Below are positions 1 to 64,000 of a stretch of DNA of 64,000 nt, in pieces. Both the position numbers and the translations under genes were made by a program. The notes beneath the pieces were generated by a model. The model was given only the letters and a program-made list of their open reading frames with translations. It made no database searches and was not told the DNA's origin. How positions within the stretch are numbered: position 1 is the first letter of the stretch; every line of letters starts with the position of its first letter. The DNA comes from Thermogemmatispora onikobensis (GTDB lineage Bacteria; Chloroflexota; Ktedonobacteria; Ktedonobacterales; Ktedonobacteraceae). The DNA is taken from contig NZ_BDGT01000006.1 of NCBI RefSeq assembly GCF_001748285.1, positions 1 to 64,000 on the forward strand, written 5' to 3'.

Positions 1-38
1 CCCCCCCATAGGGATGGGACAAGACCAATTCGATCCGA

Positions 39-591
39 GTTTCAATCCCAGACGGGCTTCTTCGCTGCTTCTGACTAGTCAGGGAGGGACCTCGCCATTA
101 GCTGCTCCAATGTTTCAATCCCAGACGGGCTTCTTCGCTGCTTCTGACAAACGCACCGTTCTGATGAGCAGTGGCGAGCCGTTATCGTTTCAATCCCAGA
201 CGGGCTTCTTCGCTGCTTCTGACGGTGTCCTTCACTGGCATAGCGATTGGCCACCTGAGTTTCAATCCCAGACGGGCTTCTTCGCTGCTTCTGACCGGAA
301 AATAGCTGCTGCCACCCGGACAATCTCCGGGGGTTTCAATCCCAGACGGGCTTCTTCGCTGCTTCTGACCCACCTCAATGGTGAGACCGGCCCCTCTCGC
401 ATCATGTTTCAATCCCAGACGGGCTTCTTCGCTGCTTCTGACATGCCAGAGTCTTCCTGGATGGCCTCAAGGGAATAAGGTTTCAATCCCAGACGGGCTT
501 CTTCGCTGCTTCTGACCCAGACGATAGAGCCGATTCGCCTCATCCCACAGTCCAGTTTCAATCCCAGACGGGCTTCTTCGCTGCTTCTGAC
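39..591 (-). CRISPR. CRISPR array, 8 repeats and 7 spacers, continues beyond the left edge
   Basis: Eight identical 37-bp repeats start at 39, 112, 187, 259, 333, 406, 480 and 555. Spacers are 35-38 bp. Bases 1-38 are spacer-length and probably a further spacer, so the array is cut by the window. On the minus strand every repeat ends GGGATTGAAAC, the 3' end usual in type I and III systems where ATTGAAAC becomes the crRNA 5' handle. This puts transcription on the minus strand, with the leader side at 592 onward, in agreement with the promoter at 604-632. No degenerate repeat is seen at the right end, as expected next to a leader. No cas gene is in the window, so the subtype cannot be fixed. 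Confidence 0.97.
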
Positions 592-603
592 AGCCCCTCC
601 TTC

Positions 604-632
604 AGGATAGCATCAGGAGCTGTCTCCGTCAA
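604..632 (-). promoter_or_regulatory. Sigma-70-like promoter of the CRISPR array
   Basis: On the minus strand TTGACG (627-632) and TATCCT (604-609) are separated by exactly 17 bp. Transcription would start near 597, only about six bases before the first repeat (591). This is close to the consensus for a housekeeping promoter and points into the array. The assignment is by sequence only. Confidence 0.7.
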
Positions 633-648
633 GCCGTTTCGAGCATCC

Positions 649-674
649 CAAAAAAGCGGTCAGCAGTGACCGCT
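649..674 (-). terminator. Intrinsic terminator upstream of the CRISPR promoter
   Basis: AGCGGTCA (655-662) and TGACCGCT (667-674) form a perfect 8-bp stem with a four-base loop. On the minus strand the stem is followed directly by six T residues. It would stop a transcript arriving from the right before it reaches the CRISPR promoter. Confidence 0.75.
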
Positions 675-771
675 GTTGTGCGGTCATGATACCAGCCGCT
701 GTGGCCCTGCAGCGGCTGGTGAGGTCCTTCGAGCATCGCTGCGTGGAACGCCGGGTGCCGAGATGCTCGAA
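655..771 (-). ncRNA. Candidate structured RNA or leader element (three successive hairpins)
   Basis: Read on the minus strand there are three perfect stems in a row. The first pairs TTCGAGCATC (728-737) with GATGCTCGAA (762-771). The second pairs CCAGCCGCTG (692-701) with CAGCGGCTGG (710-719). The third is the terminator stem at 655-674 with its T run. A third copy of the first stem's 10-mer lies beyond the terminator at 638-647 and could compete for pairing. I see no convincing protein here. It could be a small RNA, an attenuator, or DNA-level binding sites in a CRISPR leader; the sequence does not decide. Confidence 0.4.
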
Positions 772-1889
772 GCGACGAGCCTGGGCAGCGAGAGCAGCAA
801 GAACTATTCCTTGCAGTAAGAGCAGCATGGAGGGCAGCAGCATGGCACAGCCCGCCCGCAGGAGATGCCGCTGAGCGGTCCTCCCGAGTCAGCTCCCCGC
901 CAGGGTTTGTCCCTGCAGCCACGGTGGTGAGCTATTCGCTCCCATGAAACGCTCCCCCCTGCGGATGGCATGGCAGCAGGCTCCCTCTGCCAACAGCATC
1001 CTGAGTGCTGGGACCGTAGAGCCACGGGGTCGGACCATGCGCTGGGGAAGACAGGCAGGAGCCGGCTTCCAGGTGGAGGGATGAGGGCGACCGCGTCACT
1101 GAGAGGCCCCCAGGCGCGCCTGGGGGCAGGCAGGGTAGCCCAGGGAACCTGGGCGAGCGACCACACAGCACGTTGCCTGATGATGCGGAGCGCTGCACCG
1201 TGCCAAGAAGCAATCGGTTGAGCAGGGCACTGCTGGCGTTGCCCGATCGGGGCACACACGGGACGTTCGCCGGGAATAGGCTCCTCCTGATCAGGAGGGA
1301 CATGGACGGTGCCGTTTTCGTAGCAGCATCAGGAGCGGAGCGGGGGAAGCCGGGAGAAGATGCCCTGACACGTTCCCCGAGGGGGTGGAGGGCTGGAAGC
1401 AGGATGGCGGCAAGGCGACAGAGCACTGAGCATCTCGCGGAGGCCTGTTCACGCCCGCCCGTCGCCCTTGGGGAACAGGATGGCCAGGATGAGACTGGGC
1501 GGCGAGAGGCAACGGACAGGTGGCTGCCCGGGGGTCAGCCAGCTCCCTGAGCGGAGGAAGAGGCTGCCCGTGACAGGAGCGACCCCTCTGCAGGCGTGGA
1601 TGCCGTCCGCGTCCTGTCCAGGCAGCTCGCAGGAGCACCATCCCTGTCCTGGCAGATAAGGAGCGTCGCGGTGTAGTGCTCGTTGCTCAGAATCCGTGCC
1701 GGTCGCGTCCTTCATCAGCTCTGTTCCCGGTGGACAGGTGGCAGGCCATCCGGGCAGACGAAGTGGCCAGGGCAAGGAACTCAGCATGAGCAGGAAACAC
1801 GGGAAGAATCTCTGTGCGACAAGGAGGAGCGGTGCGCGTTCTTCTTTAGTGGAAGAGACGCTGATTTTTGCACGAGGGAGGCCCCAGTC
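772..1889. other. Intergenic stretch without a recognisable gene
   Basis: Open frames here are short, overlap in several frames, and lack ribosome sites or familiar motifs. The one clear structure is a perfect 22-bp palindrome at 1106-1127 (GCCCCCAGGCG and its complement). Confidence 0.6.
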
Positions 1890-2255
1890 ATGGATACCCC
1901 TGCCAGGACCCCTGCGTCCGAACCGGCTCCTCCGTTCACGATCCTGGTGGCCTTGTGCGCCGACTCGGAGGAGCACCCTGATCCCGCCCTCATCCAGACC
2001 GTGGGACAGGAGGCCATGACCCTCCTCTGCCAGGAGGGCTTGACTCTACGGCCTGTGCCCACAGGGCAACAGGGCGGCCCATTGCTGTTTGAGTTGCTCG
2101 CAGCGTCGCTGCAGTGGGTCTGGGAGCACCGCATGACCCTGGAAGAGGTGCTCAACGACGCGAGCGCGCTGCTCACGCTGGCGAGTGCTCTCTGGACGGT
2201 GGCGACGCGCGTGAGAGAGCGGTATGCCCGGCACGTGGGCCAGGCACAGCGCTAG
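1890..2255 (+). CDS. EACC1-like small conflict-system protein, N-terminal part
   Basis: A 121-aa protein starting at an ATG behind a GGGAGG-type ribosome site. An early strand (TILVALCADSEE) is followed by a helix, a second strand (GLTLRPVPTG) and two helices, the last ending WTVATRVRERY. This order resembles EACC1, the small constant component found beside caspase, TIR and other effectors in bacterial conflict systems; that match is by pattern, not alignment. The expected closing strand is missing, but it is present in the same frame right after the TAG at 2253-2255. The gene lies about 300 bp ahead of a caspase-NACHT effector on the same strand, the usual setting. It may be truncated by a nonsense mutation, or TAG may be read through. 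Confidence 0.65.
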   Translation: MDTPARTPASEPAPPFTILVALCADSEEHPDPALIQTVGQEAMTLLCQEGLTLRPVPTGQQGGPLLFELLAASLQWVWEHRMTLEEVLNDASALLTLASALWTVATRVRERYARHVGQAQR

Positions 2256-2468
2256 GTTCACCCGATCACGGTCACCCTCCAGCTGGGGGACATGACCCGT
2301 TCCCTTGACGGGGCTGACGTAGCACAGGTGCAGTTGGTGCTCACCGACCTGGTGCGGACCCAGCGCGCCAGGCAGCCGGCGATCTTGGGGGACGGGGGGC
2401 TGCAGGTGACCCTGACGCTGCGGCTGCCGCGCAAGCGAGGGGGGATCGCCCGCCGGCATACTCCCTGA
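2256..2468 (+). pseudogene. In-frame C-terminal continuation of the EACC1-like protein after an amber codon
   Basis: Directly after the TAG the same frame stays open for 70 codons to TGA at 2466-2468. It encodes a strand (ITVTLQLGD), a loop, a helix (VAQVQLVLTDLVR) and a second strand (LQVTLTLRLP). The first strand and helix are what an EACC1-type fold needs to close. No ATG or GTG start occurs at its beginning; the first in-frame ATG is 2292, inside the predicted fold. This argues for one ancestral gene of about 190 codons. A sequencing error is also possible. Confidence 0.5.
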
Positions 2469-2766
2469 GCGCAGCCGCACATCATCTCACCTGGTCCGTA
2501 TTCGACGCGGGGACAGCAGCGCACGAACAGGCCCAGGGAGCAGGCTGGTACCAGTGCCTCTGGCCGGCTCTCCTCCTCCCAGCGAGGGCATGCAGAGCGC
2601 GCGATACATGCCACCTGAAGGAGGTCTTCCTCGCAGAGAGAGGCAAGGAGCGAGGGCCCGGATGGCAGAGGCCCCATGAAGGAACCAGGCCGATGATGAC
2701 TGTCTCTGAAGAGACGTCCTGCTGCCCACACTGATCGGGCAAGTCCGTCCAGGAGGTGACAGCCGG

Positions 2767-5700
2767 ATGCCCCCAGCAGGAACGCAGATGAGCACATCCG
2801 GGAATCCTTCTCCAGGGGAGCGGCGGGCCCTGGTGGTAGGGGTCAATGAGGCCCCTCGTTCAGGCCAGGCCCCCCTGGCCACTGCGGCCAGGAGCGCTCT
2901 GGCGCTCGCCACTGCCTTGCAGGAGCACGGCAGCTTTGCGCTGGTCGGGGGAGGACCGCTGCTCAACGAGCAGGCGACCACGGAGCGGGTGAGACAGGCC
3001 CTCTATGCCCTCCTCCAGGATGCCCGTCCGCAGGATCTACTGCTGTTCTGCTTTTGCGGTCATGGCGTGCCGTGGCTGCTGCCGACAGAGCAACGCGAGG
3101 TGTATCTGGCGACGCACGATTTTGACCCGGCAGTGCTGCCGTTCGATCAGCGGGCGCACCTCTCGCTGAGCTGGCTGCGAGAGATGCTGCTGGATACCCC
3201 CGAGGTCCAGGCAGGGACGGTGATGGTACTGCTGGACTGTTGTCATGCCGGGCAGGCGACGACGCAGGCGCAGCGTGAAGCACAGCCGCTGGAGGGACTC
3301 ACCCAGGCGGTCCGGCACCTGTGGCACGCCGCTCTCGGAGGAGAGGAGCGGCCCCAGCGAGGAGCGCGGATCGTTCTGGCAGCTACCTCAGCGCAGGGCA
3401 CAACGCAGGAGCAGCGGGCGCAGGGCTGGACCCAGCTGGTCAGCGCCCTGCTGCCGGCGCTACGAGGAGCGCGTCCTGATCTGCTCGATGCGCAGGGGCA
3501 GCTCACCTATGAGCGGTTAGTGGATGACTTGCGCCAGCGACTGCCAGGGCTGACGACGGAAGCGACGGGGCAGGGGCGCGTGGTGCTGGCGACGTTTCAC
3601 CAGGGAGACCAGGCGGTACAGCAGGCGACACCGACAGCGCTGCGGGAATACGCGCGGCACCCGTTCAGTGAGGCCTGGCTGCAGGAGCGCGTGCAGCAGG
3701 TGGTCGGTCGAGAGCAAGAACTGCAAGCGCTGTGCCAACGGATTGAGTGCTTGCGGTCCACAGGCGGGTATCTGGTCGTCACGGGCGTGGCTGGGCAAGG
3801 GAAGAGTAGCCTGTTGGCCAGGCTGGTCACCACCTTCCCCTGTGAGCAGGAGGGAGGCCAGCCAGCAGCCTGGACGGTGCTGGCGCATTTCATCCCCCCT
3901 CAACCGGGGCCGGGCTATCAGGACATCTTGCTACGACACCTGGTCGCCTCGCTGCTGCTCAGGTCGGGCCTGGAGCCGTTCTCCGTGGAGCATGAGCCGC
4001 TGGCAGGGCTGCAACTGGCGCTGCGGCGGCTGCTGGAGGAGGTGGTCAAGCGAACGGGTCCGGTGCTGTGTTGTCTCGATGGGTTGGACCAGCTCCCAGA
4101 GGACAGCGCAGGCCGGGTGGTTCTCCCCTTGCCTGAGGGAGGGGAGCCAGTGCCCGGGGTCGTGTTTGTGCTGGGGACACGGCCCAGCCTGCTGCCCGTC
4201 CTGCAGTGCTATGAGCCGCTGGAGGTATATGCGCTGCCAGCGCTGAGCAGGCCAGACTGGCAGCGGCTGCTGCACCAGCGGCTGGCGGCCCACTCGGGTA
4301 TCCGGCGAGCGCTGACGCCGGAGCTGAGCGAGCAGCTCTATCTGCACATGGAAGGAACACCGCTCTTTCTGGATCTGGCGGCCCGCTTGCTGGCCACATC
4401 TGGTTCTGACGAGCTCTCTCCGGCAGCGCTCGCCCGCCGGGTAGCGGCGAATCCGCACCAGCTCTTCTCACTGGCGCTGGATCAGTGGGGACGCCGCCAT
4501 CCTGGAGCGCAGACCCGCTGGGGCCGGGTGATCCAGCCCCTGCTGGGGATCTTGCTGGTAGCGGCAGAGCCACTAGAGCGACGGCAGCTGAAAGCGCTGG
4601 TGCAGCTCTGGCAACGGCGTGAAGGGGGAGGCAGGTCCATTGATGGACAGGAACTGAAGCTGTGGCTGGAGCAGCTTGGAGGAGTGCTGGTAGAAGAGCG
4701 AGTGGATGGAGTGATTTCGTACCGTCTCTATCATGAGAAGTTTCGAGAGTACTTGCGCCGGGACCCGGACCAACCGGAGCGAGACTATCTCTTTGATGAA
4801 GAGGACGAGCAGCGGTGGCACGCGCTGCTGGCGGCCTGGTGTGAGGAGGAGGGGCTGGCGCGAATCTGGCAGGAGAGCCTGGAGAGGAGTGAGCAGAGAC
4901 GGCGGCACTATGCGCGCCGACATTACGTCTGGCACCTCTTCCAGGCGGGTCCATTGCAGTGGGGACGGCTCCTGGCCCTCCTGGATGCAGGCCACTATGG
5001 ACAAGAGAAGGTGCGCTGGGAGGTGAGTGGGCAGCAGTATGCACAGGACCTGGTGCTAGGACAGCGGGTGGCGGCCAGTGCGGGGGAGAGCGCGGAGGGG
5101 CTGCAGCGGTTGCCAGCGCTCTGGCGCTCCACGCTCTTACGTGCCAGCTTGAGTGGGATCGCAGACCGCTATCCGCTGGAGGCGTTTTCGCTCATGGCGG
5201 CGTTGGGGCAGGAGAGCAAGGCGCTGGGGCTGGCTGCATTGCGGAGTGACCCTGGAGAGCAAGCGAGGGCGTGGCTGGCGATCGCCCAGTGGTGGACCAG
5301 GGAGCCGGGGCGAGCCAGCGAGGTGCTGCAGCTTGGATACAGGGTGCAGCAGACAGCGCAGCGGATCGAGAGCGATGAGTCGCGGACCCAGGTGATGGAG
5401 GAGCTGGTCAGGGTGCTGCTGGAAGCGCAGTGCTACCAGGAAGCGGAGGAAGTCAGTCGGGCCATGGGGGACAGCTGTCTGCGGGCAGAGACGCTGGAAG
5501 CACTGGCGAAGGCGCTCAGGCAGGCGCAGCGTGAAGAGGAAGCAGCGCGGGTCGAAGAGATGAGCCGTGCCCTCTCGGACCGTCTCTCGAGGTCGTGGGA
5601 CCTGCTGAACCTGAAGAAAGCGCTCGCGCGGATGCACCGCACTGAGGAGGCGACGCAAGCCCAGCACGAAACGGAGGAAGGGAGTCGTTCCACCCCGGAC

Positions 5701-6450
5701 CGCTTCAGGCAGGCGGGGGTGCTCCTGCAGGCCCGGCGCTATCAGGAAGCGGAACGAGTCATCCGCGCTCTCCCGGACCGCTTCGGGCAGGCACGCGCGC
5801 TGACCAGACTCGCCGAGACGCTTGCGCGGGGGTCGTCCCTTGAAGAGGCGAGGAGGATCTGGCAGGAGGCGGAGGGGATGGTCCGGGCGAGTGAGGCCAG
5901 CTTCAGGCGAGCGCGAGCACTGATCGACCTGGCGGAGGCGCTCGCGCTCGCCCAGCGCACTGAGGAAGCGGAGCAAGTCTGGCGTGCAGCGGAGGACATG
6001 AGCCAGGCGCTTGCCGATGGCTTCTGGCGAGCGAGGGCCCAGGCGGAGCTGGCAGCAGCACGGGCGCGGATACAGGCTCCTCAAGAGACAGCGCAAGCCA
6101 TGCACCTCGGGAAACATTGCCAGGAGGTGGCGCTGGTGAGGAGGCTCGGGGAGCTGCTGACAGAGGGCCAGCGCTTCCAGGAGACAGCAGAAGCGATCCG
6201 CGCACATCGGGATCACGGGCTGCAGGCAGCGCTATGGAGACAACTGGGAGAGGCACTGGTTCGCGCTGACGCAGCCGCACACGGGTTCCTGGCTCTGCTG
6301 CAGCGTGCCTGGCTTGAGGCCCGCGGAGAACCCGACGCCCTCGCCCGCTTCTCCCTGGTCACACCCCTGGTCGTGCGTTCTCCCGAGCTGGGGCTGGCCC
6401 TGTTCGAGGCCTTCGGCTGGGTGGATCGTTTCCTGCAACATGCTCTGTGA
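2767..6450 (+). CDS. Caspase-NACHT ATPase with TPR-like repeats, putative suicide effector
   Basis: A 1227-aa protein led by a strong AGGAGGTGA site. Residues about 15-250 form a caspase-like (peptidase C14) domain with the catalytic pair His99 (in FCGHG) and Cys159 (in DCCHAG). A P-loop STAND/NACHT-type ATPase follows, with Walker A GVAGQGKSS (Lys346), a Walker B-like strand ending near Asp438 (CLDGLDQL) and a sensor-like GTRPS. From about residue 700 to the end there are helical repeats, many ending in ALA-xxLA patterns with Glu/Ala-rich 34-40-residue spacing, read as TPR-like. In characterised bacterial systems such proteins sense phage infection through the repeats, oligomerise through the ATPase and release the protease. 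The target here is unknown. It probably works with the small gene upstream. Confidence 0.85.
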   Translation: MPPAGTQMSTSGNPSPGERRALVVGVNEAPRSGQAPLATAARSALALATALQEHGSFALVGGGPLLNEQATTERVRQALYALLQDARPQDLLLFCFCGHGVPWLLPTEQREVYLATHDFDPAVLPFDQRAHLSLSWLREMLLDTPEVQAGTVMVLLDCCHAGQATTQAQREAQPLEGLTQAVRHLWHAALGGEERPQRGARIVLAATSAQGTTQEQRAQGWTQLVSALLPALRGARPDLLDAQGQLTYERLVDDLRQRLPGLTTEATGQGRVVLATFHQGDQAVQQATPTALREYARHPFSEAWLQERVQQVVGREQELQALCQRIECLRSTGGYLVVTGVAGQGKSSLLARLVTTFPCEQEGGQPAAWTVLAHFIPPQPGPGYQDILLRHLVASLLLRSGLEPFSVEHEPLAGLQLALRRLLEEVVKRTGPVLCCLDGLDQLPEDSAGRVVLPLPEGGEPVPGVVFVLGTRPSLLPVLQCYEPLEVYALPALSRPDWQRLLHQRLAAHSGIRRALTPELSEQLYLHMEGTPLFLDLAARLLATSGSDELSPAALARRVAANPHQLFSLALDQWGRRHPGAQTRWGRVIQPLLGILLVAAEPLERRQLKALVQLWQRREGGGRSIDGQELKLWLEQLGGVLVEERVDGVISYRLYHEKFREYLRRDPDQPERDYLFDEEDEQRWHALLAAWCEEEGLARIWQESLERSEQRRRHYARRHYVWHLFQAGPLQWGRLLALLDAGHYGQEKVRWEVSGQQYAQDLVLGQRVAASAGESAEGLQRLPALWRSTLLRASLSGIADRYPLEAFSLMAALGQESKALGLAALRSDPGEQARAWLAIAQWWTREPGRASEVLQLGYRVQQTAQRIESDESRTQVMEELVRVLLEAQCYQEAEEVSRAMGDSCLRAETLEALAKALRQAQREEEAARVEEMSRALSDRLSRSWDLLNLKKALARMHRTEEATQAQHETEEGSRSTPDRFRQAGVLLQARRYQEAERVIRALPDRFGQARALTRLAETLARGSSLEEARRIWQEAEGMVRASEASFRRARALIDLAEALALAQRTEEAEQVWRAAEDMSQALADGFWRARAQAELAAARARIQAPQETAQAMHLGKHCQEVALVRRLGELLTEGQRFQETAEAIRAHRDHGLQAALWRQLGEALVRADAAAHGFLALLQRAWLEARGEPDALARFSLVTPLVVRSPELGLALFEAFGWVDRFLQHAL

Positions 6451-6479
6451 CAGGGATGGGGACCCCTCACCCGCCCTGG

Positions 6480-8363
6480 CTACATGGCAATCTGCTCAAC
6501 TGCACACCGTTGATCCCAGTAGCCAATATATTCGCGTCCGTCGGGCTCAAGCCGACCGAAGAGATATTTGCGGTGAAGGTTGCGGTTGAAATATTCACAG
6601 CTCATCTCTGAGATGTGCATACAGGCATGGCAGGCTCCCATCTCTTCCAGGCAAACCGGATCGTAAATGCAGATCTCACCGGCATTCATGACTGCTCGAA
6701 GATGTTCATGCAGTGTCTGCTCAAAGAGGGTATACAGTCCTCCAATCGTGAATGCCGTTCGGTTATTGCTGTAGAGAACGAAGGAGAGCGCGCGGGGAAA
6801 GAGATATTCACTTAAGCTGGTCCGATCGAACCCGCTGAGAATGACAGCCTGGCGGAGTACCAGATGACTAAACGAGTGGACCAGCCCGAAGATTGCCTGG
6901 GTGACCGGCTGATCCCTGGTGATTTCCCGGAAGGGATTCACGTTCTTCATGCGGTTGAGAATCCAGGCGTGCAGCGTTGCCTCGTCGTCTGCGGCAGGCT
7001 CCTCTGTGATCAGCCCATTGAGCCTGAGCCAGCGCATCACACGCCGGAGGTTCAGGCGGAACAGCAATGCTTCAGTTTCCGTCGTCTCGGTATAGAGAGG
7101 CGTACGCGGGTCCTTCGACTGGAGGCGGGGAAAGGCACGAATCACGGTCTCATCAGCCTCACGACGGTCGCGGGTAAATCCGATGAGGACCGTTGTCACC
7201 GGAAAATCCCCGATCAGATGCACATCGGCCAGTCCCGTACTCAGTAGAGCCTGGCGATAGGCTTCCTGGTAGAGAGGGAGTCGACTGCTGCTCTCCTGAC
7301 GTGCCTTTTGCTCAAGGTCCTTGATGGTCACGACGTGCAGCGATTCTCTGATGCGAACGAACTCCAGTAACTCCCTTCCTGTCTCTTCAAGATCCTCTCC
7401 CTGCAGCGTGATCAGCTGCCTGGCCTGAGCGAGAACCCGGCGGCGATGAGCTCTTCCTGCCCCGGCAAACTCCTGTTGTAATGCATCCAGGTGGGCCTGC
7501 ATGATTGCTCGCCGCTCCGGGGACGCGGTACTGATATGCCGTGCCAGTGTGGCCAACGCATCCTGATCTGCAGCCTGTCCCTGAGCGCTTCCTGCCAGAT
7601 CGCGCAGACGGAGATCAGGTCCGTGATCAAAGATCCGCAGGCAGGCGGCAATGGCCAGCCACTGGCGTTCCGGATCCCTCAGGATGAGGTCGAGGTCCTT
7701 TCCTGGAAGATTGATCAGTGTCCGATACTGAGGATAGTAGGAAGCGGTGGCCCGATGAACGATGGGCCGCATTTGCTTCTTGGGGAGGTTGCAGTCATCG
7801 CAGGTGCCCTCGATAATGGGAGACTGGAAGGAGCAGAGCCGGCATTGCCAGCGGAACTGAGCATACTTCTGACTGTCACCTGTGTTCAGCCAGAGGTGCT
7901 CGCGCTTATGACGCGGACAGGATGGCAGGATGAAGGGTCGGATATGACCACAGCTATGGATCAGGACATGGTGCAACTGAATCAGGCGTCCCTTGCAGTG
8001 ATGACAGCGCAACTCCGGGTTGTACTGACTGACTTCTCCTACGTTATGGTAGAGGATAGCCCGTCTACACCCTTTGTTGGTGCATTCGAAGAGCAGCGGG
8101 AAGATTTCTGCCTGGACTGCCCTGGGAGTGACCAGCACGTAGCGGTCCTGCTGATGAATATCCGGAAAGCCTCGACGGCGCTCTTCTGGCCATTGCTGGA
8201 GCAGCCAGGCAACCCGATCAAGCACATAGGGTTTGTTCAGCTGTCGCTCGGGGTCATCACTTGCCTGAACATTGGTGACCTTGCAGATGAATTGCCCCCC
8301 CTCAAAGTCGAAGGTTTTCTCGGGCAGGAAATTGAAGAGAATCTGTTGTTTTCCTCGCCTCAT
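6480..8363 (-). CDS. drmB: DISARM protein DrmB (DUF1998 domain)
   Basis: A 627-aa protein, last gene of the DISARM operon, starting five bases after the drmA stop. The N-terminal half has paired cysteines that look like zinc ribbons (CTNKGC, CHHC, CRLC, CDDC). The C-terminal third is a DUF1998 module: HSFSHLVLRQA, then a cysteine cluster running CIYDPVC, GACHAC, EMSC. DrmB is a core DISARM subunit that forms a complex with the DrmA helicase and helps it act on incoming DNA. The gene ends 29 bp from the convergent caspase gene, so the two defence units share a terminator region. No drmC (phospholipase D) gene follows. Confidence 0.85.
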   Translation of the reverse strand: MRRGKQQILFNFLPEKTFDFEGGQFICKVTNVQASDDPERQLNKPYVLDRVAWLLQQWPEERRRGFPDIHQQDRYVLVTPRAVQAEIFPLLFECTNKGCRRAILYHNVGEVSQYNPELRCHHCKGRLIQLHHVLIHSCGHIRPFILPSCPRHKREHLWLNTGDSQKYAQFRWQCRLCSFQSPIIEGTCDDCNLPKKQMRPIVHRATASYYPQYRTLINLPGKDLDLILRDPERQWLAIAACLRIFDHGPDLRLRDLAGSAQGQAADQDALATLARHISTASPERRAIMQAHLDALQQEFAGAGRAHRRRVLAQARQLITLQGEDLEETGRELLEFVRIRESLHVVTIKDLEQKARQESSSRLPLYQEAYRQALLSTGLADVHLIGDFPVTTVLIGFTRDRREADETVIRAFPRLQSKDPRTPLYTETTETEALLFRLNLRRVMRWLRLNGLITEEPAADDEATLHAWILNRMKNVNPFREITRDQPVTQAIFGLVHSFSHLVLRQAVILSGFDRTSLSEYLFPRALSFVLYSNNRTAFTIGGLYTLFEQTLHEHLRAVMNAGEICIYDPVCLEEMGACHACMHISEMSCEYFNRNLHRKYLFGRLEPDGREYIGYWDQRCAVEQIAM

Positions 8364-8368
8364 TGCTC

Positions 8369-11300
8369 TTACCCCCTGATGGCCTGGCTCATGAGAAGGC
8401 GCGAGTCCTTGTCTGGAATGATATCAATCTGCTCATCAACATCCCGCAGGCTCTGCATCGGCTGTTCTGTCAGATTCTCGGAGGTGAAATTCTTCTGAGG
8501 ATTGCGCAGCATATCAAAGTACTCGCTGACCTTCTCCTGGATCACCTGTGCGAATTCCTGGCCACTTTCCTGCCTGCCTGTGCAGTAGGCCTCATTCAGC
8601 CAGGCGACCATTTCATCCGGTCGCAATCGGCGGCTTTCCAGGAGCTGGCGCACCTGTTTGCTGAAGTAGAGGGACTTCTTTCCTCCTCCTCCCAGCCTGA
8701 GGTTATAGTCATTCAAGAGCAAGGCCATGAAGAGTCCCGGGATGGTACGCCGGATGGCAAACTTGCTCCAGCGATTCACAGGAACGGGTTCCACCAGCCG
8801 ATCAAGATATTCGTGATACTTGGTGAAAAGGTGGTAGTGACTCTGATCCCGCTCTCGGGCCGGGTTGAAGCAAACGAAGACCAGGCCCGGGTGATCACGT
8901 CCAACCCGGCTGGAGGTCTGGATATATTCGGCAGTCTGGCGAGGCATTCCAAAGAAACACAGACAGTTGAGCCGCTCTACATCCACACCGTGGGAAATCG
9001 TGCTGGTCGCTGTCAGTGATCGCAGGCGCCGGGCAAAATCTGGATCAGGTTGTTCCAGCTGATCCAGGATCCTGGCGACCTCGGAAAAGGTGGTCGCACT
9101 GGTGATTGAACGGCTATCTACCTCGCTGTAGCCAGCCTCGGTCAGCGCTCGATTGAGTTGTCCCTCAAAGCTCTGATCAAGCCGATCCCCCTCCCGTCTG
9201 GACAGCAGATACGTCACAAAGACTTCATAGTGAGAAAGCATGCCCAGGAACCTGGCAGGGCTGTCCACCGAAGTCAGCTTCAGCCGGGCAATGGCTCCTG
9301 CAGGATCACGCCGCAGATCCTCAATGGCCTTGTGGTAGAGCTCTGCGATGCGAACAATGGCATTGATATGGGTATAGTTATGTGGCATGATTCCGATGAA
9401 GAGGCGTCGGAGGTTCTGAGCCTCAGTGGTAGCATAAAAGGATTCTCCTAACTCGGGACCGGGTACGGGGAACCGACGGGCCTTGCGGTTATACAGGTGC
9501 TCGATCTGATGCTCATATTCCTCGATAGTAGCAGTGGCAGCGATGATCTTCATGCGGACCTTTTGCATGCGCTGCTGATATGAGTCGATGAAAGTCTCAT
9601 AATGAGCATCGAAGGCGCCGATCTCCTGGCGGAGCAGGTGGAGCTCATCTTGTATTTGCAGAACCGGTGAAGGATCTTTCAGTCTGACCGGGATAAAATC
9701 CTTTGGTTTCACCGTGCAGGCGTATTTCTCTGTGCATTCTCCCAGGCTCAGGTATCCATGTTGAGGGCACTTGTGGGAGACAGCGCCAAAGAGATGACTG
9801 ACCTTGCGCTCGTAGCCGATGGCGGTAATCTTGTCAATCGTGCCAACCAGCACGGTGGGGAGATAGCGGTAGATCTCGTTATCCACAATGAAGACGGGCA
9901 GAATGCCCTTGCGAACAGCCTCGGAGCAGCTGGGATTGGTACAGCGATGGACCAGGCGGACTGTCTCCTCCTCCAGATCCATTCTCACACTGTGCTGACC
10001 GCAGAAAGGACAGCGAGGAATGGTCAGAAAGCTTTGCAGAAGCTGAGGCTGTCTCCAAAGGCGGTTGAGCCAGGAGTCCTGGCCGTTCTGGTTGTAGCTG
10101 ACGAGCCGGTTGGGCGTGTTATCTGCTCCAACCAGATAAGCCACGCTAAACGGATCGTACTCGTCGGTGTTGATGGGAGCGGTCTGACGGCGGAGACATT
10201 CAGCGGCGGCCAGAATGTCTGCCATGCGCTGCAGCTGTTGCAGAGAGAGCAGACGGAGGGGAAAACGCATCCAGGCTGTGACCCCAGCCGTTTTCCCTCG
10301 CAATCGGTCGAAGAACGCGGCACAGACAATCAGACCCAGATAAGCCTCAGTTTTGCCGCCGCCAGTGGGAAACCAGAGGACATCCACATAATCCCAGTCC
10401 TCACGCCCTTCTGGGAGGTCATACTCGCGGGCGGCAATGGCAGGTAGCTGCGTGACGATGTAGACAATCTGAAAGAGACGCCAGGAATCGTGGCGGCTGG
10501 CACTGGCAAAGGTCCGGTTCATCAGCTGAAAGGCTCGCAGCAGTGTGCTGTAGCGCTCCAGAACGCTGATTCCTCGCCGATAGCGAGCGATCTCCCCTGC
10601 AAATGCCTGCCAGTCACTCTCCGCTGCTGCCAGCATTGCAGCATCCCAGCCGGGATCTCGTTGCTGTGCCTGCAGTCTTTGCTCCCACTGGTGCAGATAC
10701 TGGTCCATTGCGTCAGCAATGGCGTGTAAAACGGGGATTGGCTCTTGGGCCAGATCCTGGAAGGCCGCCCCGGGCAGAGTGGACTCAACTCTATCCCGGG
10801 TGGTGTAGACCGGTTGCTGATAGATCGGCGTGTGCTCGGTTCGCACAGCATTCAGCTCTTCTACTCTGGCGACGCTGCAGTTGTGTCCTAACCCCCACAG
10901 GTGACGATCATAGCGATAATCTTTAGGAAGAAGATCGAAAACAAATGGCTGGAGCTCTGCATCCTGCCCCTCAACCTGCAGGCAAACATCAAACAGGTAA
11001 TGATCAGTGAGGGAGTGTTCTTGCCCATCGTCAGGGGAGTTGTTCAGAAGCATGAGTGAGATCTGAAGCAGGTCACCGACCACTGGACGTGCCTCGACCT
11101 GAAGCATGACCTGCCAGGACGGAAGCTCTTCCCGGCCAGTAGCAGCTATCTGGCGACAGAACCGCTCGAACGCTTCCTGATCGCTCAGTGCTTCAGGGGG
11201 AATTGCTGTACCTTTCGGAAGCTCATAGTAGCGGTGTGGATCGTTCAATATCTGCTGACAGGCGCGCTCCAGTGCCCTGGTGATAGCGAGCTGCGTCATG

Positions 11301-11773
11301 TGGTCACTCAATCGCTGGCGCCTGGAGAGCTGTTGCGGTATGGGTATGGCTACTGGTTCCACCTGAACACAGATCTTGCGATAGGCTATAGCCCATCGTT
11401 CCCGTGACCGGGGCTGCTCCTGGTCAGAGGTTTGGCGGGGATAGCCGGCGAGACGACGCTGATGCTCCAGATCGGGGAAAATTCGATAGTACACATTGAA
11501 GGCTGGCTGGACGAGTAATCGTGCCTTCTCTCCCCTGGGCTTGACCCTGATTTCAAGCCCCATTGAGGAAGGGGCCAGGCGCGAGAAAAGATCATCGTCA
11601 GGATCAGGGCCGTCCATCTGTTGAGGACGATTGGCCAGAGAGCCGATAAAGTAACGGTTGCGAGGGCGGTCATCCCGGCAGATATCCTCGCTTCGGCCCG
11701 TGAGCTGATCAAGCAAGCGGTGTTGCAGATACCGAGCCAGTCTGATCTCATCCAGGCGTTGAGGCGTTACCAT
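8369..11773 (-). CDS. drmA: DISARM helicase DrmA
   Basis: A 1134-aa superfamily 2 helicase. Motif I is FPTGGGKTEAYLGL near residue 468, motif II is the DEAH-like DELHLL near residue 709, motif III is ATATIEE, and motif VI is QTSSRVGRDHPG near residue 953. A four-cysteine zinc site (CPFC ... CTNPSC) is inserted near residue 590. The layout is that of DrmA, the DNA-binding helicase of DISARM. The ATG overlaps the TAA of the preceding gene (ATGGTAA), and the downstream gene follows after five bases, so translation is coupled. The first 450 residues match no other domain I can name and are typical of long DrmA proteins. Confidence 0.88.
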   Translation of the reverse strand: MVTPQRLDEIRLARYLQHRLLDQLTGRSEDICRDDRPRNRYFIGSLANRPQQMDGPDPDDDLFSRLAPSSMGLEIRVKPRGEKARLLVQPAFNVYYRIFPDLEHQRRLAGYPRQTSDQEQPRSRERWAIAYRKICVQVEPVAIPIPQQLSRRQRLSDHMTQLAITRALERACQQILNDPHRYYELPKGTAIPPEALSDQEAFERFCRQIAATGREELPSWQVMLQVEARPVVGDLLQISLMLLNNSPDDGQEHSLTDHYLFDVCLQVEGQDAELQPFVFDLLPKDYRYDRHLWGLGHNCSVARVEELNAVRTEHTPIYQQPVYTTRDRVESTLPGAAFQDLAQEPIPVLHAIADAMDQYLHQWEQRLQAQQRDPGWDAAMLAAAESDWQAFAGEIARYRRGISVLERYSTLLRAFQLMNRTFASASRHDSWRLFQIVYIVTQLPAIAAREYDLPEGREDWDYVDVLWFPTGGGKTEAYLGLIVCAAFFDRLRGKTAGVTAWMRFPLRLLSLQQLQRMADILAAAECLRRQTAPINTDEYDPFSVAYLVGADNTPNRLVSYNQNGQDSWLNRLWRQPQLLQSFLTIPRCPFCGQHSVRMDLEEETVRLVHRCTNPSCSEAVRKGILPVFIVDNEIYRYLPTVLVGTIDKITAIGYERKVSHLFGAVSHKCPQHGYLSLGECTEKYACTVKPKDFIPVRLKDPSPVLQIQDELHLLRQEIGAFDAHYETFIDSYQQRMQKVRMKIIAATATIEEYEHQIEHLYNRKARRFPVPGPELGESFYATTEAQNLRRLFIGIMPHNYTHINAIVRIAELYHKAIEDLRRDPAGAIARLKLTSVDSPARFLGMLSHYEVFVTYLLSRREGDRLDQSFEGQLNRALTEAGYSEVDSRSITSATTFSEVARILDQLEQPDPDFARRLRSLTATSTISHGVDVERLNCLCFFGMPRQTAEYIQTSSRVGRDHPGLVFVCFNPARERDQSHYHLFTKYHEYLDRLVEPVPVNRWSKFAIRRTIPGLFMALLLNDYNLRLGGGGKKSLYFSKQVRQLLESRRLRPDEMVAWLNEAYCTGRQESGQEFAQVIQEKVSEYFDMLRNPQKNFTSENLTEQPMQSLRDVDEQIDIIPDKDSRLLMSQAIRG

Positions 11774-14340
11774 GTCAGTACCGTTCCTTCCTTGAAGAAC
11801 CTCTGAGTGAGGGCAGGGGGGACCAGTAGTTCCCGCTGACTGACACTCACGACACGATGAATAGTGACACTGTCACGGAAATCATCCACATAGAGATTGA
11901 GCTCCTGGTCGATGCATTCCTCTGCGGCATCAGAATGAGTGCCACGCACTCCAGCCTGAATGATAACGCGATTCAACTGACGAGCCAGAGCCCTGTGCAA
12001 GGATCGAATACGGCGCAGGGCGCTGTCGATGTTCCGGTACTCCTGGATTAGAGCGTTATCCTCAAAGATGTAGCCAATCCGATAAATGTCTTCAGGATCG
12101 GAGGGCCCAAGTACCTGACCAGTGATCCAGCACCTGACTCCTGCAACCGACTGCATATGACTCCCTCGTTGCTGTAGCTCCTTGAGCAACTCTTCATATG
12201 TCAATTGTGCTTGCAGGAATCCTGCCCTGACAGATTCCTGCCAGTAGCGTACCAGCAGATAGGTGGCCCCCATTTTAGGATGACGTTTCACCCGCTCGAG
12301 AATGGCCTCGTAAAGGGTGCGGCGCTGCTGACCATCCACGAACAGCACCAGGTCACCTGCTCGTAGCCCTTCGACCACTCGCTCATCTATCTGCTCTGTC
12401 GCTGACAGGAATACCATCAGCCGGCTCTCTCGTGTTGCATAGCAGAAACCATCCTGGAAGTTCACACGGAAGGCAGGCACCAGAGACTTCTCAGAGGGCT
12501 GTTGTGGGAACACGGCAGAGGACACAGGGGGATGATCACTATCGCGATCATCAGTGCCGGGATCTCCTTCGTTCTGCTGATCATACTCAAGGGTCGAGAA
12601 GGGAGTCCAGATAGAGAGATCGGAAAACCCTGATAAAGCTGCGACCTTTCTGCGAGTCTGTCGGCTTCCTTCCCGACGAGCGAACTCTATGACAATGGGT
12701 GGGTGTCTCTGTCTGGAGGCAGCCTGGACCTGACTGGCTCCTCCAGAGACAAGAGCCTCCCAGGCTCGCTGGTGCGCCTCTTCACTGGCCAGTCTGCCCA
12801 GCGTCTGGTGCAGCGAGAGAAGTTGTTGCTCAATTCTCTCGGCTTCGTCGCGGTAAGCAAGGTAACGAATGTCTGGGGCTGCGGCGGTAAGAGCATACTG
12901 CCGGCGACCGTAACTGAACTGGCCGGGGAAGAGCAGGATATCAGCAGAGGAAAGAGTGCTCAGGTCTTTGTACGTAAGCAGGCGGATGGGAGCTTCCGCC
13001 TGCGCTTTGTCTGGCCTCTCCAGAGGCAGACGCTCGCGTGCACGCAGGCAAAGCTGCACCATTCGCAGACTGGCCTGATTGGGGCAGACTACTGCAAGGC
13101 AACCTGACTGACCTGACTGCTGTCGCTGCTCGCGTATCTGTTGAACCAGCGTATCATACTTGGGATTGCCCTCGAGCAGGGCCAGGCGCATATCCTTGAG
13201 ATCGAGCAATAACGATGGCCAGTAGATATTCTCGATCTCAGGTGCTTCAGTCCGGAGCAGAGGTGTAAACGCCTCCAGGTCAGCGATCCGTCGATCGATG
13301 GGGCGAAGACCCCAGAACCGGCTGGCCTCCTCTTCATAGACAGGGAGTGGCACCAGCAGCTGCAACATGGTGTAGAAGACGCCATAGGCAGCCTGAATCG
13401 CGCGACGCACGCCGGAGTCGCTTCGCCAGGGATCGGTGCGCTGAATAGTCCCCAGGTCATCCCACAGGCGGGAGGCTGCGTTTTCCAGCCTGGGATGGTG
13501 GCAAAGGACCAGCTGGTGGCGGATTCCACTGGCGATGTTGTTGAGCTGCCGTGCGCTGATCTCAAACGGGTGCCCCGGACCTGCGGCAGCTCCAGGCGAT
13601 GATTGGAGGGCCTCCGCCTCCAGCTCGGAGTGGCTCCAGGCCCATACAGGCACGCCTGCTTCTGCCAGATCTTGAAGATAAGGGGCAAATGGATTATTAC
13701 AGATATGTATAATGCAAGAAATTTTTCGATGTGCAGCAAGCTCATGGATGCGAGAGACCTGATCGATAAAGGTGTCGTCGGTATGGTCGACAATGATCGC
13801 TTTGATCCCGGTTGGCCAGGGCTTCTCAATCAGGAAGGGCCGCGGGAGATGATACAGCCGGGGAGGGTACCTGGCCTCTATACCTGGGGCAACAATACCA
13901 GCGGGCTCGCCGTCGTTGCGAATACGAGCAAGGGGAAAAGTTGCCGCCAGAGGTTCTTTGTCAACCCGTATATTCAGGTAATGCTCGCGGATCTCGGTCC
14001 GCGAACTGATCAGCATAAAAGAGGGCCTGGACCGATGGAAAAGTGTGGACTGGTGTCTCTCTGCAAAATCATAGATCAGGAGTTCTGCTGCCACCAGCGC
14101 TGCCAGATGGCAGATGGGGACGGGATAGACAATCGCCAGAGGACGACGATGGAGATACGCCTGCAGGCTCAGGCGCAGACAAAGCTGGTCCAGCCAGTGG
14201 AGCTGAATGCGATTGCGTCCATAGTAGAGGTGTTGTTCCTGGGCAAGGGTTACCAGATCGCGACCAGGGTGATGCTGCAGAACATGCCACCAGGGTGAGG
14301 TGGTGATTGCACTGTTTGAATCTTCATCTGCCGTCATCAT
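11767..14340 (-). CDS. drmE: DISARM class 2 protein DrmE
   Basis: An 857-aa protein from the ATG at 14340, chosen over an upstream TTG at 14379 because GCGAGG sits eight bases before it. It overlaps the end of the glycosylase gene by 17 bases. It has no enzyme motif that I recognise: the first 300 residues are Rossmann-like (YPVPICHLAALVAAE; AIIVDHTDDTFID), and the last 250 include GDLVLFVDGQ and long helices. Position between a C5 methyltransferase and drmA, and length, fit DrmE, the protein that marks class 2 DISARM. The name rests partly on context. Confidence 0.75.
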   Translation of the reverse strand: MMTADEDSNSAITTSPWWHVLQHHPGRDLVTLAQEQHLYYGRNRIQLHWLDQLCLRLSLQAYLHRRPLAIVYPVPICHLAALVAAELLIYDFAERHQSTLFHRSRPSFMLISSRTEIREHYLNIRVDKEPLAATFPLARIRNDGEPAGIVAPGIEARYPPRLYHLPRPFLIEKPWPTGIKAIIVDHTDDTFIDQVSRIHELAAHRKISCIIHICNNPFAPYLQDLAEAGVPVWAWSHSELEAEALQSSPGAAAGPGHPFEISARQLNNIASGIRHQLVLCHHPRLENAASRLWDDLGTIQRTDPWRSDSGVRRAIQAAYGVFYTMLQLLVPLPVYEEEASRFWGLRPIDRRIADLEAFTPLLRTEAPEIENIYWPSLLLDLKDMRLALLEGNPKYDTLVQQIREQRQQSGQSGCLAVVCPNQASLRMVQLCLRARERLPLERPDKAQAEAPIRLLTYKDLSTLSSADILLFPGQFSYGRRQYALTAAAPDIRYLAYRDEAERIEQQLLSLHQTLGRLASEEAHQRAWEALVSGGASQVQAASRQRHPPIVIEFARREGSRQTRRKVAALSGFSDLSIWTPFSTLEYDQQNEGDPGTDDRDSDHPPVSSAVFPQQPSEKSLVPAFRVNFQDGFCYATRESRLMVFLSATEQIDERVVEGLRAGDLVLFVDGQQRRTLYEAILERVKRHPKMGATYLLVRYWQESVRAGFLQAQLTYEELLKELQQRGSHMQSVAGVRCWITGQVLGPSDPEDIYRIGYIFEDNALIQEYRNIDSALRRIRSLHRALARQLNRVIIQAGVRGTHSDAAEECIDQELNLYVDDFRDSVTIHRVVSVSQRELLVPPALTQRFFKEGTVLTW

Positions 14341-15049
14341 GGGTTTTGCCTCGCTGGATGTTTCCGGCCACTGCAGCAAGTCCGTAACTGCATTGTGCCC
14401 TCACGGGACACGTTTTACATAGGGGTAAACGCTTCTTCATACAGATTTGATCGGCCAGGTCCAGCAGTGCATATGTATAGCGGCGTGGTTGCTCCGGATC
14501 AACCAGCGTCGCAGCCAGGTGCTGAAAGAGCCGGCTCCGTCGCGAAGAATCTCTGGTTTCCAGGCCAAACAGCCGTCCCAGTATCCGCACCACGTTGGTA
14601 TCAATCAGTGGTTCTGGCAGATTCCAGGCGAAGCAGCGGACAGCGCTGGCGATATACTCACTCACACCCGGCAGAGAGAGCAGAGGGGCTTTCTCCTGTG
14701 GAACCTGACCGCCAAAGCGACTCATGAGCTCCTGAGCCATGTTCTGGATCAGGTCAATGCGCCAGCGCAACCCCAGGGAATAGAGGATCTGGTGTAGCTG
14801 TTCTCTGCTGGCCTGTGCCAGTAAAGCAACAGTGGGGTAGCGTGCAATGAATGCTTCGTAAACAGGCACTACCTGCCGGGCCTGAGTACGATGCAGCATG
14901 ATCTCGGCCATAAGGATGTGATAAGGGTCTCCCGTCTGACGCCAGGGAAAGGAACGAAAGTGTTCCTTTCCCCAGGAAAGGAGAGACTGGCGGAAGGTAT
15001 GGGCATCGATGAAGTGGTTGAGGTCCGATAGAGCCTGGAGATCGCTCAT
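14324..15049 (-). CDS. HhH-GPD DNA glycosylase of the MutY/Mig type, probable T:G mismatch repair
   Basis: A 241-aa helix-hairpin-helix glycosylase. It has FPWRQTGDPYHIL, EIMLHRT (49-55), the hairpin LPGVSEY (126-132), catalytic-type Asp150 in IDTNVVRI, and a four-cysteine iron-sulfur motif (Cys203, 211, 214, 220). EndoIII has Lys and MutY has Ser at the residue that is Tyr132 here; Tyr at this place is the mark of Mig, the thymine glycosylase from Methanothermobacter that is encoded beside a cytosine methylase. The gene likewise sits between a C5 methyltransferase and drmE, so it probably removes thymine made when the host 5-methylcytosine deaminates. The cluster spacing is C-x7-C-x2-C-x5-C, one residue longer than the usual C-x6-C-x2-C-x5-C. 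Plain MutY activity is the alternative. Confidence 0.8.
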   Translation of the reverse strand: MSDLQALSDLNHFIDAHTFRQSLLSWGKEHFRSFPWRQTGDPYHILMAEIMLHRTQARQVVPVYEAFIARYPTVALLAQASREQLHQILYSLGLRWRIDLIQNMAQELMSRFGGQVPQEKAPLLSLPGVSEYIASAVRCFAWNLPEPLIDTNVVRILGRLFGLETRDSSRRSRLFQHLAATLVDPEQPRRYTYALLDLADQICMKKRLPLCKTCPVRAQCSYGLAAVAGNIQRGKTHDDGR

Positions 15050-15092
15050 AACCCTACCTTACCTGACTGGCTCTGCAACCTTGGTTGGAAGA

Positions 15093-16280
15093 CTAGCGCA
15101 CTGGCAAGATAGAAGGAAGAGATGCTTCCTTCCTTTCACTGCTAATGCCTGCCAGCACTCCAGGCCGAATAGCTTCTGCTACAGCTCGGGCCAGCAGCGG
15201 TGGTACAGCATTCCCTAACTGCGAAAACTGCCGGGTGAAAGGACCTGCGAAGCGGAAACGATCCGGAAAGCTTTGCAGCCGCGCTGCTTCGCGAACGGAT
15301 ATCGTCCTGGGGGGCTCAGGCTCCCCCTGACGACTGGGATAAATATATCGATACGAATCTTTGCCAATGTGGGCCTCGATCGTCCAGCATGGCCGGTCGC
15401 GGAAAAGTTTCCGGTACTTGTCCTTGAAGATGTCGTCGCGGTAGCGTTTGTACTCTGCAGGCAGGTCGACATACTTTCCCCCCTCTGGCAGCAAGGCAAA
15501 GGCCGCCAGGTCCTGCTCATTATGAGCGCGGGTCTGATGATTATAGAGAAGGTCACCAGCTCCCTCTCGCATCTGTCGCTGGTAGCTGGTCAGTTCCCCA
15601 CGTGGCTCATAGGGCATCACATCCAGACGATGGCGATGAGGTACAATGGGAAGATCACTGATCGCCTGCCATACAGTTACAGGGTGCTGCCGATGGGTTT
15701 GTGGAGGCCAGCGAATGCCGTGTCCGAGACGATTTCCAATCATAAAGAGGCGCTTCCGGGTCTGAGGTACACCGTAATCATCAGCCTGAAGAATCCGGAA
15801 ATCTACCACATAGCCCATTTCCCGGAAACTACGACTGGCCTTTTCCAGAAGTAATTCCTCACCATCATGATAATATTGCATATCTGGAACATTTTCCATA
15901 ACGAAATAAAGCGGTTGTAGTACTCTGATAAAACGGATGAATTCTTGATAGTATTGATTTCGAGGATCATGGATATAGCCAGGGTCTTTATGCAGGCGGC
16001 GCAGCTTGCCTCTCCCTACTCGACTGAATCCCTGGCAGGGTGGTCCGCCAATAATAACATCGACTCGCTCCAGGTTACGCTCCTGAATAAAGCGCACTGG
16101 ATCTGTAATAAGGCAGATATCTCCTAAGTAACAGGCATCTCCGAAATTGAGGCGATGAGTGCGATAGGGGAGGACCTCCTTTTCAATCCCCAGACCGATC
16201 TGATAACCAGCCATTTCGAAACCCAGACTGAGCCCGCCAGCCCCACAAAAAAGATCGAGAACGATGGGCTTCTCCTTCAT
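15093..16280 (-). CDS. drmMII: DISARM cytosine-C5 DNA methyltransferase (DrmMII)
   Basis: A 395-aa C5-cytosine methyltransferase with the motifs in order: SAM-binding DLFCGAGGLSLGFE (about 7-20), catalytic GGPPCQGFSR (Cys near 82), ENV, QTRKR near 170, RLQSFPDRF near 335 and QLGNAVPPLLARAVAEAI at the end. The recognition domain between QTRKR and RLQSFP is short, so one target sequence is likely. In class 2 DISARM this enzyme marks host DNA so that the helicase complex spares it. It is first in the operon. The ATG at 16280 follows GAGGTGA; an in-frame GTG just before it is less likely. Confidence 0.9.
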   Translation of the reverse strand: MKEKPIVLDLFCGAGGLSLGFEMAGYQIGLGIEKEVLPYRTHRLNFGDACYLGDICLITDPVRFIQERNLERVDVIIGGPPCQGFSRVGRGKLRRLHKDPGYIHDPRNQYYQEFIRFIRVLQPLYFVMENVPDMQYYHDGEELLLEKASRSFREMGYVVDFRILQADDYGVPQTRKRLFMIGNRLGHGIRWPPQTHRQHPVTVWQAISDLPIVPHRHRLDVMPYEPRGELTSYQRQMREGAGDLLYNHQTRAHNEQDLAAFALLPEGGKYVDLPAEYKRYRDDIFKDKYRKLFRDRPCWTIEAHIGKDSYRYIYPSRQGEPEPPRTISVREAARLQSFPDRFRFAGPFTRQFSQLGNAVPPLLARAVAEAIRPGVLAGISSERKEASLPSILPVR

Positions 16281-16309
16281 CACTCACCTCGCGGTCAACA
16301 AAAGAGCCT

Positions 16310-16347
16310 GATAACAGCAGGATAACATATCAGAGCTTCTCTCGCAA
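16310..16347 (-). promoter_or_regulatory. Promoter of the DISARM operon with an overlapping direct repeat
   Basis: On the minus strand TTGCGA (16342-16347) and TATCCT (16319-16324) are 17 bp apart, with TG one base before the -10 (extended -10). Start of transcription would be near 16312, about 30 bases before the methyltransferase ATG. On the plus strand GATAACA occurs at 16310-16316 and again at 16321-16327, an 11-bp period that covers the -10 region. This looks like an operator for a repressor, but the regulator is unknown. Confidence 0.6.
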
Positions 16348-16825
16348 GACACCTGGTGGTCCCCCGCTGACGTCGAGATGAAAGGAGGGTTGTTCTCTGC
16401 GTTGCAGTGTCTCTGACATATCCCTGAAAAACAGGATCTTCCTTCAACCGAGAAGTTCTGCGAGAACCGCAGCATCGCTGGTGAGGAGTGTCAGTGCTCC
16501 TGGTGGAGGCAGCAGGATTGCTGGCCTGGAACGAGTGCTCACCTGTGACACCTCTGTCTGGAACCTGTTCCCTCTTCCGCTTTTCCGGCATGCCTCATGC
16601 CGCCCCGCTTGTCGTTCTGCCTGCACTGCCTTCTAACGCATACAGGGCAGTGCATGGTCTGCTTCCTCTGGCCTGCGAGTCGATCGCTCTCTACCGGCTG
16701 CCCTCCCTGGCAAAGCAGGGGAAGACAGCCGGCACAGACCTCACAGACCTGGTCAATGCCTCCTTTCTTACTCATAAGAGAGAGGCGGGTCTGGGTCCTG
16801 CCACGTCATCGCCGCGGCTAACGGC
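16348..16825. other. Intergenic region upstream of the DISARM operon
   Basis: Several overlapping short frames are present on both strands, none with a convincing ribosome site. One minus-strand frame (16539-16775) is cysteine-rich but is preceded by a pyrimidine tract, so it is not called. Confidence 0.5.
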
Positions 16826-17878
16826 TCAGGTGAAGACAATGAGCGGTTTGATGATGCCATCTCGCTTCTGATCCATCATCTCAAAGGCTCGCTCCATCTC
16901 TTCGAACGGAAAGGTGTGGGTGGTCAGCAGCGTTGGATCAACGCGCTTCTGCTGGAGCAGGCGAAGCAGACGCTCCAGGCGCAGACGCCCGCCAGGGCAC
17001 AGTCCCGTAGTGATCGTTTTTTCTGCCATGCCCACCCCCCAGTCCAGACGCGGGATATGGACAAACTCGCCGTGTCCGTGGTAGCCGATGTTCGAGATGG
17101 TGCCACCTGCTTTGGTCACCTTCACGGCGGTCTGGAAGGTGACATCGCTGCCCAGTGCTTCGATGGCCGTATCCACTCCCTGCCCGGCGGTCAGCTCCAG
17201 GATACGCTTGACCACGTCCTCGCGGGAGAAGTCGACGATGATATCTGCCCCGTAGAGGCGAGCCAGCTCCTGCCGCCGGGGCACCGCCTCCACGGCGATG
17301 ATCAGGCCCGCTCCCAGCAGTCTGGCACCAGCCGTGGCCATCAGCCCGACGGGTCCCTGCCCGAAGACGGCCACTGTCCCGCCGAGCGGGATACGCCCCT
17401 GTTCCGCTCCCATGAACCCGGTCGAGAGCATATCTGCGCAGTAGACCGCCATCTCGTCAGGGACATCCGGGGGAATCAGCGCCATGTTGGCGTCGGCTTC
17501 ATTCACGTGAAAGTACTCCGCGAAGACGCCATCCTTGGTATTGGAGAATTTCCATCCTCCCAATGGTCCACCTGACTGAGAAGGATGGCCGGCCTGGGAG
17601 GCAAGATCCCCCCAATCTGGGGTAATAGCTCCGACGACCACCCGGTCGCCTGGGTGGAACTGGCGCACCTGGCTGCCAACAGCGTGGACGATGCCCACCG
17701 CCTCATGGCCGAGTGTCAGATTGGTGCGAGGGCCGATGGCTCCCCGCACAGTATGCGAGTCCGAGGTACAGATGAGCGCCCGCGTCGTGCGCACAATGGC
17801 ATCGTTCGGGCCTGGCTCAGGCACAGGCTTCTCCATGAAACCCACCTGGCCGATGGCCTTCATCACAAAGGCTTTCAT
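16826..17878 (-). CDS. Zinc-dependent alcohol dehydrogenase, TbADH-like
   Basis: A 350-aa medium-chain dehydrogenase very like the secondary alcohol dehydrogenase of Thermoanaerobacter (GHEAVG, PAITPDW-like AITPDWG, GWKFSNTKDGVF, GLCPGGRLR). The zinc ligands are Cys37, His58 and Asp149. The Rossmann glycine motif is GQGPVG. At the end of the second strand the GSR that binds the NADP phosphate in the Thermoanaerobacter enzyme is replaced by Glu197-Ala-Val, which predicts NAD rather than NADP. The reaction would be reversible oxidation of secondary or primary alcohols. The ATG at 17878 is set by AGGAG eight bases upstream; a longer frame to 17908 lacks this. Confidence 0.9.
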   Translation of the reverse strand: MKAFVMKAIGQVGFMEKPVPEPGPNDAIVRTTRALICTSDSHTVRGAIGPRTNLTLGHEAVGIVHAVGSQVRQFHPGDRVVVGAITPDWGDLASQAGHPSQSGGPLGGWKFSNTKDGVFAEYFHVNEADANMALIPPDVPDEMAVYCADMLSTGFMGAEQGRIPLGGTVAVFGQGPVGLMATAGARLLGAGLIIAVEAVPRRQELARLYGADIIVDFSREDVVKRILELTAGQGVDTAIEALGSDVTFQTAVKVTKAGGTISNIGYHGHGEFVHIPRLDWGVGMAEKTITTGLCPGGRLRLERLLRLLQQKRVDPTLLTTHTFPFEEMERAFEMMDQKRDGIIKPLIVFT

Positions 17879-18375
17879 GATCGCTGCTCCTGTGTTTACT
17901 AGACTCACCCGCTAGCGAGTACACTGCCAGAGCAACACTCATTCGCGTCGTCGAGAGCACTGCGGTTTAGCTCCTGCGCTGTTGCTCTCCTTCGAGAAGG
18001 ATAGGCTGTTCCTGTCACAGGGCCTTCACAGCAGCCCCTTGTCTGATCACGGTTCACCCCCGAGGAAAGGAGCCAGGCTCCGCTCTGCTCAGCGTTCCCC
18101 AGGTGCGGCGCTGGCCCCGCAGGAAAAGCTGTACAGGCATGGGCCAGGCTTCTCTTTGATCTGGACCTCTCTCAGGAGAGCGGCCACCGACCAGAGCGGT
18201 GCAGCGAGAACCTCCTGTGATGCGCGGGCCTGTTCTTGTGCAGGCCCTGTGAAGTGCCGGGGGTATATATTTCCCATGAGTAAGGAAAATGGGGGAATGA
18301 CCGTGTGCTCCACTGCTGGTAAGCAGAGGCCGGGGCCTCCGAACCAGTTGGGAAACGGAGAGAAGGAGAGCAGTC
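17879..18375. other. Intergenic region between alcohol dehydrogenase and PhoU-like gene
   Basis: Holds the divergent upstream regions of both genes. A CGCTAGCG palindrome lies about 30-40 bases before the dehydrogenase start and may be regulatory. I see no gene and no clear promoter pair. Confidence 0.5.
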
Positions 18376-19164
18376 ATGTACAAACGAGCGGCTGAAGATT
18401 CCCGCTCTCTGCGGGAGCTTCAGGACAAACTGGTACGCCTGGGCATTTTGACCAGTGAGCGACTGACGCGCGCGCTGAAGGCCGTAGAGCTGTTCGATCC
18501 AGCGCTGGCACAGACGGTCTTGCCGGCAGACCCGATGATTGCCAGCCTGCAGGCCGCGATCGAGGACGAAATGCGCGTCTTCCTCCTCGAAGGGGGGGAG
18601 ATGGGAGGCAGCGCGCTGCGTTTCCTGGTGTCATTGCCTGTGCTGGGCAGCGAGCTGCGCCTGCTGAGCGAGGAGGCGCAAGAGCTGGCCCGGTTGATCG
18701 TCTGGCTCGGCTCCTCCACTGCGCAGGCTGGCCAGGAAGATGGGAAGGCGGAACAATGGCCTCCCGCCCTGGCCGGGCAGGGGGAGCAACTCCTGACCTT
18801 CGGGCGTCAGATCAGCGCCTCGGCGATGGCGCTGGCCCTGGTGCTGGCAGAACAGGATACCCAGGGAGCGCAGCGCCTGTGGCGGCAACAACGCCGTCTG
18901 CAGCATGAGCTGACCAGGCTGCAACGCAGTTTGCTTCTGATCATGCCAGCTGGCGCGCTCACTTCCACGGGGACCAATGCCAGGGCACAGCCCTGGATCG
19001 CCTATCTGTCCGCCCTGGCCCTGCTCTTGAAACGCATCAGTTCCCACGCTGCCACGCTCTGCGAGCGGCTCATCTTCGTGGTTGAAGGAGTCCGCAGCAT
19101 GCGGATGCTGCAACGTCTGGAGGCTCGCCTGCTGGTTGACCGCTGCCATGAACCAGCCCAGTGA
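18376..19164 (+). CDS. PhoU-like helical protein
   Basis: A 262-aa, almost wholly helical protein starting at an ATG with GAAGGAG eight bases upstream. It opens with SLRELQDKLVRLGILTSERL and has repeated leucine/alanine heptad helices, consistent with two three-helix PhoU-type bundles. PhoU proteins damp phosphate uptake and bind metal ions through acidic E/DxxxD motifs; those motifs are weak here. No Pst transporter genes are nearby, so a link to phosphate is not shown. It may be a divergent member with another role. Convergent with the gene at 19298. Confidence 0.55.
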   Translation: MYKRAAEDSRSLRELQDKLVRLGILTSERLTRALKAVELFDPALAQTVLPADPMIASLQAAIEDEMRVFLLEGGEMGGSALRFLVSLPVLGSELRLLSEEAQELARLIVWLGSSTAQAGQEDGKAEQWPPALAGQGEQLLTFGRQISASAMALALVLAEQDTQGAQRLWRQQRRLQHELTRLQRSLLLIMPAGALTSTGTNARAQPWIAYLSALALLLKRISSHAATLCERLIFVVEGVRSMRMLQRLEARLLVDRCHEPAQ

Positions 19165-19297
19165 GGGGGGAGGAGCCTCTGAGTCCGCCGTTCTGTCACT
19201 GCGTCCGGCTCCTCTTCAGGCTCTCTCCCTCCTCGCCCTCCCTGTCTCAGCTCCCAGAGGTGGGAACTGGTCCTGCCAGCACCAGCCCGGACCCGTC

Positions 19298-20461
19298 TCA
19301 GAAGCGGAAGATGGCCGCCAGCGGGCCTGGTGTGGGCATATGCTCCGGCGCCACTACGGAAACCAGGCCATCGTGGAGGATCGTCTGGGCTGCCAGTTGA
19401 TCGACCAGGTCTTCATCGCCGGGCCGTGCTTCGGCGTGGACATCGATGGTCTGTGTCACAGGGTCCAACCGTCCCCAGATAGTGGCCTCCTCAGCGATGA
19501 AGAGGAGCTGGATGCGCCCACTGCAGGCCGCCCGAGCAATCTCGTCCAGGTCTGCAGACGCTTGCCCGGTGCCCTCACGCTCGCGAAAGCGGGCCAGGGT
19601 CTCCTGTTGCGCCTGCCGCAAGGAAGAGACGACCAGCGGCCAGGCTCGCTGACGGAGCAGAGCGGCGCTCACCTCATCAAAATTCCCCTCCAGGCCCTCT
19701 TTGAGAAGGAACGGATAGGTGTTGACACGGCGATAGAGCGCCTGGAGTGGGGAAACAGCGGCCAGCACCAGTGGTGCTTGCTGGCTGCGCAGGAGAGCAT
19801 GCACCGCATGATCGATCTGCCGGATATACCGTAACTCATCCACCTGCTCCTCCTGTTCGCCCGCGCCCTGGCCGTGATACATCACGGCCCCACGCCTTCC
19901 GTGGTGAGTCACCGGGCTACCGCTATGGTATTGGAGCGCATGGGCTCGTGACCACCGCTCCCGCCAGGAGCCTGGGGGGCTGGTGATGCTCTCAGGCAAG
20001 GGTATCTCTTGCTGGCCGAATGGGTGACAGACCAGCAGCCGCACGTGCTTGCGGCTTAGCACGAGGAGATAGAAATGTTCATTGCGGCTCAACAGTGGTA
20101 ACAGCGGTTTGATGAAAAAGTGCGCTCCAACCACTACCTGGGGACGAGGGGCATACGAGAGGTGATAGATCCGATAGAGGGTAGCTGAACGGAAGACCGC
20201 CAGCCCGGGTGAAACGGTGTTCCACAGCGAGGTCTCAGCGGGCAGGGCCTCGATGGGCGCGAGGAGACTCCGCTGCTCGGCCACACTGAGCTGCGTTTGC
20301 GCCAGGCGCTCACGCGCCTCGTGGAGCAAGCGCTTCAGCAGTCGTGGTCCAAGGTAATAGCCCTGACCTTTGCTGGGTGTGGGCAGATAGAGCGAGAGGC
20401 ACGGAGCATCCTCGCTGGACAGCACCGTCTTGATTTCCTGATAGTATCGGCTCTGCTGCAT
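19298..20461 (-). CDS. baeRF-family protein (eRF1/Pelota-like)
   Basis: A 387-aa protein resembling the bacterial archaeo-eukaryotic release-factor family. Landmarks are an N-terminal module ending VVVGAHFFIKPLLPLL, a strand-rich middle (FYLLVLSRKHVRLLVCHPFG), and a C-terminal domain that closes with EDLVDQLAAQTILHDG and PLAAIFRF. Family members are thought to act on ribosomes, but none is well characterised and the GGQ loop of true release factors is not obvious. The start is the ATG at 20461 with GGGAG nine bases upstream; a TTG at 20479 is less likely. Confidence 0.75.
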   Translation of the reverse strand: MQQSRYYQEIKTVLSSEDAPCLSLYLPTPSKGQGYYLGPRLLKRLLHEARERLAQTQLSVAEQRSLLAPIEALPAETSLWNTVSPGLAVFRSATLYRIYHLSYAPRPQVVVGAHFFIKPLLPLLSRNEHFYLLVLSRKHVRLLVCHPFGQQEIPLPESITSPPGSWRERWSRAHALQYHSGSPVTHHGRRGAVMYHGQGAGEQEEQVDELRYIRQIDHAVHALLRSQQAPLVLAAVSPLQALYRRVNTYPFLLKEGLEGNFDEVSAALLRQRAWPLVVSSLRQAQQETLARFREREGTGQASADLDEIARAACSGRIQLLFIAEEATIWGRLDPVTQTIDVHAEARPGDEDLVDQLAAQTILHDGLVSVVAPEHMPTPGPLAAIFRF

Positions 20462-20915
20462 GGGGCATCTCCCTGACAACCGACTATGCTATAGCTTTCT
20501 CTTCTTGAGAAAAGCCTAGAACGGACCGCTCACGAGCCTCTCTCAGGAGGCCCTGTCGTCTTCACAGCCTGGTTACAGGATGCATGCGCGACAGCGCTTG
20601 CTGCACCGGGGTGGCAGCTTCCTCCTTCCTATTCTGCTTCTGCTGCGTTCAAGAGGGCTGTTTGTGAGGCAGGCGCACGCCCCTGTAACGCTTTTGTGAG
20701 ATCGATCAGGTATGCTCGGAAACAAGGAGGAGACAGGCAGACAGTAGAGCAACAGTCAGACGATGCAAGGACCAGCGGTCTCCAGCCAGTGCGTCTGGTG
20801 TGCTCCGAGGCGGGCCCCTGATGGTGCCGTGGAGATGAGCGAGCGGCAGAACAGCAGACCACTGAGCACCGCTGGCAGCACAGAGCAGAACAGAGCAGAA
20901 AGGAGGAACAGACCC
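20462..20915. other. Divergent intergenic region
   Basis: Separates the baeRF-like gene from a universal stress protein. Just before the ribosome site of the latter there is a perfect tandem 10-mer, cagagcagaa twice (20881-20900). No gene is recognised. Confidence 0.5.
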
Positions 20916-21986
20916 ATGTTTCGCCGCATTCTTGTGCCCCTGGATGGCACCCCCGCCGCTGAGCGAGCCTTGCTGATCGCCGCGCACCTGGCGCGTGCGG
21001 CCCAGGGGTCAGTGACGGTGTTGCGCGTGATCGAGTGGCCTCCCCCGGGGGTGCTCGCCGACAGCAGCACACTCTTCGACCCTTCCAGCAGCCTGGCAGA
21101 GCACGAGATTGCCAGGGCCACGCGCTACCTCAACGAGACCGTCCAGAACTACGCGCAGGCCCTTGAGCACCTGCCAGTCGAGCAGGAGGTGGCCTTTGGC
21201 CCTCCGGCCTCGACGGTGTTTTCGGCAGCGCGCCTGGAGCAAACGGATCTCATCATCCTATGTACCCACGCCGCCAGTCGGCTCAAACGGTGGCTTGTTG
21301 GCAGTATGGCGCAGCAGGCCGTCAGACGCAGCCCGGCTCCCCTGCTGGTCTTCCATGAACAGGGGCCGTTGCTGCCGTTCCCACGGCCAGGGCGCCCGCT
21401 GCGTTTGCTACTGCCGCTGGACGGCTCGCTGACCGCGGAGGCCGCTCTCAAACCGGCCTTGCGGCTCCTGGCGCTGCTTGCTCCACCCGAGCTGAGCCTG
21501 GTACAGTTGTTGAGTGTCGTCGATGTCCCTGGCTACGGGACGCTGGGGGGAATGCGTATCCCGGACCCGGGCCTGCGCGAGCAGCTCCAGGAGGAAGCCA
21601 GGAGCTACCTGGAGGGAGTGATGCAGCGCGTGCGCCAGGAGCAACTGGCCGACCCTGCTGTGACAATCACGTCCGCAGTGATCGCCAGGAGCAATGTCCC
21701 TGGGGCCATTCTCAAGCATGCCGCGGCTGAGGATGCGCAGGACCCGGCCCAGCACTTCGATCTGATCGCGCTGGCCACCCACGGACGCAGTGGCCTGGCC
21801 CGTCTCCTGCTCGGCAGCGTCGCGGAGCAATTGCTTGCGAGCAGTAAGCTCCCCCTGTTTATTGTTCGTCCTGGGATGCTGCATGAGGGCGAAGGCTCAG
21901 CAGAGGAGTCAGCGGGCCAGGCAGAGGAGCGCAAGCCGCCGGCGGCTGACGAGTCAGGGGCCGCTGGTTGGACGGGCCTCCTTTGA
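20916..21986 (+). CDS. Tandem-domain universal stress protein
   Basis: A 356-aa protein with two UspA domains, residues about 1-150 and 155-330. Each starts with the usual strand (ILVPLDGTPAAERAL; LLLPLDGSLTAEAAL). The second domain keeps the ATP-binding signature ATHGRSGLARLLLGS, while the first is degenerate (CTHAASRLKRWLVGS). Such proteins bind ATP or AMP and help cells survive stress. The ATG at 20916 follows AGGAGG; the frame upstream is not coding. A similar protein is encoded at 35895. A strong hairpin follows the gene. Confidence 0.9.
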   Translation: MFRRILVPLDGTPAAERALLIAAHLARAAQGSVTVLRVIEWPPPGVLADSSTLFDPSSSLAEHEIARATRYLNETVQNYAQALEHLPVEQEVAFGPPASTVFSAARLEQTDLIILCTHAASRLKRWLVGSMAQQAVRRSPAPLLVFHEQGPLLPFPRPGRPLRLLLPLDGSLTAEAALKPALRLLALLAPPELSLVQLLSVVDVPGYGTLGGMRIPDPGLREQLQEEARSYLEGVMQRVRQEQLADPAVTITSAVIARSNVPGAILKHAAAEDAQDPAQHFDLIALATHGRSGLARLLLGSVAEQLLASSKLPLFIVRPGMLHEGEGSAEESAGQAEERKPPAADESGAAGWTGLL

Positions 21987-22028
21987 TCTGACCGCGACTG
22001 ACTGCAAGGGGAGCGTCCAGCCTTGACG

Positions 22029-22065
22029 ATGAGAGGCGTGCCATCTTGCCAGGCACGCCTCTCAT
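22029..22065. terminator. Bidirectional terminator hairpin between convergent genes
   Basis: ATGAGAGGCGTGCC (22029-22042) and GGCACGCCTCTCAT (22052-22065) form a perfect 14-bp stem with a nine-base loop. It lies between the convergent stress-protein and oxidoreductase genes. The flanking T runs are weak, so the strength is uncertain. Confidence 0.65.
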
Positions 22066-22124
22066 TGATTACTGGTAGACCTGACCAGCTCGCTCCCTGG
22101 CTGCTCCCTTGCACCGACCTCAGC

Positions 22125-23318
22125 CTAAATGAGGCCCTGGGGGATCAGGTGCCAGTAGGCATGGTTCAACAGCTGCTTCTCAAGGTGGTAGAAGAGGCTT
22201 GGACGCGGAGGCTCAGGCGGGTGCTCATAGTTAAACACCAGCTGGGTGGCCCGGCGATTCCCTGTCTCCAGGAAACACATCACCTCTCCATCGTAGAGAG
22301 CCTCATCCCCCTCAAGCGTCTCTCCACGGATCGCTGCCGCCAGACGCCTGGCCAGGACGCGGGCTTCAAAGTGGGCGGCGGAACCGCTTTTAGGCACCGG
22401 CAGATCGGTGGCATCCCCGAGAGCATACAAATGCTCCTGTCCTTTGACCTGCAGGGTGTAGCGATCGGTCGGAATCCATCCCTGGCTATCTCCCAGGCCG
22501 GATGCTTCGATGACCTGCGCCCCGCGATGCGGAGGGACCAGGATCAGCAGGTCGAAGGGGACTTCTTCGCCTTCCAGCGAGCGAATCACCCGGCGCTGCT
22601 GGTCGACAGCCTCCGGCGTAAAGAAGACTCGTGTGGCGATCTCGCGCTCTTCCAGCCAAGGAGCCACCATTTCCGCCACCCGCTCGATGGTAAAGACGCG
22701 CGGGAGCGGATAGAGGTACTCGATGACGGTGTGCTCCCGGAGGTAATGCTGGCGAAGCCAGTCGTCGAGCAGAAAGGTGAATTCCAGGGGAGCTGGAGGG
22801 CAGCGGTAGGGGATACCGGCTACTGCAATCACGATGCGCCCGCCGGGAAAGGTGCTCAGGGCCTGACGCAGCCGCAGCGCTCCCTCGGTGTCATAGAAAT
22901 GATGCCATACCCCCGGCCCTTCTTCCAGTCCTGGCAGATCGGCGAAGGCGAGCCGCGCCCCTGTGGCCAGCACCAGATCGTCGTAGACAAGGACGCTCTC
23001 CCTCTTTCCCCCGGCTGGTTCGAGGGCGTTGCTCTGGGAGACGTGCACCTGATGATTGGCCACATCAATCTGTTGCACCTGCCCGATCAGCAGGTGAACG
23101 CGCTGGTGCAACAATGTCCGCTCATCGCGGACCAGCAATTGGCTCTGCGGGTCGCTGTCGTTGAAGGGCATATAGAGCCAGAAAGGCATGTAGACATGCC
23201 TCCCTGTGCTATCAATGAGGGTGATCTCGGCTTCATGCGGGCGTAACTGCCGCGCCAGCATATTGGCCGTGATCGTCCCTCCGACTCCTCCACCGATGAT
23301 GATAATCTGTCGAGGCAT
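22125..23318 (-). CDS. Sulfide:quinone oxidoreductase-type flavoprotein
   Basis: A 397-aa FAD/NAD(P)-binding disulfide oxidoreductase-type protein. It has the N-terminal GGGVGGTITANML dinucleotide site, an ATG-like VLATGARL, and the FAD-ribityl motif YALGDATDLP followed by KSGSAAHFEA. A cysteine in the substrate region (IPYRCPPAPLEF) matches one of the redox cysteines of sulfide:quinone oxidoreductases. It should pass electrons from sulfide or persulfide to membrane quinone; amphipathic C-terminal helices could anchor it. Good GGAGG site. It is the last gene of a minus-strand cluster with TusA, DsrE and OsmC proteins, which supports a sulfur role. Confidence 0.8.
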   Translation of the reverse strand: MPRQIIIIGGGVGGTITANMLARQLRPHEAEITLIDSTGRHVYMPFWLYMPFNDSDPQSQLLVRDERTLLHQRVHLLIGQVQQIDVANHQVHVSQSNALEPAGGKRESVLVYDDLVLATGARLAFADLPGLEEGPGVWHHFYDTEGALRLRQALSTFPGGRIVIAVAGIPYRCPPAPLEFTFLLDDWLRQHYLREHTVIEYLYPLPRVFTIERVAEMVAPWLEEREIATRVFFTPEAVDQQRRVIRSLEGEEVPFDLLILVPPHRGAQVIEASGLGDSQGWIPTDRYTLQVKGQEHLYALGDATDLPVPKSGSAAHFEARVLARRLAAAIRGETLEGDEALYDGEVMCFLETGNRRATQLVFNYEHPPEPPRPSLFYHLEKQLLNHAYWHLIPQGLI

Positions 23319-23348
23319 AGGTAGGCCCTCCTCTCGGTCTGCCTGGCA

Positions 23349-23600
23349 TTAGCGTTTTCTGCGGACAACGAAACGGGTATATCCCTGCTCCGGGAAAGTC
23401 CCCAGCAATTCGTGCCCGGCCTTCTGTACCCAGGCCGGAACATCGCGGGCCGAGCCTGGATCGCTGGAGAGGAGCGCCAGTGTCCCTCCGACCGGGATGG
23501 CTCTGATCCCCCGTATCAGCTCCATGAGGGGACCGGGGCAGAAGCTGCCCCGCGCATCGATTTCTTTATCAATCTGGATTTCTCCCGGCTTCTCTGGCAT
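23349..23600 (-). CDS. TusA-family sulfurtransferase
   Basis: An 83-aa protein with the TusA core: ARGSFCPGPLMELIRGI, where the Cys of CPxP carries persulfide sulfur. The ATG at 23600 is preceded by GGAGGATACC. TusA proteins pass sulfur between partners such as DsrE and rhodanese-like enzymes. It lies 30 bp ahead of the sulfide:quinone oxidoreductase gene and after a DsrE-like gene, so a sulfane-sulfur relay is likely. Only the one conserved Cys is present. Confidence 0.88.
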   Translation of the reverse strand: MPEKPGEIQIDKEIDARGSFCPGPLMELIRGIRAIPVGGTLALLSSDPGSARDVPAWVQKAGHELLGTFPEQGYTRFVVRRKR

Positions 23601-23694
23601 GGTATCCTCCTTTCTGGCTCTCATCTGCTGCTATGCTGCCCGCTGCCTCCGTTCAGGCTGGGTAAAGGAAGAGGGGCAGACAGACAGGCAGGCC

Positions 23695-24111
23695 TCAGAT
23701 GAACAGGGTGATGCGGCTCTCGCTGGCCCGTTCGATGAAGCTCGCTACGCCGACAACCTCTTCGACTATCGGCTCGAGATCTTCCAGCTTCATGTCGAGC
23801 AGCTCCAGGGTCATAGCGCAGGCATAGACATGTACCTGACCCAGCTCGCGTGCCTGCTGTAGTGTCTCTAGCCAGCCAGGAACCTGCTTTTTACGCATCT
23901 GCTCCAGCAGGACAGGCCCGAGATCGCCGGCATCTTTGCTGACGCTCACAGTGGCCTGGGCTGCTCCCTTACGGAAGGCCTGCAATCCCCACGTCGTGAG
24001 GAATAGCTCGACCTCCAGCCCCATCGCGACAGCCCCACTGGTCAACGTGGCAACGGCCATGAGCTTGTCCGCTGTTCCAGAGAAGACGATCAGCGACATG
24101 CGATTTTCCAT
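23695..24111 (-). CDS. DsrE/DsrF-like protein
   Basis: A 138-aa protein of the DsrE superfamily. It opens with a strand and SGTADKLMAVATLTSGAVAMG, then the typical FLTTWGLQAF and VYACAMTLELLDM, with Cys in the position used by DsrE2-type sulfur carriers. No signal peptide. Probably accepts sulfur from or gives it to the adjacent TusA protein; exact substrate unknown. AAGGAG lies upstream of the ATG. Confidence 0.82.
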   Translation of the reverse strand: MENRMSLIVFSGTADKLMAVATLTSGAVAMGLEVELFLTTWGLQAFRKGAAQATVSVSKDAGDLGPVLLEQMRKKQVPGWLETLQQARELGQVHVYACAMTLELLDMKLEDLEPIVEEVVGVASFIERASESRITLFI

Positions 24112-24205
24112 GATGCCTGTGACTCCTTCCTTCTTGTCTCGTCTCGCTTGTCTCGACCAGGGACGGGCATTCAGGTCAGCCAGGCGGGCCGCGTGGGCTG
24201 CGTGC

Positions 24206-24691
24206 TCACTGTGCTGTGGTATTCTTGTTGGCGACTACCTCCGCGGCGACCTCCCGTCCCGTGTCCACGTCAAGCAGCCGAAAGGTATGGGTAATGCGCG
24301 CAGCTTTGTTCAGCATGGCCTCGGCGCCGCAGTAGCGCTGTATTGAAAGATCGAGTGCTCGGGCCACTGCCTCGGCCTGGAGCTGTCTTCCAGTGAGGAG
24401 ATGCTCTACCTTGATCTCTCTAAAGACTTTCGGATGGGTAGCTGAGCGAATCCCCCCGACGACAATCTCGTAGGAGATCACTTGCTGACGTTGCTTGCGC
24501 AGGATGGAAAGCACGTCCATCCCGCTGCAGCCGGCCAGGCCGATGAGCAGCAGCTCCATCGGACGGAAGCCAGCATCGTGGCCGCCGTGCTCTGGCGCAG
24601 TGTCCAGCCTGAGATGGTGGCCGGAGCCAGCTTCGGCTTCAAAGCTCAGGCCCTCGACGAGTCTGATCTGGGCCGTCATTCGTTCTGCCAT
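24206..24691 (-). CDS. OsmC-family peroxide or persulfide protein
   Basis: A 161-aa OsmC/YhfA-type protein with both redox cysteines in context: LAGCSGMDVLSIL and QRYCGAEAML. OsmC proteins reduce organic hydroperoxides and in some bacteria persulfides. The start is the ATG at 24691, after GGAGGAAG; the frame extends upstream without a site. First gene of the sulfur cluster, so transcription would run OsmC, DsrE, TusA, oxidoreductase, although gaps near 100 bp leave room for internal promoters. Confidence 0.88.
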   Translation of the reverse strand: MAERMTAQIRLVEGLSFEAEAGSGHHLRLDTAPEHGGHDAGFRPMELLLIGLAGCSGMDVLSILRKQRQQVISYEIVVGGIRSATHPKVFREIKVEHLLTGRQLQAEAVARALDLSIQRYCGAEAMLNKAARITHTFRLLDVDTGREVAAEVVANKNTTAQ

Positions 24692-25104
24692 TGGTCTTCT
24701 TCCTCCCTTGAGAGAGGTCCCTTCGCCTTCTCTCGTGAGAGCAGTATAGGCGCCGTAGCTCACCAGGCCATCACGAGGGTCTGGCCAGCCTTCTCAAAGC
24801 GGTCACAGCAGCCAGGAGAGAGGTCTCTGGCATCTTTCTTTGTCCGTGCCAGCTCCCTTCCTTTCCAGCCTGGCAGGGGAATGGTCCTGGAGTGGTCTAG
24901 AGGTGAGCGCTGTCTGTGAGGAGCAAAGGAAAGAGTTGAGAGAGTCCTGAGAAGGGGAGCAATCATGCGAGGTAGGGAAAGGGGAGAAAGGTCGAACCCC
25001 CTGCGGCTTCCTTCACGACATGAGGAAGGCGGCTACCAGGAGTGGAAGGAAGAGATCTTGTTTCAGCGCATTTTCATTCCTCTCTGCGAGCACGTGTCAT
25101 GAGC
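24692..25104. other. Intergenic region, no gene recognised
   Basis: About 410 bases between the OsmC-like gene start and the end of the kinase fusion gene, both on the minus strand, so it should hold the promoter of the sulfur cluster. I cannot identify a clear -35/-10 pair. Confidence 0.5.
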
Positions 25105-26889
25105 CTAGGGCAGCACGAGTCGACAGGCCAGGCATGGCTGCCCCAGGATGTCAAGCAACTGGGCAAGCAGCACCGGCAGCGGACGGTCGGTACGGAATGG
25201 CACCCCGGTGATCTGCTCCGTCGCCGGAAGGCATGGCTGCCAGTGAGCACACTGGGCATCGTAGAGGTCTGGCCGCCCGTCAGAGGCCTCGACTGTGCTC
25301 GATCGCAGCGACAGCTCGCCGACGCCGCTTAAGCCTGGGGTGGCGATTCGCTGGCGCTGGCTCCAGCGATGGCGGAGCCGTGCTAAAGCTTCTTCCTTTG
25401 GACAAAAGCACTCGATGAAGAAAGTGGGAACGCCTTGAGCAGCAGCGGCCTGGGCCATGATCTGCCGATCTTCGCGGCGCAGAAAGGAGGCATCCAGAAT
25501 CACCGAGCGCCCTTCTTGCAAGGCCAGGATGGCCAGGGCATGGAGCGCCTGATAGGTACGTGTCCCCCAGGCCGGGGCATAGATACCTTTTCCAAAAGCC
25601 TCAGCCCGCGTCTCACCGGGAGCGAGGCCCGCCAGACGCTTGCGAATCACATCGGACGAAAAGAGCGCCGCCCCAGTCGTTTGTTGGAGGGTCCGCGCCA
25701 ACGTGCTTTTGCCCGTACCCATCAAGCCGCCAATCATGACCAGCGTTGCTCCGGCAGGTCGACTGGCATAATGAGCGGCCAGCGCAAACAAGGCGCTCGC
25801 CTGCTGCTGAGCCTGATCGCGCTCCTCCAGAGGGACCTCGGGTTCATCCAGCAGCAGCGAGGCCACTTTGCCACGCACGCAGGCGCGATAGCACAGATAG
25901 AAAGGCAGCACCTCGCGTAAGCTCTCATCCTCTGTGGCCCTGACATAGGCATCGACAAAAGCATCCGCCAGGTCCACTCGTGCGCTATATTCCAGCTCCA
26001 TCGCCAGGAAAGCTACCTCAGCGGCGATGTCAGCATAGCGAAAGCGGGTATTGAACTCGATGCGGTCCAGAAAAAGAAGCTGTGGCTCCTGCTGTCCGTC
26101 CTCGGGGGGAGACTCCAGCCAGTAGACATGCTGGAGGCGCAGGTCTCCGTGCCCATCTCGGATGCATCCCTGGGCGATGCGCCCCAGCAACAGCGCCCGG
26201 CGCTGCGCAAGAAACTGCTCGACGTAGCGTTGAATCTGCTCGTAGGTTGACTGATCCAGGGTGCGACCAAGGTAGGGCTGAAGCTGGGTCAGGGTCTCCT
26301 GCCAGTTGAAGGCTAACAGCTCCGGCTGGCCATAGCGGCGTACTTCGTCATCTGCGCGGGCCTCGGCATGGAAGGCGGCCAGACGCCGGGCGACCGCTTC
26401 GAGCATTGCCGCCGAGAGGCGCCCGCTCTGGAGCCAGCCGGCCAGGGTTGCTGTCTCGGGGAGACGACGCATCACTACTGCATAGTCAACAACCGTCCCC
26501 TCTTCGAGAGAAGAAGCAGGCTCTGGCACGCTCTCCGGCGAGAAGATCGGGCCAATATGCATCTCCTCTCGCTGGGTGCGCACGATGGGGGCCACGCCCA
26601 GATAGATGCCGGGCGCCAGCGGGGCATTCACAAGAACCTCCTCCCGACACCACTGGCGGCGCAGCATCGGCGTTGAGTAATCGAGAAAGCCCAGATTCAC
26701 CGGCTTCTTCAATTTATAGACCAGATCAGGGAGGAGCACAACCACGGAAGCGTGAGTCTGTACCAGATGGGGAGCTGAAGCGGCAGGCGTCGACTGGTGC
26801 TGGGCACTTGCCGCGCGCGCTGGCGCCTTCCCTGCCAAAATAGTGGTGATCATGGCTTCTGCTGCCTGCATGACCGATGGCGCTGGCAT
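25105..26889 (-). CDS. Aminoglycoside-phosphotransferase-like / AAA kinase fusion
   Basis: A 594-aa two-domain protein. Residues about 30-340 resemble the APH-like kinase fold (CIRDGHGDLRLQHVYW with the catalytic HGDLR, then FLDRIEFNTRFRYADIAAEVAFLAMEL). Residues about 375-560 hold a P-loop kinase (IGGLMGTGKSTLARTL) of the AAA_33/zeta-toxin-like type, with SSDVIRKRL downstream. This fusion is widespread in bacteria but its substrate is unknown. The ATG at 26889 has GAGGAG upstream. It probably forms a single-gene unit. Confidence 0.85.
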   Translation of the reverse strand: MPAPSVMQAAEAMITTILAGKAPARAASAQHQSTPAASAPHLVQTHASVVVLLPDLVYKLKKPVNLGFLDYSTPMLRRQWCREEVLVNAPLAPGIYLGVAPIVRTQREEMHIGPIFSPESVPEPASSLEEGTVVDYAVVMRRLPETATLAGWLQSGRLSAAMLEAVARRLAAFHAEARADDEVRRYGQPELLAFNWQETLTQLQPYLGRTLDQSTYEQIQRYVEQFLAQRRALLLGRIAQGCIRDGHGDLRLQHVYWLESPPEDGQQEPQLLFLDRIEFNTRFRYADIAAEVAFLAMELEYSARVDLADAFVDAYVRATEDESLREVLPFYLCYRACVRGKVASLLLDEPEVPLEERDQAQQQASALFALAAHYASRPAGATLVMIGGLMGTGKSTLARTLQQTTGAALFSSDVIRKRLAGLAPGETRAEAFGKGIYAPAWGTRTYQALHALAILALQEGRSVILDASFLRREDRQIMAQAAAAQGVPTFFIECFCPKEEALARLRHRWSQRQRIATPGLSGVGELSLRSSTVEASDGRPDLYDAQCAHWQPCLPATEQITGVPFRTDRPLPVLLAQLLDILGQPCLACRLVLP

Positions 26890-27190
26890 GGTGCTTCTCC
26901 TCAGATGGCTCAGCAACACGATGTCCTCAAGACGGCAACCTGACTGACAGGAGGCAGGAAGGTCGCTGCCAGACTGCCCCTCCTACCTGGTCGCTACGGC
27001 TCCATTGCCGCACCGGCCCTGAGCCACCCCGCTGGTAGAAGCCAGCTGGCAGCGCCTTCCAACCCGAGACAAGATGAGCAAGGCCATTCGTTCTGCTCCT
27101 GAGCGAATCCCGGCTGCTCCTGCCAATAGAACCATAGCACCTGCACTGCACGGCTCCCTCTCCAGGCCTCGGCCAATGCTCACAGGGCGC
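26890..27190. other. Intergenic region, nothing recognised
   Basis: About 300 bases between two minus-strand genes. Short frames only; no clear terminator or promoter. Confidence 0.5.
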
Positions 27191-29260
27191 TCACAGTACC
27201 CGCCTGCCCTGCCCGGTTTCTAGCGGGATGCGGCTCACGCGCAAGGCATTGAAAATGACCAGGACATCAATGCCCTCTTGCAGAATGGCGCCTACAGCCG
27301 GCGGTATCCAGCCAAAGGCCGCCAGCAGCATCGCTGTCGCGCTCAATCCCATTCCCACCCAGATTCCCTGACGGGCGATACGCATGACACCGCGCCCAAG
27401 CCGTACAGCGGTGGCGATGCGCCGTACATCCTCGGAGAGGAGCACGGCATCCGCGACGCTGGCCGCTGCGGTCAGCCCCTGCTGTCCCATGGCGATCCCC
27501 ACGGTGGCGGTGGCCAGTGCGGGCGCATCGTTGACCCCATCGCCGACCATCAATACTTTGCGCCCTTTGTTGAGGTAATCGCGGATGACCTGGACTTTCT
27601 CTTCCGGTAAGCAGCGCGCTACCGCGCGGTCCATGCCGGCAAGGGCTCTGATCCGCTGGGCCACCTCCTCGCCGTCGCCGGTCAGGAGCACTCTTTCCTC
27701 AATGCTCGCTTGCTTGAGATCAGCCATGAGTTGGGCAAGATCAGCCCGGGGTCGATCCTCCAGAACGATCAGCGCCAGGCAGTAACCATTCACGGCCAGA
27801 AAGCTGGCGATCTGGCCGGTCGCTGTCCACTGCTCGCGGGCCAGCAAGAGGACCGGCGGGAGCGGGATTCCGCGCTGACGCAGAAAGGTACGGTTGCCCA
27901 CTGTGACCTCATAGATCGGCTCCTCCGGCGCCGCAGTCAGACGGACGCGCCCCGCGACTCCTTTGCCAAAGACTTCCTGGAACTGCTCAGTTAGTCCAGG
28001 AGCCAGCCCTTGCGCGCGGGCGGATTCGACAATAGCCCGCGCCAGGATATGCGAGGAAAGCTGTTCCACTGAGGCCGCCAGGCGCAGTAAGGTCGCATCA
28101 TCGAGGAGGGGGGCCTCAGCAGGCACCTCCGACGCCGGCGCTCGCCAGAGCCTGGAGACGGAAGGCATCCCCAGGGTCAAGGTTCCGGTCTTATCAAACA
28201 CGGCCACCTGCACCTCACCGAGAGCTTCCACAGTCGCGCCGCTCTTGACAATGAGGCCTGCTCGGGCCGCCCGGTCGATGCCGGACATGATGGCGATCGG
28301 CGTGGCCAGAATCAGAGGGCAGGGCGTGGCTACTACGAGCACAGCCAGGGCCGTGATACCGCTCCCGGTAAGCAGCCAGGTCAGTGCAGCGAGCGAGAGG
28401 CTCACAGCGGTAAAGAGGACGCTGTAGCGATCGGCCAGGCGGTGAAGAGGAGCTTTCTGCTCTTGAGCCGCGGCGACCAGGCGCACAATCTGAGCGTATT
28501 TGCTCTCAAGGCTGCGTCGGGTGGCACGCACTTCGAGCGGGCGATCGAGATTGAGGCTGCCGGAGAGCACGGTCGCCCCCACGGTCTTCGGTTGCGGCAG
28601 CGGTTCGCCCGTGAGATCGGCCTCACTCACGTATGAAGAGCCAGCTACTATCTCGCCATCTACAGGAACCAGCTCGCCGGGCTTGACCACCACAACCATG
28701 CCCACTTCAATGTCCTCGGCGGCAAGATCGACCAGCTCCTGCCCACGCCAGATATGGCTAATGCGCGGCGCGCGCTCAGCCAGGGCTGAAAGAGAGCGGC
28801 GAGCCTGCCGGAGCGCATACGCCTCCAGGGCTTCGCCCCCAGAGAGCATCAGCACGACAAAAGCCCCAGCCAGATACTCCCCCGCCAGGAGCGCCCCGAT
28901 GATGGCGAGAATCGCGATGAGGTCAACGCTCAGTTCCCGACGGCTGAGCTGTCGCAGCGTCTGCCAGCTCAGGGGAATGCCTCCCATCACCGTGATCACC
29001 AGGAGCACCCAGCGCGCAAGGTCAGCGCGTCCGCTTAGCCAGCAGAGGAGCGCGACGAGGAGCAGCAACAGCGCTGCGGAAGGCAGAGGATAATGACGCA
29101 GCAACTCCCCCAGGGCTTTGCGACCAAAGCGCGGCGGCAGTTGCACCGCCGCCTGGGCTGGGATAGGCGGCACGGGAGTCGCCGCTCTCTTCCCGTGCTC
29201 TGGGTCTGAGACAAGCTGAGACTGCGGAAGGGCAGGCTGGCGCCGATGGACCACTGGCAT
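27191..29260 (-). CDS. P1B-type heavy-metal ATPase with a TPCP metal motif
   Basis: A 689-aa P-type ATPase without an N-terminal metal-binding domain. It has the actuator TGEP, the transmembrane metal motif TPCP, the phosphorylation site FDKTGTLTLG (Asp near 356) and the hinge VGDGVNDAPAL. TPCP in place of CPC or SPC is the mark of the P1B-5 group, linked to nickel and iron export; specificity is thus inferred. The HP dipeptide of most P1B pumps is HI here (SSHILARA). The ATG at 29260 was chosen over GTG at 29305, which has no ribosome site. It is divergent from the MgtA-type pump. Confidence 0.88.
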   Translation of the reverse strand: MPVVHRRQPALPQSQLVSDPEHGKRAATPVPPIPAQAAVQLPPRFGRKALGELLRHYPLPSAALLLLLVALLCWLSGRADLARWVLLVITVMGGIPLSWQTLRQLSRRELSVDLIAILAIIGALLAGEYLAGAFVVLMLSGGEALEAYALRQARRSLSALAERAPRISHIWRGQELVDLAAEDIEVGMVVVVKPGELVPVDGEIVAGSSYVSEADLTGEPLPQPKTVGATVLSGSLNLDRPLEVRATRRSLESKYAQIVRLVAAAQEQKAPLHRLADRYSVLFTAVSLSLAALTWLLTGSGITALAVLVVATPCPLILATPIAIMSGIDRAARAGLIVKSGATVEALGEVQVAVFDKTGTLTLGMPSVSRLWRAPASEVPAEAPLLDDATLLRLAASVEQLSSHILARAIVESARAQGLAPGLTEQFQEVFGKGVAGRVRLTAAPEEPIYEVTVGNRTFLRQRGIPLPPVLLLAREQWTATGQIASFLAVNGYCLALIVLEDRPRADLAQLMADLKQASIEERVLLTGDGEEVAQRIRALAGMDRAVARCLPEEKVQVIRDYLNKGRKVLMVGDGVNDAPALATATVGIAMGQQGLTAAASVADAVLLSEDVRRIATAVRLGRGVMRIARQGIWVGMGLSATAMLLAAFGWIPPAVGAILQEGIDVLVIFNALRVSRIPLETGQGRRVL

Positions 29261-29565
29261 AGTTGGATAGCCTTTTTCTCCTGTAGTGGAGGGGAAATGT
29301 TCCACTCCGAGGAACGTTGCTTCTCACCACCAGGATACATGCCAGTGGTCACACATCCATCACAGCCTGTCAGCCCTATCTCACGAAGCGTTCTCTACCT
29401 TGTCTGCCTGGCCTGGATTCGCTGACCTGCCTCAGAGGGGCATTGTGATAGCGCTGTAACCATGCCAGGGATGTCCGTGAGGTAATCGTGATGACAGCCT
29501 GTTAGATTCGGAGTGTTTTTGTTACTGCCTACTAATAGCCAGGGGAAGAAGAAGGAGCAACGCTG
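29261..29565. other. Divergent promoter region between two P-type ATPases
   Basis: About 300 bases feeding both pumps. I looked for a magnesium (M-box) riboswitch before the MgtA-type gene and could not support one. No long open frame. Confidence 0.5.
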
Positions 29566-32169
29566 ATGCCCGGTCTACCGCCCTCCTCCCACAGGGAGCC
29601 GATCACGACCACGATAGCCGCCGTTAGTCCACGCTACAGCCAATCGCTCAGCCAGCTACTGACCGAAGTGCGCTCCTCAGAGCAAGGACTGACTGAGGAA
29701 GAAGCGCGCCGCCGCTTGCGCCAATTCGGCCCCAACGAGGTCGCCGCTGAACGGACCAGCTCAGGGGTGGTCCAGCTCGTACGGCTCTTCCTCAACCCGT
29801 TAGTCGCCGTCTTGCTGCTGGCAAGCCTGGTCTCCGCCTTACTCGGCGAGCTAACCAACGCTCTCATCATTGCGATTATCGTCTTCCTGAGCCTGGTGCT
29901 GAACTTCTTGCAGAGCTATCGCTCTCAGCGGGCCGTCGAGCGCCTGCGTTCGTCTGTCGCCCCTGTGGCTCACGTCTTGCGCGATGGCCGCTGGCAAGAT
30001 CTCCCCCGCCGGCTGCTGGTTCCCGGCGATGTCATTCGCCTGGCCGCCGGCGACCTGGTGCCGGCAGATGCTCGTCTGATTGAGGCCCTGGATCTCCATG
30101 TACAGCAGGCCGCGCTCACAGGTGAATCACTGCCGGTCGCTAAACGGGCCGAGGAGACAGCAACCACGCTGGCCCATCCCGCCGAAGCCCCCAACTGGGT
30201 CTTCCTCGGCACCTCCGTGGTGAGTGGCAGCGCCCTTGCCCTTGTGGTAGCCACAGGCCCCCGGACAGCCTTCGGGGATGTGGCCATTCGTCTGGCTCAG
30301 CGCCCACCTGAGACCGAGTTTGAGCGTGGACTCCGCCACTTCAGCTTCCTCATTCTGGAAACGGTCTTCTTTTTAACGCTCTTTGTGTTTCTCACCGGTG
30401 TCCTTCTGCATCACCCGCTTTTCGAGTCCGTACTCTTCGCTCTGGCTCTGGCCGTTGGGCTAACCCCCGAGTTTCTGCCGATGATCGTCACTATTACCCT
30501 GGGGCAGGGAGCCGTGCGCATGGCCAGGCGCAAGGTCATCGTCAAGCATTTGGAGGCGATCCAGAACTTTGGCAGCATTGATATCCTGTGCACGGATAAA
30601 ACCGGTACTCTGACCCGAGGAGAGATGACGCTGCAAGAGGCCTGTGATCTACGGGGGCAGGCCTCCGAGCGTACTCTCTTCTTCGCTTACCTCAACAGCG
30701 CCCTCCAGACCGGTTTCAACAGCCCGCTCGATCAAGCGATCCAGCGCAGCGGCGCATTCTCGCTGGCCGCTTATCGTAAGTACGGCGAGATCCCCTTTGA
30801 TTTTGAGCGGCGCCGCCTCTCCGTCATCGTCGAGCAGACCAACACTGCCAGGCGGCTCCTCATTGTCAAAGGGGCCCCCGAGCATATCCTTCCGCTCTGC
30901 ACTGGCTGCGAGCTGGATGGTGTAGCCCAGCCGCTGACAGCCGCCCTGCGAGGTCAGGCTGAGGCACTCCATCAGCGCTTCAGCCAGGAAGGACTGCGTG
31001 TGCTCGCCGTGGCCTATCGCGAGCTGCCTCAGCAGGAGCGCTATGGCCAGGCGGAAGAGCAGGACCTGATCTTGTTGGGATTGCTGACCTTTGTCGATCC
31101 ACCCCAGGCCGGCGTCGCTGAGGCTATTGCCGCCCTGGCGCGGGACGGGGTCCAGGTCAAGATCGTCACAGGCGATAACGAGCTGGTGGCGCGCCATATC
31201 TGTCGCCAGGTAGGGCTGGATCCAGCGCGCGTGCTGGTAGGCAGCCAGCTAGAGCGCATGAGCGATGCCGCCTTGCTCGGCGCGGTGGAACACGTCACGC
31301 TCTTCGCCCGGGTCTCGCCTGCGCAGAAAAGTCGCATTTTGCTGGCCCTCAAACGCCGTGGCCATGTCGTGGGCTTCCTGGGCGATGGCATCAATGATGC
31401 GCCCTCGCTGCACGCGGCAGATGTAGGGATCTCGGTCGCCGGTGCCGTCGATATCGCCAGAGAGGCCGCCAGCATTCTCCTCCTGGAGCAGAGCCTGCAG
31501 GTGCTCCACGCAGGCATTCTGGAGGGGCGCAGGGCCTTCGGCAACGTGATGAAATATCTCCTTATGGGTACCAGCTCCAACTTTGGGAACGTCTTCAGCA
31601 TGGCCGGGGCCTTTCTCCTCCTGCCTTTTCTGCCGATGCTACCGGCCCAGATTCTGCTCAATAACTTTCTCTACGACCTGGCGCAGGTCACCATTCCCAC
31701 CGACCACGTCGACGCCAGCCTGATGCTCAAGCCGCAGCGCTGGAACATCGGCCTGATCCGCAACTTCATGCTGCTGGTTGGACCCATCAGTTCGCTCTAC
31801 GATTTCTTGACCTTTTTTGTCATGCTCGCGGTCTTTCATGCCTCCGAGGCCCTCTTTCACACCGGCTGGTTCATCGAGTCCCTGGCGACGCAGACCCTGG
31901 TGATCTTCGTGATCCGTACCGCTGGTCATCCGCTGCGCAGTCGTCCCAGCCTGCCATTGACGCTCACCACCCTGGCAGTGGTTGGCTGCGGGCTGCTGCT
32001 GCCCTGGACGCCGCTGGCCGCTCCACTGGGCTTTGTGCCGTTGCCTGCCGGCTACTTCCTCTTCCTGGCAGTTGCCACACTGACCTACCTGGCACTGGTC
32101 GAGCTGGTGAAGGGGCGCCTGTTGCCAACCAGCCAGCAAGCTGGCCTATCGGGTCAGGCGCAACCGTGA
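29566..32169 (+). CDS. mgtA: Magnesium-transporting P-type ATPase (MgtA/MgtB type)
   Basis: An 867-aa P3B-type ATPase. It has the N-terminal cation-ATPase helix region, actuator LTGES, the membrane motif VGLTPEFLPMIV, phosphorylation site CTDKTGTLTRG (Asp344), FDFERRRLSV in the nucleotide domain, GDGINDAPSLHAADVGI and the MgtA-specific NNFLYDLAQVTIPTDHVD. Ten membrane helices are expected. It imports Mg2+ using ATP. The start follows GAAGGAG. The C-terminal helices end close to the stop, so no extra domain is present. Confidence 0.92.
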   Translation: MPGLPPSSHREPITTTIAAVSPRYSQSLSQLLTEVRSSEQGLTEEEARRRLRQFGPNEVAAERTSSGVVQLVRLFLNPLVAVLLLASLVSALLGELTNALIIAIIVFLSLVLNFLQSYRSQRAVERLRSSVAPVAHVLRDGRWQDLPRRLLVPGDVIRLAAGDLVPADARLIEALDLHVQQAALTGESLPVAKRAEETATTLAHPAEAPNWVFLGTSVVSGSALALVVATGPRTAFGDVAIRLAQRPPETEFERGLRHFSFLILETVFFLTLFVFLTGVLLHHPLFESVLFALALAVGLTPEFLPMIVTITLGQGAVRMARRKVIVKHLEAIQNFGSIDILCTDKTGTLTRGEMTLQEACDLRGQASERTLFFAYLNSALQTGFNSPLDQAIQRSGAFSLAAYRKYGEIPFDFERRRLSVIVEQTNTARRLLIVKGAPEHILPLCTGCELDGVAQPLTAALRGQAEALHQRFSQEGLRVLAVAYRELPQQERYGQAEEQDLILLGLLTFVDPPQAGVAEAIAALARDGVQVKIVTGDNELVARHICRQVGLDPARVLVGSQLERMSDAALLGAVEHVTLFARVSPAQKSRILLALKRRGHVVGFLGDGINDAPSLHAADVGISVAGAVDIAREAASILLLEQSLQVLHAGILEGRRAFGNVMKYLLMGTSSNFGNVFSMAGAFLLLPFLPMLPAQILLNNFLYDLAQVTIPTDHVDASLMLKPQRWNIGLIRNFMLLVGPISSLYDFLTFFVMLAVFHASEALFHTGWFIESLATQTLVIFVIRTAGHPLRSRPSLPLTLTTLAVVGCGLLLPWTPLAAPLGFVPLPAGYFLFLAVATLTYLALVELVKGRLLPTSQQAGLSGQAQP

Positions 32170-32357
32170 GCAGCGTCGGCGGCTCCCGACCAGAAGCAAG
32201 CGCCGTCAGCTCTCAGTCAGAAGGCAGCGATGGAACCTTCTGCAGAGCTGACGGTGTGACGGTGGTGCACGGGCGGACCAGCCACATGCAGTGTGCCGGA
32301 CAAGATGCCTGTCCGCTAGTCATCTGCGCTTCTCCGTCGCTGGTAATTCCTCCGGGA

Positions 32358-32630
32358 TCATTGCCGGCTCTCTTCCGAAGAGCGCAGGCGGGCCAGCATT
32401 GCGTCAAAGGTCGCGGCGTCGATTTCTCCGCGCGCGTAGCGCTCCTGTAGAATCTGCAAGGGAGAGCGATTCGGCCCCGAGGGATACAGGCGAGACGGTC
32501 CCTCTGAGAACCAGCCTTTCCCTCTGGCCAGACGAAACAGGGCCCAGGCCAGGGCCGCCAGCAAGATCAGCCAGAGAACGGCCCCGAGCCACATCCATAG
32601 CATGCCTCCGCAGCCAAAGCCCCACATCAT
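32358..32630 (-). CDS. SHOCT-domain membrane protein
   Basis: A 90-aa protein: one membrane helix (LWMWLGAVLWLILLAALAWA, about residues 11-32), then a short linker and a C-terminal SHOCT motif (LQILQERYARGEIDAATFDAML). SHOCT peptides are common as small membrane proteins of unknown function, thought to mediate oligomerisation. GAGGTGAT precedes the ATG at 32630; there is a second ATG directly after it. Codes toward the end of the Mg pump gene. Confidence 0.85.
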   Translation of the reverse strand: MMWGFGCGGMLWMWLGAVLWLILLAALAWALFRLARGKGWFSEGPSRLYPSGPNRSPLQILQERYARGEIDAATFDAMLARLRSSEESRQ

Positions 32631-32960
32631 CAAGATCACCTCATTTCTTGAGCGTTTCCTCTCCTTGAACAAGCCAGGCACACTCGTTGCCTTACTTCAG
32701 ATACTATGATCCACTCCCACACTCTCGATCTGTTCACAGCGCCGCCCAATTGACTCACAGTGACCTCACAGGACGCCGGGGTGAGATGGGGAGAAGCATG
32801 CAGCGCGGTGTCCCTGCTCTTCTGGCGACCCGTCGTGATGGAACTGAGAGGAGGGCGGCCAGGTAAGAGAGCAGATCGTGAGTTGGACACGCTAGGCTGG
32901 TGATCGAGACCAACAGGATACACGTACGCTCTCAATATGTTGAGGAAAGGAGCCACCACG
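32631..32960. other. Divergent intergenic region
   Basis: Upstream region of the SHOCT gene and the Pat-like gene. No additional gene; I cannot define promoters. Confidence 0.5.
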
Positions 32961-35768
32961 ATGCCCCAGCCCCAACCCGCGCCGGGAGGTTCAGCAGCTC
33001 AGAAGGGGCAGCCGACCACACTCTTCGACCTGCCCTTTTCGCACCCCCTGCGTGTCTTCTTCGCGCCTCACAGTATCGCCGTCATCGGAGCCACTGAGCG
33101 CCCGGGGAGCGTCGGGCGAGCCGTGCTCACGAATCTGACCACTGCTCCTTTTGGCGGTTCCATCTTTCCGGTCAATCTCCACCGCTCCAGTGTGCTCGGC
33201 AGACGCGCCTACCCGCGCGTCACGGATCTTCCAGAGCCGGTGGAGCTGGCCGTGATTGCCACGCCGGCGGAGACCGTCCCTTCTGTGATCGCCGACTGCG
33301 TGGCCGCCGGGGTCGAAGGGGCGATCATTCTCTCCGCTGGTTTTCGCGAGCGAGGGCCAGCTGGCCAGGCACTGGAGCGCCAGGTCCTGGAAGAGGCACG
33401 GCGGGGTGGGCTGCGGCTTCTGGGACCCAACTGCCTGGGCCTGATGAACCCACGCATCGGGCTGAATGCGACCTTCGCCAGCGGGATGGCCCTGCCGGGA
33501 CAGATCGCCTTCCTGAGCCAGAGCGGGGCCTTATGCAGCGCCATTCTCGATTGGAGCCTGCAGGAGCACATCGGCTTCAGCGCCTTTGTCTCGGTCGGGT
33601 CGATGCTCGATCTGGGCTGGGGGGAGTTGCTCGACTACCTGGGGGATGATCCACATACCGGCTGCATTCTCCTCTATCTGGAGACCGTGGGCGACGCCCG
33701 GGCCTTCCTCTCCGCGGCCCGGGCCGTGGCACGGCGCAAACCCGTGATCCTCTTGAAAGGGGGTCAAACTCCCGAGGCCATACAAGCGGCCATCTCCCAC
33801 ACGGGGGCCCTTGCCGTGAGCCAGGAGATCTTCGAGGCAGCCTGCAGCCGCTGCGGCCTGCTGCAGGTGGAGAGCATCGACGAGCTGTTCGCGATGGCTG
33901 AGGTGCTGGCGCGGCAGCCACGCCCCCAGGGGCCGCATTTCACCATCGTGACCAATGCGGGCGGTGCCGGCGTACTGGCTGCCGATGCTCTGGCGAAGGC
34001 CGGCGGGGCGCTGACCCCGCTCTCCTCGGAAACACGGGCCGCCCTCGACGCGCTGCTCCCCCCCTACTGGAGTCGCCAGAACCCGGTAGACATCCTGGGA
34101 GATGCCGATCCCGAACGCTATGCCCAGGCCATTGCCATCCTCTCTCGTGAGCCGGCCAGCAATGGCTTGCTGGTCATCCTGACACCCCAGGCCATGAGCG
34201 ACCCCACCCGTACCGCCGAGCGCGTAGTTGAGGCCGTGGCAGGCAGCAAACGGCCCGTGGTGGCAAGCTGGATGGGAGGCAGCAGTGTGGCAGCCGGCCA
34301 CGAGATTCTGACACGCGCCGGCATCCCGACATTTGCCTCCCCGGATACGGCGGCCCGCGCTTTCTGCGCCATGTGGCGCGCCAGCAAGCATCTGCAGAGC
34401 CTCTACGAGACGCCCAGTGTGGTGGATGATCCCGAGGAGAGCGCCAGTCGGCGCGCGCAGGTCGCCAGCGTGCTGACTGCAGCCCGCCAGGCCGGGCACA
34501 CGCTGCTCAGCGAGCCGGAGGCGAAGGCGGTGCTCCAGGCCTACGACATCCCGACCGTCGAGACTCGCGTCGCGCTCAGCGAAGACGAGGCCGTCCAGCA
34601 GGCGGAGCAGCTCGGCTATCCAGTGGTTCTGAAGCTGCTCTCGCCAACCATCACCCACAAAAGCCGTATTGGAGGCGTCCGCCTTGCCTTGCGCACGGCT
34701 GAGGAGGTGCGGCAGGCCTATCGAGCCATTGCCGAGGCCGCAGAGCGCCAGGCGGGAGCCGGGCAAATGCAGGGTGTGACGGTGCAGCCGATGATTACGC
34801 TGGAGGGCTACGAGCTGATCGTGGGCAGCTTCTGCGACCCACAGTTTGGGCCGGTGCTGCTCTTTGGCAGCGGCGGGCGCCTGGTCGAGGTGCAACGCGA
34901 TACCGCCCTGGCGCTGCCGCCGCTGACCACGACGCTGGCGCGGCGTCTGCTGGAGCGCACGCGCATCTTCGCTGCCCTCCAGCAGGGGGCTGCCGGACTG
35001 CCCGCTGTGGATCTGGCGGCGCTCGAGCGCCTGCTGGTGCGCTTCAGTCTGCTCGTGGTCGAGCAGCCGCTCATCAGGGAGTGCGATATCAACCCTGTGC
35101 TGGCAGCGGGCGGTCATCTGCTGGCACTCGATGCCCGAATCGTGCTGCACTCATCCGGTGTGCCCGAAACAGCGCTGCCGCGCCCGGCGATTCGTCCCTA
35201 CCCGAGCCACTACATCGGGAACTGGCAGCTCCCTGATGGCACTCCGGTGACGATCCGCCCGATTCGCCCGGAAGACGAGCCGTTGATGGTGCGCTTCCAC
35301 GAGCGGCTCTCAGAGCGCAGTGTCTATCTGCGCTGGCTACATGTCCTTGGCCTGAGTCAACGCATCGCCCATGAGCGGCTGGTAGATCGCTGCTTCATCG
35401 ACTACGATCGAGAGCTGGCCCTGGTGGCCATCTCGCGGGAGGAGGCGTCAGGCACTGGTACAGAGACGCTCCTGGGCATTGGACGCCTGATCAAGCTGCC
35501 CGGGGGAGAGGAGGCCGAGTTTGCCTTGCTGATCGCCGATCAGGTGCAGGGGCAAGGACTGGGAACGGAGCTGTTGCGGCGCTTGATGGAGATCGCCCGG
35601 CAGGAGGGCCTGCAACGCTTGCAGGGCCGCATGCTGCCGGAGAACCAGGCCATGCTGCGGGTCTGCCGCAAGCTTGGCTTTCAGCTGACCTACCATCCCG
35701 AGGAGCAGCTGATGCAGGCAACCTTCCTGTTGCGAGAAGGGAGCGAGCTGATCAAGGGACACCCGTGA
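32961..35768 (+). CDS. Pat-like protein lysine acetyltransferase (CoA ligase-like plus GNAT)
   Basis: A 935-aa fusion. Residues about 20-480 are the NDP-forming acyl-CoA synthetase module: CoA-binding ([16 protein letters not shown]) and two ligase-type flavodoxin domains ([26 protein letters not shown]). Residues about 510-730 form an ATP-grasp ([19 protein letters not shown]). Residues about 755-930 form a GNAT acetyltransferase ([15 protein letters not shown]). The order equals that of Salmonella Pat, which acetylates acetyl-CoA synthetase and other enzymes. The ligase part is often inactive in Pat; the loop His of the active ligases is not evident, so regulation by acetyl-CoA is more likely than synthesis. 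The start at 32961 has AAAGGAG ten bases upstream, unlike the ATG at 32937. Confidence 0.85.
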
Positions 35769-35894
35769 GAGAAGGAAGGGAGCGCAAGGGAGCCACCAGC
35801 ACATCGGCCTCGCCGCGCCTGGACGAGCCTGCGTGCAGGTCCCTCGAGCCAGTAGCCGTGGCCAGTGGCTTCCTTGTCCCTGACTGGCGACCGC

Positions 35895-36920
35895 TCAGTC
35901 AAGGTCGTCCTGCAGCGTGCCCCAGGGCGTGCGCGGGGTCTCTTCGATTCCCTGGGGGCGAACGACCAGCAGCGGCAGGCGGGTCCGTTCCAGCACCCGC
36001 TCGGTCACGCTCCCCAGGAGCCAGCGATTCAGGCCCTCTCTGCCGTGGGTCGACATGGCCAGCAGATCACAGCCGCCGGGCAGAGGCGTGTCTACAAGGT
36101 CCTGGCCGTGCTCTACGACATCGAGAATCGTCTGCGCCACATCAGAGCCAACATGCACCGACCAGGTCAGCTCAAGCTGCAGGCCAGAGACCTTTGGGGC
36201 CACCAGCCCGGCGCGGATCTGCTCCACGGTGTGAGCCAGATAGCGGCGGGCCCGCGCCAGTCGTCGCTCGCGCTCACGTCTGGCAGCCTCATCCTCCGCC
36301 TCTTCGTCGACCTCCACGACAGCCAGCAGGTGCAGGGCAGCTGGCGCCGGTGTGGCCAGGGCGTGCACCTGCGCCGCGGCGGGTTCCAGGGCAGCCTTAG
36401 CGTGGACAGACCCATCGAGCGGTACCACGGCCCGAAGAGGGCGTTCATAGCCTGGTTGCGGACCGGCCAGCATCTCGCCGTGAGAACGGAGCACCAGGAC
36501 AGGGAGAGATGCGTGACGGATCAGCTTGAGCGCCACGCTCCCCAGCGCCCAGCGCTGCAGACCGCGGTAGCCATGACTGCAGAGCACCAGGAGGTCGGCG
36601 CTGACCTCTGGCACGAGACGCAGCAGCTGATCCGCGGGGAGCCCCGACCGCACAATTTTTTCTGTGGGCACATCGTGGAGAACCGGCAGAGCGGCGACGC
36701 GCTGCAGATAGGCCTCTGCCGCTTCGGTGGCGCTCTCCAGCCATGAGCGCATCGTCGCTGGATCAAGCGCGGTTGGGGCCCAGAGCAGTGCGGTACCAGG
36801 CTGCACGATGCGCGCCAGAATCAGGCGGCCTCTGCTGGCGCGTGCCAGCCGGGCTGCCAACGGGAGGGCCTGCTCGGCGCGCGGCGAGCCATCCAGCGGG
36901 ACAAGAATACGTTGAAACAT
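35895..36920 (-). CDS. Tandem-domain universal stress protein
   Basis: A 341-aa protein with two UspA domains (ILVPLDGSPRAEQAL from residue 5; AVVPLDGSVHAKAAL from about 155). Both keep ATP-site loops: CSHGYRGLQRWALGS in the first and STHGREGLNRWLLGS in the second. ATG at 36920 is preceded by AGGAGG. It is a paralogue in layout of the protein at 20916, but here both sites look intact. Its 3' end faces the Pat-like gene; the two may be functionally linked, because acetylation and Usp proteins both respond to energy state, but this is only context. Confidence 0.9.
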   Translation of the reverse strand: MFQRILVPLDGSPRAEQALPLAARLARASRGRLILARIVQPGTALLWAPTALDPATMRSWLESATEAAEAYLQRVAALPVLHDVPTEKIVRSGLPADQLLRLVPEVSADLLVLCSHGYRGLQRWALGSVALKLIRHASLPVLVLRSHGEMLAGPQPGYERPLRAVVPLDGSVHAKAALEPAAAQVHALATPAPAALHLLAVVEVDEEAEDEAARRERERRLARARRYLAHTVEQIRAGLVAPKVSGLQLELTWSVHVGSDVAQTILDVVEHGQDLVDTPLPGGCDLLAMSTHGREGLNRWLLGSVTERVLERTRLPLLVVRPQGIEETPRTPWGTLQDDLD

Positions 36921-37343
36921 CCATGACCTCCTGTTTCTCACATGGAGCTGCTGAGCAGAGGCCAGCTCGCTCAACTCAGCACATCACCTTTTACCGGCAG
37001 TATGGCAGGACGGGCACACCGTCTGCTCTCAACGGAGCGAGCTGGACTCACAGCACGATCACAGCGCTTTCCGGCTGGTGATGGTTGCGCTTTACCTTTG
37101 TCTTGAAAGGCGAAGAGAGGTGCTCGGCGCCAGGACGCTAACTGTGAGGAGAGCGTGACCTGTTCCTTGGCGCACAGACCCGAGCAGCGTGTTATAGTTG
37201 TCTTACAAAGAGAGAAAGAGGCCCGGCTCGCTCGCAGCTCAGCCGGACGAGAGAGAGTGTGGCTCTTTCGTTCGTTGTCGCTCGCGCGCTGGCTCGAGTG
37301 TCTCTGGAACAGGCAGCAAGGCAAGAGAAGAAAGGAGACTGTC
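36921..37343. other. Intergenic region, nothing recognised
   Basis: Upstream of both the stress protein and the truncated membrane gene. A TATAGT hexamer near 37190 could be a -10 box but lacks a good -35. Confidence 0.4.
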
Positions 37344-38435
37344 GTGAGTCAGGCCGCTACTCAGCAGCAGCGTCTCCCGGAGCCTGCCCACTCCCGGACC
37401 ACTGTGACTCGCCCTCGTGTTCAGCTGGGATTGCGCACCCGTTGCATCCTTTATGGGGTGCTGGCCGCCGCCGTCTTGACCGGCCTGATCGCCCTTGGGT
37501 CGCGCGGCTTTCACTGGTTCGATGCGGCACTGATCGGCTACGTTGTGGCCACGATCTTCGCGGTGGCCGCCGTGACCTACAAATACAGCTTCTGGCTGGC
37601 TCGTCCCCCAACCGGACGCTATTGGAGGCGCAGCTGGCGGCTCTTTTTCTCCTATGAGAACTTCAGGCGCTACACGGCGCTCATTCCTCTGGCGATTCTT
37701 GACCTATTCTCTCAACAATTTATCCGCCGCCGTGGCCTCTATCGCTGGATCATGCACCAATGCATCTTCTGGGGCGTACTGCTGTCTTGCTGTATCACCT
37801 TCCCCCTGACCTTCGGCTGGATTCGCATGACGCTGACGCCGGCAGGCGAGCACCTGCTCTGGTTCTTCGGCTTCCCCCTCTTTGCTTTCCGCCCTGAGTC
37901 GGTCCTTGGATTCCTTATTTATCACGCGCTCGATATCACTGCCCTGCTGCTGCTCGTCGGGCTGGTGCTGGCCTTCCATCGCCGCTTCCACGATCTGGCG
38001 CTCATCAGTATCCAGCGCTTCGGCTTCGACATTGTGCCCCTGGCGCTGCTGCTGGCCATTGTGGTCAGCGGGCTGGCTCTGACGGCTGATAGCGCCGGGC
38101 AGGGGGAGCCATTAGGGCGTAGCGTTCCTTCTGTACCTGGTGAGGCTGGTTGTGATCAGGGACATAATAACGTCATTGAGAAGGCGAGCGGGGAAGTTAA
38201 CGACAATCGTGTTGTGCTCCTGCGCAAGGGTAGCCATGTCCGGCGGGGAAATCGCGTTTGGACTGGCGTAGATGATGAGGGCCACGCCCCTGGTATGCGA
38301 TCTGGCCTCCAGAATCGCTGGCAATTGCTGGCTCCAATCCTTCCAGGAGACGAGGAACAGATGAGCATCCCAGGCACGGTGGCGCATCCTCAGATCGGAG
38401 ACCTCAATGATATCATGCTCCTTAAAGTAGCCTGA
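37344..38435 (+). pseudogene. Truncated integral-membrane protein, N-terminal part only
   Basis: The start is a GTG at 37344 with AAAGGAG six bases upstream. Residues about 30-245 hold five to six membrane helices in the style of quinol/haem-b membrane subunits joined to Fe-S oxidoreductases (HALDITALLLLVGLVLAF; FDIVPLALLLAIVVSGLAL). After about 38090 (LTADS) the membrane protein stops. The rest of the frame, to the TAG-type stop at 38435, is only the complement of the minus-strand gene at 38112-38642 and has low-complexity character. I read this as a gene cut by an insertion or deletion at about 38.09 kb. The family assignment is tentative. Confidence 0.6.
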
Positions 38436-38642
38436 GCTGGTGAGCATGGCCTTAAGGACACTCAGTTCGCCGTTGCTGTTGGCAAAGATGGCGATACTCC
38501 TCCTCTGCAGGCCGCGTCCGAGACGGTAAAGGATGAGCAGGGTCCCTGTGAGCAGCGAGTAGATGATGCCGCACAGGGCAATGAGGCCGGGCAGAGCCAG
38601 AATTCTTCCAATCCAGTCATAGACATTCAATAGCGTCTCCAT
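38112..38642 (-). CDS. Membrane-anchored Rossmannoid (TIR- or receiver-like) protein
   Basis: A 176-aa protein with a membrane helix at about residues 14-38 (LALPGLIALCGIIYSLLTG), then a compact alternating strand/helix domain: SIAIFANSN, helix, HLFLVSWKD, helix, GVALIIYASP, helix, NTIVVNFP and a final helix. The fold looks like a TIR or receiver-type Rossmannoid, but neither catalytic Glu nor phospho-Asp can be assigned. The GAGGTGA site nine bases before the ATG is good. It lies at the edge of a mosaic island and is one of its few intact genes. A role as a membrane effector or sensor is possible, not shown. Confidence 0.6.
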   Translation of the reverse strand: METLLNVYDWIGRILALPGLIALCGIIYSLLTGTLLILYRLGRGLQRRSIAIFANSNGELSVLKAMLTSSGYFKEHDIIEVSDLRMRHRAWDAHLFLVSWKDWSQQLPAILEARSHTRGVALIIYASPNAISPPDMATLAQEHNTIVVNFPARLLNDVIMSLITTSLTRYRRNATP

Positions 38643-38667
38643 ACGTTGCTATCACCTCAACCTGTTT

Positions 38668-38692
38668 TTCGTAGTATACGTTATACGATATC
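38668..38692 (-). promoter_or_regulatory. AT-rich dyad upstream of the TM-Rossmannoid gene
   Basis: On the minus strand TCGTATAACGTATACTACGA contains nested inverted repeats (TCGTA/TACGA, GTATA/TATAC) and a TATACT that could be a -10 box. No good -35 is seen. It lies 26-50 bases before the ATG, so it may be a repressor operator. Confidence 0.35.
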
Positions 38693-38929
38693 AGATCTCT
38701 ATCAGGGTAGGGCAGAGACGATGGGTATTTCTTGATCAAGCCCCCGAAGGGGATACCATAGCGGGCCAGCATATGTAACCAGTTCGCAGGCGGCGCACGT
38801 CACAGGGATGAGCGACAAGAACGATGGTGCGAGGCCCGAGGCTGAAGCAGCCACCGGCGTGGAGCCACGCTACTTTCCTTTCTAGCTGGATTGGCGTAGA
38901 CAATGCTGCAGTTGATTCTGTTTCTTTCG

Positions 38930-39200
38930 TGGCTTTCAGGGCCTGGGAGCGGGGCTGCTAACGGCACTGACGTCAACGCTGGCAGAGATTGTTCATTGCC
39001 ATTGCGACGATTACCGCGATTGTTGGGCCACTGGCAGGAGGAGCCATCACTGATCACCTTCGTGGCGCTGGATCTTTTACCTCAATCTGCCACGAGGGAT
39101 ACTGGCGCTGGGGCTGTATCGCTGTCTGGGTCCCCGCCAGGATCGCGGTCCGCTCGCCGCAGGCCTGGGGCTAGGCTGGGTTGCGTCGCCTCGACCTGCT
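38930..39200 (+). pseudogene. Remnant of a DHA2-type MFS drug exporter
   Basis: Three frames carry consecutive pieces of an EmrB/QacA-like transporter: GFQGLGAGLLTALTSTLAE near 38930, FIAIATITAIVGPLAGGAI from about 38989, and RWIFYLNLPRGILALGLYR from about 39065. Frame changes and a small deletion separate them. No start, ends or remaining helices are present. This is a decayed internal fragment, not a working gene. Confidence 0.7.
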
Positions 39201-39354
39201 GGGATCTCTGAGCGTGGCGGCAGAGACAACCTGCCTGTTGCTCGGACGAGCTGGGGAGGAGAGACCTCCCTCTGGACCTCTGTTCAGGTGGTGGGACTGC
39301 TGGTCGCCTCCGATCTGCTCTGCGTGCTCTTCTTCCTGGTGGACTGGCCTTCTC

Positions 39355-39605
39355 CGCATCAGTCCCATGCCCTTCAGCCTCGGGCTCCCACAGGAAGACG
39401 ATGAGACCGGCAAGCAGACCACCAGCGGTCGTCACGAGCGGCAGCAGCCAGGGACGCGGTGCCGCCCAAAGAGGAATCCTGGCAGTGCTTCCTTCTCCTG
39501 ACGGATCAGAGGCCTGATACCCCACGAGCCAGCCAAGAACAACAGCGCTTACAAGGTGAATAGCCCGGAAAAAGGCTATGGCCCTAAAACCTGCTACCAG
39601 GACAA
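39355..39605 (-). pseudogene. Remnant of a ClC chloride channel
   Basis: The minus strand reads AIVLVAGFRAIAFFRAIHL, then VLGWLVGYQASDPSGEG, PRPWLLPLVTTAGGLLAG and FLWEPEAEGHGTD, the N-terminal helices of ClC channels up to the GHG segment. The conserved GSGIP and later helices are missing because the sequence runs directly into the MFS remnant. No start with a ribosome site is visible. Confidence 0.75.
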
Positions 39606-39912
39606 TAGCTGTTTAGAAAGACATAATAAGCTCTCCGTGCGCGTGAACGAAATCAACTACAACTACAATGAGCCCCTCCTCTCACCAGCAACCTTGCGCG
39701 GCCTGGGTGTTCCTCTTGCCCTGGTCGCGCTGGAAAACTGCTCCAGGAACGCCGACCTCACCAGAGAACCGAGATTTTTCTGCGTTCATCACTGCGTCCA
39801 TCAGTACCCCTCGCTTCATTTCACGGTGCTACGGTCATCCTGGCGCGTTCTCTACGAGCGATTTTTGTCTTCGCGAAGACAATTCGAGGGATTGACCCCC
39901 AAATCTCCCTCT
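39606..39912. other. Island filler without a recognisable gene
   Basis: Lower-GC sequence with a short plus-strand frame (39556-39921) of unlikely composition. Nothing supported. Confidence 0.4.
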
Positions 39913-40110
39913 TCACTCTGACTTCGAGGGCGGCTTATCATCCTCCACCGATTCACTCCCCTCCGTCAATTGCTTCAGATCCGCCTCCATTCGTTTCCTC
40001 ACCAGATCAAACAACTCTTCATAACTCCGCCCGCTCTGCCGGGCCAGCTCCTCTAACAGGAAGGCCGGGGGATCGTCAAGGGCATTCCGTTCGGCAGCGA
40101 TGAAAGGACG
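39913..40110 (-). pseudogene. C-terminal fragment of an unknown protein
   Basis: The minus strand reads RPFIAAERNALDDPPAFLL and continues through an amphipathic helix (SYEELFDLVRKRMEADL) to an acidic tail and TGA at 39913. Reading-frame quality is good but there is no start: the frame runs into the recombinase remnant near 40110. Family not recognised; possibly from a plasmid or phage. Confidence 0.5.
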
Positions 40111-40455
40111 TGCCCAGTACGCGCATGGAGAGCCTGGCTCGCCTCGGCGGGAATTGTGGACGGCCAGGCGTTCCGTGCGGTCGGGCGCTGCACCCAGCCG
40201 CAGATAGGCACGTCAATTTCCGACCGGACGATTGCCAACATTGTCAAGAGCCGTGTGAAGGCTGCGGGGTTCGACCCGGAGAGGTTTTCCGGGCATTCAC
40301 TGCGCTCCGTCCTCATCACTGCATCCGCCAAAGCAGGAGTGCCCGAACGGATAATCATGAAACAGAGCGGCCACAAGCATTTACCCACCCTGCGCGGCTA
40401 TATCCGCGAGGGATCGCTATTTACTGAGAACGCGGCGGCGAAGGTGGGGCTGTAG
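40110..40455 (+). pseudogene. Tyrosine recombinase, C-terminal remnant
   Basis: About 110 codons of a phage-type integrase catalytic domain: AWLASAGIVDGQAFRAV, HSLR (the H-x-x-R motif), QSGHKHLPTLRGYIREG with the second His and the nucleophile Tyr, then LFTENAAAKVGL at the stop. The N-terminal arm, the core-binding domain and the first catalytic Arg are missing. It marks past mobile-element activity in this island. Confidence 0.8.
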
Positions 40456-40456
40456 A

Positions 40457-41095
40457 TTAGCCTGGCAGAGGCGGTAACCGGCCCTGGCGGCGCGATGGCC
40501 GAGGGGTATTGAGCGGCGCTGGCGATCCTTGCGCCTCTACCCCTCCGGTTATGCCATGAGCATACCGAGCAGGAAGAAGCGGCGTACTTTCCAAGCGGTC
40601 AGGGCGGGTCTGGAACATAAGATTTTCAGCCGGGCGTTTCCTGAACTGATGCTCTGTGGCTGTGAGATAGCGCTGGTTAAGAAGCGCTGCTATTTCCGAT
40701 TGCAGTGTTTCCAGCCGGACATTGGCATCCGCCCCTATGCCGTGTACGGTAGCGATAACGCCCCATATTCCTTCTTGCCGTAGCGCCTCGTTGACCGCCC
40801 GCTGTGCAAGAAGCGCCTGGCGGGTCACAGATGGTTGACCGCTCACGAGCTGAATATGATATTCACTCCTCTCAGGGTGTTCTGCCATCCCCGACCGCTT
40901 CATCTCTATAGCTAGCCTCCTGGCTTCCTGCTGTACTTGCATCAGGGTATCAGGTCGTTTACCTGTATCCGAAGCGGTCTCTATGACGGAGATCTTTCCA
41001 TACCTGTCAGCAAATACCTGCTGTATCATGTCGCTGGCCCATAGCCTCAGTCGGCTTTTTGGATTCATAATGAAGAATATGGGCATGGCAGACAT
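40457..41095 (-). CDS. Hypothetical island protein
   Basis: A 212-aa frame from an ATG at 41095 (alternatives at 41086 and a TTG at 41140). Its core (RYGKISVIETASDTGKRPD; EGIWGVIATVHGIGADANV) looks like real protein, followed by a Pro/Arg-rich tail. No ribosome site is visible and the 5' end overlaps the broken PAPS-reductase reading frame, so it may itself be a fragment. It converges on the recombinase remnant with a 1-bp gap. Function unknown. Confidence 0.4.
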   Translation of the reverse strand: MSAMPIFFIMNPKSRLRLWASDMIQQVFADRYGKISVIETASDTGKRPDTLMQVQQEARRLAIEMKRSGMAEHPERSEYHIQLVSGQPSVTRQALLAQRAVNEALRQEGIWGVIATVHGIGADANVRLETLQSEIAALLNQRYLTATEHQFRKRPAENLMFQTRPDRLESTPLLPARYAHGITGGVEAQGSPAPLNTPRPSRRQGRLPPLPG

Positions 41096-41391
41096 CAGGG
41101 GATTTATCGAAAGAATTTTTAAGCGCGATCGAAAGGTCAAGGAATGGGTTGCCAGATGGTTCCTTGCCTTTGCGTCTTACCTGGTCAGCGAAATCCGCCT
41201 TCACCCAGGTGATTTTACCCCCCCACCATTTTCGGGAGATTTCTCAGATAGTTAAGCGTCACCGGGTGCTCATGGCCTGTGTCGGCGAAAACCGCCTGGA
41301 ATCCATCCCGACCGAACTCCCGGCTCGCCCAGCAGTAAACCGCCGTCGAATCTTTGCCCCCAGACACTGAAACAACCCGGAGTGTCTCCAT
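41007..41391 (-). pseudogene. PAPS-reductase-like protein, frameshifted and truncated
   Basis: An ATG at 41391 with GAAGGGT upstream opens RVVSVSGGKDSTAVYCWAS, the PP-loop of PAPS reductase/adenylyltransferase-like proteins, then FADTGHEHPVTLNYLRNLP. The frame stops at a run of seven G (41216-41222 on the plus strand, as C). Removing one G continues as KITWVKADFADQVRRKGKEP, which fits the family. Soon afterwards the similarity ends. In mobile elements such PP-loop proteins often accompany phage or DNA-modification genes. Confidence 0.65.
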
Positions 41392-41399
41392 ACCCTTCA

Positions 41400-41434
41400 A
41401 GAAAATAATTGAGGCAGGCCCGAAAGGGCCTGCC
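41400..41434 (-). terminator. Intrinsic terminator after the methyltransferase gene
   Basis: GGCAGGCCC (41413-41421), loop GAAA, GGGCCTGCC (41426-41434). On the minus strand the stem is followed by TCAATTATTTTC, T-rich. It would end the transcript of the 41545-44656 gene cluster before the PAPS-reductase remnant. Confidence 0.7.
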
Positions 41435-41544
41435 CTCTGGCTCCTGCAAAAAAACGCTTTCCGCGCTTATATGCTACCGATTCTTCGCAGTCTGTCAACT
41501 CTCCAGGAACACTCAGGAGCTTGAGCGTCAGGACGTTTAGGTAT

Positions 41545-42423
41545 CTAGACGTCCAGGCGCTCAGATGCCGGACACCTGCCCCAGACGGTCAGCAGCGTCC
41601 AGATGGCACAGAATTCCTCCTGCTGCATCTCAGCTACAGCCAACTGGTAGAGTTGCTCCACTTCCTCTTTACCCACCACACCCATCCTTATAAGGAAAGG
41701 TTTGATCTGGTTCAGGCCGACCAGGTAGTCTTTGAAGACGGGGTAGTACGCTTCTGTTCCCATCGACCACTCAATGGCGCTCGCGCGAAGGCGCACATCC
41801 ATAAAGCCGGCCTGGCGCACCAGACGCGGCAGCACTGGGGTAATGCCAATGTGGCGGCCATCGGGCGAGAAACTTTGGCCAGCGCGTTTGAGCGCCTGAG
41901 AACCAAGCTCCATCAGCCGTTCAAATGCCGGGCTGGTACTAAGTGGTGGTTCTGTCTCTGTCAGCCGGATGACACCGCCAGGTTTGAGAAGACGCCGGCA
42001 TTCGGCCAGTAGTTTTGGCCAGGCACCGGGTAGCATGAAAGCGCACATCAGCCGCCCATTGATCAGGTCGAAGGAGGCATCAGGAAAGTCAAGGGGCTGC
42101 ATGACGTTCATTACCTGGAAATGGGCGTTCTCCAGGCCGCGCGACCACGCCTGAGTGCGGGCATGGTCAATAACCTGCGGGCTGATATCAACACCAATAA
42201 TCTCAGATTTGGGGTAGGCAAAAGCCATCTCCAGCACCCAGCCGCCAGGGCCGCAGGCCAGATCAAGCACCCGGCTCCGCTCTGGCAGCTCCACCTCCTT
42301 TTCAGGGAGCACCCCCCCCATGCTGTCGGTGAGCAGCCGGTCCTGTTGCATCAGGCGGGCCAGTTCTGCTACATCCTCGGCGTTGAACACATAGGTGTTC
42401 TGTCCATCTCCTGGATCTGGCAT
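41545..42423 (-). CDS. SAM-dependent methyltransferase, class I
   Basis: A 292-aa enzyme with motif I VLDLACGPGGWVLEMA (about 52-67), acidic motif II IIGVDISPQVI, and post-motif strands ending RLLKPGGVIRLTE. The C-terminal half has the helices of small-molecule methyltransferases of the UbiE/COQ5 type. Start set by AAAGGAG nine bases before the ATG at 42423. Substrate unknown. It lies at the end of a small minus-strand cluster with another, broken methyltransferase, a Nudix-like protein and an HTH protein. Confidence 0.82.
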   Translation of the reverse strand: MPDPGDGQNTYVFNAEDVAELARLMQQDRLLTDSMGGVLPEKEVELPERSRVLDLACGPGGWVLEMAFAYPKSEIIGVDISPQVIDHARTQAWSRGLENAHFQVMNVMQPLDFPDASFDLINGRLMCAFMLPGAWPKLLAECRRLLKPGGVIRLTETEPPLSTSPAFERLMELGSQALKRAGQSFSPDGRHIGITPVLPRLVRQAGFMDVRLRASAIEWSMGTEAYYPVFKDYLVGLNQIKPFLIRMGVVGKEEVEQLYQLAVAEMQQEEFCAIWTLLTVWGRCPASERLDV

Positions 42424-42531
42424 CGTATACTCCTTTTCTAAAGTTGAAGATAGGGAAACAGCCTTGTGCAGTTCTTCATTGCCCTCCACCTGCAGAACGA
42501 TGACAAACGGCCCCGTGCCAAAGATCAATCG

Positions 42532-42786
42532 CTATACGGCTTCCCATACGGCTCCGGCCTCAAGAGGAGGCAGAATCGTCCCCGGCCCCGGATCGCCGCC
42601 ACCTGACAGCCAGAGCCAGGGAAGCCGGTAGCGCTGGCAATAAGCCAGCAGCTCTCGTCGAAGCGTTGCCAGTGTTGCGCTATCGACGCAGAGCCAGAAG
42701 AGCACCGGTGTATCCTGGCGCGGCTGCGCAGCCAGGATCTCTAACGCTTCCAGTAGTTCACGCGGCAACATAGATTCACTCACCAT
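42532..42786 (-). CDS. Small hypothetical protein coupled to the Nudix gene
   Basis: An 84-aa protein whose ATG overlaps the stop of the preceding gene (ATGGTGA). It has a helix rich in Leu (LLEALEILAAQPRQ), two hydrophobic strands (VLFWLCVDS; LPWLWLSGGGDPGPG) and an acidic end. No family recognised. The overlap and orientation indicate co-translation with the Nudix-like protein. Confidence 0.55.
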   Translation of the reverse strand: MVSESMLPRELLEALEILAAQPRQDTPVLFWLCVDSATLATLRRELLAYCQRYRLPWLWLSGGGDPGPGTILPPLEAGAVWEAV

Positions 42787-43304
42787 ATGATACGCTCTTC
42801 GCCATCAGGCAGCAACGGCAACTGGCCTGCCTGCTCTGCCTGCAACACCTGCCTGATGATGGACGAGTGGTCCAGAAAAAGCGGCGGAAGGCGATCCAGG
42901 TCGACCATTTCCAGGGCCACCACACTGCTGCCTGGACGGGCTGCCTTCTGCAGCCTATCCAGGTCGGCCTCGATCACATAAACAAGCGAAAGCATTTGGG
43001 CTTTCCCTGCTCCATCGTCTCCTTGCAGGAAACGCGGATCGCGATCCGGGGCATGCAATCCAAAGAGGCCCGCCAGCTTCCAACTTTTAATACCTGCATC
43101 CATCATGTCGATGATTCCCAGCTCCTCGCAAAAGGCGCGGCGGAACCCCATTGCCCCAGTTTCATTCCATTGAAGTTTCTCTCCCACAAGCGCGAGCACT
43201 TTCTCATTTTCGCGCCGGATGAGCGCAATACGGCTTCGCCCCTCATCCACCAGCATCAGGTCAACAGCTACTGCCCAGCGGGCATCATGCTTTCGTATCG
43301 GCAT
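42780..43304 (-). CDS. Nudix-like hydrolase, degenerate box
   Basis: A 174-aa protein with a Nudix-style core: strand AVAVDLMLVDEGRSRIALI, then the box region GEKLQWNETGAMGFRRAF followed by CEELGI. Compared with the G-x5-E-x7-REUxEExGU pattern it has one extra residue after the Gly, and the RE pair is RA, so metal-dependent hydrolysis may be reduced or specialised. ATG at 43304 follows GAGAGG. It overlaps the upstream HTH gene by 20 bases and the next gene by seven, an operon. Confidence 0.65.
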   Translation of the reverse strand: MPIRKHDARWAVAVDLMLVDEGRSRIALIRRENEKVLALVGEKLQWNETGAMGFRRAFCEELGIIDMMDAGIKSWKLAGLFGLHAPDRDPRFLQGDDGAGKAQMLSLVYVIEADLDRLQKAARPGSSVVALEMVDLDRLPPLFLDHSSIIRQVLQAEQAGQLPLLPDGEERIIW

Positions 43305-43614
43305 ACCGTTCCTCTCTTTCCAGTGCAGCTCTTCCTCCCCCGGTTTGCTGCCGTTCCAGCAAGCGGGCCAGTTGCTCTCGCGCAGCCGCCGGACACCGAT
43401 CCCAGGGGACACGCGCTAGCAGTTCCTGAGAGGAGCATCCCATAGCCCTGAGCGCCAACCGGGCGCGGCTTAATCTCTGGTAGACGCGGCTTCGGCTTCT
43501 TCCCAGGGCCTGGGCAATCCTGCTGGCCTCCCAGCCCTGTGATTTGAGTAGCAGCACCAGCCAGTCCGTTTCCTTGAGCCAGTCTAGCCGCCAGGGGACG
43601 TCTGTCGTTTCCAT
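43285..43614 (-). CDS. Helix-turn-helix protein
   Basis: A 109-aa protein. Residues about 12-52 (WLVLLLKSQGWEASRIAQAL, then GRSRSRVYQRLSRAR) form a sigma-70-region-4/homeodomain-like HTH. The remainder is helical with a Gly/Glu/Arg tail. Likely a local regulator or transposase-derived DNA-binding protein. GGAGAAG precedes the ATG at 43614. It overlaps the start of the Nudix-like gene. Confidence 0.6.
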   Translation of the reverse strand: METTDVPWRLDWLKETDWLVLLLKSQGWEASRIAQALGRSRSRVYQRLSRARLALRAMGCSSQELLARVPWDRCPAAAREQLARLLERQQTGGGRAALEREERYADTKA

Positions 43615-43634
43615 GATTCTGGACTTCTCCTCTC

Positions 43635-44169
43635 TTATGGTTTCTGCGCCCAAACAGCCACTCCGCCGCAGCCAGTGCCGTAGTGTTCCCATTCGGCGGG
43701 CAGCGCCGCCAATGTTTCCTGGACTTTCTCCAAGGGAACCTGGTTAACGCTGGCCAGAGCAGGGGCCACGCTCTGTAGGGAGGCAAGCAGATCTTTGCGA
43801 AAGAAAAGAATGCTCTGGGAACGGCAGGCCATTGAGCAAATCAGCCTCGATGGCCTGGCACGTTGCCGGGAGTGGCCGCAGGAGCGAGAGATCTTTGTCA
43901 AGGGCGATGAGCCGGGCCTGGCGCCAGCGGCGGGCGGCCTCGCGCAGCCAGATGCCGGTACCGCTGCCGACGTCGAGGATGGCCTGCGGGTGCTGCACGG
44001 GGGCGAGGAAGTGGGTGCCGAGCAGTTGGCGCAGGGCGAAGTGTTGCAGGTCGAGGCGGTTCTGCTCATCCCGCGTACGCGGCAGGACATAGGTTTCCTC
44101 AACGCCTGGAGCAGTAGTGCCGGATACGCGGGACGAGCCGCCAAATAAGCGGCCAAGCCAGTTTATCAT
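43635..44169 (-). pseudogene. SAM-dependent methyltransferase with internal deletion and frameshift
   Basis: From an ATG at 44169 the frame encodes a normal start, motif I AILDVGSGTGIWLREAA and ADLLNGLPFPEHSF, then loses phase at about 43805. The other frame supplies a methyltransferase-like C-terminus (DLLASLQSVAPALASVNQVP ending GGVAVWAQKP). Between them the central 80-100 residues expected for the family are absent, so this is a deletion plus frameshift. The gene is translationally coupled (ATGA) to the small ORF upstream. Confidence 0.7.
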
Positions 44170-44339
44170 GGCTGCTTCACCTCCCTGCCACAGCGGACAG
44201 GCGGAGGGCTAGGCGTGCGTGTTGCAGGCTGCCGGGAAGCAGTATGGTTATTGTGCTGCTGAATCTGCCCATCAACCGGGTTCACCTGCAACCCGCGCTC
44301 GCCTGCTTTCAGTGGTAACGGCTGCAGTGATGTGGCCAT
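44166..44339 (-). CDS. 57-aa peptide coupled to the methyltransferase
   Basis: A short frame with a good GGAAGG site seven bases before the ATG and an ATGA overlap with the methyltransferase start. It has a hydrophobic start and a Gln/Asn/Thr/Pro-rich tail (QIQQHNNHTASRQPATRTPS). The arrangement (small peptide, methyltransferases) resembles a ribosomal peptide precursor locus, but no known leader motif is present and no other modification enzyme is near. It may be chance. Confidence 0.3.
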   Translation of the reverse strand: MATSLQPLPLKAGERGLQVNPVDGQIQQHNNHTASRQPATRTPSPPPVRCGREVKQP

Positions 44340-44656
44340 AAGCGCCTTCCTTTCTTTCAGGTCGTTGATCTCCAGCAATGAAGAATGGTGCCAGCACGAG
44401 CTGCCATGCTTGTGCCGCAGGAAGCAGATCAAGATGGGCCAGAGCAGTTTCGATGCTGTTCCACGCCTCCCGCACCACTTCCTCGGCTTGCGCCAGCGCT
44501 GGAGCTATGTTCAATTTGCTTCAGTCTGTTGAGGGCCTCCCGGAGGAAGGCTCTGGCAGCATACTCGTCCTGATAGCATGTGCTAAGAGTACCGACCAGA
44601 GCCTCTTGTATGCTGGTCTGCGAGCCAGAGCGGCTGAACTCTGATGGTGATGACAT
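44272..44656 (-). pseudogene. Helical protein, probably frameshifted
   Basis: ATG at 44656 with GGAGAG eight bases upstream opens SIQEALVGTLSTCYQDEYAA and FLREALNRLKQ. At about 44515 the next frame continues with APALAQAEEVVREAWNSIET and LPAAQAWQLVLAPFFIAG, which has the same helical style. I read it as one gene of about 125 codons broken by a frameshift, but two separate small proteins are possible. Family unknown. Confidence 0.35.
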
Positions 44657-44993
44657 CGCCATATCTCTCCATGTAATAGAGTCACTCAGAGTATCTGCTA
44701 ACCCGACGTATGTTTTCTCGAAGATTTCTGAAAGGTTTCTCGAAGTAAATGGATAAAGCGGCGGAAGGCGCTCCAGGTAACAGCGCCCTGTGGCAGTGAG
44801 GAGAAGTATGCAGAGGCTGATTGAGTGTGCTGGTGGGAAATTGTTCAGCGTAGGCCAGAGCAGGTAGAGGGCCGGCTCTTGTGGTCTACAACGGGGGGCG
44901 CGGCATGACACAGCATATCACTCATGCCGCGCTGCCCTTGCTACGGGTCTGACTTGAGTGCACATGCCTGGCCATGCCGCGCCTTGCGCTTCC
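44657..44993. other. Intergenic region before the mini-cluster
   Basis: No gene recognised between the SARP gene end and the cluster start. Confidence 0.4.
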
Positions 44994-46952
44994 TCAGACG
45001 GTCCTGGCTGTAAAGAGGTCCTCCATCTCCTTGATCGGTCGCTCGGCAGACCAGGGATGTCCGGTTCGCACCTGCTGGTAGATCGCTCTGGCCTCCCTGC
45101 GCAGGCTGACGCTCCCCAGGCGGTTGGCGAGGTGTATACTCTCCCCCAGAGATGCGCTGAAAGCATCCAGATCCTGCTGTATGAGGGCTGTTCTGGCCAT
45201 ATCCAGCTCAATCTCAGCCAGCAGGCGAGGCGGAGTGGCGGCTTTCACGCGGGATGATTGCTCGAAGGCTTTCCGGGCCTGGGGGATATGGGGACGACCC
45301 CGCTCAGCAAGATGAAGGTGAACACGCCCCGTCCACATGATCACATTGTCCTCCTCAAAGCGGAAGTCCGGCAAGCGCTCGCCATCTGCCCTTCTGGAGA
45401 AGAGATTCTGCGCCTGCCCGACCAGTCGCAGGGCTGTTTGTGGCTGGCCGAGGCGGGCCTCCAGTGCCGCCTGGAGAAAAAGTGTGCCACTTTGCAGCAG
45501 CGGCGGGCACTGATCGAGGATCACGAGCGCGGGTTGCAGATGAGTTCGCATCTGCTCAATCTGGCCGCTGTAGTAATAGGCCAGGGCCAGATCGCGCACC
45601 GCCATTACCCGCACGCTTGGGTCATCGCTGAGAGCAGCCAACCGCACGGCTTCCAGGCTCAAGCGGTGTTTGGCCTGCGGATCACCCCGGTGAGTCTCTA
45701 TACAACCTGCCATGCGTTTCCCCTCAGCAGCAAGGCGGGCAGCGGCTGGCCGATATGAAGAACTGCCCGTATATGCCAGTTGCTCCAGCACTGGCAGGTA
45801 GCAAGAGAGGGCCGCATGAGCTTTGTCCAGACCATCGCTATTCATGAGATGGTTGCAGGCTGCATTAGCCGCCGCGCATAGCGGCAGAAACTCTTCCGCC
45901 GGTGGAAGTGCGCGGCTGGTCAGCGCCGCCAAAGGCAGGGCAGCGATCGCTGCCAGCGCCTGCCGCCGAGACAGGTGATGTTCATTGTTGGATAAAGGCA
46001 TCTCTAATTCCTCCTGCAGCCGCCGCCGTACACCGGTCCAGCTTTCCTCGTCGCCCGCACGCTGTACAACTAACGCCAGGCAGACGTGGCTGCCAACGGT
46101 AGGCTGTTCAGCGACCGCCACCGCTGTGGGATTCGCCAGCGACCGCGAGATCGGTACCGCAAGTGTATATTGACATCGTAGCATATGGTCAGGCCGTTCC
46201 ACCAGTCCGAGCTGTTTCCAGGGGACGACCTTGATCCCTTCTTCCTCTGCCCTCCGCGCTATCTCCTGATAACATTTCCTCGCTTCCCGCTCGCCACCCT
46301 CCTCCATCAACAGTCTGAGCCACTCCCGCAGACTGTCTTCATCCCCAGGGTCCCCCTCCACCAGCATCCGGTACTGTTCCCTTGCCTGCCACCACTTCCC
46401 CTGCTGCATGTAAGCCTGTGCGAGCCAGCGCCCACTTTGCCGTTTCATGCGCTCCACCTCTGCACGGAGCGCATGCACCCATGTGCCATCCTCCTCTTCC
46501 AGTAGCTCGCCCCTTCCCAGAATCTCTTGTGCCTCCTCCAGCAGTGGCACCGCCTCCTCTACGATAAGCGGTCCTCTTCTCCCCACCTGGCGCATGATAT
46601 CCCGCACAGCATCCAGGTCGGTCCAAATCCGCTCCTGTCCTGCCAGGGCGTATCCGCCGTCCACAGATTTGATCAAGTCTTTCCCGATGACACTGCGGAG
46701 CCGGTTCATCGCAGTATAGATGCGCTCATTACTGCTTTCTCCCCAGAGATCATCCTCCAAAATGCTGCGGGTCAAACGCCTGCCACGCGCGACCAGGAGC
46801 CGTGCAAAGACTTTGCGTGCTGTGCGATCGTAGTGCCACTCCTTGCGGCCCACCTCTCGCCAGTCAATCCCCTCGCGTTTCCAGATCTGGAATGCTCCAA
46901 AGAGCCAGACCTGTATCCGCAGTTGCGCTGAAGAAAGCCGATCCAGTTCCAT
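44994..46952 (-). CDS. SARP/BTAD-type transcriptional regulator with TPR tail
   Basis: A 652-aa regulator. Residues about 10-110 are an OmpR-like winged helix (IQVWLFGAFQIWKREG; LARLLVARGRRL-like core; IYTAMNRLRSVIG). Residues about 115-270 are the bacterial transcriptional activator domain. After a hydrophobic segment near residue 325 that starts with a twin-arginine-like SRRQALAAIAALPLAALTS, about 300 residues of TPR-like helices follow. Such regulators often control secondary metabolism or transport. GGAGG lies five bases before the ATG at 46952 and two before an adjacent ATG at 46955. Its natural target could be the P450-carrier operon or the mini-cluster downstream. Confidence 0.85.
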   Translation of the reverse strand: MELDRLSSAQLRIQVWLFGAFQIWKREGIDWREVGRKEWHYDRTARKVFARLLVARGRRLTRSILEDDLWGESSNERIYTAMNRLRSVIGKDLIKSVDGGYALAGQERIWTDLDAVRDIMRQVGRRGPLIVEEAVPLLEEAQEILGRGELLEEEDGTWVHALRAEVERMKRQSGRWLAQAYMQQGKWWQAREQYRMLVEGDPGDEDSLREWLRLLMEEGGEREARKCYQEIARRAEEEGIKVVPWKQLGLVERPDHMLRCQYTLAVPISRSLANPTAVAVAEQPTVGSHVCLALVVQRAGDEESWTGVRRRLQEELEMPLSNNEHHLSRRQALAAIAALPLAALTSRALPPAEEFLPLCAAANAACNHLMNSDGLDKAHAALSCYLPVLEQLAYTGSSSYRPAAARLAAEGKRMAGCIETHRGDPQAKHRLSLEAVRLAALSDDPSVRVMAVRDLALAYYYSGQIEQMRTHLQPALVILDQCPPLLQSGTLFLQAALEARLGQPQTALRLVGQAQNLFSRRADGERLPDFRFEEDNVIMWTGRVHLHLAERGRPHIPQARKAFEQSSRVKAATPPRLLAEIELDMARTALIQQDLDAFSASLGESIHLANRLGSVSLRREARAIYQQVRTGHPWSAERPIKEMEDLFTARTV

Positions 46953-47096
46953 CATTTCCTCCCTTTGCCGAAGGGCACCATTAGTTCTCTTGGGGACTAA
47001 CGATCTCAAGAAATATGCCTCTTCATCATTATATCCAAGCTGATGATTTTCCTCAAGAAACAGGCGGCAGAGGTCCCCGGCTATATGGTATAGTAA

Positions 47097-47327
47097 TCAA
47101 GAGAGAACGGGTGAGACAGACTGGCGGATAAGCTCTTCGCGCTGGGCACGGCCCTCCGCCTCGATCTCTTCCAGGCGCTTTCGCCCATCCTCCCGAATTT
47201 GCTTAATCCGCGCCGCTGATTCCACCTCTGCCCGCTTCTTTGCCTCCTCCACTTCCTTGAGCTGTTTACGCAGTGCACGCAACTCGGGGTCCTCTCTCCG
47301 AAAAAGCCATATGATTTTGCTCCTCAT
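47097..47327 (-). CDS. Small coiled-coil protein
   Basis: A 76-aa charged protein: MRSKIIWLFRREDPELRALR then continuous Lys/Glu/Arg heptads to residue 65. The N-terminal hydrophobic-basic turn could touch a membrane or DNA. GTGAAG upstream is a weak ribosome site. It lies ahead of the SARP gene on the same strand. Function unknown. Confidence 0.5.
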   Translation of the reverse strand: MRSKIIWLFRREDPELRALRKQLKEVEEAKKRAEVESAARIKQIREDGRKRLEEIEAEGRAQREELIRQSVSPVLS

Positions 47328-48724
47328 GGTGTTTGCTTCACAGGGGTACGCCAGTGGACAAGTCTGCTGTTCCGCTGCTCTCACGGCCCGGACGGCCACG
47401 GTCGCTGGCCTCCGGCTGGTGACACCGTTCCCTGCCTTCTGAGCCGGGTGGCCTCGCTGCCCGGGCCACGATGATTCCGGTTCAGTGGTACTCTGGTGCC
47501 TCCTCCAATTGTGAGCTGCTCCTCCAGAAAGGGTGGAGAGCGATTCTCAGGCGTTCCAGCACTGGACTGAACAGCTCGAGTCTTTCGGAGTGTTCACCCT
47601 GGTCACACGGGCTAACGAGAGTTTGAACGGGCTGTGGAAGCAGAGCTATCGCAGGAGGGACGTGCTCAAGCCAGGCAGTTTTCAAGCAAGGTGGCTCGGG
47701 GGAGGTCCCTTGCCACCCACTGTCCGTGCCCTGAGCAAGTGCAGAAGGTGTCCAAGAGGATTCTGCGTTATCTTGAGACAGAGAGCGCGTACCGGTCGTG
47801 AGGCCGGGTGTTCCCCTGTCCTTCCGCCTTGTCATCACGTCGTGCTGATGCGAGAAGAGCGCGTCCTGGCGGGTTTTCAACGCCTGCTGGTTGGACGCTG
47901 GATGGTTCACCCTGGTGAAGAACGAGAGTCGTTGCGAGGACCAGACAAGTGCTGCACGCTTCAGTTGAGCAATCGCCGGGAGGCAGATGCCACGCCTGAA
48001 ATGGTGCCTCCCGACTGGCCACAAGGTTGCGTCTGTGGGCAGTCCTCTCCTCTCCTGGACTCCCTGGATGCTCCGACCAGCGGCAGCCCTCAGTCTGGAG
48101 GGGCCACCACTTCCATCAGCACCCCTTCGCTGCTCCCCAGCTCGTTGGCGTCTGGGGGCCTGCTTTGAGAATCGCCTCCACGTGGTTTGCTGCGAGGGCA
48201 CGATGAGAGAGCAGGCGCAGGGCGCGCCACCTGTCAGCTTTTCTCCTGCGAGTTGCTCCGAAGAAGGATATCATCGCGCGCATGGCAGCACGTGTGCCGT
48301 GCTGATGGGTGAGCAGCGGAGGCACAGCCAGGCTGGCTGCTGATCGCTGTGTCTTCATACTCCTGGCCTCTTGTGCTGCACCTGCTTGCCGACGTCCGCT
48401 CTCGACCCCACCTGGTGCATCTCCAGGACCCCGTGCTGTGGCCTCGGCCCGGTCCTTCCCGCCTGGCTCCCAGACGCTTCCTGCCTGGCTCCCAGGAGAT
48501 TCCCAGGGCGCTCCCGTTGTCCTGGGGGTCCAGTGCGCTAGACTGTCCCATGAGTGCGGCTGGCCCTCCGATGCCCAACCTCACCGATGAGATGGAGGAA
48601 GGGAAGGCTGCTCTTGGAGAGGAGGAAGCCACCCGCGACAAGGAGTCTTGCGCTGGCCCTTCTGACGGGCAGGCTGAGAAGCTGCTCCTCCGCTGTCAAG
48701 CCAGCAAGAAAGGAGAACTATCTG
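47328..48724. other. Long stretch without a recognisable gene
   Basis: Two long antiparallel frames cover 47482-48201, which is typical of GC-rich noncoding or decayed DNA. Neither strand shows a family motif or a ribosome site. Possibly a degraded transposase or phage region, but I cannot name it. Confidence 0.45.
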
Positions 48725-49951
48725 ATGACAGGCGAACCACCTGGCGCTTCTGCAGGGCAGTCCTCTGGCCCGTTGCACCAGGCCGATCAACATGGGGAGC
48801 GACCCCTGTCGCCGACCCCCACTGCGAGCCCACGGCCTGTCGACGCCAGTGATAGGCGTGACCCGGCTGCTATGAGCGATCCTGTGGACCCGTTCACCTC
48901 CTTCGTCCTCCAGGAGGGGGCTGCTCCCGATCTGGAGACAGAGGTGGACCATGAAAGCTGGAGCGATGCCTTTCCGCTCCCGTTTCAACTCTCTGAGCCG
49001 CTCCCTGCTCTGGCCTCCGAGCAGACGGCCCCGGCGGGGGCGCCAGGAGCAGGGAGAGCGCCGTCTTCATCCCGTCCAGGAAGCCCGTCTCCAGGAGGTA
49101 CGCGCTGGCGGATGTGGCTCAAGCCTGGTCTGATCAGCGTTGTCGTCGTCCTGACAGTGGGGTTTCTAGGGTTCACTCTGCTTGCTCCCGCTGCCTCGCC
49201 CCATCCACCGGCGACGCACGCAACGACGGTTGCGCAGCAGCGCTCTACTCCTGGAGGAGCCACACCCGGGACCCGTCGTGGCTCGTCGCCGGTGGCTACG
49301 GCTCCTCCGTCCCGGCTCCCTCCTCAGGCGCTCTCGCCGACGGCGACTGGCGCCAGCGACCCGGGCAACTGGATACCGGTTTCCCTCCCCACTGGGTGGA
49401 CCAGTGCGGGGCTGACGCTGGGGGATGCGCTGTTTGCTGAACGGACGGCTGTCACGTTTACGGATCGCGAGATGAGCCTGGATTATCGCTCTGTCGGGAC
49501 TCGCGCCCAACATGGAGGAACGCTGACAGCAGCAGTGTTCCTGCTCACTCCGGCGGCTCGTGAGCGGTTTCGGCAGCAAGATGTCCGGGTGACGACGAAC
49601 CAGCTCTACGATCTTGTGGTAGGAGAACGCCTGATTCAGGCGGTCATCGATCCACAGCCTCGCCTGATGGCCTTTGCCGTTCGCGGGCAGCAGCAGTTTG
49701 CGTGGGTAGAGGTCACGTTTACGCTGTGGCAGTCTCTGACTGATCCCCAGACAGGCCAGTCCCAGCAGGGGCTGATGAAGGACCCGACTAGCCAACAACC
49801 GCGTGTCCATCGGATGGGCGTCCTGCTCGTGCGTGTGCCGCCTGCCAGCCAGGGAGCCAATGCGCCGATGGGGGGCACAGGCTGGCTGGTCTCCAATTAT
49901 GGGCTGGACACCCCTGGCAAGGCCCTCCCTCCCCTCTTGCAACCGGCATGA
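48725..49951 (+). CDS. Membrane-anchored protein of unknown function
   Basis: A 408-aa protein starting at an ATG with AAAGGAG about ten bases upstream. Residues 1-135 are Pro/Ser/Ala-rich and disordered. One membrane helix lies near 140-160 (GLISVVVVLTVGFLGFTLLA). A Thr/Pro-rich linker is followed by an external domain of about 190 residues (NWIPVSLPTGWTSAGL; DREMSLDYRSVGT; QFAWVEVTFTLW). The layout, N-terminus inside and single-pass, resembles accessory proteins of conjugation or secretion systems, but no such genes are adjacent. Confidence 0.7.
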   Translation: MTGEPPGASAGQSSGPLHQADQHGERPLSPTPTASPRPVDASDRRDPAAMSDPVDPFTSFVLQEGAAPDLETEVDHESWSDAFPLPFQLSEPLPALASEQTAPAGAPGAGRAPSSSRPGSPSPGGTRWRMWLKPGLISVVVVLTVGFLGFTLLAPAASPHPPATHATTVAQQRSTPGGATPGTRRGSSPVATAPPSRLPPQALSPTATGASDPGNWIPVSLPTGWTSAGLTLGDALFAERTAVTFTDREMSLDYRSVGTRAQHGGTLTAAVFLLTPAARERFRQQDVRVTTNQLYDLVVGERLIQAVIDPQPRLMAFAVRGQQQFAWVEVTFTLWQSLTDPQTGQSQQGLMKDPTSQQPRVHRMGVLLVRVPPASQGANAPMGGTGWLVSNYGLDTPGKALPPLLQPA

Positions 49952-50286
49952 AGTGGCGCCTCTCCGCTTAGCGCGGGATAGCTGCCTGACATGCCTGTCG
50001 GAATCATTCAGGCTGCCAGGCAATCCCGTGCCTGCATCGGTTTAGGATGGGCTGCCTGCCGACCGACCCGTTGAGCGAGCTGGCAGCCATAGAGGGAAGA
50101 GGTCACTTGTCGCAAGTGCCTGCTCCCTTCCCGGTAAGGAGAGAGAGAGCAGAGCAGGGCAATCGATGGTCTTTATCCGATCGATTGCTGTCTGAACGCT
50201 GCTGGCAGTGCTGCTTGCCCGGTATGTGCTACAAAGACACTCCATTCTTCTGTAATTTGTTATCATGTCATTGAATAGAGTATTCC
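49952..50286. other. Intergenic region, no gene
   Basis: Short frames only. The promoter of the next operon begins at its right end. Confidence 0.5.
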
Positions 50287-50316
50287 TTGACACAACTGGG
50301 AAGCCTGTGCTACACT
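50287..50316 (+). promoter_or_regulatory. Promoter of the P450-carrier-thioesterase operon
   Basis: TTGACA (50287-50292) is followed after 18 bp by TACACT (50311-50316). This is a full -35 consensus and a five-of-six-type -10. It faces the P450 gene but lies about 330 bp before its GTG, so a long 5' leader would be made. Confidence 0.65.
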
Positions 50317-50643
50317 AAGAAGGTCGCTTGTCGTGATACAACTACAATAGGTGCCAACATTATCTTATCCTCCTTGCTGCGATTGGGGAAGGGAAGGGGA
50401 GAGAGGGGCCAGTCGTGTACCTCCCTGGAGTGTTCCCATCCGCTTGCAACAAGATCCGTCTTCCTCGGAAGAGCGCGTGCTGCCACGCAGGCCGCCTCAA
50501 GCGAAGGGCAGGATGCGAAGCGGAGCGGCTTTGATGTCGCGGCCTGGAGAGCGCAAAGCAGCGGTTTCCTCCTGTCGCTCTCCTTGCCCTGTGTGTGTGA
50601 ATCATTCGTAGGCTGTTCATCTGGAACATCCAGGAGTCTCTCT

Positions 50644-51968
50644 GTGAAAACGCTTGCCCGTACCACGCTCCATGCGTGCCTTCGTCGGCTTGATGATCCT
50701 GTGGTCGTCGCCGATCCCTTCCCGTGGTATGCCTTCCTTCGGCGCTGCGGGCCGCTCGTTTTTGAGCCAGACGGGCACCGCTGGGTCTGTACCGGTTATC
50801 AGGAGGCCAGAGCGATTCTGGGCGACCAGAGAGGGCGTTTTGGAGCGCTGCCGGTTCGCTGGCAAGCGAGTGCCAGGGAGTGCGCGCCGGTGCAACTGCC
50901 TCCCCTGCACCAGGTGCTCAGGCTCGCTGCGCCGTTCCTGGAAGGCCCGCTTCATCGCCAGGTCCGCAGAGCGCTGCAGCCGCATTGCAGCCCCCAGATG
51001 GTCGAGCAGAGGACGGCTGCACTGCAACAGCTGATCGATGAGCAGGTGGCTGTCTTGGCGCCTGCCCCCCATGAGGCCGGCATCGATCTGCTCGCGGATT
51101 TTGCTGAGCCGCTCGCACGCGCGGCTCAGGCCCGCTTCCTGACCCTGCCCTCCGACTCGCTGGCATCCCTCTCCCGCTGGGGTGACGCTGTTCAAGCGGC
51201 TCTCGCTGGGTGGGCTGGCTACTCAACGGCTCAGGTGGAGCAACTGTCTGAATGGTTGACCGAGGCCCTGGAGTATTTCGCTCGTCTGGTCAAGGCCCGC
51301 CGGCTCCATCCTCAGCGCGACCTGGTCAGCCACCTGCTGCAGGTCCTGGGAGCGAATCGAGGCGTCCCACGCTCAGCAGAGCAAGAAGCCGGCTCTGGTG
51401 CGATCGTGGTCGCCACGCTGCTGGCCATGCTGGCCGCAGGTTCTCACGGGGTGGCTCACCTGATCGCCATGACGCTGCTGTGGCTCTGGCGAGAGCCAGC
51501 TCTGCGCGAGCAGCTTGAGCACGAGCCGGCGCTCTGGCCTGCGTTCCTCAAAGAGGTCGCGCGGCTTGACGGTCCACAACACGTCCTCGCTCGTCAGGCG
51601 CTGCAGGATGTCGTCCTGAGCAACAAACGCATCCGGCGAGGGCAGACTGTGCTGATCGTGCTGGCAGCAGCCGATCGTGATCGGTTGGTGTACGCCCCAG
51701 AGCCAGATGCCTGCAGGCTTGATCGCGACCAGAGCCATCCGCCGCTCGCTTTTGGTTGGGGACCACATGCCTGGGAGAGGACCACACGCTGCATCTGGTG
51801 CAGATGGCCGCCTCGTCATTCCTCCGGCAGTTCCCGGCAGCTCAGCTGGCCGTCTCAGAGCCAGCGCTGTGCTGGAAGAACCTGGGGGCCTCCGCCTGCT
51901 GCAGCAGGTGCCAGTCGCTCTCAGGGCTCCTGCGCCAGGTCATGTCCCCATTCAGACCAGCCCGGTGA
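50644..51968 (+). pseudogene. Cytochrome P450 frameshifted at the haem-cysteine loop
   Basis: A GTG at 50644 with CAGGAG upstream starts a P450 of about 375 residues in one frame. It has the ExxR motif (EVAR near residue 304), LARQALQDV, and the haem loop beginning FGWGPHA. There the reading frame is lost: the expected Cys-Leu-Gly continues in the next frame (TCLGEDHTLHLVQMAA), and a second phase change occurs near 51885. A four-base loss in a repeated ATGC would explain the first break. The I-helix lacks the usual Glu/Asp-Thr pair (AAGSHGVAH). As read, no haem can bind. Pairing with a carrier protein suggests action on a tethered amino acid. Confidence 0.75.
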
Positions 51969-52594
51969 GCAGAGAAAGGAAAGAGGGTTCTGCGAAAACG
52001 CAGCTCTGCCGGAAGCCCTATACCCTTGATCTGACACCAGATGGTTCGACGGCGGTCCTGTCGCTGGATCTGGCGCACCTGGAACACCACACGGTGCACA
52101 TTGAGGTGCAGCCAGAGCAGGTCGTGGTCACCACCGGGGAAGCCGGCTACCAGGAACGCGCCATCGTGGCCCGGTCCCGAGCTGGCCAGGAGGGGTCTGC
52201 CTCACCGGTAGAGCAGCAGGTCCACCATGATGGCGTCGAGCAAGGCATCCCTCTTGAGAACGGTCAGCAGGAGAGACAGCGCTGGAGCCAGGGCGTCGGG
52301 CGCGCGTCCAGCGAGCTGGAAGCGCACCTCTGCCACCTGTTCAGCCAGATTCTCGATCGGGATCCAGGCCAGGTCGATCGAGACACCGATTTCTTTGAGG
52401 CCGGTGGCGACTCTCTCGATGTTGCCACCCTCCTGACCAGCATCCATGAGCAGTTCCAGATCGATCTTGATCCGTTCGTCGTCTTCGACCATCCAATCCT
52501 GGGGGAGCTGCTGACTATCATGGAGACGCTGGTCGTGGCCCCGCAGAGAGATGAGTCTGACATCTGCAGCCAGGCTGAGGAGGCCCCGCGATGA
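51965..52594 (+). CDS. Peptidyl/acyl carrier protein with N-terminal extension
   Basis: A 209-aa protein. Residues about 110-195 are a carrier domain with the phosphopantetheine serine Ser150 in GGDSLDVATLL, after ELEAHLCHLFSQILDRDP. The first 100 residues (TLDLTPDGSTAVLSLDLAHL, then HHTVHIEVQPEQVVVT) are strand-rich and unassigned. The start is a GTG overlapping the P450's presumed stop (GTGA) but has no ribosome site; the P450 and carrier may once have been one reading frame. The stop overlaps the thioesterase ATG (ATGA). There is no adenylation or ketosynthase domain in the window, so it must be loaded by another enzyme. Confidence 0.75.
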   Translation: MSRERKEGSAKTQLCRKPYTLDLTPDGSTAVLSLDLAHLEHHTVHIEVQPEQVVVTTGEAGYQERAIVARSRAGQEGSASPVEQQVHHDGVEQGIPLENGQQERQRWSQGVGRASSELEAHLCHLFSQILDRDPGQVDRDTDFFEAGGDSLDVATLLTSIHEQFQIDLDPFVVFDHPILGELLTIMETLVVAPQRDESDICSQAEEAPR

Positions 52595-53439
52595 TCTCGC
52601 TAGACCCTGCACAGTGGGTGCGCCGTCCACGGCGCCTTGACCAGCCCGCACTACGGTTGTTCTGCCTTCCCTATGCCGGTGGTGATCATACCCTGTTTCA
52701 TCGCTGGCCTGATCTCTTGCCAGAGGCAGTGCGTGATCACCTGGAAATTTGTCCGATCCAGCTCCCCGGTCGTGCGCATCGGGTTCGAGAATACCCCCTA
52801 TTCACCTCTATGCCCATGCTCATTAACACACTTGTCCCGCCGACTCTGGCTGCTTCTCCGCTCGCTCCCTGGCTGGATCGACCATTTGCGTTCTTTGGGG
52901 CAGGTCTCGGAGGGCTGATTGCCTTTGAACTGGCGCGGGCGCTCTCTACGCGGCATCAGTTGTCACCAGTGGCACTTTGCGTTGCGGCCTGTCGCGCACC
53001 GCATCTTCCAGGCCCCCATCCACTTGAGGGGATGGAGCACTTCTCCGATGAAGAGGTCATCGAGCACGTGCGCGCTCTGGGTGGAACTCCTGAATATGTT
53101 CTGGCCGATGTGCGGCTCCTGCCGGTGATCCTCCCCAAGCTGCGGGCCGACGCGCTGCTGGAAGCAACCTATGCCTATGTCCCGGACATTGGACTCGATT
53201 GCCCAATCACGGTCTCTGGTGGGGAACAGGATGGGTTCGTAGGCATCCCCGAACTGCTAGCCTGGCAGGCGCATACGCACAGCACGTTTCGGCTCCAGCA
53301 ATTTCCCGGGGATCATTTCTTTGTACGTGATGCGCCCGCGAGAGATCGCACTCTCCTATTGGAGCAGATTGGCAGGACGTGTTGCAAGACGTGCGGACAG
53401 ATATCTGCCGACGCAAGCTCTGCTCCCGTGCAGCGATGA
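52591..53439 (+). CDS. Type II thioesterase-like protein lacking the catalytic Ser
   Basis: A 282-aa alpha/beta hydrolase of the type II thioesterase family (LRLFCLPYAGGDHTLFHRW, ICPIQLPGRAHRV). Asp214 (GEQDGFVG) and His242 (GDHFF) of the triad are present. The nucleophile elbow, usually GHSMG, reads GAGLG at 103-107, so Ser is Gly105 and the preceding His is Ala. DNA there is clean (GGG GCA GGT CTC GGA) and in frame. Normally these enzymes clear misloaded carrier proteins; this one cannot use the standard mechanism. It may bind carrier without hydrolysis, or be decaying like its P450 partner. Confidence 0.85.
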   Translation: MISLDPAQWVRRPRRLDQPALRLFCLPYAGGDHTLFHRWPDLLPEAVRDHLEICPIQLPGRAHRVREYPLFTSMPMLINTLVPPTLAASPLAPWLDRPFAFFGAGLGGLIAFELARALSTRHQLSPVALCVAACRAPHLPGPHPLEGMEHFSDEEVIEHVRALGGTPEYVLADVRLLPVILPKLRADALLEATYAYVPDIGLDCPITVSGGEQDGFVGIPELLAWQAHTHSTFRLQQFPGDHFFVRDAPARDRTLLLEQIGRTCCKTCGQISADASSAPVQR

Positions 53440-53506
53440 GTGCATTGTTCGATCTGCCTGATGACTTTCCTGAGAGGTATGCAGGAGAAGAAAGAGAGCA
53501 GTACGT

Positions 53507-55339
53507 ATGCAGATAGATGATGTGCACGCGCTGTTGACAGAGTGCGCGCAGCAAGACCTGACACACCTGGCGACCATGGTTGCTCCAGGAGCATTGACTC
53601 TGCTCCAGGTTGAACCGGAAGATTCCTTCGAGATCGTCCGAGCGGGAATCGCCCAGCAATCACAGCCGATCATCCTGGCGCTCCCCGAGCATGGTCCCGC
53701 CCTGAGTTGTGATGAGCATTTCGCGCGTCTTGCTGAGGTCCCTGCACCGCCCATTGTCGGGATCGTTGTCCCGGACAGCCGCTTGGAGGCGCTGGCTCCC
53801 CTTGCTCATCAGTATGGAATGCACCTCTTCCCTTCGCTGGAACTGGTACTGACGACTGACGCCGCGCTGCGGTCGAGGGCTGTTTTACCAGGTGGAGCAT
53901 CGCAAAGCCAAAGCACGCCTGGCGTCAGGTTGACTGGGGCCTCGTCTCCTGTCGCCTTAGACCCAGATGCAGGAACTGAAACAAGCCCTTCCGGGCAATC
54001 CCCGTCTTTTCAGAATCAGAAACCGATGTCTGGGTACATGCTGGGTGCTCTCGAGCCGGAGGATGCCAGCCGGTTTCCCGTGGGGGAGACCTTGCTGCCG
54101 AAGACGATCCTGTCGCCGTCTTCAGCTCCCGGGCAGACACAGAAGCGACGCCTGCCTGACCTGGTCCCTCGTACAAAACTGGCGCTGCTCGCGCTTGTTA
54201 GCATGATCACGCTGGTGCTCTTCACGTTCCTCTGCTCGGTGCTGGTCGCTTCTCCATCGGCCACGCTGGTGGAGCCTCCAACGACTACGTTCGTAGGGAC
54301 TCTGGCATTTGGCAGTAGTGGTCAACTCGATCCATTGGGTACACGGGGTCTCAACGATGTAATCACCCTCACGCTCCAACAGCTTCCCGCAGTGCCGGCG
54401 GCCAAAGCCGGGTACGCCTGGCTCCTTCCTGACCGGTCAGATGATCAGACACCGCCGCTGCTGCTGGGCACCCTCTCGTCAACGAGAGGCAGAACCGTCC
54501 TGCTGACCTATCGCAGCCCTTCTCACCAGAATCTACTCGCTCAGTATAGCCGATTCCTGGTGACCGAGGAGGATGCGGCCAATCCGCCGATCACGCCCTC
54601 TCTCGACTCGACCACCTGGCGGTTGCTTGGAGCGATCCCTGACACGCCCACGCCGGGGGACGAGCAGCACTATAGTCTCCTCTCCCACCTGCGTCATCTG
54701 CTGGCCAGCGATCCTGATCTGCAACACATTGGTCTCTCCGGAGGGCTGGCCCTCTGGCTCTCTCGCAATACGGAAAAGCTTCTGGAGTGGTCAAGTGCGG
54801 CGAGGGATGACTGGGCCTCCGGGACCCATACGGGGCTGTTGCGCCGGCAAGTGATCCGCATCCTGGACTACCTTGACGGCACCGCCTATGTTGGGCGTGA
54901 TACCCCCGCTGGTACCCCGATCCTGGTTGATCCGAAGGCAGGGCGTATCGGTCTCCTGCAGATGGACCCCAACCAGGCACTCCCCAGTTATCTCGCCCAT
55001 ATCAGCCTGCACTTGAGTGGTCTCATCAATGCTCCTGGCCATGAGGCTTCCCAGCAGCAGATTGCCACGAGCGTAGACAGGCAGTTACAGGCCATTGCTG
55101 TCCTGATGCACCACATCCGCCAGGACGCAGTCCAGCTTGTCTCCATGAGCGATACGCAATTGCGGCAGGCAAAGGCGCTCTCATTACTGGATGAGATGCT
55201 GACCAGCGCGAATACAGCCTACGTCGGGCAGCAAGATCCAACGACTGGTCTGGTGCAGGGGGGCGTGACCTGGATTCAGGGACAGCTCCAGCGGCTGGCT
55301 GTTGTTCCCATCAGGGCAGTGACTCCTCCACAGCGCTGA
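53507..55339 (+). CDS. Membrane-anchored protein of unknown function
   Basis: A 610-aa protein. Residues 1-120 form an alternating helix/strand domain (LTLLQVEPEDSFEIVRAGIA; PIVGIVVPDSRLEALAPLA). A disordered Ser/Gly/Pro-rich linker leads to one membrane helix near 228-250 (LALLALVSMITLVLFTFLCS). An external region of 350 residues follows (STTWRLLGAIPDTP; LLPDRSDDQTPPLLL). It has a weak ribosome site. It follows the thioesterase by 67 bp and could be in the same operon. It resembles the 48725 protein in architecture only. Confidence 0.65.
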   Translation: MQIDDVHALLTECAQQDLTHLATMVAPGALTLLQVEPEDSFEIVRAGIAQQSQPIILALPEHGPALSCDEHFARLAEVPAPPIVGIVVPDSRLEALAPLAHQYGMHLFPSLELVLTTDAALRSRAVLPGGASQSQSTPGVRLTGASSPVALDPDAGTETSPSGQSPSFQNQKPMSGYMLGALEPEDASRFPVGETLLPKTILSPSSAPGQTQKRRLPDLVPRTKLALLALVSMITLVLFTFLCSVLVASPSATLVEPPTTTFVGTLAFGSSGQLDPLGTRGLNDVITLTLQQLPAVPAAKAGYAWLLPDRSDDQTPPLLLGTLSSTRGRTVLLTYRSPSHQNLLAQYSRFLVTEEDAANPPITPSLDSTTWRLLGAIPDTPTPGDEQHYSLLSHLRHLLASDPDLQHIGLSGGLALWLSRNTEKLLEWSSAARDDWASGTHTGLLRRQVIRILDYLDGTAYVGRDTPAGTPILVDPKAGRIGLLQMDPNQALPSYLAHISLHLSGLINAPGHEASQQQIATSVDRQLQAIAVLMHHIRQDAVQLVSMSDTQLRQAKALSLLDEMLTSANTAYVGQQDPTTGLVQGGVTWIQGQLQRLAVVPIRAVTPPQR

Positions 55340-55588
55340 TCAGGCCGTGAGGTGGGGAATGACTCCGATGAACAAGGCTGGCGCCCACAGGCAGGTGGCT
55401 CTCCGCTCCCTCCGAGGACGTACGTGCCTCGGAACACGCCAACGGGGGGCGCTTTGAGGCGGTAGGCAGACAGACAGATCGTACTGGCAAGGGACGAGAC
55501 GAGTGCGAGCAGTCGGCAAAGGTGTGTGAGGACGGTCGGTGACTATGGGGAAGAGTGGAGCGGAGGCAGCCGCCTCCTGCTCCTGGTC

Positions 55589-57097
55589 TCACTGGTGACG
55601 GAGACGAACGGCTGCAGGACGGTAGGACGGATGCAGGCAATAGCGCCGGCGTGGTCCCGCCGCACGAAGCACATAGCCCTGTCGTTCCAGGGCCTCTACC
55701 AGATGACGTGCCTGGGGATACGAGCAACATATCACCTGCTGGATGGTACGAAGGTCTACATCAGTGCCTTTTGGAAGAAGGCTCAGATAGTTGAGCAGCG
55801 CACGCGAGCGTCTGCCTGGAGGCCCAGATTTCTTCCGGAGGGGGGAGGGAGGGGGACCCGACCTCCGCAGCGCAGGAGTCTCTGCGCTGGGACGTGCTGC
55901 CTGTATGGACGCCTGGTCTGGCGCTTGCCCGAGCACAAGAGGCAGCACAGCAACACTGGTGAGCAAACCACACAGCCACCAGAATCTGGGAGCGTCCCAG
56001 GAAAAGGCCAGGGTCCCCAGCGGCGGCCCGGCTGTCTGGGCAAGGTTCCAGGTGAGATCCCAGACACCCTGGTAACGACCACGCAAGTGCGCTGGCGCCA
56101 GATCGGCGACGTAGGCGGCAGAGGCGGGGTGATGGAGGATCTCGCCCACACTCCAGAGTATCACTGTACTGGCCAGGAACACCAGGTTGGAGGCAAAGGC
56201 GACCAGCCCAAATCCCAGGGCGGTAAGCAGCCATCCTATGGCAATCAGTGGCAGCAAAGGGCATTTGCTGGTGACCTGGCTGAGAGGCAGCTCGAACACG
56301 ATGACTACCAGGCCATTGAGCGAAAGCAGCGCTCCATAGACGGCGTTGGACAGACCCAGACTGTGCACCTGCAGAACAAGCGTGGACTGATGCTGGAAGT
56401 ACACCATGGCCACTGCCAGGGAGCCGAGCAGGAAGAGCAGAAAACGAGGATCGTGATGAAGGGCTTCCACGAATCCGGCTCTTGTGGGTGGCTGCTGCTG
56501 AGCTGCACCACTGCTCTCAGCGGGCAAAGCGACCAGGGCCAGCACGCCGAAGATGACGGAGGAGAACGCATCTGTCAGGAAGATCAAGAAGAAGAAGGCA
56601 TGGCTGGCGAAGAAGCCAGCCAGGAGCGGACCGGCAGTAAAGCCGACATTGAGGGCAAACCGGTACCAGGCGAAGGCGGGCAGGCGCTGCTCCCTCGGCA
56701 CCAGCTCGGTCAACAAAGCGCTGGCCGCCGGACGATAGAGGGCAGCACAGAAGCCGGCCAGGGTCGCCAGGCCCACCAGCGCCGGCATGGCACGCGCCTG
56801 TGATAAGGCCAGGGTGGCTGCGGCGGAAGAGAACATGGCGACCACGATAGTCCACCGTCTTCCCCGGTGGTCTGCCAGAGAGCCACCGAAGAGAGCTGCG
56901 GCCATGCTGCCCAGCCCATAGGCTCCTGCAGCGAAGCCTGCTTGCGCTGTGGGGTAGCCTTGAGCCGTCAGATAGACCAGGAGAAAGACCCCGACAAAGC
57001 TGCCGAACCGGTTCACGAAGATACCGCCTACCAGAATCCAGAAGGAGGGGGGGAACGGTGCCCCTGGCACCAGGATGCCTCTTCGTCGTCGTTGCAT
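55589..57097 (-). CDS. MFS exporter with a C-terminal winged-helix-like tail
   Basis: A 502-aa protein. Residues about 15-395 form 11-12 membrane helices of the major facilitator superfamily, with the signature GGSLADHRGRRWTIV between helices 2 and 3 and LRGRYQGV in the second half. Residues about 430-490, beyond a Pro/Ser-rich linker, read YLSLLPKGTDVDLRTIQQVI and ARHLVEALERQGYVLRAAG, which looks like a winged helix. Most MFS drug exporters end after helix 12, so this is an unusual fusion. AAGGAG precedes the ATG. Substrate unknown. Confidence 0.8.
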   Translation of the reverse strand: MQRRRRGILVPGAPFPPSFWILVGGIFVNRFGSFVGVFLLVYLTAQGYPTAQAGFAAGAYGLGSMAAALFGGSLADHRGRRWTIVVAMFSSAAATLALSQARAMPALVGLATLAGFCAALYRPAASALLTELVPREQRLPAFAWYRFALNVGFTAGPLLAGFFASHAFFFLIFLTDAFSSVIFGVLALVALPAESSGAAQQQPPTRAGFVEALHHDPRFLLFLLGSLAVAMVYFQHQSTLVLQVHSLGLSNAVYGALLSLNGLVVIVFELPLSQVTSKCPLLPLIAIGWLLTALGFGLVAFASNLVFLASTVILWSVGEILHHPASAAYVADLAPAHLRGRYQGVWDLTWNLAQTAGPPLGTLAFSWDAPRFWWLCGLLTSVAVLPLVLGQAPDQASIQAARPSAETPALRRSGPPPSPLRKKSGPPGRRSRALLNYLSLLPKGTDVDLRTIQQVICCSYPQARHLVEALERQGYVLRAAGPRRRYCLHPSYRPAAVRLRHQ

Positions 57098-58289
57098 GGT
57101 GGTGATGGCTCCTTTCTCCTTTCCTGTACGGGAGGGAGATAGCCGGGCTCTCTCTTGGGAGAAGCAGAGGCGAAACTGCTGGCTGGCTCCTCATTGGGTA
57201 GCAGAAGCCACCAACTCTCCATCTGCTGCGAAGAACATTGCCCGTGCTGACGTGTCTTGCCCCCTGAATGAAGATCGCGCAGCCTGATCGAACGCTGCTT
57301 CCCAGGTGCCCTATTCGCCTGTGGACGAGGCAGGAGGGAGGCGACGGCCATTGAAAACAGGAGCGGCCCAGGCCGCGGTTGAGGCCGGTGCCGTGTGCGA
57401 ATGCGCCGAGCGGGTCAGCATGGGGCTGATGGCAGAAACCCAGAACGTGACCTGATAAGCTCTTCCTGAGACCAGCGGCACAGCACTGGGAGATTCTGGC
57501 CAGGGCCATGCTGGGAGTAGAATGAAGCAGAAACGTCTGCCCTCTTCCCTTCCTGGTCCACACCGGCAGCCAGTCATCGGCCCTCACCCCAAGAGAAGCT
57601 CGCGTCAGGAGTGTCGGTTCGATAAGCCGGGGCAAGACTGGCATCTGATAGACTCCCTCTGTGGTTTGGCAGAGGAGGAGAAGGCCCTTCCCGGCCATGT
57701 TGCACATTCTGCGTGACCTGGATGCGCTCGACGGAGAAGAGCGTACACGACGGTGGTGGGAAGCGTCTGGGAAGGAAGCGGGAAGGCAGCGGGAAAAGAT
57801 CGGGAGGGTGGGAGAAAGGGAGTGGATCTGCAGCGGGAGGGAACAGCTTCCTTGGGAAGGCAGCAGGCGGAGACCTTGGTCGTGGTTCCATTGCGGCAGA
57901 TCTCAGAAGAGGTTCAATGACAACAAGGCCATGTCTTGTAGTGCTTGTTGCTCTGGCTGGAGGTACTGATTGGCTCTTTGTCAGGAGTGCGCTGGAGTGA
58001 GGTGTGAGTGTGGATCTTGTCATTCGCCGTGCCGAGTATGAGAGGATGTTCTCTGAGGCGGACTGGGAAGAGTCGTTCTCTTTGCTTAATCTGGTGCAGC
58101 GGGTGTAGAGACTGACTTCTGGGGGAGGCCCCTGGAGCAACGCTGGGGACGCGCACCGCTCGCAAGGCTGCAGGAAGGTCAGTCAAACGAGAGCCTCTGC
58201 TCTTGCTTTGAGGCAACGCCTAGGTTATACTCTTTTCAGAGTGTCTGCCTTGGAAAGCAGCATTCTGTCGATGTATCCCTGTCTCTTTT
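57098..58289. other. Long noncoding stretch before the tRNA fragment
   Basis: Nothing gene-like is supported. A purine-rich tract lies at about 57735-57850. Frames on the minus strand (57574-58140) are low-complexity. Confidence 0.5.
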
Positions 58290-58325
58290 CATTAAGCTTG
58301 TAGATGTCATTAAGCTTGTAGATGA
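58290..58325. repeat. Tandem 18-bp duplication
   Basis: CATTAAGCTTGTAGATGT (58290-58307) is repeated at 58308-58325 with one mismatch at the last base. It lies about 60 bases before the tRNA-Gly fragment. It may be a recombinase arm-type site. Confidence 0.7.
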
Positions 58326-58383
58326 GTTGTGTGAACTGGCTTCTGGAGTCGAGTGGCAGCATTGATTTCTCTTTTGTTGGGTA

Positions 58384-58432
58384 CCTGCCTTCCAAGCAGG
58401 CTGTCGCGGGTTCGAGTCCCGTCTCCCGCTCC
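58384..58432 (+). other. 3' fragment of tRNA-Gly(TCC), probable attachment site
   Basis: The anticodon arm is complete (CCTGC, loop CTTCCAA, GCAGG; anticodon TCC). The variable loop, T arm (GCGGG TTCGAGT CCCGT) and 3' acceptor strand CTCCCGC plus TCC are also present. The matching 5' acceptor strand GCGGGAG and the D arm are missing from the bases upstream. A 3' tRNA fragment beside a tyrosine recombinase is the classical product of element integration into a tRNA gene. The intact tRNA is outside the window. Confidence 0.8.
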
Positions 58433-58507
58433 CTCTTCCCAAGCCACGTGGGCGGCTCCCCACTACACGGGAGCCGCCCTTTGTCCTCAAGACAGCTTAA
58501 GTGACAG

Positions 58508-58760
58508 CTATTTGTTCTGCTCTCCTCTCAACAGCTCTTCCATTTTCCGCAGGGCCTCCCCTTGCATCCCTGGCATCACATGTCCATAGATGTCCAGGGT
58601 GACCGTCACCTGGCTGTGACCGGGGAGCCAGTCGTTTCCCGACAGTTCTGCGAGTCCAGGCGGGTGCGTGCTTCCTGAACGGTGGAAAGCAGAGAGCAGA
58701 TTGGCCAGGTGCCGGCAACCGGTAGCATCACGGTACGATAGGCGTGGGCCGCTCCCTCGG
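58508..58760 (-). pseudogene. Tyrosine integrase C-terminal remnant beside the tRNA fragment
   Basis: The minus strand gives GHSQVTVTLDIYGHVMPGMQ then GEALRKMEELLRGEQNK and TAG at 58508. This is the end of a phage-type integrase including the nucleophile Tyr (in YGHV). Before it, the expected DLRHTxA segment is scrambled over frames. No N-terminal part is present; upstream a promoter-side region leads to the LuxR gene on the other strand. Confidence 0.75.
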
Positions 58761-58912
58761 TTGCCCCTGGGCCGGCTTCCTGTTTTCATCACCGTGCTCT
58801 GCTCTCTGCTTGTGCTTTTGCTACCCAGAAGGTATACTGCACGGGAGAGAACGTTTTGGGTAGCACCAAGATTGCCTGGGTAACACACCAGGCAGGAGGC
58901 GGTGAGCGGGCG

Positions 58913-61900
58913 ATGCCGAAGGCGGCTCCGTATCGTCTGATGTGGGATCCCTTGCAGGGGTATACCGTGCATGACACGCACAGCCAACAGGTACTTGCGG
59001 TAGCTCCAGGCAGCTCCGCGTGGTTCGACTGGCTGTCACGCATTCCGTCATTCACCTTCAGCGGGCAGCATGGGCACCTCACCATCCGCCAGGAAAGCCG
59101 CTCACGTGGAACCTACTGGTATGCCTACCGCAGAGTAGGGGGGCGGATGGCCAAGCGTTACCTTGGTCGGACTGCTGAACTCACCCCTGCTCATTTAGAG
59201 CAAGTAGCCATCGAACTGGCAACAGATGCGCTCTCCTTTAGACAGGACACACCCATCCGAGGAGGAGCGCGAGCCAGGAGACTCGTTCAGCCCATACCTA
59301 TAGAGTCTCTCGCTGCCTTCCCCAGCGCCACGAGCACCCGGCAAGCCGTGCCCACTCTCTCAGAGAGTCTGCGGGATGTGTGGCTTGTCACCAGGCTCCA
59401 CGTTCCTGGTCTGCGTCCGCAACTTGTCCATCGTCCTCGCCTGATCAAGCAACTCCAGCAGGGGATGCAGGCCAGGCTCATTCTCCTCTCTGCCCCTACC
59501 GGCTTCGGCAAAACGACGCTGCTGGCTCAATGGCTCGCCGAGCGTCAGATACCTGCTGCCTGGGCTTCCCTGGAGCCAGCAGACAACGATCCAGTGCGTT
59601 TTCTCACCGTCCTGATCGCCACCCTCCAGCGGGTTGATGCTCAACTTGGCATGAGCGCCCTTGCGTGCTTGCAGCCGTCCCCTCCCGCGCCCTCGCCGTC
59701 GCCTGAGACAGTCGTGGCCCTGCTGGTGAATGATTTGCACCAGCACACCTCGCGGGATTTCGTCCTCGTCCTTGATGACTATCATGTCATTGAGACAAAA
59801 GTGCTTCATCAAGTGGTGACCTATCTGGTGGAACACGCTCCATTACATCTCCATGTGATCATCGCCACTCGCACTGATCCCGCACTTCCTCTCGCTCGCC
59901 TGCGGGCACGAAACCACCTCTGCGAGATGCGGGCGGCCCAGTTGCAGTTTCGGCCTGAGGAGGCAAGCACCTTTCTGCAAGAGGTCATGGGACTTGACCT
60001 CTCGGCTGAAGTCTGCACCACTCTCCAGCATCGCACGGAAGGCTGGATTGCCGGGTTGCAACTGGCGGCGCTTTCCCTGCGAGAACACGCGGACGTCCAG
60101 CAATTTCTTAGTGAATTCACGGGCAGCCACCGCTATATCGTCGATTATCTCACCGAAGAGGTACTTGCTCGCCAACCAGAGGACGTTCAGTCCTTCCTGC
60201 TGCAAACCTCACTCCTCGAACGGTTCACCAGCCCGTTGTGCAATGCTGTGACCGGGCGGAGCAACGCGGAGCAAATGCTCGGCTACCTGGAACAAGCCAA
60301 CCTGTTCCTCGTCCCGTTGGATGAGCAGCGGCAGTGGTATCGCTATCATCACCTGTTTGCTGAGGTGCTGCGGGCGCGCTTACAACGGCAGATGGGGAGC
60401 GCAGAGTTGGCAGCTCTGTATAGGCGTGCGAGCGCCTGGTATGAGCAGAATGGGATGCAAGCCCTTGCCGTCGAGGCGGCGCTCTCGGCGGGCGATTTCA
60501 GACAAGCGGCGCGCTTGATCGACATTGACGCTCCCCTCGCCCGGTCCATGCTTCTGGGCTACGAGGCGCGGACCCTCATAGGCTGGTTGGAACGCTTCCC
60601 GCGCGAGGTGGTGTTTACGGATGCCCGTCTCTGCCTGCTCTCTGCCTACAGTCTGGGCATTGCAGAAACCACTGACGCCTACGAAGCTCCCTTAGCAGCG
60701 GCGGAACGCCTCTTTCAAGCGGAAGGCAATCGCACAGGCTTGGGTCAGGCTTACACGTTACGAACCCTGGCGGCAAGCTTGCGTGGGGATACGGAACAGG
60801 CAATCAGATACGGCTCGCAGGCATTCGAGTTGTTGCCGGATGATGCTTTGATCGAACGCAGCGTCGCTGCCAACGGGCTGGCGGAAGGCTACCGGCTGGT
60901 TGGGGATGTGGCAGCAGCAAGACAGATATTGATCGAGACACGCCCGCTACGCGAGCAAACTGGCAATGTTGCAAGCGTGCTGGGTGATACTCTTGCCTGT
61001 GGTGACTTGCTCGTCATGCAGGGGAGGTTACACGAGGCCGCTGCACTCTATCGTTCTGTGCTCGAAAAAGCAGGCGAGCGCCAAAGCTTTAGTGTCCGTG
61101 CTCTGCTTGGCCTGGGGAACATCGCGCGCGAGCGCAACGAACTCGACCAGGCAGAGGCAAACCTTGCTCAGGCGATCACCATTGCCGACAAGATCCAGGA
61201 TCAGGTGTTGCTGGCGCACGCAGCGCTTCTCTCTGCCAGGGCTGTTCAAGCGCGCGGGGATGCCGGGCGAGCGCGAGATGCCTGGGCTTCGTCGCTGAAA
61301 TTGGCTCAAGCGTGCAGCTCTATGGGCCTGCTCGAGCAGGCCCAGGCTTACCAGGCCCGCGGCTGGCTCCAACAGGGGTGCATGGAGGAGGTGAGCCGCT
61401 GGCGGCAAACTTGCCCCCTCGCTCTTGATGCTCCCCCTCATTACCAGCAAGAAGTGATCGCGCTCACCCTGGTACGCGTGTTGCTCGCTCAGGGGGAGGG
61501 GAGTGAAGCCCTTCGCTTGCTAGCTCGCTGGCACCACCATGCCAGGGCCCAGGGGCGCACTGGCAGCGAAATTGAGATGCTGGTGCTCTCAGCGCTTATC
61601 CATTCGAAGCAGGGCAAGGTTGAGCAATCCGTACAATTGCTTCAGCAGACCCTCTTGCTCGCGGCCCCTGAAGGATACGTCCGAGTTTTGGTGGATGAGG
61701 GCGAATCGATGGCCGCGCTGCTGCACATGGTCCTGTCCAGGCGGAAGGGGAAAAACGAAGCAGATTACGTCCAAAGGGTGCTTTCAGCGTTGCAAGCGGA
61801 GCAGCGAACACCGGGTTCCTTCTCCTTCAGCGCGCCGCCTCGGGAGCCGCCTCTTGAGGCGTTAACGGCCCGCGAGCAGAAAGTCCTCCGCGGGCTTTCG

Positions 61901-62047
61901 GCTGGTCTCTCGAATGCAGAGATTGCTGCCGAACTCGTGGTTTCCATCAACACGGTCAAGACCCAGGCGCGCAGCATCTACCGCAAACTGAACGTGAAGA
62001 ATCGTCAAGAGGCGGTGGCGACTGCGCAGACCTGGAAGCTGCTCTAG
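58913..62047 (+). CDS. MalT-like LuxR-family transcriptional regulator
   Basis: A 1044-aa protein from an ATG behind AGGAGG. The first 110 residues (SWFDWLSRIP-like AWFDWLSRIPSFTFSG; GTYWYAYRRVGGRMAKRYLG) resemble an integrase-arm or AP2-like small domain seen in Ktedonobacterial relatives. Residues about 180-480 form the STAND ATPase with Walker A APTGFGKTTLL. Residues about 500-960 are TPR-like. The C-terminus is a LuxR HTH: LTAREQKVLRGLSAGLSNAE and INTVKTQARSIYRKL. MalT relatives bind an inducer and ATP, then activate transcription. The target may be the small genes downstream. Confidence 0.92.
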   Translation: MPKAAPYRLMWDPLQGYTVHDTHSQQVLAVAPGSSAWFDWLSRIPSFTFSGQHGHLTIRQESRSRGTYWYAYRRVGGRMAKRYLGRTAELTPAHLEQVAIELATDALSFRQDTPIRGGARARRLVQPIPIESLAAFPSATSTRQAVPTLSESLRDVWLVTRLHVPGLRPQLVHRPRLIKQLQQGMQARLILLSAPTGFGKTTLLAQWLAERQIPAAWASLEPADNDPVRFLTVLIATLQRVDAQLGMSALACLQPSPPAPSPSPETVVALLVNDLHQHTSRDFVLVLDDYHVIETKVLHQVVTYLVEHAPLHLHVIIATRTDPALPLARLRARNHLCEMRAAQLQFRPEEASTFLQEVMGLDLSAEVCTTLQHRTEGWIAGLQLAALSLREHADVQQFLSEFTGSHRYIVDYLTEEVLARQPEDVQSFLLQTSLLERFTSPLCNAVTGRSNAEQMLGYLEQANLFLVPLDEQRQWYRYHHLFAEVLRARLQRQMGSAELAALYRRASAWYEQNGMQALAVEAALSAGDFRQAARLIDIDAPLARSMLLGYEARTLIGWLERFPREVVFTDARLCLLSAYSLGIAETTDAYEAPLAAAERLFQAEGNRTGLGQAYTLRTLAASLRGDTEQAIRYGSQAFELLPDDALIERSVAANGLAEGYRLVGDVAAARQILIETRPLREQTGNVASVLGDTLACGDLLVMQGRLHEAAALYRSVLEKAGERQSFSVRALLGLGNIARERNELDQAEANLAQAITIADKIQDQVLLAHAALLSARAVQARGDAGRARDAWASSLKLAQACSSMGLLEQAQAYQARGWLQQGCMEEVSRWRQTCPLALDAPPHYQQEVIALTLVRVLLAQGEGSEALRLLARWHHHARAQGRTGSEIEMLVLSALIHSKQGKVEQSVQLLQQTLLLAAPEGYVRVLVDEGESMAALLHMVLSRRKGKNEADYVQRVLSALQAEQRTPGSFSFSAPPREPPLEALTAREQKVLRGLSAGLSNAEIAAELVVSINTVKTQARSIYRKLNVKNRQEAVATAQTWKLL

Positions 62048-62231
62048 CCTTCATCACACCGTGAATGCCTGCGGGGGCACCTGATGTGTCACTCAGGCAA
62101 TCGTCATCTCAAAACCACCTCTTCCTGTTTCCTCTTGAATTCATCCCGGCAGGATGAAGACGGATCACCCTCCCGGCAGCTACACTTGGGATGTGGACAC
62201 CGAACCGTTCCCTTGAAATGGGAGGAAGCGC

Positions 62232-62488
62232 ATGTCGACCGAGCCAGCCAGGTATCGTATTCGCGTTCAGGGCCAGGTTGGGCCTGAATGGTCCGAATGG
62301 TTCAGTGGCCTGACTATCACTTCCGAGGAACCCAACGAGACGATACTCTTCGGGCCAGTGGTTGATCAGGCTGCTCTGTACGGCATCCCCATACCTTGGG
62401 GCTTCCGTTGCGCTCGGTCCTGCGCGAGACATCCCCCTCGTCGTCGCCGGGAAAGCCTCCCACAGGATACCCAACCCAATCATGGTAA
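62232..62488 (+). pseudogene. Small protein with internal deletion and frameshift
   Basis: ATG at 62232 behind GGGAGGAAG encodes VQGQVGPEWSEWFSGLTIT and GPVVDQAALYGI in one frame. The other frame continues GLPLRSVLRETSPSSSPGKP and ends TAA at 62486-62488. Relatives that I recall in Ktedonobacteria have a short helix between the two pieces, missing here. It is probably a small regulator or sensor paired with the LuxR gene. Confidence 0.6.
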
Positions 62489-62533
62489 TGGTCTCATGTC
62501 ATCAGCGAGGGCTGTCAAAAGGAGGGTCTCTCT

Positions 62534-63061
62534 ATGAATACTGAGGTTTCACGTTCTGCCCCGTCAACAACGGCTTATCCTGATCGCTCAGCACTCTGCG
62601 CCCAGCTGGAGGAAACTCGCCTGGCCTTTCACGCTCTGGTAGCGTCCCTTTCGGAAGAAGTGTGGCACAGCAAACATACCGCTTCTGCCTGGACCGTCCG
62701 CGAGCTGCTCTCACACATCGTGGATGGGCTTGCCCATGCCCCAGATGCTATCGATCATGCCCGGCACGGCAAGCCGTTCCTCAATCTCCCACCATTTTTA
62801 CACTGGCTGACCGCCCCAGCTAATTTCTGGCTGAGTAAGTGGCACGCGCGCGGGCAGACACGCCAGACCATTCTGGCGCGCTATGATGCCGCTCATCAGG
62901 TCCTGCTCCACAAGATTGAAGGAATCCGCGATGACGAATGGAGTCGCGGCGCGCCCTGCTATGGCGAGGGCTACAAGACCGTGCTGGACCTGTGCGTGTT
63001 GCCCATTCGCCATCTTTCGGAACACGCCGCCCAACTTCCCAGGGCGCGAGAGGCCAGGTAA
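62534..63061 (+). CDS. DinB-like / maleylpyruvate isomerase N-terminal domain protein
   Basis: A 175-aa four-helix protein of the DinB superfamily. It has the metal-site-type His in SHIVDGLAHAPDAIDHARHG and later HLSEHAAQLPRAREA, separated by about 100 residues, plus WTVRELLSH. Members bind a divalent metal and act in thiol-dependent reactions (mycothiol or bacillithiol). AAAAGGAGG lies nine bases before the ATG. Substrate unknown. Confidence 0.82.
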   Translation: MNTEVSRSAPSTTAYPDRSALCAQLEETRLAFHALVASLSEEVWHSKHTASAWTVRELLSHIVDGLAHAPDAIDHARHGKPFLNLPPFLHWLTAPANFWLSKWHARGQTRQTILARYDAAHQVLLHKIEGIRDDEWSRGAPCYGEGYKTVLDLCVLPIRHLSEHAAQLPRAREAR

Positions 63062-63102
63062 GCGAAGAAGGTGTCGATGGGAGTTACATGAGGAGTAGAG
63101 AG

Positions 63103-63606
63103 ATGATAGTTCTGGTGATGCAATGGCTGCATGTCTTGCTGGGCATTTGCTGGTTTGGGGGCGTACTTTACCTGGATTTTGTCGTTATTCCGGCAGTGAT
63201 GACCCTGCCACTTGAGCAGCAGCGAGCCGTTTCCAAACCGTTGACCCTCTTCAGCAGTCGCCTGCTCTTTCCCGTGTCTATCCTGGTTATTCTTCTGGGG
63301 CTGGTGCGCGGGACGATCTTTGGTCCGGTCCAGAGTTGGGACTTCTTGATCGGAACGACCTATGGTCTCACCTTTCTCGTTGCTTTCATGGCTACGGTGG
63401 CCACCTTTTTATGGGGACACTTCGTCATTGATCCAGCCGCCCGACGCCTGGACGCCTTTCCGCTGGAAGAAGTGATGCAATCCGGTGGAGCAGGAGCACT
63501 CGCCTTTGCCGCTCAGGTGAAGCGGCTCAAGATGCTGGCGATTCTGCAAATGCTCGGCTTCTTCATCATCTTCACCTGCATGATTTTGATGCGCTTTGGC
63601 CTCTGA
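63103..63606 (+). CDS. DUF2269-like membrane protein
   Basis: A 167-aa protein with four membrane helices: MQWLHVLLGICWFGGVLYLD; LLFPVSILVILLGLVRGTIF; TYGLTFLVAFMATVATFLW; ILQMLGFFIIFTCMILMRFG. The first resembles DUF2269 and copper-resistance CopD-like families. ATG at 63103 is seven bases after AGGAG; an upstream ATG at 63088 is possible. It follows the DinB-like gene by about 40 bp on the same strand. Confidence 0.8.
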   Translation: MIVLVMQWLHVLLGICWFGGVLYLDFVVIPAVMTLPLEQQRAVSKPLTLFSSRLLFPVSILVILLGLVRGTIFGPVQSWDFLIGTTYGLTFLVAFMATVATFLWGHFVIDPAARRLDAFPLEEVMQSGGAGALAFAAQVKRLKMLAILQMLGFFIIFTCMILMRFGL

Positions 63607-63626
63607 TCACCCCTCCAGGTGATCAG
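63603..63626 (+). other. Hairpin overlapping the stop of the membrane gene
   Basis: CTGATCACC (63603-63611) and GGTGATCAG (63618-63626) form a perfect 9-bp stem with a six-base loop. It includes the stop codon. No T run follows, so it is not a clear terminator; it could slow ribosomes or protect mRNA. Confidence 0.55.
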
Positions 63627-63646
63627 AAGTGGAGGAAGGGAGAAGC

Positions 63647-64000
63647 ATGAAGACCTTTCTGGCAATCACCAGTTACGGACTGGCCGCTGCCACGGGCGGT
63701 CAGCATGATGCCTGGTCTGTCGAGATGCTGCTCGACGAGCAGGCGGTGACCTGCCTGGCCGTCGATCCGCTGAATCCACAGGTGCTCTATGTGGGAACCA
63801 GGGGCAATGGAGTGCTGTGCTCGAACGATGGCGGCAGAACCTGGCGCCCAGCAGGATTAGCTGGATACTTCATCAAAGCCCTGGCCGCCAGCCCGACCCA
63901 GCCCGGAACGGTCTACGCCGGGACCAAACCAGCGCGCGTCTTCGTTTCGCACAATAGCGGCGCGAGTTGGACGGAGCTGGTCGCGTTTCGGCGCATTCGC
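63647..64000 (+). CDS. BNR/sialidase-like repeat protein, partial
   Basis: The first 118 codons run off the window's right end. Two repeats are visible: VLYVGTRGNGVLCSNDGG and VYAGTKPARVFVSHNSGAS, each with the S/T-x-D/N-x-G-x-x-W Asp-box pattern (NDGGRTW; NSGASW). This predicts a beta-propeller of the BNR/VPS10 type. No signal peptide. Start follows GGAGGAAGGGAGAAGC. Often such proteins act as glycoside-binding or stress-related propellers; function unknown. Confidence 0.8.
   Translation, partial: MKTFLAITSYGLAAATGGQHDAWSVEMLLDEQAVTCLAVDPLNPQVLYVGTRGNGVLCSNDGGRTWRPAGLAGYFIKALAASPTQPGTVYAGTKPARVFVSHNSGASWTELVAFRRIR

What the first reader, a model, noticed from the sequence alone, without database searches (positions are those of the whole stretch)
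6480..16280. DISARM class 2 variant: drmC absent, DNA glycosylase present
Gene order is methyltransferase, glycosylase, DrmE, DrmA, DrmB with overlaps of a few bases. Published DISARM cores include the phospholipase D protein DrmC; it is not in the operon or next to it. The glycosylase is embedded by overlap, so it is a true member. This may be an undescribed subtype in which a T:G repair enzyme protects the methylated host genome, a plausible need in a thermophile where 5-methylcytosine deaminates fast.
Basis: partly seen in the sequence, partly recalled or inferred. Interest (0 to 1): 0.8.

Follow-up and report, generated by a model that had tools for sequence, protein, structure and literature searches.

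The report
DISARM operon carrying DNA-repair glycosylase
This is a DISARM anti-phage operon whose DNA-methylating enzyme comes paired with a repair enzyme that probably undoes the T:G damage caused by methylation; the pairing recurs in DISARM systems of other bacteria and an archaeon, whereas the missing drmC nuclease is ordinary.

Summary
The operon is real: C5-cytosine methyltransferase, HhH-GPD glycosylase, DrmE, DrmA and DrmB on the minus strand, 16283-6480, with junctions from a 43-nt gap to short overlaps. drmC is absent from the operon and the window. That is not special: drmC is reported as dispensable and often missing (PMC9142583), and about half of the DISARM-type loci I checked in this phylum lack it. 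The glycosylase is the interesting part. It is not the cell's MutY (that gene is separate) but belongs to the clade of Mig.Mth (PDB 1KEA), the thermophile T:G glycosylase. It recurs beside drmA/drmB in at least nine other loci, including a haloarchaeal plasmid. In three it is fused, or apparently fused, to the C5 methyltransferase in one reading frame. The same pair also sits in non-DISARM systems, including mesophiles, so it travels as a methyltransferase-plus-repair cassette rather than defining one DISARM lineage or a thermophile trait. Best reading: a divergent class 2 DISARM, drmC-less, that has acquired a methyltransferase/T:G-glycosylase cassette to repair deaminated 5-methylcytosine in host DNA. 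No enzymatic test exists. I found no paper describing a glycosylase in DISARM in the library searched.

The parts
15093..16283 (-). C5-cytosine DNA methyltransferase (DrmMII type), 396 aa, GTG start; first gene of the operon
   Evidence: PADLOC DrmMII E 7.8e-124, Pfam PF00145 E 8.8e-57, NCBIfam dcm above cut-off; motifs GPPCQG, ENV and QLGNAVPP intact in the translation
14324..15049 (-). HhH-GPD DNA glycosylase of the Mig.Mth (T:G mismatch) clade, 241 aa; catalytic Asp150 and Tyr132, four Fe-S cysteines, no MutY C-terminal domain
   Evidence: Pfam PF00730; profile best match PDB 1KEA; tree; residue table; AlphaFold model pLDDT 85
11767..14340 (-). DrmE (about 857 aa from ATG 14340; ORF open from TTG 14379)
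   Evidence: Pfam DrmE_C E 1.8e-40, NCBIfam DrmE_fam 152.9 bits over cut-off 80; start candidates
8369..11773 (-). DrmA helicase, 1134 aa, with GGGKT and DELH motifs
   Evidence: PADLOC DrmA E 2.6e-179; Helicase_C; sequence
6480..8363 (-). DrmB, 627 aa; last gene of the operon, no drmC after it
   Evidence: PADLOC DrmB E 5.1e-65; NCBIfam DrmB_fam below cut-off; DrmC profile finds nothing in the window
2767..6450 (+). Convergent neighbour occupying the place where relatives carry drmC: 1227-aa caspase-like/AAA-NACHT protein; not considered part of the operon
   Evidence: same junction in sister species G059

Best explanation
A divergent class 2 DISARM operon (DrmMII-DrmE-DrmA-DrmB, without DrmC) that carries a methyltransferase-linked Mig-type glycosylase. 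Inferred working: the C5 methyltransferase marks host DNA as self. DrmA/DrmB, with DrmE, load on and block or unwind incoming DNA; in relatives DrmC, or another nuclease, may degrade it. 5-Methylcytosine made by the system deaminates to thymine, leaving T:G mispairs at the methylated sites. The glycosylase excises that thymine, and host AP endonuclease, polymerase and ligase restore C:G. It is thus a self-DNA repair accessory that lowers the mutational cost of the methyltransferase, not an effector. Shown here: gene content, recurrence, fusion to the methyltransferase in relatives, Mig-clade membership, no Vsr detected and a separate MutY in the genome. Inferred: substrate, direction of action, and any need for it in defence.
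For: Family: a profile of mostly MTase-linked homologues hits 1KEA best (4e-69, against 5e-61 for the best MutY). An ML tree splits them, together with Mig.Mth, from MutY with 100/99 support. The window protein has F, R and A at Mig F27/R47/A50, a non-MutY Tyr at L187, and no C-terminal domain (A50 and L187 distinguish Mig.Mth from MutY, PMC2714593). Recurrence: MTase-glycosylase beside drmA/drmB in G092, G118, G094, G230, G165, L124, L130, L131 and the Natronobeatus plasmid. In 400 phylum genomes, six of the seven strongest matches lie at DISARM loci and the seventh is also beside a C5 MTase. Linkage to the MTase: one reading frame in G165 (644 aa) and L130 (642 aa), in L131 with the C-terminal part of the MTase, and outside DISARM in G319. 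Need: no Vsr found in the genome while the control search rings; own MutY is on another contig. Precedent: Mig.Mth excises T from T:G (PMC2714593); that its gene lies beside a C5 MTase on a Methanothermobacter plasmid is from my own knowledge.
Against: No biochemical data. A single-sequence search scores MutY structures slightly above 1KEA and the fold search does not separate them. The L187 position is Tyr, not Leu, in the window clade and Gln (MutY-like) in the fused clade, so substrate preference could differ. Most DISARM loci, even those with a C5 MTase, have no such glycosylase, so it is not essential. The cassette could be an unselected passenger here. The recurrence model was built from DISARM-linked proteins, so its ranking is partly by construction.
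Confidence: 0.7

Rival explanations
1. Restriction glycosylase: the glycosylase is the effector that replaces the missing DrmC, excising bases from unmethylated or otherwise marked phage DNA to make abasic sites that break.
For: Restriction by base excision exists in the PabI family (PMC10273834); PADLOC labels the homologous model 'Type II nicking endonuclease'; the window and five other glycosylase-bearing DISARM loci have no DrmC downstream of DrmB.
Against: Four glycosylase-bearing DISARM loci (G092, G118, L124, Natronobeatus) also have DrmC, and drmC absence is not associated with the glycosylase (p=0.38). Fusions are to the methyltransferase, not to the helicase. Tyr132 rather than the bifunctional Lys argues against AP lyase activity. 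The HhH-GPD fold is unrelated to PabI, and the nearest characterised enzyme is mismatch-specific.
Confidence: 0.1
2. Hitchhiker: the MTase-glycosylase pair is a mobile repair-equipped modification cassette that happens to supply DISARM's methylase; the glycosylase has no specific role in DISARM.
For: The same pair occurs with a GHKL ATPase and receiver protein (L118, L121, L123, G366; fused in G319) and alone on Thermus and Caldicellulosiruptor plasmids; the tree needs several switches of context.
Against: Tight coupling into the DISARM operon and persistence across several DISARM layouts suggest retention. This rival overlaps with the best explanation on what the enzyme does and differs on whether DISARM benefits.
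Confidence: 0.13
3. An extra MutY-like adenine glycosylase for A:8-oxoG repair, unrelated to methylation.
For: NCBIfam mutY and PDB MutY are the best single-sequence matches; the fold is the same.
Against: Scores 172.9 bits against a mutY cut-off of 286.5; lacks the 8-oxoG-recognition C-terminal domain; lacks the QQT-V and Gln/Glu adenine-specificity residues; falls outside the MutY clade (100/99); the genome has its own full-length MutY.
Confidence: 0.05
4. Anti-phage glycosylase against modified bases (for example 5mC, hydroxymethyluracil or uracil in phage DNA), as a type IV-like layer.
For: HhH-GPD enzymes such as ROS1 excise 5mC (own knowledge; PMC10273834 mentions plant 5mC glycosylases); Mig.Mth also acts on U:G (PMC2714593).
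Against: Excising 5mC would attack the host's own methylated DNA; recurrence tracks a C5 methyltransferase in nearly every layout seen, which favours service to that methylase.
Confidence: 0.02

Closest known systems
DISARM class 2 (DrmMII, DrmE, DrmA, DrmB, DrmC)
   Same: C5 methyltransferase, DrmE, DrmA and DrmB in one operon; DrmA nearest to class 2 loci of haloarchaea, Rubrobacter and Chloroflexota
   Different: No DrmC; an additional glycosylase gene; proteins below NCBIfam equivalog cut-offs
Mig.Mth (PDB 1KEA), thermostable thymine-DNA glycosylase paired with a C5 methyltransferase
   Same: Same clade, size, catalytic residues and Fe-S site; linked to a C5 methyltransferase (the linkage of Mig.Mth itself is from my own knowledge)
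   Different: Sits in a DISARM operon; about 30% identical; Tyr instead of Leu at position 187
Vsr (very short patch) endonucleases linked to Dcm-type methyltransferases
   Same: Proposed same purpose: repair of T:G from deaminated 5-methylcytosine (own knowledge of Vsr)
   Different: Unrelated fold (nicking endonuclease); no Vsr found in this genome
Restriction glycosylases (R.PabI family)
   Same: A DNA glycosylase encoded beside a modification methylase
   Different: Unrelated fold; there the glycosylase is the toxic restriction enzyme (PMC10273834)
MutY A/G-specific adenine glycosylase
   Same: Same HhH-GPD fold and catalytic Asp/Tyr
   Different: No C-terminal domain, different specificity residues, separate clade; the genome's own MutY is elsewhere

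Membership tests
DISARM | DrmA helicase and DrmB encoded together | tested here: met
   PADLOC DrmA 596 bits, DrmB 218 bits, adjacent with a 5-nt gap; NCBIfam equivalog cut-offs not reached
DISARM | DrmC phospholipase-D-like protein | tested here: not met
   DrmC profile finds none in the 64-kb window; genome PLD proteins are genus-core and below the NCBIfam DrmC cut-off. Not strictly required: dispensable and often missing (PMC9142583)
DISARM | Protection against phages in an assay | not testable with these tools
DISARM class 2 | C5 methyltransferase DrmMII and DrmE rather than DrmMI/DrmD | tested here: met
   PADLOC DrmMII 412 bits; Pfam DrmE_C 139 bits; NCBIfam DrmE_fam above cut-off
Mig-type T:G mismatch glycosylase | Sequence clade with Mig.Mth, apart from MutY | tested here: met
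   Tree split 100/99; profile best hit 1KEA
Mig-type T:G mismatch glycosylase | Ala at position 50 and Leu at 187 (Mig numbering) | tested here: inconclusive
   Ala57 matches A50; the 187 position is Tyr, neither Mig Leu nor MutY Gln/Glu
Mig-type T:G mismatch glycosylase | Excision of T opposite G | not testable with these tools
   Needs enzyme assay
MutY | C-terminal 8-oxoG-recognition domain and QQT/V/Q(E) residues | tested here: not met
   241 aa without that domain; HRTQA and YTY motifs instead
R.PabI restriction glycosylase | PabI (half-pipe) fold | tested here: not met
   HhH-GPD by Pfam and by structure model

The most novel reading that the evidence does not exclude
The glycosylase is a working part of this drmC-less DISARM: a base-excision effector or co-sensor that acts on invading DNA through the methylase's recognition context, making this a DISARM that restricts by base excision instead of by a PLD nuclease.
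Probability: 0.1. Interest if true: 0.8.

Novelty: new variant of a known kind. Interest (0 to 1): 0.46.

Why it matters
DNA methylation for self-marking has a mutational price, and how hosts pay it is rarely studied in defence systems. A recurrent methylase-plus-T:G-glycosylase cassette, sometimes one fused protein, across several DISARM layouts, a GHKL-ATPase system and archaeal plasmids makes the question directly testable: does the glycosylase lower C-to-T mutation at the methylated motif, and does it allow C5-methylase-based immunity to persist? It would also give annotators a marker gene: such 'MutY' genes beside methylases are at present called A/G-specific adenine glycosylases or hypothetical proteins.

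Tried and rejected
Viral contigs for the glycosylase, single sequence and alignment: no relatives. Phage records: matches of only 28-35% identity, nearly all unannotated and probably MutY in bacterial DNA; not followed. Literature for DISARM with a glycosylase: no paper describing it among those held; the YprA/DISARM survey PMC12458937 does not contain the word glycosylase. Ofir et al. 2018 is not held. Other searches for Mig or Vsr with restriction-modification returned nothing. The idea that the glycosylase replaces DrmC was tested by distribution and not supported. Fusion in Thermus (suspected) rejected: the genes overlap by a few tens of bases. Growth-temperature proxy from amino-acid composition gave about 58 C for the window but is too noisy on short loci to compare contexts. 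The fold comparison cannot tell Mig from MutY.

Full report
What is there. The minus strand of the window from 16283 to 6480 carries five tightly packed genes: a C5-cytosine methyltransferase (396 aa), an HhH-GPD glycosylase (241 aa), DrmE (about 857 aa from the likely ATG at 14340), DrmA (1134 aa) and DrmB (627 aa). Family scans support each name: DrmMII 412 bits, DrmA 596 bits and DrmB 218 bits in PADLOC, and DrmE_C 139 bits in Pfam. NCBIfam places DrmA, DrmB and the DrmE equivalog below their curated cut-offs but DrmE_fam above it, so this is a divergent class 2 DISARM. Junctions: 43-nt gap, 14-17-nt overlap, 7-nt overlap, 5-nt gap. Calling all of them overlaps was not exact.

drmC. A profile built from eleven DrmC proteins of relatives finds none in the window. 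In the nearest relatives by DrmA (haloarchaea, Rubrobacter, Streptomyces, Chloroflexota G039), drmC follows drmB. Here that place is taken by a convergent caspase/NACHT gene. In the sister species G059 the same drmB-caspase junction exists, drmC is also absent, drmA is truncated at its 5' end and drmB is frame-shifted. The genome has four PLD proteins. Two of them (370 and 381 aa) match DrmC models below the NCBIfam cut-off, but relatives of these two occur in all six genus members searched, including members without a DrmA match, so I read them as housekeeping. DrmC is reported as dispensable and often missing, with a suggestion that other PLD nucleases stand in (PMC9142583). In the phylum sample, 25 of 43 assessable loci have no drmC scored after drmB; one of these, L062, was missed only by the distance rule. 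Presence of the glycosylase does not go with absence of drmC (p=0.38). Haloplanus rubicundus gives a further DrmE-A-B locus with no drmC listed (that gene table is incomplete). The missing drmC is therefore ordinary.

What the glycosylase is. A single-sequence search gives MutY slightly ahead of 1KEA, but a profile of thirteen mostly MTase-linked homologues puts 1KEA, the Mig.Mth T:G glycosylase, first. In a maximum-likelihood tree all MTase-linked proteins and 1KEA are separated from the MutY proteins with 100/99 support. The window protein keeps the catalytic Asp and Tyr and four cysteines, has no C-terminal domain, and has Ala at Mig position 50. Position 187 is Tyr, where Mig has Leu and MutY Gln or Glu (roles of these positions from PMC2714593). 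The genome's own MutY is a separate 328-aa gene with the MutY residues. No Vsr gene was found, with a working control. The AlphaFold model is confident (pLDDT 85) and of the MutY/Mig fold, which does not discriminate between the two.

Does it recur in DISARM? Yes. DISARM-linked cases besides the window: G092 (MTase-glycosylase-DrmA-DrmB-DrmC), G118 and L124 (a different C5 MTase, then glycosylase-DrmA-DrmB-DrmC), G094 and G230 (MTase-glycosylase-helicase, convergent with DrmB-DrmA), G165, L130 and L131 (DrmE-like, DrmA, DrmB, then MTase and glycosylase in one reading frame; in L131 the frame holds only the C-terminal part of the MTase), and the Natronobeatus ordinarius plasmid (MTase divergent, then glycosylase-DrmE-DrmA-DrmB-DrmC). 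The Halarchaeum island, whose DrmE is 82% identical to that of Natronobeatus, has no such gene annotated between MTase and DrmE and none was detected by tblastn, so the gene is gained or lost between related copies. In 400 genomes of the phylum the seven strongest matches stand clear of all others (308-392 bits, then 240 and below). Six lie at drmA/drmB and the seventh is beside a C5 MTase and a GHKL ATPase. That model was built from the six, so the ranking is partly by construction. The scan of GTDB species genomes added L124, L130 and L131 independently; of 29 loci, the 12 with a neighbouring MTase include 7 DISARM loci, and the other 17 have no MTase hit; the 14 of these checked for specificity residues look like MutY.

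Context outside DISARM. The same pair precedes a GHKL ATPase and a receiver-domain protein in L118, L121, L123 and G366, and is fused in G319 before the same two genes. It stands with other genes on haloarchaeal, Caldicellulosiruptor and Thermus plasmids. On the tree the label 'DISARM' changes at least three times on well-supported branches, six by parsimony. The pair is thus a cassette that moves between systems. Hosts include Stenomitos frigidus, haloarchaea and subsurface MAGs, so thermophily is not a requirement.

Interpretation. The simplest account is that the cassette supplies a C5 methylase together with the repair activity for its own mutagenic by-product. Fusion to the methylase, co-occurrence with C5 methylases in different systems, Mig-clade membership and the absence of Vsr fit this. 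An effector role is possible but less likely: the partner is the methylase, four glycosylase-bearing DISARM loci also keep DrmC, and the catalytic site looks monofunctional. Nothing here shows enzyme activity.

Comparison and novelty. Every component is known: DISARM class 2, and T:G glycosylases beside C5 methylases (Mig.Mth; the gene linkage is from my own knowledge). Their recurrent combination was not described in any paper I could search, including the recent DISARM/YprA survey (PMC12458937). I file it as a new variant of a known kind.

Noticed in passing
window 38-594: Start of a CRISPR-type array: eight copies of a 37-nt repeat (GTTTCAATCCCAGACGGGCTTCTTCGCTGCTTCTGAC) at 72-75 nt spacing, at the contig start; the sister species has a related repeat array at the same place.
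   Followed up: no
window 2767-6450; L058 12126-15809: A 1227-aa caspase/AAA-NACHT gene is 99.8% identical between the two species, while the adjoining drmA/drmB are 91-94% identical and decayed in the sister; this suggests recent exchange or different selection across a sharp boundary.
   Followed up: partly
L118 4965-10269, L121 4361-9814, L123 8358-14034, L177 5403-10597, L178 546-6045: A recurrent operon of C5 methylase, Mig-type glycosylase, protein with two GHKL ATPase domains and receiver-domain protein; I did not recognise it as a named defence system, and PADLOC gives only weak type II enzyme hits.
   Followed up: partly
L122 8006-10732: In Stenomitos frigidus a C5 methylase appears fused to a poorly conserved Mig-like domain and is followed by a second, intact Mig-type glycosylase.
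   Followed up: no
L179 8173-12510: Methylase-glycosylase pair directly upstream of both PD-Lambda-5 genes, so the cassette may serve that system too.
   Followed up: no
L131 11060-16591: The DISARM locus with the methylase-glycosylase frame lies next to a Druantia DruE helicase gene.
   Followed up: no
L059, L060, L108, L111, L124: Several Chloroflexota DrmC proteins are short (160-250 aa) compared with about 300-350 aa in haloarchaea, Rubrobacter and Streptomyces.
   Followed up: no

What the first reader, a model, noticed from the sequence alone, without database searches (positions are those of the whole stretch)
14324..15049. Mig-type active site and widened Fe-S loop in the glycosylase
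Tyr132 replaces the Lys of EndoIII and Ser of MutY, as in Mig T:G glycosylase, and Asp150 is kept. The cysteine spacing C-x7-C-x2-C-x5-C is one residue longer than normal, which might alter cluster stability or DNA sensing.
Basis: partly seen in the sequence, partly recalled or inferred. Interest (0 to 1): 0.6.

Follow-up and report, generated by a model that had tools for sequence, protein, structure and literature searches.

The report
Methylation-damage repair gene inside DISARM
A bacterial antiviral gene cluster that marks its own DNA by methylating cytosine appears to carry its own repair enzyme, probably one that fixes the mutations those marks cause when they decay; repair genes of this kind often sit beside such methylating genes, and once the two are fused.

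Summary
The ORF, Tyr132/Asp150 and the C-x7-C-x2-C-x5-C motif are as stated. Better discriminators side with Mig: no C-terminal 8-oxoG domain, Ala57 for MutY Val45, Tyr193 for MutY Gln182 (Mig has Leu), Phe34, Arg54, Leu94. The extra loop residue is real and kept in 8 of 9 close relatives, but one has normal spacing, and nothing points to altered cluster function.

Context says more. The gene is second in a five-gene DISARM operon, behind the C5-cytosine methyltransferase. Among the 30 best family hits in the phylum, 9 of 12 Mig-type genes lie within 1.5 kb of a C5 methyltransferase, 0 of 18 MutY-type. Among 42 DISARM-like loci, Mig-type genes occur in 5 of 9 with a C5 methyltransferase, 0 of 33 without. 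The pair recurs with other defence modules, once as a natural fusion. Most likely it is a Mig-like T:G (U:G) glycosylase repairing deaminated 5-methylcytosine. No activity was tested; the tree leaves its exact relation to Mig open.

The parts
14324..15049 (-). Mig-type HhH-GPD DNA glycosylase, 241 aa, no C-terminal 8-oxoG domain
   Evidence: ORF; PF00730; residues and tail length
14654..14656 (-). codon of Tyr132 (Lys120 of EndoIII, Tyr126 of Mig)
14600..14602 (-). codon of catalytic Asp150
14879..14881 (-). codon of Ala57 (MutY Val45, Mig Ala50)
   Evidence: role from PMC2714593
14471..14473 (-). codon of Tyr193 (MutY Gln182, Mig Leu187)
   Evidence: role from PMC2714593
14390..14443 (-). [4Fe-4S] motif C203-x7-C211-x2-C214-x5-C220
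15093..16283 (-). C5-cytosine DNA methyltransferase (DrmMII), motifs I, IV, VI, VIII and X present
   Evidence: PF00145; PADLOC DrmMII E 7.8e-124; motifs
11767..14379 (-). DrmE; an ATG at 14340 would overlap the glycosylase 3' end by 17 bp
   Evidence: PF24957, PADLOC DrmE, junction sequence
8369..11773 (-). DrmA helicase
   Evidence: PADLOC DrmA E 2.6e-179
6480..8363 (-). DrmB
   Evidence: PADLOC DrmB E 5.1e-65

Best explanation
The protein is a monofunctional Mig-like mismatch glycosylase that works as the repair partner of the adjacent DISARM C5-cytosine methyltransferase. The methyltransferase makes 5-methylcytosine; when that base deaminates to thymine, a T:G mispair forms. The glycosylase flips out the T (or U), Asp150 and Glu49 drive base removal, Tyr132 and the Phe34/Arg37/Tyr193 pocket hold the base, and host AP endonuclease and polymerase restore C, so host sites are neither mutated nor lost as protection sites. 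Shown here: sequence, operon, recurrent association and natural fusion with C5 methyltransferases. Inferred: T:G/U:G specificity, catalytic roles, and the protective purpose.
For: Specificity positions published for MutY/Mig (V45/A50, Q182/L187; PMC2714593 passages) are A57/Y193 here; Tyr193 is in 9 of 9 close relatives (window included), Ala57 in 7 of 9, while 12 of 12 MutY rows have Gln and 11 of 12 Val. F34, R54, L94 as in Mig; MutY rows have L, Q, Y 12 of 12 each. The part after the aligned core is 5-18 aa in the close relatives against 86-176 aa in most MutYs. Of the 30 best family hits in 400 genomes, a C5 methyltransferase lies within 1.5 kb in 9 of 12 Mig-type and 0 of 18 MutY-type (Fisher 1.5e-5). 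In 42 DrmA/DrmE loci, Mig-type in 5 of 9 with a C5 methyltransferase and 0 of 33 without (p 1.5e-4). Natural fusion L058:444-2393. The paired methyltransferase can be nearly unrelated (about 25% identity in L032, L033). The genome's only strong C5 methyltransferase match is this one; no Vsr found.
Against: No activity measured. The Mig Leu187 position is Tyr here, and two close relatives (L034, L064) have Val at the Ala position; L034 has Asp for the catalytic Glu; the fusion has Gln at the Leu187 site. The tree does not place the clade with Mig: a Mig-type clade is not rejected (AU p 0.647) but neither is query clade plus MutY (0.463). PADLOC's Mig model scores the host's own MutY higher (134 bits) than this protein (115). 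Three Mig-type genes in one genus have no C5 methyltransferase near. E. coli MutY V45A/Q182L did not gain T:G activity (PMC2714593), so these positions are not sufficient. The host has two UDG-family proteins that might handle U:G.
Confidence: 0.75

Rival explanations
1. A defence effector: the glycosylase excises bases (mispaired, methylated or modified) in invading DNA, making abasic sites or nicks that block it or help DrmAB load.
For: It lies in a defence operon, with drmE overlapping its 3' end; base excision as restriction is known for the R.PabI family (PMC10273834 passages); no drmC-like ORF was found in window 1-25000.
Against: It follows the C5 methyltransferase, not DrmA/B: 0 of 33 DrmA/DrmE loci without a C5 methyltransferase have it, and it pairs with that enzyme beside Mza genes, GHKL-ATPase genes and on plasmids too. 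G092 and G118 have both it and drmC.
Confidence: 0.1
2. A truncated or second MutY: an A:G/A:8-oxoG glycosylase that lost its C-terminal domain.
For: Best PDB matches are MutY (E 4.6e-39) ahead of Mig 1kea (9.5e-34); Tyr132 is also in most MutYs.
Against: The host already has a MutY with a C-terminal tail; V45/Q182 not kept; MutY rows form their own clade, 99/99, without it; no MutY-type hit of 18 has a C5 methyltransferase neighbour. Placing the clade with MutY costs 20 log units, though AU p is 0.108.
Confidence: 0.08
3. The x7 loop makes a special Fe-S cluster that senses DNA or redox state.
For: x7 kept in 8 of 9 members of the close clade.
Against: L033 in the same clade has x6 and Thermus L048 has x5; all four Cys are kept in 9 of 9; no structural evidence, model pLDDT 62.7.
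Confidence: 0.03

Closest known systems
Mig.MthI, T:G mismatch glycosylase of Methanothermobacter plasmid pFV1 (PDB 1kea)
   Same: HhH-GPD core with four cluster Cys, no C-terminal domain, same Glu, Arg, Ala, Tyr and Asp positions, gene near a C5 methyltransferase
   Different: About 30% identity; Tyr193 for Leu187; one extra residue between Cys 1 and 2; sits in DISARM rather than beside an NgoPII-family R-M pair
MutY adenine glycosylase
   Same: Same core family, catalytic Glu and Asp, usually Tyr at the Lys120 site
   Different: Has C-terminal 8-oxoG domain, Val45/Gln182, Leu22, Gln42, Tyr82; 0 of 18 MutY-type loci near a C5 methyltransferase
Dcm-Vsr very short patch repair (recalled; PMC6116569 abstract start seen in a search listing only)
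   Same: Same logic: T:G repair enzyme carried with a C5 methyltransferase
   Different: Vsr is an unrelated endonuclease (recalled); none found in this genome
DISARM with DrmMII and DrmE
   Same: drmMII, drmE, drmA, drmB operon
   Different: Inserted glycosylase gene; no drmC found near

Membership tests
Mig (T:G mismatch glycosylase) | HhH-GPD core with catalytic Asp and four cluster Cys | tested here: met
Mig (T:G mismatch glycosylase) | Tyr126 in place of EndoIII Lys | tested here: met
   Tyr132; but not diagnostic, 11 of 12 MutY rows also Tyr
Mig (T:G mismatch glycosylase) | Ala50 and Leu187 instead of MutY Val/Gln | tested here: inconclusive
   Ala57 matches; Tyr193 is neither Leu nor Gln
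Mig (T:G mismatch glycosylase) | No C-terminal 8-oxoG domain | tested here: met
   ORF ends 21 residues after the last Cys
Mig (T:G mismatch glycosylase) | Linked to a C5 methyltransferase | tested here: met
   adjacent gene; census
Mig (T:G mismatch glycosylase) | Common ancestry with Mig apart from MutY | tested here: inconclusive
   Mig-type clade AU p 0.647, alternative 0.463
Mig (T:G mismatch glycosylase) | T:G and U:G excision | not testable with these tools
   needs an enzyme assay
MutY | C-terminal 8-oxoG domain | tested here: not met
MutY | Val45 and Gln182 | tested here: not met
   Ala57, Tyr193
Endonuclease III | Catalytic Lys120 | tested here: not met
   Tyr132
DISARM | DrmA helicase and DrmB | tested here: met
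DISARM | DNA methyltransferase (here DrmMII) | tested here: met
DISARM | PLD nuclease DrmC | tested here: not met
   no drmC-like ORF in window 1-25000 (BLAST with one drmC query); reported non-essential in PMC9142583 (passages)

The most novel reading that the evidence does not exclude
The glycosylase is an active arm of DISARM: guided by or fused to the methyltransferase, it excises mispaired or modified bases in invading DNA, creating abasic sites that become breaks on which DrmAB loads, so base excision is part of the immune response and not only housekeeping repair.
Probability: 0.07. Interest if true: 0.8.

Novelty: new variant of a known kind. Interest (0 to 1): 0.45.

Why it matters
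Defence systems that mark host DNA with 5-methylcytosine raise the host's mutation load by deamination, above all at high temperature (established chemistry, recalled). If DISARM and Mza-type loci carry a dedicated repair enzyme, as Dcm carries Vsr, this cost has shaped how multi-gene defence systems are assembled, and the methyltransferase plus glycosylase pair becomes a portable 'mark and guard' unit. The natural fusion makes the link directly testable. I found no report of a DISARM glycosylase in the library searched, which lacks most subscription papers.

Tried and rejected
Tyr132 as the deciding residue: rejected, since 11 of 12 MutY rows share it. PADLOC PDLC03398 as proof of Mig: rejected; the model matches Mig over its full length at 533 bits but scores the host MutY above this protein. 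NCBIfam mutY also matches all six proteins given, all below its cut-off, the host MutY included. Strict monophyly with Mig: unresolved. AlphaFold model: mean pLDDT 62.7, low around the cluster, so not used and no fold search run. Viral contigs: no relative found with the single protein. Row L039 was a wrongly chosen ORF; it was dropped and replaced by L069. The HMM hit in L144 was an Nth-like protein with Lys, not Mig-type.

Limits of the counts: the 30 loci are the top scorers only; at least one weaker Mig-type gene (G196:C41, L040) fell outside them, and it too has a C5 methyltransferase near. Nine of the 41 DISARM stretches other than the window are under 14.5 kb because of contig ends or how I cut them, so a methyltransferase could be missed there. 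The plasmid loci (pFV1 plus 8 of 94 hit records) were picked by rank or annotation, not at random; 8 of these 9 list a cytosine methyltransferase, L045 does not. L094 and L034 were found by the glycosylase and are left out of the 42-locus count.

Full report
OBSERVATION. The ORF at window 14324-15049 (-) translates to 241 aa and matches Pfam HhH-GPD. In an alignment with E. coli MutY and Nth, pFV1 Mig and relatives, Tyr132 falls on MutY Ser120/Mig Tyr126 and Asp150 on the catalytic Asp. The Cys spacing is x7-x2-x5 where Mig, MutY and Nth have x6-x2-x5. One premise does not: Ser at this site is an E. coli feature. In 12 MutY rows, 11 have Tyr, and the literature says the same of BsMutY (PMC2714593, passages).

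WHICH ACTIVITY. PMC2714593 (passages) names MutY V45 and Q182 (Mig A50 and L187) as specificity positions, and proposes that residues matching Mig F27, R30 and L187 would complete the thymine-methyl pocket. Here these positions are Ala57, Tyr193, Phe34 and Arg37. Across the 9-member close clade Tyr193 is invariant and Ala57 holds in 7 (Val in L034 and L064). Arg54 and Leu94 also side with Mig; 12 of 12 MutY rows have Gln and Tyr there. Glu49, Tyr132, Asp150 and Asn152 are kept; L034 alone has Asp for the Glu. The C-terminal 8-oxoG domain is missing; its role in MutY is given in PMC9266487 (passages). Against this, Tyr at the Leu187 site is not Mig's residue, and changing V45 and Q182 in E. coli MutY did not give T:G activity (PMC2714593), so sequence alone cannot prove specificity.

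FE-S LOOP. x7 is found in 8 of 9 members of the close clade; L033 has x6. Of 33 other rows 32 have x6 and Thermus L048 has x5. This looks like ordinary length variation in a family whose four Cys are otherwise nearly invariant. The structure model (mean pLDDT 62.7) cannot judge it.

DESCENT. In a 42-row tree with the columns of window residues 53, 54, 57 and 193 left out, MutYs form one clade (99/99) and the query sits in its own 9-row clade (100/97). Holding all 27 Mig-type rows together is not rejected (AU p 0.647), nor is joining a 13-row query group to MutY (0.463); placing the 9-row clade with MutY costs 20 log units (p 0.108). Thus: outside MutY in the best tree, compatible with Mig, not proven sister to it.

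OPERON. On the minus strand lie a C5 methyltransferase (15093-16283; PADLOC DrmMII 7.8e-124), the glycosylase, DrmE, DrmA and DrmB. The methyltransferase has motifs I, IV, VI, VIII and X (motif names recalled). A drmE ATG overlaps the glycosylase end by 17 bp, and drmE and drmA also overlap. GC is 0.557 for 6480-16283 against 0.625 in 16826-40000. The five other genomes held for the genus have one MutY-like match each and no DrmE match, and none has a strong C5 methyltransferase match (one has a weak partial match that the window's genome shares). The island is therefore accessory and probably acquired. The genome also has a MutY, two Nth-like genes and two UDG-family genes, but no Vsr and no other strong C5 methyltransferase match.

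ASSOCIATION. A genome-contig scan gave five close homologs (62-71%; L030-L034) and one remote Nth-like hit (L035); a sixth close homolog is in G092. All that have upstream sequence (L030, L031, L032, L033, L036) lie directly behind a C5 methyltransferase; L034 is cut off by its contig end. In L030, L031 and L036 the methyltransferase is 69-75% identical to the window's, in L032 and L033 only about 25%. A profile search of 400 genomes of the phylum gave 30 loci: 12 Mig-type (Phe/Tyr at 34 and Arg/Lys at 54) and 18 MutY-type. A C5 methyltransferase lies within 1.5 kb in 9 of 12 and 0 of 18 (Fisher 1.5e-5 with the window, 3.8e-5 without). The three without belong to one genus.

DISARM CENSUS. The DrmE search (6 places) and the DrmA search (37 places) give 42 distinct loci, one being found by both. 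Nine have a C5 methyltransferase in the stretch taken, and 5 of these (G000, G092, G118, G094:C86, G165) have a Mig-type gene; 0 of 33 without one do (p 1.5e-4, or 6.9e-4 without the window). Some stretches are short. So the glycosylase tracks the methyltransferase, not the helicase. In G165 the two are one 650-aa protein beside DrmB and DrmA (L058:444-2393). Elsewhere the pair sits with Mza genes (L032, L095), GHKL-ATPase proteins (L031, L091; in L033 the ATPase gene is on the other strand) or SLOG/TIR genes (L030). Mig itself lies on pFV1 near an NgoPII-family nuclease and a cytosine methyltransferase, and 7 of 8 further plasmid loci that I picked have one annotated within the stretch shown.

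MECHANISM. DrmMII methylates cytosine, and DrmAB ATPase is weaker on 5mC DNA (PMC9142583, passages). Deamination of 5mC gives T:G, which mutates the host and erases the mark (established chemistry). A T:G glycosylase carried with the methyltransferase counters both. This purpose is inference; what is shown is residues, linkage and fusion. The effector rival is not excluded but does not explain why the gene follows methyltransferases through different defence systems.

NOVELTY. Mig near a C5 methyltransferase is known. A Mig-type gene as a recurrent part of DISARM and Mza loci, with Tyr193 and a methyltransferase fusion, was not found in papers searched. In PMC12458937, a survey of YprA-family helicases that include DISARM's, the word glycosylase does not occur in the main text. 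The library lacks most subscription papers, so this is a limited statement.

Noticed in passing
window 38-594: Eight copies of a direct repeat (about 37 nt shared) at 72-75 nt spacing with different sequence between: a CRISPR-like array near the window edge.
   Followed up: partly
window 2767-6450 (+): 1227-aa protein with AAA/NACHT matches next to the DISARM operon; its N-terminus looks caspase-like by eye.
   Followed up: no
L040:7464-8174 and L068:1450-2139: Two distant Mig-type proteins have His in place of the second cluster cysteine, both in an N-P-x-H context; a possible His-ligated or lost cluster.
   Followed up: no
L031:6864-9119, L091:7530-9713, L033:2217-4400: A large protein (728-752 aa) lies beside the methyltransferase-glycosylase pair in three loci; those of L031 and L033 match two GHKL ATPase models, near the N- and C-terminal ends, and that of L091 is 56% identical to L031's. 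Possibly an undescribed defence module.
   Followed up: partly
L038, L039, L097 (genus g12): Mig-type glycosylases with Trp at the Leu187 site and no C5 methyltransferase found in 16-19.5 kb.
   Followed up: partly
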